The position numbers were made by a program, and so were the translations under genes. Below are positions 1 through 28,152 of a stretch of DNA of 28,152 nucleotides, in pieces (the first letter of the stretch is position 1; each line of letters begins with the position of its first letter). The notes beneath the pieces are model-generated. The model did no database searches, was not told the origin of the DNA, and was given only the letters and a program-made list of their open reading frames with translations. This stretch comes from a virus: IMG/VR virus record IMGVR_UViG_3300045303_000200, positions 1 through 28,152 of that record. One strand, given 5' to 3'.

Positions 1-431
1 GGAGGTGTGACCGGCGCGTTGGTGGCCGGCGTGTTGCTAAATGACCGAATCAAGGCGATCAGGTTGGCCAGCGCGGCCTCTGCGCTTTGACTCGCGAGTG
101 TGGCTTGCGCCTGAATATCAACCGACGCTGGAGCGTTGGTTCCCAGGCTTGCCGCCAGGGCTCTCGCATCCAGAAAAGCCAGTGCGGCCTTCTGATACGC
201 TTCAAACCCGGCTTTGACCTGGCGCTCCTGTTCGAGCGGCGGATGAAACTTTTTGACGTAATCGTTCCAGCCACCCATGGCCAGTTCGACCGTTGTCTCC
301 GTGGCGCCCGCCACCTTGTAGCTGACTTGGGCGGGCGTAGATCTGCAGCCTTCAAAGGCGCAGAGCGATCCGATTGCGAGCAGGCCCACGAGGACCGTGA
401 GCGGCAGAAACTTTTCGATTCTATTTTTCAT
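1..431 (-). CDS. Secreted or lipoprotein-like phage protein, partial (runs off left edge)
   Basis: An open frame starts at an ATG that overlaps the upstream stop as ATGA and stays open to base 1, giving 143 codons with no stop in view. The N-terminus (MKNRIEKF, then a hydrophobic run LPLTVLVGLLAIGSL) is a Sec-type signal. Cysteines follow in SLCAFEGCRS; neither context is a standard lipobox, so lipidation is uncertain. The mature part is helical and Ala-rich (WNDYVKKFHPPLEQERQV). Small exported proteins of this build are common beside lysis cassettes of phages, so a spanin or envelope role is possible but inferred only from position. The C-terminus is outside the window. Confidence 0.75.
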   Translation of the reverse strand, partial: MKNRIEKFLPLTVLVGLLAIGSLCAFEGCRSTPAQVSYKVAGATETTVELAMGGWNDYVKKFHPPLEQERQVKAGFEAYQKAALAFLDARALAASLGTNAPASVDIQAQATLASQSAEAALANLIALIRSFSNTPATNAPVTP

Positions 432-592
432 TTGTGGAATGGGTAAACGATCAGGCCCAACAGGACGAGCATTGCCAAGACGAGCACATTGCGGCCATGG
501 CGGAAGCGCGGACCCCACGGGCCATCCGGGTCTGGGACCAGGACGCCGACCAGCCAAACGAACGCCAGAATCCAAAAGAAGATTGAGAACAT
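428..592 (-). CDS. Small two-helix membrane protein (54 aa), holin-like candidate
   Basis: The start is an ATG eight bases after a GGAG Shine-Dalgarno core, one of the clearer ribosome sites in this region. The protein is 54 residues: hydrophobic segment 1 at residues 2-19 (FSIFFWILAFVWLVGVLV), a short polar loop with PDPDGPWGPRFRHGRN, and hydrophobic segment 2 at 36-51. It ends in an ATGA overlap with the next gene. Two membrane segments in a very small protein next to other small membrane genes, downstream of the tail fibre, fits a class II-type holin. No sequence family is recognised, so the function is an inference from size, topology and position. Confidence 0.72.
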   Translation of the reverse strand: MFSIFFWILAFVWLVGVLVPDPDGPWGPRFRHGRNVLVLAMLVLLGLIVYPFHK

Positions 593-618
593 TTTTTTGG
601 CTCCTTTCTTTTTCGGTG

Positions 619-933
619 TTATGCCGGCGCGGGAGCGTCTGGAATCGCGTCGTCGAGTGCTTGCGTTGTGGTTTGCAGATCGGTGAGCGCTTCGGCCACT
701 TCGGGTTGCACCTCGCCAGCGTTGATCGCGTCCGTCAGTTTTTGGATCGCCGCTGTCTGTGCGTCGAACCGATCACTTTGTTCCTTGGCGATTTTGGCGT
801 CTTGCGCGGTCAGTGCTTTGAGAGCCGCCGCCAGTTCTTTTTGTGTCATAAGTATTTTTGCTTCGAGTTCTCGCAGGTCGTGTTTAGTTGCCGGCAAGAG
901 ACGCCTGCAAAATCGTCTCCAGACGGAATTCAT
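619..933 (-). CDS. Coiled-coil protein of the probable lysis/envelope cluster
   Basis: The chosen start overlaps the upstream stop as ATGA and gives 104 residues; a longer reading from 957 would lie inside the preceding gene. The N-terminus is basic (MNSVWRRFCRRLLPATKHDL). From about residue 17 it is a long amphipathic helix rich in Ala, Lys and Gln (ELEAKILMTQKELAAALKAL) followed by a second Ala/Thr-rich helical part and a PAPA tail. No signal peptide is visible. I do not recognise the family. Coiled-coil proteins next to small membrane proteins after the tail genes may bridge envelope components, but that is speculation. Confidence 0.72.
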   Translation of the reverse strand: MNSVWRRFCRRLLPATKHDLRELEAKILMTQKELAAALKALTAQDAKIAKEQSDRFDAQTAAIQKLTDAINAGEVQPEVAEALTDLQTTTQALDDAIPDAPAPA

Positions 934-1205
934 TTCGTTGTTGTGACATTCGGACATTTGGCCAAACGCGGTTGTTTCAGTTCTTCTTGCGCCTTCTCGT
1001 CAATGTGCCGTTGCAATTCCCTTTGTGCATCAAGGGCGCGCTGCGACTTTTCGCCTTCCAAAAATGACGCGAGCTTTGTTGATGCGACCAGCGCATCCTT
1101 CATGCTGTTGGTTGCCAGATGAACAGCCTCTATTTTTCGATAGATTAAAAACGCGGCCGCCAACAGTCCCAGGCCGATCAATATAATTATGGCCGTGTCG
1201 CTCAT
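930..1205 (-). CDS. Single-span membrane protein with a helical tail (spanin-like topology)
   Basis: The 91-residue protein begins with one membrane segment at residues 5-22 (AIIILIGLGLLAAAFLIY), followed by a positively charged RKIE and a long charged helix (FLEGEKSQRALDAQRELQRHIDEKAQEELKQ). This N-in membrane anchor plus coiled coil resembles the inner-membrane spanin subunit (lambda Rz) in topology; sequence identity to Rz is not evident. It is coupled by ATGA overlaps to the genes on both sides, so the three are probably co-translated. Spanin function is inferred only from topology and place. Confidence 0.75.
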   Translation of the reverse strand: MSDTAIIILIGLGLLAAAFLIYRKIEAVHLATNSMKDALVASTKLASFLEGEKSQRALDAQRELQRHIDEKAQEELKQPRLAKCPNVTTTK

Positions 1206-1513
1206 CCTGCCCCCGGCTTTACTATTTCCGTCGTCGTCTTCTTGAGAAATAATTCAGTGTCGCCAGTGCCCAGCGGGTCTTTGCCGGCGCGCAACCTTGA
1301 CATAGTTTGGTCCATGAAGCTTTCGAGGTGTTTGTGTGAAGCGATCAGAACGAAGAACATCAACCGGACGTAGATCATTCGTTGAGATCGAAAATCGTCG
1401 GAGTCGGTGAAGCCAAGAAACGCTGCGGCGCCCGCGAGAAAATAACCGTTAGCCCCTTTGAAGATGGCCATTTTCCAGTAAAAGCAGAATTCGGAAAGTT
1501 TGGCGAACGTCAC
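1202..1513 (-). CDS. Small membrane protein, holin candidate
   Basis: The frame is open far upstream inside the preceding gene, so the start is uncertain. The GTG at 1513, just after the preceding stop at 1530, gives 103 residues, and an ATG at 1471 gives 89. Two hydrophobic stretches are visible: around GANGYFLAGAAAFLGF and around MIYVRLMFFVLIA. They are followed by a polar tail containing SRLRAGKDPLGTGDTELF. Size and topology fit a holin or an accessory membrane protein of a lysis module. No family is recognised, and no endolysin is present in the window to anchor the cassette. Confidence 0.65.
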   Translation of the reverse strand: MTFAKLSEFCFYWKMAIFKGANGYFLAGAAAFLGFTDSDDFRSQRMIYVRLMFFVLIASHKHLESFMDQTMSRLRAGKDPLGTGDTELFLKKTTTEIVKPGAG

Positions 1514-1529
1514 AACGGTTACGGGTGCG

Positions 1530-1973
1530 TCAATGCTCGTTGCCCTGACACCGCAGCCGATAAAACGTGCCCCCCATCGGGCTAGCGAGCCACTCACCGA
1601 CGCCGATAAACTGAATTCGCAGATCGGTCCAGACAACCGGGGGATCAAGCGAGGGAGTGTATTGCAGCACGACGTTGGTTGATGGCGTCCAGTTCAAGCG
1701 CACCGTCGGGCCAATGTGCGCCGTCAGAAGCGCCATGCCGCTCACGATCAGGTTTGTCCCGTAATAGTTCGTGTACCAATCCGGGTTGCTCACCAGCGGC
1801 TCAACCGTCTCAACAAAGTTTGTGCAATCGAAAACTATTCCCGTGATGCGCAGATCGGTATTCAGCGACATCACCTGGATGCACGGAACGTTGGTGTTGG
1901 TGACCTGAGCGCGAGTCCAATAGGTGGCGAGTAATAGACTCGCGAGAAGAAGCGTTTTCACTTCGCGATCCAT
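1530..1973 (-). CDS. Secreted protein coupled to the large YadA-like fibre
   Basis: The 147-residue product starts with a Sec signal (MDREVKTLLLASLLLATYW, probable cleavage after TRA before QVTN). The mature part is rich in Thr, Asn, Tyr and Trp, typical of small beta-sandwich surface proteins, and ends in a segment FIGVGEWLASPMGGTFYRLR. This ending resembles the tail of domains often seen at the ends of secreted Verrucomicrobia proteins. Its start lies 16 bases inside the fibre gene's 3' end, so translation is probably coupled. That makes a fibre partner, receptor-binding tip or export helper plausible. No enzymatic motif is seen. Confidence 0.75.
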   Translation of the reverse strand: MDREVKTLLLASLLLATYWTRAQVTNTNVPCIQVMSLNTDLRITGIVFDCTNFVETVEPLVSNPDWYTNYYGTNLIVSGMALLTAHIGPTVRLNWTPSTNVVLQYTPSLDPPVVWTDLRIQFIGVGEWLASPMGGTFYRLRCQGNEH

Positions 1974-4900
1974 CCCGTATTCGCGCTACCACTTTCTTTG
2001 ACGTAAAGCGTCGTGCCCGCCCCACCGTCAGTCCTCGAGTACAACGAACCAACCGGCGCGGCGACCACGCCTTCGGGCGAGCCGCTTCCGGAAACTAATT
2101 GAAGTCGCGTGGTCCCATACAAGAATCCATTCGTCGCCCAGGCGGTGTCCGTGAATTGCCCCTTGTTTCCGGTAACCGTGGCGGTGAACGTTGCATTCGC
2201 GCCGAAGTGGTTATTCCCATTATCAATGACGGTGACGCCGCCCCGGACAAACCGCTCGCTCGCCGCACACTCCCACATCTGCATGCTGTTGGTCGCCCCG
2301 GCGCCGTCCGCACCGGCAACCAAAATTGTGCCGGAGTTCAAACGCATCAAAGAGACGTCGTAGGGATAGAGGAACAGCTTATCGACAAAGTTGGTTCCAG
2401 AGAGAAGCAAGCTGCCGGTGTTGGTTTGATTTCCGCCCTTGAACGTGATGCTGCCGAGCGCGTTTGACTCGGTTGTGATCGGTCCAAAGTTCCAGGCTTG
2501 CGTGTGGACTGAACTGGAAAAGATCGTCAGGTTCGTTCCTGAGCCAGCATTTGGATCGATGCTCGCCGTAGAGAGGTCGGAACCAACAACCGCCCGCCAG
2601 GTCGGGATTGATGGGCCGCCATTTGTTGGCCCCATGAGTGCAAAATGCGCCGCCTGATTCGTCGGCGCAAAGTCCAGAGAAGTGCCGCTCCAATACAGAT
2701 TTTTGAATGAGCCTACTGCGGCTTCCGATTGGTTCGCGTCGGTCTTGAGCAGACTGTTGGCGGCGACCCCCGCGTTGGTAAGGGCTCCGACATAGGCCGA
2801 ATTGCCAGAGAAAGTCACTGCGGTGATATCGCCGGCGGCGCTGAAACCTATGTTGCCCGCGGCGAACGTGGCCGAGCCATCAGGCGAAAGCGTCCAATCT
2901 CCTATCACGCCTTGCGGGCCGGTGAGTCCGTTGCTCGTGATAATTAGGGCAGGCCCACCCCACCCGACGGTAAAAGTTTCGTCGTCTGTGTTCGCGAAGC
3001 TTCGACCGAAAGCAAAAGAGCGATTGCCGGAGTTCGTGACATTCTTGCCCCAGGTGAATCCCGCCTCTCCGCTGGCTGAGTGAATAGCGCCGTTTGTGGC
3101 CACGCCACCAACGAGCGCGCCGGGCCCCGTCGCTGTAATAGTGCTTCCAATTCCTTGGGCGTTGCCCAATGAGAAAGCGCCGCGTGAGGTATCGGAGATA
3201 ATCGCGCCAGCATTTGCCGCCCAGCCATACGCAAAAGCGCCGTCAGAGAGCGCGTAGATTTTCCCTGCGGACAGAGCGCCGCCTGATGCGATGCTGCCGA
3301 GTTGTTCCGAGGAAATCACGCTATCCGCACCGGAGGCGTAACCCAAAGCCAGCGAGCCGTAACCCACGGATTGGATTTGTCCGGAGTCTATCGAACGCCC
3401 CAAAGCAATAGCCCCGAAACCGCCAGCCCCGAGATCGGACGATGCTCCCTCGGAAGACCCGAAAGAAAACGAGCCGCTTTCCGTCGAGGTGATGGTCCCG
3501 CCGGCGTTTGTTCGGCCACCCGCAAATGTCCCAGGATTGAAAGCGTCGATTCGGAAAGAGGAATCCATGTTGCTGTGTTCGATGCCGCCGACTCCAGAAG
3601 CATTGGTCTGCCAAAAGGTATCGCTGCCGCCTCCGCCGCCAGTTGCCGCCACGGTGTAAGAATTGGGCGAGTTGGTCGTTACCGCGATCCCGGCGCCAGC
3701 GATGACAACCGATGTCGTGCCGCCTGCTGAATTTGTCCCCGAGCTGCCGCCCAAGAGCAGCCACCTCGCCGCCGATGACGAATAAATGAAAATCAGACCG
3801 GCGTTGCCATTGGTAAGATCGCCGCCGAGAAGTGTGTCGATTCGATTTGCGGCCGTAGGCTCAACGCCGCTTTGGTTCGCGAGCGTCATTGTCTGCCCGG
3901 TGCGGTTCACGAGGAAAAGCAGCTTTCCGTTACGGCCGCCCGCGATGCCGTTCACGCTGAATGGACCCGACGGGCCACTGACTTCGACAAACACATTATC
4001 CCCGATGGCGATCCCCGCGTTGTTACCGTTCGCGAGACTTGTCAGCGCGAAACGCCCGAAGGCGATGTCGGACCCCGACGGGAAGTTGGCTTCACCCGCG
4101 GCGAGCAGATTGCTCGTATTACCGTGGACCAGAAGATTCCCGGGAATGTCCACATATTGATCGGAGGTTCCTAGCAATACCTGATTGCTTCGGCTGCTCG
4201 AGGCCCCATAACCGATAACAACGGTGTTGGGGTGGCTGGCAAAAGCGGCCGTCCCCATCGCGTAGGAGTTGCTGGCCGAGGCAACCGAGTTGGGGCCCAC
4301 GGCAAAAGAATAATCGTTGGAGGCCTGGGCGCCGGCGCCGAACGCTCCCGAGAGTCTGCCTCCGGCGTAAGACAGAAACCCGACTGCAGTTGCATACTGG
4401 TTGCTCGCAGTAGCCTGAGAGCCAAGCGCGACCGCCCCCAAAGACCCCGGGGCGACAAAAGCTGATTGGCCAAGGGCCGTGCTGTTGGTCGAGTTGTGAA
4501 CCTGCGCATTGTCGCCGATGACGGTTGAGCTCGGGCCGTCCGCAACTGAGCCCGCGCCGATCGCGATTGAGCTGCTATTGCTGGACGTCGTTCCGTAGCC
4601 GATGGAAATTCCATAGAGCCCGGCCGCAATCGCAGTCAGGCCCAATGCCACCGATCTATCTCCGATGCTGTGAGGCTGGAAAGCGTTTCCGTAGTTTTGA
4701 CCATTGGTGAGGATGCCGTTGTTCCACGTTCCGCCGTTCAAATTGCTAACGTTGCCGCTGATGTTGCCGAAGAAGTTGGAACCTGAAACCACCTGGTCGG
4801 CGCCCTTCGCGAGAAAATTGGCCATCGCAGGCGCGTTGGATCGGATCGCGTTGGTTACGCTGTCGGAGTCCACCATCGCGACGATCCCGCTCACGACATT

Positions 4901-5326
4901 GGTCCGCTGTGCGGTGCTCTCGACGGTGTAGGGCACCCGGACGGCGACTGCAGAAGTCGTTGAATTCGTCGAGTAGGTCACCGTGCCCCATCCCGCCGAA
5001 AGTGTGACCGTGACCGTTTGCCCGGGGAAGCTTTGCAGCGTGATGTTGCTCGGGGAGCTGCGCGAAAGGCTCAGGCTCGCGAAAGGATTGCCAGCGATGG
5101 CGCGAAAGAGGTTCGTTGCCGCTGCCGCCGCGCCGTTGGTGGTGGTCGCGATCTGTGTTGGGAGTGTGACGGCATTCGTCCACGTCCGCGTGTTGCCGTT
5201 CGCGACAATTGATTGCCCGTTTGTCGGGGGGGTCGTGATTGTAACCGTGGCCGTGGTGATGTCGAGGGCCAGCGCCGGGAGCGCCAGCGCCAAAAACATT
5301 CCGAGAATTATTCCAAAGCGTTTCAT
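1958..5326 (-). CDS. Large fibre/adhesin with YadA-head-like repeats and a Sec signal peptide
   Basis: The 1122-residue protein has a textbook signal peptide (MKRFGIILGMFLALALPALA, cut near residue 20). Residues 221-395 are about 14-residue repeats of the YadA/trimeric-autotransporter head type (SVALGLTAIAAG, SIAIGAGSVADG, AVALGSQATASN), closed by VLLGTSDQYVDIPGNLLVHG. A Gly-rich linker lies near 560-568. A second array of about 23-residue repeats spans roughly 600-780 (GSLALGYASGAD, GAFAYGWAANAG, GAFSLGNAQGIG). The C-terminus (LYSRTDGGAGTTLYVKESG, then GWIAK) is a common end motif of phage fibres. No autotransporter beta-barrel anchor is seen. The role is host binding, probably as a trimer. 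The ATG follows the preceding stop directly. Confidence 0.88.
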   Translation of the reverse strand: MKRFGIILGMFLALALPALALDITTATVTITTPPTNGQSIVANGNTRTWTNAVTLPTQIATTTNGAAAAATNLFRAIAGNPFASLSLSRSSPSNITLQSFPGQTVTVTLSAGWGTVTYSTNSTTSAVAVRVPYTVESTAQRTNVVSGIVAMVDSDSVTNAIRSNAPAMANFLAKGADQVVSGSNFFGNISGNVSNLNGGTWNNGILTNGQNYGNAFQPHSIGDRSVALGLTAIAAGLYGISIGYGTTSSNSSSIAIGAGSVADGPSSTVIGDNAQVHNSTNSTALGQSAFVAPGSLGAVALGSQATASNQYATAVGFLSYAGGRLSGAFGAGAQASNDYSFAVGPNSVASASNSYAMGTAAFASHPNTVVIGYGASSSRSNQVLLGTSDQYVDIPGNLLVHGNTSNLLAAGEANFPSGSDIAFGRFALTSLANGNNAGIAIGDNVFVEVSGPSGPFSVNGIAGGRNGKLLFLVNRTGQTMTLANQSGVEPTAANRIDTLLGGDLTNGNAGLIFIYSSSAARWLLLGGSSGTNSAGGTTSVVIAGAGIAVTTNSPNSYTVAATGGGGGSDTFWQTNASGVGGIEHSNMDSSFRIDAFNPGTFAGGRTNAGGTITSTESGSFSFGSSEGASSDLGAGGFGAIALGRSIDSGQIQSVGYGSLALGYASGADSVISSEQLGSIASGGALSAGKIYALSDGAFAYGWAANAGAIISDTSRGAFSLGNAQGIGSTITATGPGALVGGVATNGAIHSASGEAGFTWGKNVTNSGNRSFAFGRSFANTDDETFTVGWGGPALIITSNGLTGPQGVIGDWTLSPDGSATFAAGNIGFSAAGDITAVTFSGNSAYVGALTNAGVAANSLLKTDANQSEAAVGSFKNLYWSGTSLDFAPTNQAAHFALMGPTNGGPSIPTWRAVVGSDLSTASIDPNAGSGTNLTIFSSSVHTQAWNFGPITTESNALGSITFKGGNQTNTGSLLLSGTNFVDKLFLYPYDVSLMRLNSGTILVAGADGAGATNSMQMWECAASERFVRGGVTVIDNGNNHFGANATFTATVTGNKGQFTDTAWATNGFLYGTTRLQLVSGSGSPEGVVAAPVGSLYSRTDGGAGTTLYVKESGSANTGWIAK

Positions 5327-5977
5327 TTACGGGAGGTCTCCTATCACCGGATCTTCTTGGAGCGATCCGCCTTTGTTATAAACGGCAATCCATTTTGTGG
5401 GGTCATCGATGTCTTGGAAGTAAAGACTTCCGACAATCTTTCTCGTAATGAAACGCCCGTTGGCTTCGGAGAGGCTCAGTGCTGATTCCCCGTCGGGCGG
5501 CCCCGTCAAAGTGTCTTGGGTGATAACCTGGCCCTGGACTGAAACCCTCTTTTGGAGAATTCTCCACGGCTTGCCATTCTCATTTATCAGCGCCAGCTCG
5601 AACCAGGTCTCCGCGCTTTCGTTCTGTCCGATCAGCGCGGCGAGAGCAACTTGCGTCAGCGCAAATTCGGCGGTGAACGCTTGGTTGAGCAAATCCTTGT
5701 CCCAGGTGAATTGCGAGGCGTAGAGAATGTGATTGGCCAGCCCATCCTTTGGTCCAATGCCCGCCTTGAGGCTCAGGCTCGCGTTGTTCAGGAACAGATA
5801 CGGAGTGCCGCCGAAAGCACCGGCGCCCGGCCCGTCGTTGTTCCGCTGCAGTGGAACGATCTTGAACAGGGGAGAGTCGCCGAGAATCAGCGCTGGGAAA
5901 GGCGCGGGCGTGGCGTCGATTGGGGACGTGATGATCTGGTTATCATCTACATCGACGTAAATTGTCCGCTGTGCCAT
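5327..5977 (-). CDS. Putative tail-tip/baseplate protein upstream of the main fibre
   Basis: The 216-residue protein has no signal peptide and begins MAQRTIYVDVDDNQIITSP. It is mostly beta-type, with Trp/Tyr-containing strands (LYFQDIDDPTKWIAVYNKGG near the end). Its stop abuts the fibre start (TAA then ATG), so the two are co-translated. In siphophages the gene immediately before the fibre often encodes a baseplate or fibre-attachment protein, and that is the inferred role here. I recognise no family motif. Upstream, 40 bp separate it from the preceding gene, with no convincing hairpin. Confidence 0.75.
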   Translation of the reverse strand: MAQRTIYVDVDDNQIITSPIDATPAPFPALILGDSPLFKIVPLQRNNDGPGAGAFGGTPYLFLNNASLSLKAGIGPKDGLANHILYASQFTWDKDLLNQAFTAEFALTQVALAALIGQNESAETWFELALINENGKPWRILQKRVSVQGQVITQDTLTGPPDGESALSLSEANGRFITRKIVGSLYFQDIDDPTKWIAVYNKGGSLQEDPVIGDLP

Positions 5978-6017
5978 TCAGCAAAGCGGGCGGGGTCAAC
6001 AATCAGGGAGCGCCCCT

Positions 6018-7034
6018 TTAGAGCCCAACCCCCGTCCTTGCCGTCCATTGCGCCGGCGTTTCCGAAAGGATAGCGAAAACGATTTTGCCGAGTTTGCCAT
6101 CGGCGACCGCGCCGACGTCGCCGTCATCGGGCTGCGGAAGCGGGACTTCATACCATTGGTCATGCGGAAGCGCGATTGTAGGATCTCTCAGCCTGAAATT
6201 GCGCGGAGCAATCCCGCGATACCAACCCAGCCCATTATTGTTTATATCGCCCCAACCCCATTTGAAAGCGTAAGGGGCGAAAGCCTCGACGCCGTAAACC
6301 CAAAGATCAGCCTCAAGCAAAAACCCCGTGCGGTTAACGTTGGAAAAGCTCTGTTCGCGAATCGCATGCACCGCGTTTCCCCATTGGTGCTGTTCTGGTC
6401 CGTCTGTTCCCTCGGTAAGCCACTTGTGCGTAACATCAAGAGCAACGGCGAAATCGAATCGGTAGTAAGCAGCGTAGCCGCGCAGGCTTTGACCGTTCGT
6501 GTTCGGAACTTGGAAGAAAGCCGCAGGGTCATTGAGTCCATCAATCCAATTCCCGAATTGATCCTGTTTCGGATAATTGGTGGCCAGATACTGTTCGTTG
6601 ATGCCGAAATCGAAATACGGGGCGAGGTTCAAATCGTTTGCCAGGTTCACCCCGTTTTCAAGGTTCGGCGGCCACAAACTATCGGGCATCAATTTAGTGA
6701 AGAAATAATCCTGAGGTCTCTCTACCGCAGAAAAATCCAGTAGATTGTCAAAAAACGCTGGCGGCGGAAAGGGATTAGGCCAAGGACCGCTAACCACTTT
6801 TAGCTGTGAAAAGTTTAGCGCCCGAAGCGCAGCGACCGCCGTTGCTGCCGACCTTGCCCAACCTGGGTCCGCAAAATCAGGATCGGTAGGACCTCCTTGC
6901 GGATCGATTTCATAGACTTGCAAGGCCGCAAAAGTAGAGCGCGGCTGTAGCCCTTCTGCGTTCCGCGCGCGCAACGGTGACTCAGTGAAAGCGCGAAGCG
7001 GGCTCTGATCGAATGATCCAAACTTCGTGCTCAC
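6018..7034 (-). CDS. Putative tail-tip protein (338 aa), unknown family
   Basis: The ATG overlaps the upstream stop as ATGA. The 338-residue product is rich in aromatic residues and Pro/Asn (PWPNPFPPPAFFDNLLDF, FKWGWGDINNNGLGWYRG), suggesting a large beta-rich structural protein. It sits in the block after the tape measure, where distal-tail and hub proteins are normally encoded. I cannot match it to lambda gpL, gpK, gpI or gpJ, and no NlpC/P60 or other hydrolase motif is apparent. Virion location is inferred from gene order only. Confidence 0.75.
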   Translation of the reverse strand: MSTKFGSFDQSPLRAFTESPLRARNAEGLQPRSTFAALQVYEIDPQGGPTDPDFADPGWARSAATAVAALRALNFSQLKVVSGPWPNPFPPPAFFDNLLDFSAVERPQDYFFTKLMPDSLWPPNLENGVNLANDLNLAPYFDFGINEQYLATNYPKQDQFGNWIDGLNDPAAFFQVPNTNGQSLRGYAAYYRFDFAVALDVTHKWLTEGTDGPEQHQWGNAVHAIREQSFSNVNRTGFLLEADLWVYGVEAFAPYAFKWGWGDINNNGLGWYRGIAPRNFRLRDPTIALPHDQWYEVPLPQPDDGDVGAVADGKLGKIVFAILSETPAQWTARTGVGL

Positions 7035-7618
7035 TCGAATTTGCGAGTCCAGGCCCGCCCCTGGTTCAGCTCGAGCAAGCCAATCGGTTTTTCGTTATCG
7101 GGATCGTCGTCCATTACTCCGGTGAATGCCGGCACCGCCCAAATGAGTGAGGAAACGCCAGAGCCGGGCCGTAAGGGGTCAGCCAAATACGGCGGATTGA
7201 TAACCTGAGTCTCCGTCTTTGGTGGATTGTCGTCGCTTGTTGCCACCCGGCTTTGTGCATCCAGATCCCACTGAGAGAAGGTCAAGACGGTGCCATCAAG
7301 CATCGTTTGAGTTGTAATCGAGTTGCGGATCTCCCATACCTTCGCGATCTTGACGTCACTGTCCCCCTCGACGAGTCCGTCCCAGCTCCGGCAAATAATG
7401 TAGTCGTCTCCGTTCGCTTTGAACTTGTAGCAACTCACCGAAGCCCCACCGCGCACCGTAACCGCTTTGGGGATTATCGCAAACCCTCGCGTGGTACGTT
7501 GGACCATTGCGCCAGGAACATCCATCGGACGCAGCGCGCGCAATCTTTCCTCGACGGACTTTTCCCAGCGCGAGCGCGGGTCTGTGCCGCCTGGCATTTT
7601 GGGTTGCGGCCAGATCAT
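7031..7618 (-). CDS. Putative tail-tip protein (195 aa), unknown family
   Basis: The ATG at 7618 overlaps the preceding stop as ATGA; a longer in-frame reading to 7729 would lie wholly inside the neighbouring gene and is rejected. The protein has a basic helical start (RWEKSVEERLRALRP) and then a beta-rich segment with YKFKANGDDYIICRSWDG and VWEIRNSI. It ends with GLLELNQGRAWTRKFE. The family is not recognised. It is coupled on both sides by 4-base overlaps inside the tail module, consistent with a structural tail component made in stoichiometric relation to its neighbours. Confidence 0.73.
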   Translation of the reverse strand: MIWPQPKMPGGTDPRSRWEKSVEERLRALRPMDVPGAMVQRTTRGFAIIPKAVTVRGGASVSCYKFKANGDDYIICRSWDGLVEGDSDVKIAKVWEIRNSITTQTMLDGTVLTFSQWDLDAQSRVATSDDNPPKTETQVINPPYLADPLRPGSGVSSLIWAVPAFTGVMDDDPDNEKPIGLLELNQGRAWTRKFE

Positions 7619-8373
7619 AGGACAGCTTGCGCGTAATAGAACATATCGAACTGGCCGTAATAATACTGCGACGTGATCGCTATCCGATTTCCTGCTGCCG
7701 TTGCCAAGTGCGCCGGGAGCTTGCGCCAACCAACTTGCCAGCCATCACGGAAGGGCAAAGCCTCGATTGATTCGATAGCGCCAATGATTCCCTGCGGTAT
7801 CGGATAGACCCAGCCGCGCGTTGGACCACACTCGGCTAGAAGCTGCCCGGTCGTATAGATTCGATTCTGGTTGATGTTGGCGACGTTGCCCAGGAAGCCG
7901 TCCCACACATTTGTCGAGTGATGTAACACCGGCTGGCCGGTGACGAAACTCGCCTCGCCGCTCACAAGCCGCGTATAAACCTCGTTTTGCACTCCAGTAA
8001 AAGCAAAGTCTTTGGCCGGGTCCGCAATCGCGTCGGCGATCTCTTTCAGTTGCGCGTCACTTAGACTCATCGCCCCGGGCGAATAATTGATGCTCAGTTG
8101 AATTTCATTCGGCAGCAGTTGCCATTCGTCCGCTGATACGTTTGGAATTCCGAGTTGCCCGCCCGTCGGTTTGGCAATGAGCGTGCTGCGTTTGCCGTTG
8201 GGCTTCAGCTCATAGGGAATTCGGAGCTGCTGGAAAGCTTGGGCTAGCCCGATCAGGTTGTTCCCGGCGCTCTCGAATGGGATCGAGATTTGTTGGCCGT
8301 GCTGCGGATCGAAGCTGACTTGGATCGGCTGACGAATCGGCCTGAGACTTCCGTTGATTCTTACTTTGGGCAT
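7615..8373 (-). CDS. Putative distal-tail protein following the tape measure
   Basis: The 252-residue protein is encoded directly after the tape measure, with two bases between the upstream stop and the ATG. It opens with beta-type sequence (MPKVRINGSLRPIRQPIQVS) and contains a charged helix (SDAQLKEIADAIADPAKDF). It ends in an aromatic-rich stretch (ITSQYYYGQFDMFYYAQAVL). The first gene after the tape measure is usually the distal tail protein or an equivalent. That is the only basis for the name, since I see no family signature. Confidence 0.73.
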   Translation of the reverse strand: MPKVRINGSLRPIRQPIQVSFDPQHGQQISIPFESAGNNLIGLAQAFQQLRIPYELKPNGKRSTLIAKPTGGQLGIPNVSADEWQLLPNEIQLSINYSPGAMSLSDAQLKEIADAIADPAKDFAFTGVQNEVYTRLVSGEASFVTGQPVLHHSTNVWDGFLGNVANINQNRIYTTGQLLAECGPTRGWVYPIPQGIIGAIESIEALPFRDGWQVGWRKLPAHLATAAGNRIAITSQYYYGQFDMFYYAQAVL

Positions 8374-8374
8374 A

Positions 8375-9916
8375 TCAGTGGCTTCCGTCCCATGCGCCGG
8401 CGCTGTGTTTCTTGGCTAGGTGGTCCGACATTTTTTTAGTGTGCTGCTCGATCTTGCGCTGCACATCTAGGACGGTTGTCTCCAGCGGCGAGCGGACAAA
8501 CATTTGCCCGGTTTGCTGGAGTTGGTTGAGGACCTGGTGTTGCGCTGGCTTGTGGCGATCCGGTTTGTCCGCCACTGCCGACCCGGAAACGGTGAGTGCT
8601 CGGAGTTTTGAATCGATCTCTTCAACCTCGGTCGCCCGCTTTAATAAAAATTCTTCGCTTTGTTGCTCTTGGATTTCGGCGCGCAGCGTTTGGAGCTTCT
8701 TGATCTGGGCATCGATCCCTTTGTTATCCGGGTCCCAAATCTTTTGGTCTTTGAGCATCAGCATGTCCTGCTTGATGCGGGCTAGCGCGGTTTCCGCCTG
8801 ATCCTTTTTCGACGCATTGTGCATTTCAGCAATTACTGCGGCCCGATCTTTCGTCAGCTTGAGAATCTGGCCCTCGCGCGAAAGAGTTTTTAGATCGTTC
8901 TCTTCCTGCTTTTTGGCCAGGGCGTCTTTGAGCTTTTGGATTGTGCTGTGAGCCGATCCCTTGCCGCCGCCCTCGCCGCCGCCTTCCAAATCCAGATCCA
9001 ACGGCGGCGCGTTCCTAGCACGTTCAAGCGCGGCGCGTTCCTTCTTCTCCTGATCGCTGACTGCCTTGCCGTAAGCTTCCGCCGCGCCAGTTGCCGCCTT
9101 CCAAGCCGCGCCAAGACCTAGCCCTCCTTCTACTTTCCCGGTCGTGACCGCCGTCTTGAGCGCGTGAGGCAGTCGGGCCATTTGCTCAACTGCATTCGTG
9201 ACAAACCCGAGTGCGCCGACCGCGCCCATAATGAGACCATGAAAGGCATCTGCGACGACGGTCGTAAGCCAGCCGATTGTTGGGGCGATAGCGGCGCGGA
9301 TTTCCGAGAAAACCGTTTTGATTTTGTCGCCCGCCTCTTTGAGTTGGATGATCGTGTTATCGGGAACAACCGGGGCCGCCGCCATCAAATCTTTGAGTCC
9401 GATTCGGAACGCTTCGATCATTCCCTGCGCGCCACGACCGCCCAGCGCCCGGAGTGCGGTGATCAATTTGTCCTGGTCCATTCCTTGCGCTTTTTCGGCA
9501 ATGATGCTGAAAAGGCTGACCCGCTTGTCCGCAATTTGGGCGGGGGTTATCCCGAAAGCTTTGAAGGCGCTTGATTGATCGGGTGTGCCGACGCCGCGCA
9601 TTGCCTTATCGCGCGCCACGGAAAGAAACTGGAAAAACTTGGCTTGCTCTTGCAGTGAGGTTCCGCTCTTGTGAAGTGCATAGTCTAGCCGTTGCTCCTC
9701 TTCGATGGTCAATTTGAGTTTAACCGCGGTGTCATAAACAGCCTCCCCCCATTCGATTGTGCGTCGGACGGTTTCTTCGATAGCAGTTGCTGATCCGAGA
9801 TTCGCTAGTTTGTCTTTGATGTGGTTTCCCATGGAGGTTGCCATTCCCTCGGCCTCCATTTTCCCAGACCGAAATCTTCCCACATCCAAACCTAAGATCG
9901 CTAGCAGGCTTGGCAT
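8375..9916 (-). CDS. Tail tape measure protein (short)
   Basis: The ATG is preceded by a strong Shine-Dalgarno (AAAGGAGG, 9925-9932) inside the 3' end of the upstream gene. The 513-residue protein is largely alpha-helical. Residues 1-60 hold a start typical of tape measures (LLAILGLDVGRFRSGKMEAE), 207-243 form a hydrophobic patch (IGWLTTVVADAFHGLIMGAV), a Gly-rich linker lies at about 318-328, and a long charged coiled coil follows. Tape measures set tail length at roughly 1.5 angstrom per residue, so a tail of about 75-80 nm would be expected. The position after the chaperone-like gene supports the call. Confidence 0.85.
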   Translation of the reverse strand: MPSLLAILGLDVGRFRSGKMEAEGMATSMGNHIKDKLANLGSATAIEETVRRTIEWGEAVYDTAVKLKLTIEEEQRLDYALHKSGTSLQEQAKFFQFLSVARDKAMRGVGTPDQSSAFKAFGITPAQIADKRVSLFSIIAEKAQGMDQDKLITALRALGGRGAQGMIEAFRIGLKDLMAAAPVVPDNTIIQLKEAGDKIKTVFSEIRAAIAPTIGWLTTVVADAFHGLIMGAVGALGFVTNAVEQMARLPHALKTAVTTGKVEGGLGLGAAWKAATGAAEAYGKAVSDQEKKERAALERARNAPPLDLDLEGGGEGGGKGSAHSTIQKLKDALAKKQEENDLKTLSREGQILKLTKDRAAVIAEMHNASKKDQAETALARIKQDMLMLKDQKIWDPDNKGIDAQIKKLQTLRAEIQEQQSEEFLLKRATEVEEIDSKLRALTVSGSAVADKPDRHKPAQHQVLNQLQQTGQMFVRSPLETTVLDVQRKIEQHTKKMSDHLAKKHSAGAWDGSH

Positions 9917-10521
9917 GGATCGTCCCTCCTTTGTTTGGCTTCCATCGCCGCCACGTGTTCAGCGTGCGAGCGATCAATCTCTGCGTCTATGTGATTGTAA
10001 ATGTCCAGCGCGTCCTGCTCTTCCCAGTAGGCGGCCCAGCGCATTTGCGCCAGGCCCAGCGGATAATCCCAGGCGGCGATCTCACCCAGCCCGCACTTGA
10101 GCATCAGAAATTGTTGCAGCCGAAGAAGGAACGGAGAGCCAGGCGGCCGCCCTTGGGTCCTACTCTGCGACGTGGGCCGGGGCGTGTCGGAGATCGGCAA
10201 TTCCAGCGAACCGGAATCGCGGTATTCGAGAAACGTTTGCAGCTCCAAACCGAGATTTGCTTTTCGGCAGCGACGGCGCCACAGCCACATTTTGAAACCG
10301 ATCAAGGGATCGAACGGCATCCGCTGGCTTTCCGTCCAGGTCTGCGAGCAGAGAAGAGCTGCTTCAGCGAGCGCCCGCGGTGAAGCGTCTTTGCCTTCGT
10401 AAAGCGGGTTATCCTCACGAACCAGGAGAAGAGAATGCCCAATAGAAAACGGCCTCATTAAGAGGCCGAGAACGATTGCGGGAGCGGGCCGTGCCGCCCT
10501 CGCGAAAAGCGGCTCGTGCAT
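9901..10521 (-). CDS. Putative tail assembly chaperone, single reading frame
   Basis: The 206-residue protein lies between tail-tube-like genes and the tape measure, the slot of lambda gpG/gpGT. A helical N-terminal half includes LLMRPFSIGHSLLLVRED and KMWLWRRRCRKANLGLEL. A Pro/Ser/Arg-rich linker (DTPRPTSQSRTQGRPPG) follows. The C-terminal part holds AAWDYPLGLAQMRWAAYWEE, the kind of Trp/Tyr helix seen in chaperone C-terminal domains. Many siphophages make two products here by frameshifting; this is one continuous frame. The gene overlaps the tape measure start by 16 bases. The chaperone role is inferred from place and C-terminal pattern. Confidence 0.68.
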   Translation of the reverse strand: MHEPLFARAARPAPAIVLGLLMRPFSIGHSLLLVREDNPLYEGKDASPRALAEAALLCSQTWTESQRMPFDPLIGFKMWLWRRRCRKANLGLELQTFLEYRDSGSLELPISDTPRPTSQSRTQGRPPGSPFLLRLQQFLMLKCGLGEIAAWDYPLGLAQMRWAAYWEEQDALDIYNHIDAEIDRSHAEHVAAMEAKQRRDDPCQAC

Positions 10522-10538
10522 AAAAATGGGGAAGCCGG

Positions 10539-10949
10539 TTAGGGTTCGACGGCGCAGACGAATGCTTCAGCAACGCCAGCAAGGACCCCATCCTTATCTC
10601 CAACGATGGCGTACCAAACATCAACGTTGGTGGAGATCAACATTGCCTTGCCCGGCGCGAGCTTGAAGGGTGCGTCCGCTGGCACAACCGGAGTCACCTT
10701 GTCGATGAAAATGTATTTGCTGGTTGTGCCCTTGGGGTCTTCGGTGTTTTTTACGCCGAAGTATTTGTCCCCGGTAGCATCGCCGAGATCCAGCGTGGTA
10801 GTGGTCGAGGCGATATTTTGGGTTTTAGCCTGGGCCGCTGTTCCCAACTGGGTAAAGGTTTCGAGGCCGTTAAAAGTGACCGTGTCACCACTTGCCGGCG
10901 ACCAGGTAACCTTGTGAGTGACCGTCATTTTTGCTGCGAGGAGTGACAT
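10539..10949 (-). CDS. Small tail/decoration structural protein
   Basis: The 136-residue product is beta-rich with Thr/Ala-heavy strands (TVTHKVTWSPASGDTVTFNG), a KYFGVKNTEDPKGTTSKYIF segment and an FKLAPGKAMLISTN loop. This pattern of 'KN ... KLxPG' is shared by small phage structural or decoration proteins I have seen described as hypothetical. It is flanked by the tube-like protein and the chaperone-like protein, so a tail component is likely. The purine-rich leader AGAAAGAAAACACT precedes the ATG. There is no signal peptide. Confidence 0.7.
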   Translation of the reverse strand: MSLLAAKMTVTHKVTWSPASGDTVTFNGLETFTQLGTAAQAKTQNIASTTTTLDLGDATGDKYFGVKNTEDPKGTTSKYIFIDKVTPVVPADAPFKLAPGKAMLISTNVDVWYAIVGDKDGVLAGVAEAFVCAVEP

Positions 10950-10974
10950 AGTGTTTTCTTTCTACTTTGTTGCT

Positions 10975-11475
10975 TTAGGATTCTTGAACGGTGGTCGTCA
11001 GTGATTCGTTCTGCGCGGCATCGTCCCACTTGCGGATCTTCAAAGAGCATTTTGCTTCCTTGTGCGTGAGATCGATTGTCTCGTCGCCGCGGTATTGATA
11101 GGGGCCGTTGAAAGCAGCAACTTTGAAATTTGCGAGCAGGACTCGGGAAAGCGGTTTCAGAAAACAGGTATTGATCCCGACGTCCGACTGGCCGTTCAAA
11201 GCTTCGTAAGCGCCCGCCCTTGTGCCGCCGCTGGTCGCGCTTTGCGGGACTGTGCGACCGGACGGAACGAAGGTGATGTCCATCTCCATGTGCGGGTCGG
11301 TGGCAATCGTTGAAGTGGTAAAACCGTTTTCGTCCTCGATGTCTTCGATCTTGAATTTGTGGGTGCCCTTGGCCATGTCCACAATGAAGTGCGCCGTCCC
11401 GTTAATCGTGATGGGCGTTCCGTTGTTGGAGATTCCAAAGACAACCGCGCTACCGTTCATGACCTCTTGAGGCAT
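10975..11475 (-). CDS. Putative major tail tube protein
   Basis: The 166-residue protein is beta-rich, with a start MPQEVMNGSAVVFGISNNGT and alternating strands (HKFKIEDIEDENGFTTST, MEMDITFVPSGRT). A C-terminal part (LTHKEAKCSLKIRKWDDA) includes likely strands of a tube-fold sandwich. Its size and place, two genes before the tape measure, fit the tail tube. Family identity is not certain from sequence alone, and the neighbouring 136-residue protein could be the tube instead. Upstream, its start faces a plus-strand gene only about 24 bases away. Confidence 0.65.
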   Translation of the reverse strand: MPQEVMNGSAVVFGISNNGTPITINGTAHFIVDMAKGTHKFKIEDIEDENGFTTSTIATDPHMEMDITFVPSGRTVPQSATSGGTRAGAYEALNGQSDVGINTCFLKPLSRVLLANFKVAAFNGPYQYRGDETIDLTHKEAKCSLKIRKWDDAAQNESLTTTVQES

Positions 11476-11498
11476 TGCCTAGCGGGAAGCGTCAACGT

Positions 11499-11684
11499 AT
11501 GGTTGCGGCCATGACAGAAGCCGAGCGCATACGGGGAATTTCAGACGAAGCATTGCCGAGGTTGGGCGACCTTGCGATCCTCCATCTAGCCATTGCAAGA
11601 TTGTTTGAGGCGCACGGTGTAGATGACGAGAAGTTGATTGAGGATCTTTACCGCCGCGCCATTTACTCGACGCCAAAGAAATGA
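11499..11684 (+). CDS. Small helical protein, first gene of an opposite-strand pair
   Basis: This plus-strand frame encodes 61 residues from the ATG at 11499 (57 from a second ATG at 11511). It is helical and charged: TEAERIRGISDEALPRLGDL, then AILHLAIARLFEAHGVDDEK. It ends LYRRAIYSTPKK. Its stop overlaps the next plus-strand start as ATGA, so the two form an operon. It lies between minus-strand tail genes, divergent from the tube gene. No promoter could be assigned with confidence in the short divergent gap. Function unknown; the context is that of a cargo (moron) gene. Confidence 0.6.
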   Translation: MVAAMTEAERIRGISDEALPRLGDLAILHLAIARLFEAHGVDDEKLIEDLYRRAIYSTPKK

Positions 11685-11998
11685 ACCGCCGCTATTTCTT
11701 CCAGCAGCTTGCCTCGGGACTGATCGCCGCAACCGCGCCGATGCTGTTTCTGCCGAAGATCATTAGGCCGGGATGGAAAGATACCTCGGGGTGGCGGACG
11801 CTAGAACCCGGAAGCCACTGGGTTGATCTTGGGGTCGAATTAAAAGGGGAAGGCGTCTCTGAGTGTTTGGTTTATGGGGCGGACGATTCTAGCCGAGTCA
11901 TGATTACTACCCTTGTCCCGATCATGATACGTTCGCCGGGCAACAAACCATTTCGAGGTGCAACACTTCGATCCAAACATTACCCCGCTGCTCTTTGA
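11681..11998 (+). CDS. Small protein with a twin-arginine (Tat-like) signal, opposite strand
   Basis: The 105-residue product begins MNRRYFFQQLASGLIAATAP, which has the twin-arginine R-R-x-F-F pattern followed by a hydrophobic h-region, as in Tat substrates. The mature region contains W and G residues (GWRTLEPGSHWVDLGVELKG, SECLVYGADDSS) without a known domain. It is coupled to the 61-residue gene by ATGA. Its last 25 or so codons overlap, on the opposite strand, the 3' end of the minus-strand tail gene that ends at 11922. Small Tat-signal proteins occur in other phages near head-tail genes; the role is not known to me. Confidence 0.65.
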   Translation: MNRRYFFQQLASGLIAATAPMLFLPKIIRPGWKDTSGWRTLEPGSHWVDLGVELKGEGVSECLVYGADDSSRVMITTLVPIMIRSPGNKPFRGATLRSKHYPAAL

Positions 11999-12488
11999 CG
12001 CGCGGATTGAACCCCTGATTGCCCTCGATTATCTCGCAGCTTTGCACGGTGAATTCTTTCAGGTCCGCAAAGGCTGTGTCGCTGCCTTCTGAGTCCACGG
12101 CCTTCTTGCGGGCGGCTGCGGTGATCAAGGCGCCAATCTGCTCACCGGATGTATCGCCATCGGCAGAGAGAAACGGCGTGAATGTGGCAATGATGCGCTC
12201 GTCGGAAATCTCGCGAGGATTGGTAAAGCCGCCGTCGCCAAGGCCCTTCGTGCGAACCTCGATAAACGATTGCACGTCAAAGTTTCCGGCGAAACGCGCG
12301 CTCTCGCACGGGCGGAATGTGTGAGACCAGGCTACCGTGCAGGGGATTACTTTTTTGTCCTCGCGTTTGGCGGGGAAAATGTTGTTGGCCGGTCCTCCCG
12401 GAAGCGTTCCATTGGCAAATCCCGCCTTGGGGCCCTGGCTTGCGATGTAGGCAACAAGCGCACGGTCGGCCATCGAGAGAATGTTCAT
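11922..12488 (-). CDS. Putative tail terminator/completion protein
   Basis: The 188-residue protein starts MNILSMADRALVAYIASQGP (an internal ATG at 12473 is an alternative). It shows an alpha/beta mixture, with strands such as VIPCTVAWSHTF and WIEVLHLEMVCCPA and a helix SGEQIGALITAAARKKA. Located after the neck-like gene and before the tube, it occupies the slot of the tail terminator (lambda gpU) or tail completion protein, but no family residues are diagnostic. Its 3' end is overlapped for 77 bases by the Tat-signal gene on the other strand. Confidence 0.66.
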   Translation of the reverse strand: MNILSMADRALVAYIASQGPKAGFANGTLPGGPANNIFPAKREDKKVIPCTVAWSHTFRPCESARFAGNFDVQSFIEVRTKGLGDGGFTNPREISDERIIATFTPFLSADGDTSGEQIGALITAAARKKAVDSEGSDTAFADLKEFTVQSCEIIEGNQGFNPRVKEQRGNVWIEVLHLEMVCCPANVS

Positions 12489-12506
12489 GTAACCCCTTGG
12501 GCCGGG

Positions 12507-13205
12507 TCAATGCTGCTGCCGATTGAACTTCTCCGCACCGGGCTTCATCTCATCTTCGATGCGCTGAACCATTTGATTGTTCTCCCGCGCAAGCCCGCGC
12601 TCCAGCGCCGGATCGCCGACGCGATGAAAGCCGCCACGGTGTTCACTGCGAGCGGCGGCCGTATTTTCGATAGTGACTTGAAAGTTTCCAGGCGTGGCCA
12701 AATTGACGCTGCCTTTTGGCGCGCCTCTCACGTTGCGCTCTTCACCTCGGTTGTATTTCCCGCCGATCGCTGGCCCGAGCGCTTTCAAAACGCCAACCCA
12801 CCCGGCACGGATGAACCCGCCCGAGGCAATACGCCCCCGGACCATACTGTTTAGCTTCTTGGTCATCATCGCGCGCCAGCCTGCGAGGCTCAGAGATCGC
12901 CTCGCCCGCGCCCTTTGGTCTTTGGAGTAGCCGCGCCCAAGGTTCCGCTGGCCCACCCATCCCTTCGACGCCCGCTTTGCTGCAATCGCAAACGCGACGG
13001 GGATCGATCCGCGATCTGTGATTATCTCGCGCTCAAGTTCACTAACGATTTTATCGCCGTCGGTGCGCGGTGTTTCTTGGAGCGCGGCCAGGGCGACGAA
13101 GAAGGCGTGCCGGTTGATAGATTTTGGCCACGCCGTCGATTCGTAGTTGCCAAGCAACTCCTTCAGCGTCGAGTTGAACTGTTGCTGCGTAAATTCGAGA
13201 CTCAT
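12507..13205 (-). CDS. Putative neck/minor tail protein (gp10/gpZ-like position)
   Basis: The ATG shares bases with the upstream stop (TGATG), giving 232 residues. The protein is basic, with helices at the start (LEFTQQQFNSTLKELLGNYE) and a central Arg/Lys-rich part (ARARRSLSLAGWRAMMTKKL). A Gly-containing segment GFIRAGWVGVLKALGPAIGG recalls the small basic 'gp10-like' tail completion proteins of siphophages. The gene order (adaptor, this gene, terminator-like gene, tube) matches that role. Assignment is by position and general character. Confidence 0.66.
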   Translation of the reverse strand: MSLEFTQQQFNSTLKELLGNYESTAWPKSINRHAFFVALAALQETPRTDGDKIVSELEREIITDRGSIPVAFAIAAKRASKGWVGQRNLGRGYSKDQRARARRSLSLAGWRAMMTKKLNSMVRGRIASGGFIRAGWVGVLKALGPAIGGKYNRGEERNVRGAPKGSVNLATPGNFQVTIENTAAARSEHRGGFHRVGDPALERGLARENNQMVQRIEDEMKPGAEKFNRQQH

Positions 13206-13576
13206 CAACTCCCCGCCGCCGGATCTCTACAAACCAGCTTCAAATAATTCCCCGGCGTGCGCTGAACCAGTTCGATAACGAATTCGCGCTCGGGAGTGTT
13301 CGCGGGATCGTCGGTGAAAACAACGGTGTCCTTCAGTTGCGGGATCGGCCCTTCGTTAAATTCTGAGCGCAGGACCTGCAGCGTCAGTTCGTCCAGGGGG
13401 ATCTGCCCGCCCTGATTCAAATAGCTTTGTTCGTTCCAGTTGAAAATGCAGGGATAGCTTCCGTTCTTCCAACTGAACATCGGCGCGAACCCTTCAGCCG
13501 TATCGATGACGGCGTGCAGGGCTTCGGAGGCGCGCTCCATTTCGGAAGAGAGAAGGGAGTTGAAGCGAGTTGGCAT
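13205..13576 (-). CDS. Putative head-tail adaptor protein
   Basis: The 123-residue protein begins MPTRFNSLLSSEMERASEAL and has a beta-rich rest, including PIPQLKDTVVFTDDP and a C-terminal strand YLKLVCRDP. The size and the place, first among the connector genes and before the neck-like gene, fit a head-tail attachment or stopper protein (lambda gpFII slot). There is no strong sequence signature. The stop overlaps the next start (TGATG), so translation is coupled. It directly follows the 597-residue fibre gene with only three bases between that gene's stop and this ATG. Confidence 0.66.
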   Translation of the reverse strand: MPTRFNSLLSSEMERASEALHAVIDTAEGFAPMFSWKNGSYPCIFNWNEQSYLNQGGQIPLDELTLQVLRSEFNEGPIPQLKDTVVFTDDPANTPEREFVIELVQRTPGNYLKLVCRDPAAGS

Positions 13577-13579
13577 TAC

Positions 13580-15373
13580 TCATTGAACCCTTCGCGCGGT
13601 TATTGATCCGTATGCTGAGACGGTCCCGACCGAGAATGTCGCTTTAGCAACGAGGTAAATCGTAGTCGTGCCGCTCAACGAAAGTCGCTTGCTCGGGAGC
13701 GTCACTGAATCCTTGGCACTCAGGCCGATTACGCCCACACCCGCGCCCGAATAAACCTCCGAGCCGTCCGTCGGGATTGTCGCTGGTGTGCTCGTGACGC
13801 CGCCGACTATCTCGGTTACTGTTACCCCGCCCTCGGAATAGTTGACGTTCCCCCGCACGTCCCAATCACCCGCTGTGAGTGAAATGCTGGTCACGTTCGA
13901 TACGGTTGCGGTGGTCAGCGCAATGGCTGAACCAAGCGCAACAAGTGAAGATGCGTATTCGCCAAGTCCACCTGCCGGAGCATTGCCGTTGCTGGTTTGT
14001 GAAATGAACCCTCCAGTGGCGGTAACGGATTGCGGAAACGTTCCCCCGCTCGCATCCAGCGTCAATCGGAGAGCGCTGTTCTGATAGAACACTAACGGAA
14101 CGTTATCATACTGAAAAAGACCCGCTGCGCTGTTACCAGATCGGTTTCCTGATGTAGTTGAGTTGGCAAAAAGTTCTAAGTCATGGCCCCCGTTTGCAGT
14201 GACCGTAATTATCGCTTTTCCAGAACTACTTGCACTGCTGTTCCTTGCTTGGAATTGAACATTTTGATTATTGGCTGAATTGTCTGAGCGAATTAAGCCT
14301 GTCGCATTTAATGTCGAGACTTGGGTGTTGCCAGCGTTTGTCACCCCTCCGGTTTGCCCGTTCTGCGTGATGTTCGCCGCTGCGTTGGTAGGCCCTAAAG
14401 TAAAAATCCCATTCGTAGTCTGCGCCCAATTACCCGTCGCGTAGTTGGTTTCAATCCTGCCGCCTGTGTGGACCGCTCCTGAGACATTTGTGCTCGACCC
14501 CGCAAACGTCGCTCCGGTAATCACTTGGTTTGTGCTGGTCTGGGTTGTGTTGGCGTTGGTCAGGGGCGCTGTGGCCAAAGCGGCAATCGGAATGTTGGTT
14601 AGAGCATTTCCGTTAAACGTGCGATGTCTGGAAGCTGGACTCCCCGAAGAAATCAAAAGCCAGCCAGCCTCGTTTGTGGTGTAATCGAACAGCGTCCCGA
14701 TTGGGATCTGGCTACCGCTCGACAAATTGCTCGCTGTCAAGGTGGTCAGGCCGGAGCCATCCCCGGCAAACACGTTGGCCGCGTTGGTGAGACGCAGGGC
14801 GCGAGTGTCGTTAGTCGCAATGTTCGTGGGCAAACCCGTCAGCCCGCTCCCATCTCCAACGAAAGCGGTAGCGGTTACGATGCCAAAACCATCAATATTA
14901 AAAATGGGTATTCCTATAGTATTGGCCATCGAAAGATAGGTTGTTGCATCGTTTCCTTCGCTATAATATTCCAATCCGCGACTCCCGTTCGTGTTGTAGA
15001 AACCTCCTGCAATGAAACTCTCATCTCCAAAAACAGAGAAACTTCTAGCTCCAAAAGTCATTCTGAGGATGTCCAATGGGGTCGTTGGTGAAATAACATT
15101 CCCGGGGACTATATCAGGGGGAAAGTTGGTCCATACCTGCGAGCCGCCGCCGATGCCGGTTAGAGCACTGCCGTCGCCCGCAAACACGTTTGCAGAATTG
15201 GTGAGACGTAGAGCGCGGGTGTCGTTGGTTAGCGCGAGAGTGCCGCCATCCGAAAGCCCCGCGATGGTCGTAGCGCCAGAGCCGCCGCCAGCAGCAGGCG
15301 ACGGCAACACCGTCAGTTGCGCATAACCGCACTGCGCCAGCATGCAAAGCAGGGGGGCGAGAATCTTTTTCAT
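13580..15373 (-). CDS. Fibre-like protein with GDGSGLT repeats and a Sec signal peptide
   Basis: The ATG at 15373 overlaps the upstream stop (ATGA) and gives 597 residues; extending further would enter the neighbouring gene. A signal peptide is clear (MKKILAPLLCMLAQCGYA, cut before QLTV). Repeats of the type FAGDGSGLT occur near residues 63-73, 171-181 and 202-212, with a weaker FNGNALTNI near 252. Around two of them the longer block TNDTRALRLTN-[SA]-ANVFAGDGS is duplicated. The rest is Thr/Asn/Gly-rich and beta-type. Such repeats mark tail or surface fibres in Verrucomicrobia-like phages. The place between capsid and connector genes is unusual for a tail fibre. Confidence 0.82.
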   Translation of the reverse strand: MKKILAPLLCMLAQCGYAQLTVLPSPAAGGGSGATTIAGLSDGGTLALTNDTRALRLTNSANVFAGDGSALTGIGGGSQVWTNFPPDIVPGNVISPTTPLDILRMTFGARSFSVFGDESFIAGGFYNTNGSRGLEYYSEGNDATTYLSMANTIGIPIFNIDGFGIVTATAFVGDGSGLTGLPTNIATNDTRALRLTNAANVFAGDGSGLTTLTASNLSSGSQIPIGTLFDYTTNEAGWLLISSGSPASRHRTFNGNALTNIPIAALATAPLTNANTTQTSTNQVITGATFAGSSTNVSGAVHTGGRIETNYATGNWAQTTNGIFTLGPTNAAANITQNGQTGGVTNAGNTQVSTLNATGLIRSDNSANNQNVQFQARNSSASSSGKAIITVTANGGHDLELFANSTTSGNRSGNSAAGLFQYDNVPLVFYQNSALRLTLDASGGTFPQSVTATGGFISQTSNGNAPAGGLGEYASSLVALGSAIALTTATVSNVTSISLTAGDWDVRGNVNYSEGGVTVTEIVGGVTSTPATIPTDGSEVYSGAGVGVIGLSAKDSVTLPSKRLSLSGTTTIYLVAKATFSVGTVSAYGSITARRVQ

Positions 15374-15801
15374 TGGCGCGACCCGAGATACAGAATTGTG
15401 TTGGTCGATCCGCCAGCCGTGGTCTGCCCGAAGGTTGCTCGCAGATAACTGAACCGATAACCGATCATCACAATCCCGTTCGTCGCCGACGCGCTCACCG
15501 AGTTTGTAGCGAGCGGAATCCAACTGAGCCCGTCGAGGCTTGCGGAAATGATGTTGCTGCACGCGTTGGTGCAAATCGTCACGATCTGGAATGTGTGAGT
15601 TGAGGCGCTTTCGAGAGGCCACGATGCGCTCGTTTTATTCGAGGTCGTAGTCGAAAGGAAAGTCATCGGCCCAATAGTGTTCGCCGCATTGCCGGGCGGG
15701 AAGTTGGTAGCAGAAATCGGATCTGGCAGCGCCAGTCCAACGAGGATCGAAAGCAGCGCCAGAAGTCCAGCGATTGAAAGGCTAATTTTTTTGATGCTCA
15801 T
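15370..15801 (-). CDS. Exported or membrane-anchored small beta protein
   Basis: The ATG at 15801 gives 143 residues. The N-terminus has a long hydrophobic segment (ISLSIAGLLALLSILVGLAL, residues 6-25) after MSIKK. A plausible signal-peptidase site follows at PISA before TNFP; if uncut it would be a membrane anchor. The mature part is Ser/Thr-rich with strands such as HTFQIVTICTNACSNIISAS and a SLDGLSWIPL segment, like small carbohydrate-binding or lectin-type beta sandwiches, though no family is assigned. It is coupled by ATGA to the 597-residue fibre gene, so the two products may work together. Confidence 0.72.
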   Translation of the reverse strand: MSIKKISLSIAGLLALLSILVGLALPDPISATNFPPGNAANTIGPMTFLSTTTSNKTSASWPLESASTHTFQIVTICTNACSNIISASLDGLSWIPLATNSVSASATNGIVMIGYRFSYLRATFGQTTAGGSTNTILYLGSRQ

Positions 15802-15806
15802 ATAAC

Positions 15807-16193
15807 TTACGGCGCGCCAATCGCAATCCACCGGATCGAAGCGTTGGTTTGTGCGGCCCCAAAAATAACGTTGCTGGTCGTGACGGTGATCAAGTGCGGA
15901 AGATCGTTGGTGCCAGCGGCTACAGTGATCACCGGCGCGGAACTGAAGGCCGTCGCGAAAGTATTCGTCACTTTGAAGTTGTTCCCATTGGCAGCCGTCC
16001 CGAATTGCAGTACGGCCAGCTTGCCCAGTTGCGCGTTGCTCAGCGTCCAGACCGAGTCCTCGTCTTTGATGGACGATTGCGCGTCAAACTTCAGCGTCGT
16101 CCCGTTGCGATAGCGGATTGATCGGCCCGAAAGGTCTTGGGCGATTGCGGCCGCAGCCACGCAGACCGCCAGCAGACAAAAAATAATCTTCAT
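15807..16193 (-). CDS. Secreted small protein with an H-type-lectin-like C-terminal pattern
   Basis: The ATG at 16193 gives 128 residues, with a clear Sec signal (MKIIFCLLAVCVAAAAIA, cut before QDLS). The C-terminal half contains a run (FATAFSSAPVITVAAG, later SIRWIAIG) that resembles the H-type lectin/receptor-binding fold of phage fibre tips, where 'FSxxPxVxVT ... W.AIG' is typical. This is a resemblance only. It is the first gene after the terminator-like hairpin at 16201-16239 and begins a run of three exported products inside the head region. Confidence 0.72.
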   Translation of the reverse strand: MKIIFCLLAVCVAAAAIAQDLSGRSIRYRNGTTLKFDAQSSIKDEDSVWTLSNAQLGKLAVLQFGTAANGNNFKVTNTFATAFSSAPVITVAAGTNDLPHLITVTTSNVIFGAAQTNASIRWIAIGAP

Positions 16194-16200
16194 AACTTTC

Positions 16201-16239
16201 AAAGCAAAACGGGCCAGCCAGCAGGAGCCGACTGGCCCG
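16201..16239 (-). terminator. Intrinsic terminator after the capsid/cement genes
   Basis: An 8 bp GC-rich stem (CGGGCCAG at 16210-16217 with CTGGCCCG at 16232-16239) closes a 14-base loop. On the minus strand it is followed by TTTTGCTTT. This is the form of a rho-independent terminator acting on transcription from the capsid side. It would limit how much of the capsid-cement transcript reaches the exported-protein and tail genes. It is not in any gene. Confidence 0.7.
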
Positions 16240-16263
16240 GAAACCAACCCAAGGAGGACCGAG

Positions 16264-16683
16264 CTAGAGCAAAATCGAATAGGTCACCGATGAACCGCTC
16301 AGCGTGTCGGTTGCCCCCGTGGTCTGATAAAATCCGATAAACCGCTTCGTGCCAATCGGCAGCTTGAAGCGCCAAACGCTCCCGAGCGATCCGGTTGAGA
16401 CGACGCCGATTGCATCCACCGTGATTGTCGCTACCGGAGCAACCGGCGCGATCACTGTGGTCGTGTCCGCGTGATAAAGCGTGATGTTGATGTGATTGCC
16501 TGCCGTGACGTGCGCGGCGATGGCCGGGATCGAAATTTCGACTGTGATTTCCTCGGGACGAAACGGGCCGACGCCAAGGTCAATCGTGTCGGTCGTGTTG
16601 TTCGAGCTGGTCGCCGGAAGCGCCTTGGTGATCGTCAGCGCCGAGTCTCGCAGTAACCGCGTATTCAAAACTTGTGTTGCCAT
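16264..16683 (-). CDS. Capsid cement/decoration protein (Bbp16-like)
   Basis: The 139-residue protein is beta-rich with Thr/Ala-heavy strands. Its start is MATQVLNTRLLRDSALTITK, and its end is RFIGFYQTTGATDTLSGSSV. This resembles capsid cement proteins of the Bbp16 type in length and in the '..RFxGxYxxxx' ending, and it follows the major capsid gene as those do. The leader is AT-rich (ACAAATTTT then ATG) with no visible Shine-Dalgarno. It is probably expressed at a high level together with the capsid protein. Confidence 0.7.
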   Translation of the reverse strand: MATQVLNTRLLRDSALTITKALPATSSNNTTDTIDLGVGPFRPEEITVEISIPAIAAHVTAGNHINITLYHADTTTVIAPVAPVATITVDAIGVVSTGSLGSVWRFKLPIGTKRFIGFYQTTGATDTLSGSSVTYSILL

Positions 16684-16707
16684 AAAATTTGTTTCGTGAA
16701 TTCCCGA

Positions 16708-17700
16708 TTAGAACGGTGTGCCCGCCGCGGTCGCCGTCTCGGTGTCGAGGATCGAATCCGTCACATAGAGCGGGATGCCGTTGGACTCGGTAGGAGTCGG
16801 CGGGAATTGCAGCGCCATTGAAGCGGTGATACCGCTTTTACCTGTGGCGGTGTAAACAGGGGCGCGGCTGGTCTGCAGGGCGAGCCGTTGCGCGCGCGTG
16901 CAGAACAAGTGAGTCGGACGGACACCGACCGGGAACTTCGCCAGGGCGTTTGCGACGATAGCGTCAGTCAGTCCAGTGTTCGAAGCCACGCCGGGATCCG
17001 GCGAGACCAAATTTTTGATTCGGCAGGCGCTCTTGGTGTAGTTGAACGATAGGCCGACGTAGCCAGAGAGATTGTTCACGAAAGCGCGATACTGAGAATT
17101 GGTCGCAACGATGTATTGCGGCTGCCATTGTTTCATTTGCAGCCCTTGATTGTTCCCGTAGATGAACTCCACGCAGTCGGGAGCGTTCACTACGAGCCAG
17201 GCGCTTGAGGTTGTGGCGCCCAAAGAGCCGGTCGCGTTCGCGGTGGTTTCCATCGTGGCCGGATCGTAAAGGTGAACTAGGCCGGCAAAGCCGAAATCGG
17301 TAAGTGAGGGGTTGCCGTAATAGACCTGGCTGCCGAGCATGATCAGTTTCGCTTTGGCAACGCCGGTCGCTTCATTGGCCAGCACCCACTCAGCACCAAA
17401 CTCCGAGGCGTCGAGCACCATTTCATCGACGCGCATTTGAGCGTCGAGGAAGAAAGCCTGATTAACGCGCTGGTCCCATTTGCTCACCATGACCGGCGAG
17501 CCGGTATTCGCGGCGCGGAAAGCGGGAGTTGCGGGCAGGGCAGTGCGGACCAAAGCATTGTAGGTCGTGCCCTTGATCGAGCGTCCGCCCAGGACATCGA
17601 CCTCGGGTGCGAACGTGCGGATTTCCTCGACGATGCCGACGGCCTGGTCGGTGCCGTTTTGCTTCGTGATGTCGAGCAGAGTTAAAAATGCGTCAGCCAT
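16708..17700 (-). CDS. Major capsid protein
   Basis: The 330-residue protein matches the pattern of tailed-phage coat proteins that begin with an 'AF-LTLLDI-KQNG' helix, followed by an E-loop-like IKGTTYNALVRTALPATPAF and a CVEFIYGNNQG core. Length and place (after scaffold-like genes, before a cement protein) agree. The HK97 fold is expected for the family, not demonstrated here. The leader is CAAAATTTT directly after the upstream stop, with no Shine-Dalgarno. Its C-terminus TATAAGTPF ends at 16708. Confidence 0.86.
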   Translation of the reverse strand: MADAFLTLLDITKQNGTDQAVGIVEEIRTFAPEVDVLGGRSIKGTTYNALVRTALPATPAFRAANTGSPVMVSKWDQRVNQAFFLDAQMRVDEMVLDASEFGAEWVLANEATGVAKAKLIMLGSQVYYGNPSLTDFGFAGLVHLYDPATMETTANATGSLGATTSSAWLVVNAPDCVEFIYGNNQGLQMKQWQPQYIVATNSQYRAFVNNLSGYVGLSFNYTKSACRIKNLVSPDPGVASNTGLTDAIVANALAKFPVGVRPTHLFCTRAQRLALQTSRAPVYTATGKSGITASMALQFPPTPTESNGIPLYVTDSILDTETATAAGTPF

Positions 17701-17709
17701 AAAATTTTG

Positions 17710-18054
17710 TTACGCCGAAAGGTCGGGGTGTTCGAGATTGTCCAGCTCGTCGAGTTTCACGGAGAGATCGCGACTGAGACCGCGAGCGTTATCGACGGCG
17801 GCGCGGTGCGCGGCGGTCGTCGGCATATCGGTTTTTTCGATCTCCTGAAGTTTCGTGGCCAGCTTTTCGGCGATGCCGCGCAATTCGGTAAGGCGCGCGT
17901 CGAGTTGGGAATTGTGCGCCTTCTGTTGCTGTTCCGGCGTGAGTTCTGCAGCGGCGTCCTTGGCGGCTTTCGCTTCAGCGGCGTCGGCTTTGGCTTCAGC
18001 CTTGGCCTCTTTTGCATCGGCGGCGGCGATCTCTTTTTTTGTGAAATGGTCCAT
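17710..18054 (-). CDS. Ala/Lys-rich coiled-coil protein, scaffold-like
   Basis: The 114-residue product is dominated by an Ala/Lys/Glu heptad region (residues about 8-40, AADAKEAKAEAKADAAEAKA). It is followed by ELTPEQQQKAHNSQLDARLT and a C-terminal helix with SVKLDELDNLEHP. It lies directly upstream of the capsid gene. Scaffolding proteins of tailed phages are often small, charged and helical and sit there; that is the basis of the guess. The start follows AT-rich CAATAATCTT without a Shine-Dalgarno. No protease domain is fused, as gpC/Nu3 of lambda would have. Confidence 0.66.
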   Translation of the reverse strand: MDHFTKKEIAAADAKEAKAEAKADAAEAKAAKDAAAELTPEQQQKAHNSQLDARLTELRGIAEKLATKLQEIEKTDMPTTAAHRAAVDNARGLSRDLSVKLDELDNLEHPDLSA

Positions 18055-18068
18055 AAGATTATTGGCTG

Positions 18069-18527
18069 TTAGCGCTTGGGCACGTAGCCCGCGGCTTCGA
18101 GATCGTTTTTTGCGGCGGCGACAACGCGATTGATTCCGGGTTTGCCGTTGGCAGCTTTCGCATCGGCGGGGGCAGCGGCAAGAGCCGGTTGTCCGAGCGC
18201 GGCCTGGGTCTGAGCGACCTGGCGGGCGACTTGGACTTTCACTTCCTCGGCTTGACCGGCGAGCTTTGCGTTCATCGCGGCAAGTTCCTTGTTTTTTAGT
18301 TCCACGGCGGCATTTGCGGCCGCAACCTGCTCGCTCAGGGAGCCGATGGTCTGTTTCGAGGTATTGAGATCCTTTTGAAGCTGCTCGGCGGCGGTGGAAA
18401 CTTCGCCGGTGTTGGATTCGAGGGCGGTGCGGGCTTCGTCGCGCTCTTTGGTGAGGGCTGTTACTTGGGTTTCGAGTTCCTCAATGCGTGCGTTGCATTT
18501 ACCGATGTGCCAGATTTTTAGAGCCAC
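18069..18527 (-). CDS. Coiled-coil protein, probable capsid scaffold component
   Basis: A GTG start (VALKIWHIGKCNA) gives 152 residues; no upstream ATG was found in frame. Residues about 14-110 form a long coiled coil (RIEELETQVTALTKERDEAR, LNTSKQTIGSLSEQVAAANA). It ends with a short conserved-looking tail (GINRVVAAAKNDLEAAGYVP). A coiled-coil protein between the S49 protease and the capsid protein fits scaffold function. Together with the next gene it would replace the lambda gpC scaffold domain. Function is inferred from position and composition. The upstream 207 bp to the plus-strand gene contain no other gene. Confidence 0.68.
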   Translation of the reverse strand: MALKIWHIGKCNARIEELETQVTALTKERDEARTALESNTGEVSTAAEQLQKDLNTSKQTIGSLSEQVAAANAAVELKNKELAAMNAKLAGQAEEVKVQVARQVAQTQAALGQPALAAAPADAKAANGKPGINRVVAAAKNDLEAAGYVPKR

Positions 18528-18734
18528 AGGCTTGGCGCTTCGTCAACAAAGAGGCTATCCTCGCGATCCCGGCAGCTTGCGAAGCCCGTCTGCGTGCACG
18601 CCTCTCGTAATGTGCAAATGATTGGCCGAGGACTGGGAGGCGGGTGCCACGGAGAGATGGCAGTCCGGCACTGAGTCTGCCAACAAAGGTTATGCTTGCG
18701 CTCTCTCCCCGATTCCCACATAGACTTCCGCCCT
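18528..18734. other. Divergent intergenic region between scaffold-like gene and plus-strand gene
   Basis: These 207 bases separate the GTG of the coiled-coil gene from the plus-strand 79-residue gene. I see no open frame that looks real and no strong sigma70 -35/-10 pair on either strand. Weak candidates such as TATGCT upstream of the plus gene lack a good -35. Transcription could start here for both directions, but the sequence alone does not show it. Confidence 0.4.
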
Positions 18735-18974
18735 ATGGCACTCAAAGGAAACAAGACCGACTGGAAAGCATTCACCGTCGAAATCCAAAAGACGGCAAAA
18801 CAAGTCCGCGCGCTGATACCGACTCCGCTACCGCTAGAGCCGGACATTATCGCGGCAGACACAACCCAAAACGCGATCTTGGCCTATCACGATTTGGAAA
18901 AGGCCGCGATGCGCCTCAACAATGTTCTCACTGGGTTGAGCGGTGGGACGCCGTTCGCCGGGCAGCAGACGTAA
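18735..18974 (+). CDS. Opposite-strand small helical protein, faint Acb2/Tad1-like hairpin pattern
   Basis: The 79-residue product starts MALKGNKTDWKAFTVEIQKT. It has a first helix ending at RALIP, a short loop with LPLEPD, and a second helix with ILAYHDLEKAAMRLNNVL. It ends GGTPFAGQQT. The two-helix hairpin with a 'LExA..W/Rxxxx' type second helix loosely resembles the hairpin domain of Acb2/Tad1 anti-CBASS sponges, but the resemblance is weak. It lies alone on the plus strand among minus-strand head genes, a typical place for a cargo gene. A longer reading from 18696 adds 13 residues without support. Confidence 0.6.
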   Translation: MALKGNKTDWKAFTVEIQKTAKQVRALIPTPLPLEPDIIAADTTQNAILAYHDLEKAAMRLNNVLTGLSGGTPFAGQQT

Positions 18975-19018
18975 GGGTTTTCCAGTTCGGTTTTCGCCAG
19001 TTGGTTTCCAGACGAAAA

Positions 19019-19116
19019 GCGTTTTGAAACGCAGGAGGATTTTTTGCGTCTCTGACGGTGCATCGCTTGGCGCCAGTTGTGTGCCGGTGGAAAGCGGACC
19101 GGCAAATCGTCAGAGA
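19019..19116. other. Structured intergenic element with nested inverted repeats
   Basis: Between the convergent ends of the plus-strand gene (18974) and a minus-strand gene (19121) lie GCGTTT/AAACGC (19019-19032), a T6 run at 19040-19045, and a perfect 9 bp inverted repeat TCTCTGACG/CGTCAGAGA (19049-19057 with 19108-19116). Inside that repeat sits a 7 bp stem TGCCGGT/ACCGGCA (19082-19088 with 19098-19104) and the palindrome TGGCGCCA. The first hairpin plus T6 could end plus-strand transcription. The nested stems suggest a folded RNA or a site for a dyad-binding protein. Confidence 0.5.
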
Positions 19117-19120
19117 GGCT

Positions 19121-19312
19121 TTAACAAAACTTCAACTGCGCCTTGAGCAGCAAACCCCGGGCGATCTTCTTGACCGAGATCCCGTCAGGAATCTGGCAAA
19201 GGTCGAGAAGGATTGATCGGCTGTGCCCGCGCCCGTCGAGAATGTTCACGGAGACTTCGACGGCCTCCATGGTCGTTCGCGCTCGGAAAAAATCTTTAGT
19301 TGCCTTCGCCAT
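19121..19312 (-). CDS. Small unknown protein downstream of the S49 protease
   Basis: The ATG at 19312 gives 63 residues (MAKATKDFFRARTTMEAVEV at the start). Starting at TTG 19318 would add two residues. It overlaps the protease stop by 17 bases, so translation is coupled. Strands and a helix alternate (LDGRGHSRSILLDLCQIP then ISVKKIARGLLLKAQLKFC). I recognise no family. Position before the scaffold-like genes suggests a head role or a control function, but nothing in the sequence shows it. Confidence 0.58.
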   Translation of the reverse strand: MAKATKDFFRARTTMEAVEVSVNILDGRGHSRSILLDLCQIPDGISVKKIARGLLLKAQLKFC

Positions 19313-20144
19313 CGTCAATTAACTCCCCAATGTCATCAACCAACCCGTCGCACAGCCCGATCTCGCAAGCCTGTTGCCCGTCGAAAATCTGGCCTTCCAT
19401 CCATTTCGGATCGATCTCCCGTCGTGAGTTTACCGCCTCCTTGAATTGCACGAAGATGCGGTCAACATCGGCCTGCAGCATTTTCTTTTCCTCGTCGGTC
19501 AAAGGTTTCCAGTAGGCCCCGAGCAGCTTGTGTTTCCCGGCGCTGATGGCCTGGATGTTCACCCCTTCGTTTGCGAGCTGCCTGCTGATATCGCCGTAAG
19601 CCGTCCAGACGCCTATCGACCCGACCGAAGCAGACGGCGCGCAATAAAATTGCTGGCATTGGGCCGCAAGCCAGAGGCCGGCAGAGCAGCACTCTGAATC
19701 GGTGTAGGCAACCGTCGTCTTGCGCTGGATGGCCGCAATCCACGATCCGGTTTCCGAGACGCCCGTGACACCGCCGCCAGGAGTGCGAAAGTCGAAAACG
19801 AGATTCTCGATAGCGTCGTCAGCCAACGCCACCTTGATCATGTCGGAAACTTTGTCCAGGCCGCAACCGCATGAGCTGGCCGGAATATCCGAGGCGTGGC
19901 GAGTGATAACGCCGTGAACGGGGATGATGCAGGACGCGCCCGCGATTTGAAATTCAGATTCGGGATCGGGTTCGGGGCCGTCTGTGCCGTCGAGATCGGG
20001 GTTGTCGCCATGCACGCGCCCCTTGGCCCAATTCCCGCTAGCGATTGCCGCCTCAACGATCTTCACAATCGCCGCGTGGCGAGCGTGCGTGATGAGCAGC
20101 GGTTCGTAAAAGAGGCGGGAAATTATGTGCGAGAATTGTTTCAT
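19296..20144 (-). CDS. Prohead protease, S49 (SppA/gpC-like) family
   Basis: The 282-residue protein has the signature parts of S49 peptidases: an early strand with IIPVHGVITRH (residues 73-83), the FDFRTPGGGVTGV loop (118-129), and the Ser nucleophile region ECCSAGLWLA with Ser154. The catalytic Lys region SAGKHKLLGAYWKP has Lys206 as the probable base, and a C-terminal helix follows. In lambda this protein (gpC) follows the portal and matures the prohead by cleaving scaffold and portal; the gene order here agrees. The lambda-type C-terminal scaffold extension is missing. Confidence 0.88.
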   Translation of the reverse strand: MKQFSHIISRLFYEPLLITHARHAAIVKIVEAAIASGNWAKGRVHGDNPDLDGTDGPEPDPESEFQIAGASCIIPVHGVITRHASDIPASSCGCGLDKVSDMIKVALADDAIENLVFDFRTPGGGVTGVSETGSWIAAIQRKTTVAYTDSECCSAGLWLAAQCQQFYCAPSASVGSIGVWTAYGDISRQLANEGVNIQAISAGKHKLLGAYWKPLTDEEKKMLQADVDRIFVQFKEAVNSRREIDPKWMEGQIFDGQQACEIGLCDGLVDDIGELIDDGEGN

Positions 20145-20153
20145 TTTTGAAGA

Positions 20154-20441
20154 TCAGCAGGAAACTAATCGCCCAGACTTTAACCAGCCGTGCCATTGAT
20201 CGGGCGCGTGGATGCTTGGCGTAAGTGTCGGGGTTTCCTTGTTCCCGTCCCAGCCCCACACCCTCGGCCCCGTAGGATTTCCTAGAGCTATTTCGAGCGC
20301 ATCCGGGCCGGACACTCCGGGTATCCAAATGTAAATGAATTTGTAATCTGGACTAAAACAGAAGTCGCCCGGCTTAGTTATGCCTTTGAATGGCGGGGCC
20401 GCAAAATCGACCCTGTGGCAATCAATGCTTTCGGTGTTCAT
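20154..20441 (-). CDS. Small phage protein of the 'PTLTPSI ... WHGWL' type
   Basis: The ATG at 20441 gives 95 residues. It lies seven bases before the previous gene's stop would end in the other frame, so an upstream start at 20474 that overlaps that gene is less likely. The C-terminal half has VWGWDGNKETPTLTPSIHAP and then QWHGWLKSGRLVSC. A 'W.W(D/N)G...PTLxPSI ... WHGxLxxGxLxS' pattern is common to small phage-borne proteins sometimes listed as DUF6527-like. It probably folds as a small beta domain; the biochemical role is not known to me. Confidence 0.62.
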   Translation of the reverse strand: MNTESIDCHRVDFAAPPFKGITKPGDFCFSPDYKFIYIWIPGVSGPDALEIALGNPTGPRVWGWDGNKETPTLTPSIHAPDQWHGWLKSGRLVSC

Positions 20442-20445
20442 TCGT

Positions 20446-20637
20446 TCATTGGTGACCAAGTTGTCCGTAAGCAACCTCTGCCGCAGCGAGCCAGCCGCTT
20501 GCCTGTTTGCGCTTCGTTGGGTCCGCTCTGAATTGTTCCCACTGGGGAAGCTGTTCGCCGTTCCACGCGCGCCAGCCGACGCGCTCGCAGTAGGCTGAAT
20601 ACATGTCGCCGGCGAGGTGTTCGATAACGGAGTTCAT
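20446..20637 (-). CDS. Small phage protein (63 aa) overlapping the portal gene
   Basis: The start overlaps the portal stop as ATGA. The 63-residue protein is helical: NSVIEHLAGDMYSAYCERVG, then WNGEQLPQWEQFRADPTKRK and a helix SGWLAAAEVAYGQL. The 'YC..vG......lP.We.......W..aA' pattern recurs in small phage proteins of unknown function. It sits between the portal and the S49 protease genes, with no obvious structural role. Confidence 0.62.
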   Translation of the reverse strand: MNSVIEHLAGDMYSAYCERVGWRAWNGEQLPQWEQFRADPTKRKQASGWLAAAEVAYGQLGHQ

Positions 20638-22340
20638 TGCCCGCCCGCCTTCTCGCCTGGGTGCGGATTGCTCTCGGAGGTTAGCGCCTCAGTTCCGGTA
20701 TCGCGGCGAGCCATCGAGAAGCTGGCGGTCCCGACCACTCCGAACATCGCGAGCACTTCCTGAATCGAGATGTCGTACTTGTCGGCAATGACTTTTGCCC
20801 GCGCGCACTTGTCTTCGATTTCGGTTTGCTGCTGATCGCGGATTTGCCGCCATTGGCCTTTGCGCTTCGCGGCGAGCAATTCGAGATTCGTTAGACCCGC
20901 TTCGTATTCGTGCAGGTCGGTCTGTGATTCATAGCGGCGATCGGCGGTGATGTCGGCGGCGGCTCGGTAGGTCCAGCGATACCAATCGGGATCGAAAGGC
21001 AGCTCGCCGTTTTTCATGGCCTTGGCGAGCGCGTAAACATCAACGCGCTTGATGTTCATCGTTGCGAGCCGACGTCGCTTTGTGAGCGTGCGGTTCACGC
21101 GATCCACGATCACGCGCATCGGCGCGCCCCCCGCCCCCTTGGCGTCTAACGAAAAGAAAACGTCCCATTCAGTACCGCGGAACGCATCGCGCACGGTGGT
21201 ATCGAAGAAAGCCTCGGACCCGCGCCCGGGCCGGTCGCCCCAGTTGAAGGCAGAGAGTTTTGATCCCGTGCCGGCCTTGAAGTAGGTGTAGGCGCCGCCG
21301 TCCAGCTTTTGCATGTCGGCTGCTGTCTTATTGCCGCTGCTGTCGAACACTGCCGGCGCCGCGATGACCGCCTTGGAAGTGTCCACGTCGCCCGTCTCGT
21401 TTTGTTCGGTGATAGCCCGCGTCGAAAACGCTTTCTGCGCCAGCATTTCAAAGCGGCGGAATTCGCGCACGTCCTGCCAATCGAAAACCGAGGACGCCAA
21501 CAGCGAGATCCCGCGCACCTGGTCAGGGACTTCTGGAAGGAATGCGGGAAACAAATTGCGGGCGGAAATGTCGCGGTAAGCTGCGCTAACAACCGGATCG
21601 GAATAAACGCGATAGGCAAGGGCTCTCCCAAAGTCATCGAGGATCACCCCATCAATGATCGTTGCCTCCCACTCGACTGGCGCCGAGAAGGTGTAAGGCA
21701 AATTGTCATCAACCAGTTTCTCATCAATAAAAAGTTGATTACCCTGATAGCGGACCTGGCAGATCCCGCCGGTCTGGTAGCGCGAGCCGACGCGGTGCGA
21801 AGCGATTTGTTGTACTCGAGCATTGCCGCTATTGTCCTCCGTGAGCAGCGTGAAAATATCTCCATCGACAATGTGACTCGTCAGGGTGGTTTCGCAGTAG
21901 CTTTCATAATTCGCCGGCCAGCCGCCGATGTTCATTACCGCGTGGAAACCGTCGAGCCATTCAGAGGCCCGCTTGCCCCAGGCTTCGTTTGCCCCAAGAA
22001 AAATTGGTTGAAAAGGAGTGACGGCAAGGTTGGCTTGCTCGCGGATGGCGGCCTGGAGGGAGGGAATTCTCCAGTACATCGTTCGCGCAAGGGACAACAA
22101 TGTCCTCCGGCCAATCACCGAGATCGATCTGTGGGTGTCGTAATCGACCAGATTGATTTGCTTGCGGTCCTGGTCCTGGGTCGCGGATTCAATCAGGGTA
22201 TTGTTGAAGCCGTAAGAAGATCGCTTTTCGATCAATCGGTAGGGCGCGGCGGCTGCGTTTGAGTGCCCGTTGCCGTTGGTCCGGCTTCCGTCGGTCAGCG
22301 CGCCGAAAACGGTATCCAGAGAATTGCGCGCGCGACTCAT
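20634..22340 (-). CDS. Phage portal protein, lambda gpB-type
   Basis: The 568-residue length and several segments match the lambda-type portal family (PF05136): YWRIPSLQAAIREQANLAVT, QIASHRVGSRYQTGGICQVR, and the C-terminal REWR-like basic stretches. Portals form the dodecameric ring at the head vertex through which DNA enters. The gene follows a gpW-like joiner by ATGA overlap and precedes a head protease, the lambda order W-B-C. An Asn/Gly-rich N-terminal linker (SRTNGNGHSNAAAAP) is odd but harmless. The start MSRARNSLDT is set by the overlap. Confidence 0.9.
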   Translation of the reverse strand: MSRARNSLDTVFGALTDGSRTNGNGHSNAAAAPYRLIEKRSSYGFNNTLIESATQDQDRKQINLVDYDTHRSISVIGRRTLLSLARTMYWRIPSLQAAIREQANLAVTPFQPIFLGANEAWGKRASEWLDGFHAVMNIGGWPANYESYCETTLTSHIVDGDIFTLLTEDNSGNARVQQIASHRVGSRYQTGGICQVRYQGNQLFIDEKLVDDNLPYTFSAPVEWEATIIDGVILDDFGRALAYRVYSDPVVSAAYRDISARNLFPAFLPEVPDQVRGISLLASSVFDWQDVREFRRFEMLAQKAFSTRAITEQNETGDVDTSKAVIAAPAVFDSSGNKTAADMQKLDGGAYTYFKAGTGSKLSAFNWGDRPGRGSEAFFDTTVRDAFRGTEWDVFFSLDAKGAGGAPMRVIVDRVNRTLTKRRRLATMNIKRVDVYALAKAMKNGELPFDPDWYRWTYRAAADITADRRYESQTDLHEYEAGLTNLELLAAKRKGQWRQIRDQQQTEIEDKCARAKVIADKYDISIQEVLAMFGVVGTASFSMARRDTGTEALTSESNPHPGEKAGGQ

Positions 22341-22594
22341 GTGCCGAAAACAACGCGCGTTTGTGTCGTCGGTGTTACATCCCCAATCGGATAAGCGGAG
22401 GGCGCGATCTTATGGAGCGCGTAGAGAATTAGGCGGATGCGCTCGCCGGGCTTGGTGTCCACGGCGTTTTTGACCATTACGTTGCTATCGCTTGCGCCGA
22501 CGGTCGTTTTGCCCTGGGCGAAGTCAGTCTGCGCTTTGACCAACTCAGCTTCGAGATCCGCCTGAGACCAGCCGATAAAAGGATTCCAGCTCAC
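22337..22594 (-). CDS. gpW-like head-tail joining protein
   Basis: The 85-residue product has the shape of lambda gpW: a helix LEAELVKAQTDFAQGKTTVG, then a polar strand SASDSNV and a second helix region. The family fold is a small alpha+beta head-completion protein that stabilises packaged DNA. The place just before the portal matches the lambda A-W-B order, with extra small genes inserted upstream. The C-terminal YPIGDVTPTTQTRVVFGT extends past the core. It is coupled to the portal by ATGA. Confidence 0.78.
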   Translation of the reverse strand: MSWNPFIGWSQADLEAELVKAQTDFAQGKTTVGASDSNVMVKNAVDTKPGERIRLILYALHKIAPSAYPIGDVTPTTQTRVVFGT

Positions 22595-22609
22595 GCCAGA
22601 AAGGCGCGG

Positions 22610-22837
22610 TCAACTGCGAAGCGCAATCGTGGCAGTTTTGTCGCCTTTGGCGGGTTCAAACTCTCCGCACCAGCCATCGCCATGCGTCGGCGGCCAGTAG
22701 GATTGCCGCGCCATGGCCTGCTCTCCGGTCAGTTTGTTGGCAACGGGAATCAGCGCGGCCTCGGGAGATCGGCGGCGGCATTCGCCATTGGTGAGACTCT
22801 GGCGATTCCAGAATCGGCAGTTTGAGCAAGTGTTCAT
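22610..22837 (-). CDS. Small Cys-rich protein (probable metal binding)
   Basis: The ATG at 22837 gives 75 residues beginning MNTCSNCRFWN. Conserved-type cysteines are C4, C7, a C in GECRRRSP and a C in GDGWCGEFEP, with a SYWPPTHGDGWCGEF motif. Small phage proteins with this 'CxxCxFW ... ECRRxxP ... WP.T....WCGEF' pattern are widespread and probably bind a metal. No enzymatic role is known to me. An upstream start at 22924 overlaps the neighbour and is less likely. Confidence 0.66.
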   Translation of the reverse strand: MNTCSNCRFWNRQSLTNGECRRRSPEAALIPVANKLTGEQAMARQSYWPPTHGDGWCGEFEPAKGDKTATIALRS

Positions 22838-22872
22838 TTTGGCATCTTTCACGCCGGGCGTGAACTTTGAGT

Positions 22873-23502
22873 TCAACTGCTCACCGGCAAAAGTTGCGCC
22901 AGTTCCGCGATCCGGGCGGTCCAAATCGCCAGGCGCTCCGGCTCATCCCAAAACTCTTTGGGCCGGTTTTTCAGCCATGCCTTCAGATCATCGAAGTATT
23001 TGGTGCCGTATTCCATGATCGGCCCGTCCGAGAGCAGCGCGTTTTGCTCGCCCTGTGAGATTCGAATGGCCCTTCGAAGGTCGCCGCGGCTCAGTTTTTC
23101 CTGCTCGATTCGCGACAGCCAGACCTGTTGCTCTTTGGGCTTGAGGGGTGAGAGAACGGCAAAAAATGACAAGGGAACGCTTTCGCGTCGTAGTGAAAGA
23201 TGGATGGACCTGCTGATCGTGGCCTTGTTGGAGATCGTTCCGTAATCGAATTCGTTCAGCCGGCAAAACTCAGTCAGTCCGCCTTTCTTGCGCCAGCCCT
23301 TCATCTCGCTATGCGGCGAGCCAAATGCCGCCCAATCTCCGATCCACCACTGCAGGACCTGCTCACCGCGCAAAAGCCCTTGGCCGATCTTCGCCCAGTC
23401 GCCTTCCGGCAGGGCTTCCGGAAGCCAAAGGCCGGTCGGGGTGAACCGCGCACCGGTGCTGGCGAGATTGATCTGCAGTCCGGATTGTGTGAGGTCGGTC
23501 AT
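22873..23502 (-). CDS. Accessory protein with a WWxGDW motif
   Basis: The ATG at 23502 overlaps the upstream stop (ATGA) and gives 209 residues; a reading from 23640 lies inside the neighbour. Residues 35-57 hold GDWAKIGQGL ... VLQWWIGDW, a motif I have seen in phage and plasmid proteins with ParB-like or helix-turn-helix parts. A later helical stretch (SFFAVLSPLKPKEQQVWLSR) followed by LSRGDLRRAIRIS fits a 'vAxL ... eq ... ar' recognition domain. A DNA-associated accessory role is plausible but not proven. Confidence 0.6.
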   Translation of the reverse strand: MTDLTQSGLQINLASTGARFTPTGLWLPEALPEGDWAKIGQGLLRGEQVLQWWIGDWAAFGSPHSEMKGWRKKGGLTEFCRLNEFDYGTISNKATISRSIHLSLRRESVPLSFFAVLSPLKPKEQQVWLSRIEQEKLSRGDLRRAIRISQGEQNALLSDGPIMEYGTKYFDDLKAWLKNRPKEFWDEPERLAIWTARIAELAQLLPVSS

Positions 23503-23744
23503 GTGGCGGGCAGTGACTTGAGCCGCAAATGCCCGGGCTCGATTCTGGTTATCTGGAATCTCCCGCCGCGAATTTCGATCACTTCGCCGACTACAAAAAC
23601 CGGCCCGTGGCGCGATCTGTCCGGCTCTGCTGCATCGCACGCCGCCTGCATTTGCTGGCGCTGCTCGAAGCCGCGCAGTGTCGCAAAGCCATCGAAAAAC
23701 TTTGGGTCAAGGGGTTTCAGTTCGCCGGTTTGTGCGTCTTGCAT
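23499..23744 (-). CDS. Small phage protein with a beta-type C-terminal domain
   Basis: The 81-residue product has a helical part (KFFDGFATLRGFEQRQQMQA) and a short beta-type domain GEVIEIRGGRFQITRIEPGH that looks like a small SH3/OB-like fold. The 'GevieirGg.frvtri...l.Lk.lp' pattern is shared by a small family of phage proteins of unknown role. The coding frame is coupled on both sides (ATGA with the WWxGDW gene, two bases from the upstream stop). No function is assigned. Confidence 0.62.
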   Translation of the reverse strand: MQDAQTGELKPLDPKFFDGFATLRGFEQRQQMQAACDAAEPDRSRHGPVFVVGEVIEIRGGRFQITRIEPGHLRLKSLPAT

Positions 23745-23746
23745 AA

Positions 23747-23944
23747 TTATTCGGGTTTCATGGCCGGATTGACCTTGAGCAGCCCGGCCATAAGCAAGGT
23801 TACTGCTAACCGGTGTGAGCCGATCCGCCGCCGCGTTAGGTAAAGCGCGTGGCCTTCGCCGATTTGCTTTTCCAGGGCTGCGTTTCTGGCGATAGCGAGC
23901 TCTGCGCGCTGCTCAAACGTGCCTCTTCGTTTCGCTTGCCCCAT
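23747..23944 (-). CDS. Small basic phage protein (MGQAKRRG type)
   Basis: The ATG at 23944 gives 65 residues and follows a GGGG-containing Shine-Dalgarno-like leader; the longer reading from 24094 lies inside the upstream gene. The start MGQAKRRGTFEQR is of a type seen in small phage proteins in this kind of cluster. It is followed by an Ala-rich helix AELAIARNAALEKQIGE and a C-terminal hydrophobic helix AVTLLMAGLL. Function unknown. Confidence 0.62.
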   Translation of the reverse strand: MGQAKRRGTFEQRAELAIARNAALEKQIGEGHALYLTRRRIGSHRLAVTLLMAGLLKVNPAMKPE

Positions 23945-23946
23945 AA

Positions 23947-24357
23947 TCAAATCCCCGCCTTTGTCGGCCTGCGGTTGCTCAGCCTGAACTTGTCCGCGGT
24001 TTCTTCGCTGCGCATATAGCGGGATGGCTCGATTTCGAGGGTCGTGCAAATGATCCGGCAATGCTTCGAAACGGTTGCCTTTTTCACGCCCCAATGTCGG
24101 GCGAAATCGGTCATTGAGAGACCGTCCGCAAAGCTGTCACCGGTGGCGATCAGCAGACACCCCAGCGTAAATTTCGCATTTCGGGAGTTTTGAACCAGCA
24201 GGATCAGCCGGCGGTAATCGCTGGCATTGTGGCCGTTGCCGTTGCCATTCGAAGCGTTCGAAGCGCCGTTGCCGGCCCCATTCGGCTCTACGTGGTCGCC
24301 GCAAGATGGGCAAACCGCATCCACGGGGTGCCGGCAGTGTGGGCAAAGCGCCTCCAA
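23947..24357 (-). CDS. Zinc-ribbon and helix-turn-helix protein
   Basis: From a TTG start the protein is 136 residues. The N-terminus has a zinc ribbon with Cys 5, 8, 16 and 19 (CPHC ... CPSC), then a Gly/Asn-rich linker (about 25-45). The C-terminal HTH spans residues about 81-100 (SMTDFARHWGVKKATVSKHC), followed by a basic arm with RLSNRRPTK. It could be a DNA-binding regulator or a small-terminase-like protein. The same frame stays open upstream of the TTG to an in-frame TAG near 24505 and looks coding there, which suggests the true start lies further upstream and is reached by a shift (see findings). Confidence 0.7.
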   Translation of the reverse strand: MEALCPHCRHPVDAVCPSCGDHVEPNGAGNGASNASNGNGNGHNASDYRRLILLVQNSRNAKFTLGCLLIATGDSFADGLSMTDFARHWGVKKATVSKHCRIICTTLEIEPSRYMRSEETADKFRLSNRRPTKAGI

Positions 24358-24537
24358 AAAATGATCCTCTGGCGCGTCGAGCGTGCTTGCCTGGGGAAGA
24401 TCGGACGGATCCCGAAATTCTTGGGTTTTAGCGTCGATAAGCGAAAACTTACAGGGGTCAACGGAATCGCGGTATCCCCAGTATGCGCTAGCGAATCCGG
24501 GCTAGTCATTTCTCACATTGTTGGGGTAGCGTGGAAA

Positions 24538-24792
24538 ATGGCAAAAACGAGCCTAACAAAGCGAGAGCAGGACTGCGTTGTCCTGCGCATGGTCGGCAAA
24601 CAGGCCAAAGAGGGGGCTGCCAGGCTCCAAATTTCGATCCATACCTATCGCGCGCACCTGCGTCATGGCATGGAGTTAATCCGAATCACCGACCCGCAAA
24701 CCGTCGGCGAATTCCTGGCGCTCCTGAAAAAGAACGGGATCGGCTCATCAATCTCGATAATCGAACACCCGGCGCGCAAGAAGGGCAAATAA
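24538..24792 (+). CDS. LuxR-type HTH regulator, single domain, opposite strand
   Basis: The ATG at 24538 gives 84 residues; upstream in-frame codons back to 24190 are not convincing. The sequence SLTKREQDCVVLRMVGKQ, followed by AARLQISIHTYRAHLRHGME, is the LuxR/GerE helix-turn-helix pattern, with a C-terminal basic tail EHPARKKGK. It lacks a ligand or receiver domain, so it would act as a bare DNA-binding protein. It lies on the plus strand against the late genes, and its stop is followed by two terminators. A regulator of the adjacent divergent gene or late genes is likely. Confidence 0.7.
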   Translation: MAKTSLTKREQDCVVLRMVGKQAKEGAARLQISIHTYRAHLRHGMELIRITDPQTVGEFLALLKKNGIGSSISIIEHPARKKGK

Positions 24793-24795
24793 AGT

Positions 24796-24810
24796 GTGCC
24801 AAAATGGCAC
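24796..24810. repeat. Perfect inverted repeat GTGCCA-AAA-TGGCAC
   Basis: A 6 bp dyad (GTGCCA/TGGCAC, 3-base loop) lies immediately after the LuxR-type gene stop. It could be a protein-binding site for the LuxR-type protein or part of a terminator. Confidence 0.4.
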
Positions 24811-24846
24811 GGCGCTACCGGCCCCCTTAGGGCGTTGCCGTTTTTT
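24809..24846 (+). terminator. Intrinsic terminator after the LuxR-type gene (first of two)
   Basis: On the plus strand, ACGGC (24809-24813) pairs with GCCGT (24837-24841), enclosing GCCC/GGGC, and is followed directly by TTTTTT. This is a rho-independent terminator form for the LuxR-type gene, which ends at 24792. Confidence 0.65.
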
Positions 24847-24943
24847 CTAGTTTGGGGTCTGTGGCGCATGATAGCGGACCCTCTTTTTTGGCCCCGTTTT
24901 TAATCAATGTTTCCAATGGTTTTGTGGTGCCGTTTTTTCTAGT
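24836..24943. repeat. Two copies of a 16-base direct repeat, 92 bases apart
   Basis: TGCCGTTTTTTCTAGT occurs at 24836-24851 and again, identically, at 24928-24943. The first copy contains the T-run of the first terminator. Identity over 16 bases at this spacing is not expected by chance. Multiple short terminal repeats of this sort occur at ends of some insertion sequences (IS21 type), but no transposase is present. Confidence 0.5.
24855..24889 (+). terminator. Second intrinsic terminator after the LuxR-type gene
   Basis: GGGTCTGT (24855-24862) pairs with GCGGACCC (24874-24881), an 8 bp stem including two G-U pairs, with an 11-base loop and then TCTTTTTT. It reads on the plus strand like the first terminator. 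Confidence 0.6.
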
Positions 24944-25092
24944 CCAATGCTCCCGTTTGGACTTCCTGATGGACGCCCGGGGTAGTTTCCCGGGAAGTCG
25001 GGCCGTCGGCGCTGCCTACCCGGCAATGCTACGCGAGGGCTTGGCCGATTAACGTAGGGTTACGTCACAAATCCGATCCGGGTTTGCGCCAC

Positions 25093-25191
25093 TTACTTGA
25101 GAAGCTGACCATGCGTCCGCAGGAAGGCGTCAATAACCATCACGATCAGCGCCAATGTCATAATCGCCGCTATCACCAAGACTGTTTTCAT
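25093..25191 (-). CDS. 32-residue single-span membrane peptide coupled to the terminase gene
   Basis: The ATG overlaps the terminase stop as ATGA and a 32-residue frame follows, ending in TAA. The product MKTVLVIAAIMTLALIVMVI (residues 1-20) is one membrane segment, then DAFLRTHGQLLK. There is no recognisable family. Tight coupling to the terminase and a typical membrane peptide composition make it more likely real than random. A role in the membrane, such as lysis control or exclusion, would be a guess. Confidence 0.6.
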   Translation of the reverse strand: MKTVLVIAAIMTLALIVMVIDAFLRTHGQLLK

Positions 25192-27011
25192 TTCTTTTCT
25201 TCCGCTTCTGCCTGTTCGCTCGGCGCCAGCCTCTCACTGGCCGGATCCGGCAGGCGCTCTTTCAAGACCGCGAACAATACCTGCCCGTTGGCCAAGTCGC
25301 GAGCGTGATCGTTTTTCGTTTCTTTCCAGTAAACATTTGTCTCGCCGGTCTTGCCCACGTATTCGGTTTTTTTGACGCGCGCTGCCATTTGCGCGTTGTA
25401 TTCCTTTTCCATTTCCGGGTCGGCGGAGTTCAGCGGCTCTTCCCAGTGGCCGTGATCGATCAGTTCCTGAACTTTGGCGTTCATCTGCGGCTTCGAAAAC
25501 CGGATCAGGGGACAGAAGCGGCTGCGCGCGGTGTTGCCGCTCGGATCACCGTAGGTCACCGGCGCGTAGGACTTCAAAACCCGCCGTTTGTTCTTCAGGC
25601 TGTGAACGAAGTGCTGATCTTTCGCGCCCTTGATCGCGATCCATCCGTATTTGATGCACGCGGCATAGACGCCGTGGTCACCTTTGGGCATGAACGCGGA
25701 ATCGACGCCGGTCAGGTTCGGCTGAACTTTGAACTTGATTCGGATCTCCTCTAGGGCCGCGAAGCCGTAGCATTTCCCGAAACCGAGTTTTCTGGATTTG
25801 TCGTTTGACCAGGCGCGCACAGACCACCAGAGCAAATCTTCCTCCTGGCGATCGGCGACGAGATACCGATCCTTTTCGTCGGGCCAATCCGAATTAATCT
25901 CGTAAGCAACACGCTTGAGTGTGAGCCCGCCGCGCAACAAACTTTCTTCATCGGTGTTGATGGCCCGGCGCTTTTGGAAAAACTGGATCTTGGGCTTGAG
26001 ATCGCCGCGAGCGAAACAGTTGCAGGCGACAAGCCAGAGGTGGGCCAGCTCCGACCACGGGAAATCAATGACGCTTTCCCAGTGGAAGCCGCGGCGCACT
26101 ATCGACTTCTCGGTATTCAACCGATAGCGCCCGGTGCGGTTCCAGTCGTCTTTAACTTTTTTAGTGTCCAGCGACGGGTTGCCGCAGTGCGGACATTCGA
26201 AGCGAACGGTCGGCACGCACTTGGCCAGATCCCAATCGCCATTTGGCAAGCGGTGATGGTCCCAAGTGATCCCCCAGTAGGTGCCGTCGTCGCGCGCGCC
26301 GCTGAAGATCGGATCGAAGTATTTGCCGCAGTGCTGGCAAGCAACCTCCCATTCGTTTTGCTCGCCCAGGCTCCAGGCGCGAACCCAGTCGCAGTCTTTC
26401 AGTTCGCGATTCTCGCAAGTGCCGCCCTGTGAGGTCCGCAGGATCTTCGACAGTTCCAGCTTGAGGAAGTCGCCGACGCGCGCCTCGGCATCGGCCATGC
26501 GGCCCAGCGGGTAGATCCAAGGTTCGTCGAGCCAGAGGTTGCAGACGCCTTTTGATTGCAGGTTTGAGATCCCCGGCCCGCCCGTGTAAAGCGTGTGCCC
26601 GCTCTTCAAAAAGATCTCACTCCATTCGTAGCGCGCCGGCAGAAGGGCGGCCGTCGCTGCGCAGTTCATCAGATTCTTTTCGATGCGGTCGAAGAAATGG
26701 ATCTTGGCGTCGGGGTCGGTCTGGAAAACGCACATTGACGGCATTGGGCGCCGGGCAAGCGAGGTGACCAGGTGGACGTCGCCGACCAGCGAGCCGCCGC
26801 CGCGCACGGGCTTCAGGACGTTCACCTCGCGCGTGCGTTCATCGTCCAGGGCCCCGAAGATTTCGAGGAAGTGACGTGAGCTGGAGCAGTCGAATTTGCC
26901 CGGCTTGGTTATCGGCGAAGAGAGTTCGACGTGTTCAGCCGCATACTCGACCGTGGGGCGGCGGTCGAGAGGCGCGAAGATTGAGGAAAGGGCGTCGGCT
27001 AGTTTCAGCAT
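25188..27011 (-). CDS. Terminase large subunit, GpA family
   Basis: The ATG at 27011 gives 607 residues; a TTG two codons upstream (27017) is possible. Numbering from the TTG, a Walker-A-like KPVRGGGS lies at 69-76 and a Walker-B LWLDE at 161-165. A GpA-type zinc-binding insertion has CQHC at 227-230 and CPHC at 275-278. A nuclease-domain motif GVDSAFMPKGDHGVYAA and a C-terminal YGDPSGN follow. These mark the lambda gpA family, which cuts and packages DNA with ATP. The gene overlaps the preceding small gene by a few bases, and its stop overlaps the 32-residue gene. Confidence 0.92.
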   Translation of the reverse strand: MLKLADALSSIFAPLDRRPTVEYAAEHVELSSPITKPGKFDCSSSRHFLEIFGALDDERTREVNVLKPVRGGGSLVGDVHLVTSLARRPMPSMCVFQTDPDAKIHFFDRIEKNLMNCAATAALLPARYEWSEIFLKSGHTLYTGGPGISNLQSKGVCNLWLDEPWIYPLGRMADAEARVGDFLKLELSKILRTSQGGTCENRELKDCDWVRAWSLGEQNEWEVACQHCGKYFDPIFSGARDDGTYWGITWDHHRLPNGDWDLAKCVPTVRFECPHCGNPSLDTKKVKDDWNRTGRYRLNTEKSIVRRGFHWESVIDFPWSELAHLWLVACNCFARGDLKPKIQFFQKRRAINTDEESLLRGGLTLKRVAYEINSDWPDEKDRYLVADRQEEDLLWWSVRAWSNDKSRKLGFGKCYGFAALEEIRIKFKVQPNLTGVDSAFMPKGDHGVYAACIKYGWIAIKGAKDQHFVHSLKNKRRVLKSYAPVTYGDPSGNTARSRFCPLIRFSKPQMNAKVQELIDHGHWEEPLNSADPEMEKEYNAQMAARVKKTEYVGKTGETNVYWKETKNDHARDLANGQVLFAVLKERLPDPASERLAPSEQAEAEEKK

Positions 27012-27328
27012 CCACAAGGATGCCGGGAGTCAAAACGGAGGGAGAATTGGTGACGGATCTTTTCGCCTCGCGCAAATGCTGAACCAAGACTGAATTGGGC
27101 CAAGACGCGCAGCGCCTCTTCGGTCTGCGCCGTGGCCTCGCGGGCAGCTTGGTTCAGGCGGTAATTGTCGAAGGCCAGCAGTGACACTGCCGCGACCAAA
27201 ATGCAGAACAAGTTTTCATTTGATCGTGCTTCCCTGTCCAGCGCATCAAAACACCACGCGGCCAACGTCTGCTTTTTCCGGTTAGCGGCTCGCACATAAG
27301 CCGCCTTTCGCTGGCGCGTGACACGCAA
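27005..27328 (-). CDS. Small unknown protein in the small-terminase position
   Basis: A TTG start at 27328 gives 107 residues; the frame is open further upstream, so the start is uncertain, and GTG at 27295 preceded by AAAGGCGG is an alternative. The sequence has a basic start (RVTRQRKAAYVRAANRKKQ), a hydrophobic segment (NLFCILVAAVSLLAF) and a helical part RLNQAAREATAQTEEALRVL. It ends by overlapping the terminase start. Small terminases commonly occupy this slot, but the predicted protein lacks a clear HTH, so this is only a positional suggestion. Confidence 0.55.
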   Translation of the reverse strand: MRVTRQRKAAYVRAANRKKQTLAAWCFDALDREARSNENLFCILVAAVSLLAFDNYRLNQAAREATAQTEEALRVLAQFSLGSAFARGEKIRHQFSLRFDSRHPCGC

Positions 27329-27344
27329 TTGGATTTGCGAGTTC

Positions 27345-27800
27345 TTACTGCCACGCCTTCCGCAACTTTCCAGCCAGATCGAAAAGCGCAGCGCGAGCCA
27401 TTACTTGCGTATTCAGCGAGATCCCCCACTTCAATTCTCCGACGCACTTGTAACCGATACCCTCGAACCATTCCACCTTGCTCTCGATTGCCCGCACGAA
27501 ATTCGGCATGAGGAAATTGACGATGGATGCTCCCAGGCCGTGCCCGCGATGCTCCTTCCTCACGTTCAGCGCCAGCAGAATTCCCAAGTGCGGATTGACC
27601 AGACTTGCCGCCACACTGCGCCCGTCAAGATCATAGAGCAGTGCACCGCCGTTTTCCGCATTGCGCTGCATGGAATCGCGACCGATGAACGCCGGATGCT
27701 TCCCCGCGTCCAACAGCTTTTTCCATTCTGGATAATCCTCCTTGCGGGCGAGCCGAACCTCGAACCTCGAAGCGCAATCACACTTTTGTTTTTTTGACAT
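27345..27800 (-). CDS. GNAT family N-acetyltransferase
   Basis: The 151-residue protein has the GNAT core. The acetyl-CoA loop is RGHGLG (residues 85-90) with preceding strand ILLALNVRKE, and the following helix is ASIVNFLMPNFVRA. A C-terminal strand lies near WFEGIGYKCVGELKW. The substrate is unknown. The N-terminus starts MSKKQKCDC, and the gene overlaps the ParB-like gene by 23 bases, so they are co-translated. ParB-like and GNAT genes are found side by side upstream of terminases in other phages. A modification or protection role is conceivable. Confidence 0.82.
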   Translation of the reverse strand: MSKKQKCDCASRFEVRLARKEDYPEWKKLLDAGKHPAFIGRDSMQRNAENGGALLYDLDGRSVAASLVNPHLGILLALNVRKEHRGHGLGASIVNFLMPNFVRAIESKVEWFEGIGYKCVGELKWGISLNTQVMARAALFDLAGKLRKAWQ

Positions 27801-28152
27801 GTTGCGCGCCGCACTTCGGGCATTTGCACACCGCCGTATAAATCCCGAGCGACTTTCGATTCATTTTTTCGGGGGCTTCCAGTTTCGCGAGGCTCGCCGC
27901 CAGCACGTCATCGAAATCCATCAATTTCGCTTTCATGTCGTCATCGATATGGATTTCCGAAAGCAGATCGAGGTCGAGTTCGGCGAGAAACGGGGCCAGC
28001 AATTCCGCATTGGGTTCCCCGTGGATCGTGTTGAGGTTTATCGCGAGCCGTTTTGCCGCCCGCCCGGTCATCTTCGACACCACGCAAGCAACGTGAGTCA
28101 TCTTGAGTTCGCACGCGGCCATGAAACGGTGATTGCCGCTCACCACCTCGAA
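27778..28152 (-). CDS. ParB-like protein, partial at right edge
   Basis: The frame is open to base 28152, so the true start is outside the window; the in-frame GTG at 28146 is only an internal codon by appearance. The visible part starts FEVVSGNHRFMAACELKM, which matches the ParB/Srx 'evVdGhhRl.Aa' box. It continues VVSKMTGRAAKRLAINLNTI and ends with a Cys pair (VCKCPKCGAQHVKKTKV). ParB-like proteins act as DNA-binding or nuclease-related factors; the domain type is clear, the precise role is not. Confidence 0.8.
   Translation of the reverse strand, partial: FEVVSGNHRFMAACELKMTHVACVVSKMTGRAAKRLAINLNTIHGEPNAELLAPFLAELDLDLLSEIHIDDDMKAKLMDFDDVLAASLAKLEAPEKMNRKSLGIYTAVCKCPKCGAQHVKKTKV

Follow-up and report, generated by a model that had tools for sequence, protein, structure and literature searches.

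The window, which is the whole 28,152-base linear virus record analysed here, carries three consecutive genes (P1, P2 and P3) with predicted Sec export signals, placed between a cement-like gene and the connector region. By the sequence criteria used, these signals are confirmed as real, conserved and confined to fibre and decoration genes, and export of the encoded proteins is well supported. The trait is wider than the initial annotation had described, as it was also found in the distal fibres behind the tail module and throughout the clade.

On the minus strand, the genes for terminase, portal, protease, scaffold-like proteins, capsid protein and cement-like protein are followed by P1-P3, connector-region genes, a tape-measure-like protein, tail genes, a 1122-aa fibre and small genes (Table 1). 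This gene order is the usual one. At the end of the record, a small membrane protein is encoded at 930-1205; another protein (about 1-431), hydrophobic at its N-terminus, runs off the contig end; positions 1-1205 are probably the lysis region. The coordinates and translations given initially for the three genes at 13580-16193 are correct. Coupling of the genes by ATGA was observed in the case of P2 and P3, which overlap, but not in the case of P1 and P2, which lie 5 bases apart. The cassette had been placed between capsid cement and a head-tail adaptor. It does lie between the cement-like gene, found at the same location in all relatives, and the connector genes, but PHROGs does not identify the 123-aa downstream gene as an adaptor, and this gene had no family match in Pfam or PHROGs. 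The gene at the corresponding position in the distant relative L048 matched phrog_195 (head-tail adaptor, 1e-14).

Table 1. Position and properties of the window genes discussed in the text. All signal peptides are predicted.
Feature	Position	Strand	Remarks
Major capsid protein	16708..17700	-	no signal; Pfam GP7 1e-16; basis of the tree
Cement-like protein	16264..16683	-	no signal; upstream of the cassette; phrog_427 E 0.001, function unknown
P1, 128 aa	15807..16193	-	signal peptide about 16140-16193; conserved 'RxIRYRxG...DxxSxIKDEDxxWT' module and C-terminal Gp53-like fibre-tip region
P2, 143 aa	15370..15801	-	signal peptide about 15709-15801, then beta-sandwich decoration-like domain
P3, 597 aa	13580..15373	-	signal peptide about 15320-15373; C-terminal ~145-aa fibre tip about 13583-14029
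Gene downstream of the cassette, connector region	13205..13576	-	no signal; conserved in relatives
216-aa tail protein just before the signal-bearing fibre	5327..5977	-	no signal; conserved, same position in L035, L036 and L040
Distal fibre, 1122 aa	1958..5326	-	signal peptide about 5267-5326; YadA-head repeats
147-aa protein after the distal fibre	1530..1973	-	weaker-scoring signal (3.73)

P3 was described initially as a 597-residue fibre with GDGSGLT repeats, and the comparison bears this out. It contains the motifs GDGSALTGI, GDGSGLTGL and GDGSGLTTL, it matched phrog_11393 (tail fibre) with an E value of 3e-10, and its C-terminal ~145 residues are 34-40% identical to podophage tail fibres. 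On the basis of this family match and of a tip related to podophage fibre tips, P3 is classified as a fibre. The combination of fibre-type repeats with a known phage receptor-binding tip was thus found in P3 and, weakly, in P1, which matched Pfam PF21882 with an E value of 0.005 (below the cut-off) and phrog_1396 (tail fibre) with an E value of 0.004. The structure model of P1 (pLDDT 43) was too poor for use. P2, which matched phrog_16217 (E 9e-6), is the most widely retained gene of the cassette among the relatives compared. It was modelled as a beta-sandwich (pLDDT 80), and its fold matched XepA (Z 10.6), YomS (Z 10.3), the BPP-1 cement protein (Z 9.2) and the KHP40 cement protein (Z 7.9). 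The matches to the Bdellovibrio structures 8okh and 8ok3 (Bd1399 and Bd2133) had Z scores of 8.8 and 7.5, which are within the common range. Because this fold is common, its likeness to cement proteins is no proof of decoration.

The signals were called with a home-made n/h/c-region scorer, and not with SignalP; the scorer accepts any start codon that falls in the opening third of a gene, to a maximum of 120 codons. The predicted signals are MKIIFCLLAVCVAAAAIA for P1, MSIKKISLSIAGLLALLSILVGLALPDPISA for P2 and MKKILAPLLCMLAQCGYA for P3, with cleavage in front of QDLSG, TNFPP and QLTVL, respectively. All three have the layout of a classical Sec signal: the start is short and basic, the core hydrophobic and the cleavage site of the AXA type. 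A basic n-region, a hydrophobic core and small residues at -3 and -1, as expected for Sec and SPase I, were seen in P1, P2, P3, the 1122-aa fibre and the 147-aa protein. The clear N-terminal signals reported initially for all three genes were thus recovered. At the threshold of 4.0 the scorer misses some signals, namely those of P3 (3.97, just below it) and of the 147-aa protein (3.73), the lowest among the five signal-bearing proteins of the window, and that of the L044 P2, which starts at 5929 as read by eye and was scored from incorrect coordinates.

In nine related records, 32 of the 36 fibre or decoration genes and 2 of the 91 core genes scored at the threshold of 4.0 (Fisher p about 3e-23, calculated from related, hence not independent, genomes and from classes assigned after the sequences had been seen). 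Lowering the threshold to 3.5 gave 35/36 and 10/91, respectively. The classes were set by position: fibre or decoration genes were those in the cement-connector interval and those beyond the final tail gene, and a single additional gene of L003 was counted with them. The enrichment of signals in this class is more than chance.

The comparison of gene order showed that relatives with capsid proteins about 68-80% identical to that of the window have signal-bearing genes immediately behind the cement gene, numbering three in L002 and L004, two in L003, L016 and L018, and one in L006, L009 and L014. Two distant relatives, L044 and L048, still have a signal-bearing P2-type gene there. Their capsid proteins share about 39% identity, and the capsid protein of L044 is about as similar (39%) to that of the window. 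In the case of P2, the window and L002 share 21% identity in the signal and 68% in the mature protein. The signal drifts yet stays hydrophobic, and the mature start, [TS]xFP....NTIN, comes after Ala or Gly in most members. This drift in front of a retained mature start is the pattern expected of functional signal peptides. In L010 (11490-11730), the P2 signal is intact and the frame behind it is broken, by sequencing error or decay. An extra signal-bearing 134-aa gene lies amid the connector genes of L003 (13911-14315). A search of viral contigs with the single P2 protein found no relative, whereas a search with the P2 alignment did; tblastn of P1, P2 and one signal-bearing distal fibre against isolate phages gave no match.

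Several relatives have, immediately behind their cement or P2 genes, genes for FkbM-type methyltransferases or glycosyltransferase-like proteins (L044:7088-9613 and L048:6199-7515 by Pfam; L060:10590-11912 by eye). Their products might modify exported proteins or the host surface.

The large genes behind the last tail gene also bear signals. In the window these encode the 1122-aa and 147-aa proteins, and in relatives the proteins are of 1083 and 262 aa (L034), 1699 aa (L035), 330, 242, 437 and 170 aa (L036), 867, 955 and about 480 aa (L038), 533, 279, 1112 and 158 aa (L040) and 1025 aa (L048). YadA-head repeats are found among them, as are a GH43-like region and a Melibiase_C domain. The last two occur in the signal-bearing distal fibres L040:7073-10411 and L035:4539-9638, which are possible polysaccharide-degrading spikes. 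Between the 1122-aa fibre and L035:4539-9638, the signal is 68% identical and the body 36%. The distal-fibre signal of L048 (8394-11471) contains LASC, a possible lipobox, and this protein may be lipid-anchored instead of cleaved by SPase I. Pfam scans of the 1122-aa and L035 fibres found head repeats and no YadA C-terminal outer-membrane anchor; a trimeric autotransporter adhesin of the YadA type is therefore disfavoured for the scanned fibres. A scan of the module ends revealed no large unsignalled fibre-type gene able to be the sole receptor-binding protein. The N-terminus of the 216-aa tail protein shows a weak likeness (E 0.005) to an unsignalled tail fibre of Verrucomicrobia phage P8625, and the protein is a possible docking candidate for the signal-bearing fibre, to be taken as a lead only. 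P1-type modules are present in both structural clusters (e.g., in L036). The P1 relative L003:12095-12808 contains the TATVTVTATPTNGQT domain, with which the distal fibres start in the window and in L035, and this indicates that modules are exchanged between the clusters.

A broader search with the capsid protein yielded 80 loci. Connector genes usually adjoin the cement gene directly in the 16 outgroup loci, where a signal was scored, weakly, for 1 of the 159 downstream genes; these loci extend only about 9 kb past the capsid gene, so the outermost distal fibres of the outgroup may be unseen. In a quick capsid tree with long branches, a single branch (SH-aLRT 96) separates the rows with signals from those without, which corresponds to one change. 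On this tree, signals on fibre and decoration genes are a clade-wide trait. L051, L060, L072 and L099 have no cement-side gene, but they have signal-bearing genes further on.

These little-known phages are from soil, and Verrucomicrobia are their likely hosts. The only isolate match of the portal was phage P8625 (24% identity, 2e-23), and the best isolate match of the capsid protein was Akkermansia phage Chantilly (32%). A host search of genome contigs with the capsid and terminase alignments gave no match. No signals were seen on the P8625 fibres, and its authors' SignalP run found no signal peptides in that genome (PMC4642752). In Chantilly, the genes that come behind a cement-like gene bear no signals. 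Since these two Verrucomicrobia-infecting isolates do without such signals, the signals are not required by the host.

Tailed-phage heads and tails are assembled in the cytoplasm, and in these phages they would be built there from proteins in which no signals are seen. We propose, at roughly even chances, that Sec exports the adhesive parts (capsid decoration, head fibre and tail fibres) and that these, once processed, join the cytoplasm-assembled particles at or after lysis. P1, P2, P3 and the distal fibres, with their predicted cleavable signals, would be processed on export, and would collect and fold in the periplasm. When the membranes open at lysis, P1-P3 would dock to the finished capsid and the distal fibres to the tail tip. 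A periplasmic pool would be diluted at lysis, so the attachment would need to be tight or fast. Speculatively, keeping adhesins out of the cytoplasm might shield them from intracellular ligands or allow folding and processing in the periplasm. That a whole tailed-phage lineage uses such two-compartment assembly, with Sec-exported decorations, head fibres and tail fibres joined outside the cytoplasm at lysis, is a tentative proposal, to which we give slightly less than an even chance.

The initial annotation suggested either adhesins sent to the host surface or a virion surface layer. The conserved, class-restricted signals uphold the common part of this reading, i.e., that the proteins are sent outside the cytoplasm, while the sequence is compatible with both destinations. 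We infer that the exported proteins join the virion, which appears likelier than a host-surface role, because the C-termini are of the fibre type without a surface anchor, the predicted P2 fold is cement-like and the same rule applies to the distal fibres. The proteins might instead be exported without becoming virion parts and act in the periplasm, on the outer surface or in the medium, e.g., mask receptors against superinfection, stick cells together or degrade polysaccharide. Sec signals are the normal route for phage proteins of this kind, such as the Sec-signalled Lom of lambda (PMC12309495) and the exported product of phage P1312 that was proposed to block superinfection (PMC4569894). 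The glycosidase-like regions of some distal proteins (L040, L035) also fit such a role, but enzyme domains are equally normal in tail spikes. Moreover, each genome encodes several different families in two structural clusters with fibre-tip C-termini, the scanned fibres lack the YadA anchor and no other large fibre candidate was seen. We regard this explanation, the main alternative, as rather unlikely, though of real weight.

It is improbable that the hydrophobic N-terminus stays uncleaved and serves as a membrane anchor or docking peptide, at the inner membrane or on the particle, with no release into the periplasm. The capsids of some phages do assemble at the inner membrane, and the hydrophobic stretch of P2 in the window, L002 and L004 is long, as in a membrane anchor. 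However, small cleavage-site residues are retained despite the drift of the signal, the conserved mature start follows immediately, and the signals of P1 and P3 are short and typical. We assign a very small probability to mis-set starts or to functionless signals inherited from captured bacterial surface genes. The proteins do contain adhesin modules of host type, namely YadA heads and GDGSGLT repeats, and the fibre bodies are mosaic, as a relic would have it, but the signals stay in frame across deep divergence and different gene families, where relics would decay. According to the initial annotation, a mis-set start would show in homologues lacking the N-terminal segment; close relatives have it, and P2 has no ATG in the stretch that separates the signal from the conserved mature start. 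Both readings are disfavoured, and largely refuted, by this deep in-frame conservation.

The textbook view is that tailed phages are assembled entirely in the cytoplasm and export nothing but proteins for lysis and exclusion. If the addition of exported parts to the virion is true, a lineage with Sec-signalled adhesive outer parts would break this rule, and a virion would have a new route to acquire receptor-binding parts. It would also bear on how phages and bacterial surface proteins exchange fibre modules. The virion genes of uncultured phages deserve a search for signal peptides, as such proteins could there pass for cargo. Searches of open-access papers brought up no tailed phage with Sec signals on its virion fibres, nor a tailed-phage lineage with signals on fibre and decoration genes, and, to our knowledge, no tailed phage adds Sec-exported fibres to its particle.

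Phages export lysis and exclusion proteins, and filamentous phages bear signals on their coat proteins. Lom, spanins and Sec-exported lysins of tailed phages use the host Sec pathway as predicted for P1-P3, but they serve lysis or exclusion and not as fibres or decoration. Phage P8625 has a similar module order and a tail fibre with a (weakly) similar N-terminal motif; unlike in the window, no decoration cassette was seen. Bd1399 and Bd2133, which we take to be phage-fibre-like bacterial proteins used outside the cytoplasm, are cellular proteins and not phage genes, and their likeness to P2 may be the common sandwich only. XepA and YomS of Bacillus subtilis prophages are the closest to P2 in fold, with about 10% identity. 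XepA is an exported phage protein for which its authors considered capsid binding feasible (PMC6834076). Unlike P2, both belong to the lytic cassette of a Gram-positive host; their family combines this fold with a pentameric disc, and P2 was compared as a fold only. The genes of capsid decoration proteins and head fibres (SPP1 gp12, phi29 gp8.5, T4 Hoc) and of the BPP-1 and KHP40 cement proteins, the latter with a fold resembling that predicted for P2, adjoin the capsid gene, as here. Proteins of the SPP1 gp12, phi29 gp8.5 and T4 Hoc type can join finished capsids; all these decoration, head-fibre and cement proteins are made in the cytoplasm and have no signals, unlike P1-P3. In the case of P3, the tip is 34-40% identical to those of the podophage tail fibres of Klebsiella Kp2, Pectobacterium PPWS1 and Dickeya BF25/12 and of a structural protein of Xanthomonas phage PBR31. 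These are presumably ordinary tail fibres, and P3 differs from the podophage fibres by its Sec signal and its location between the capsid and connector genes.
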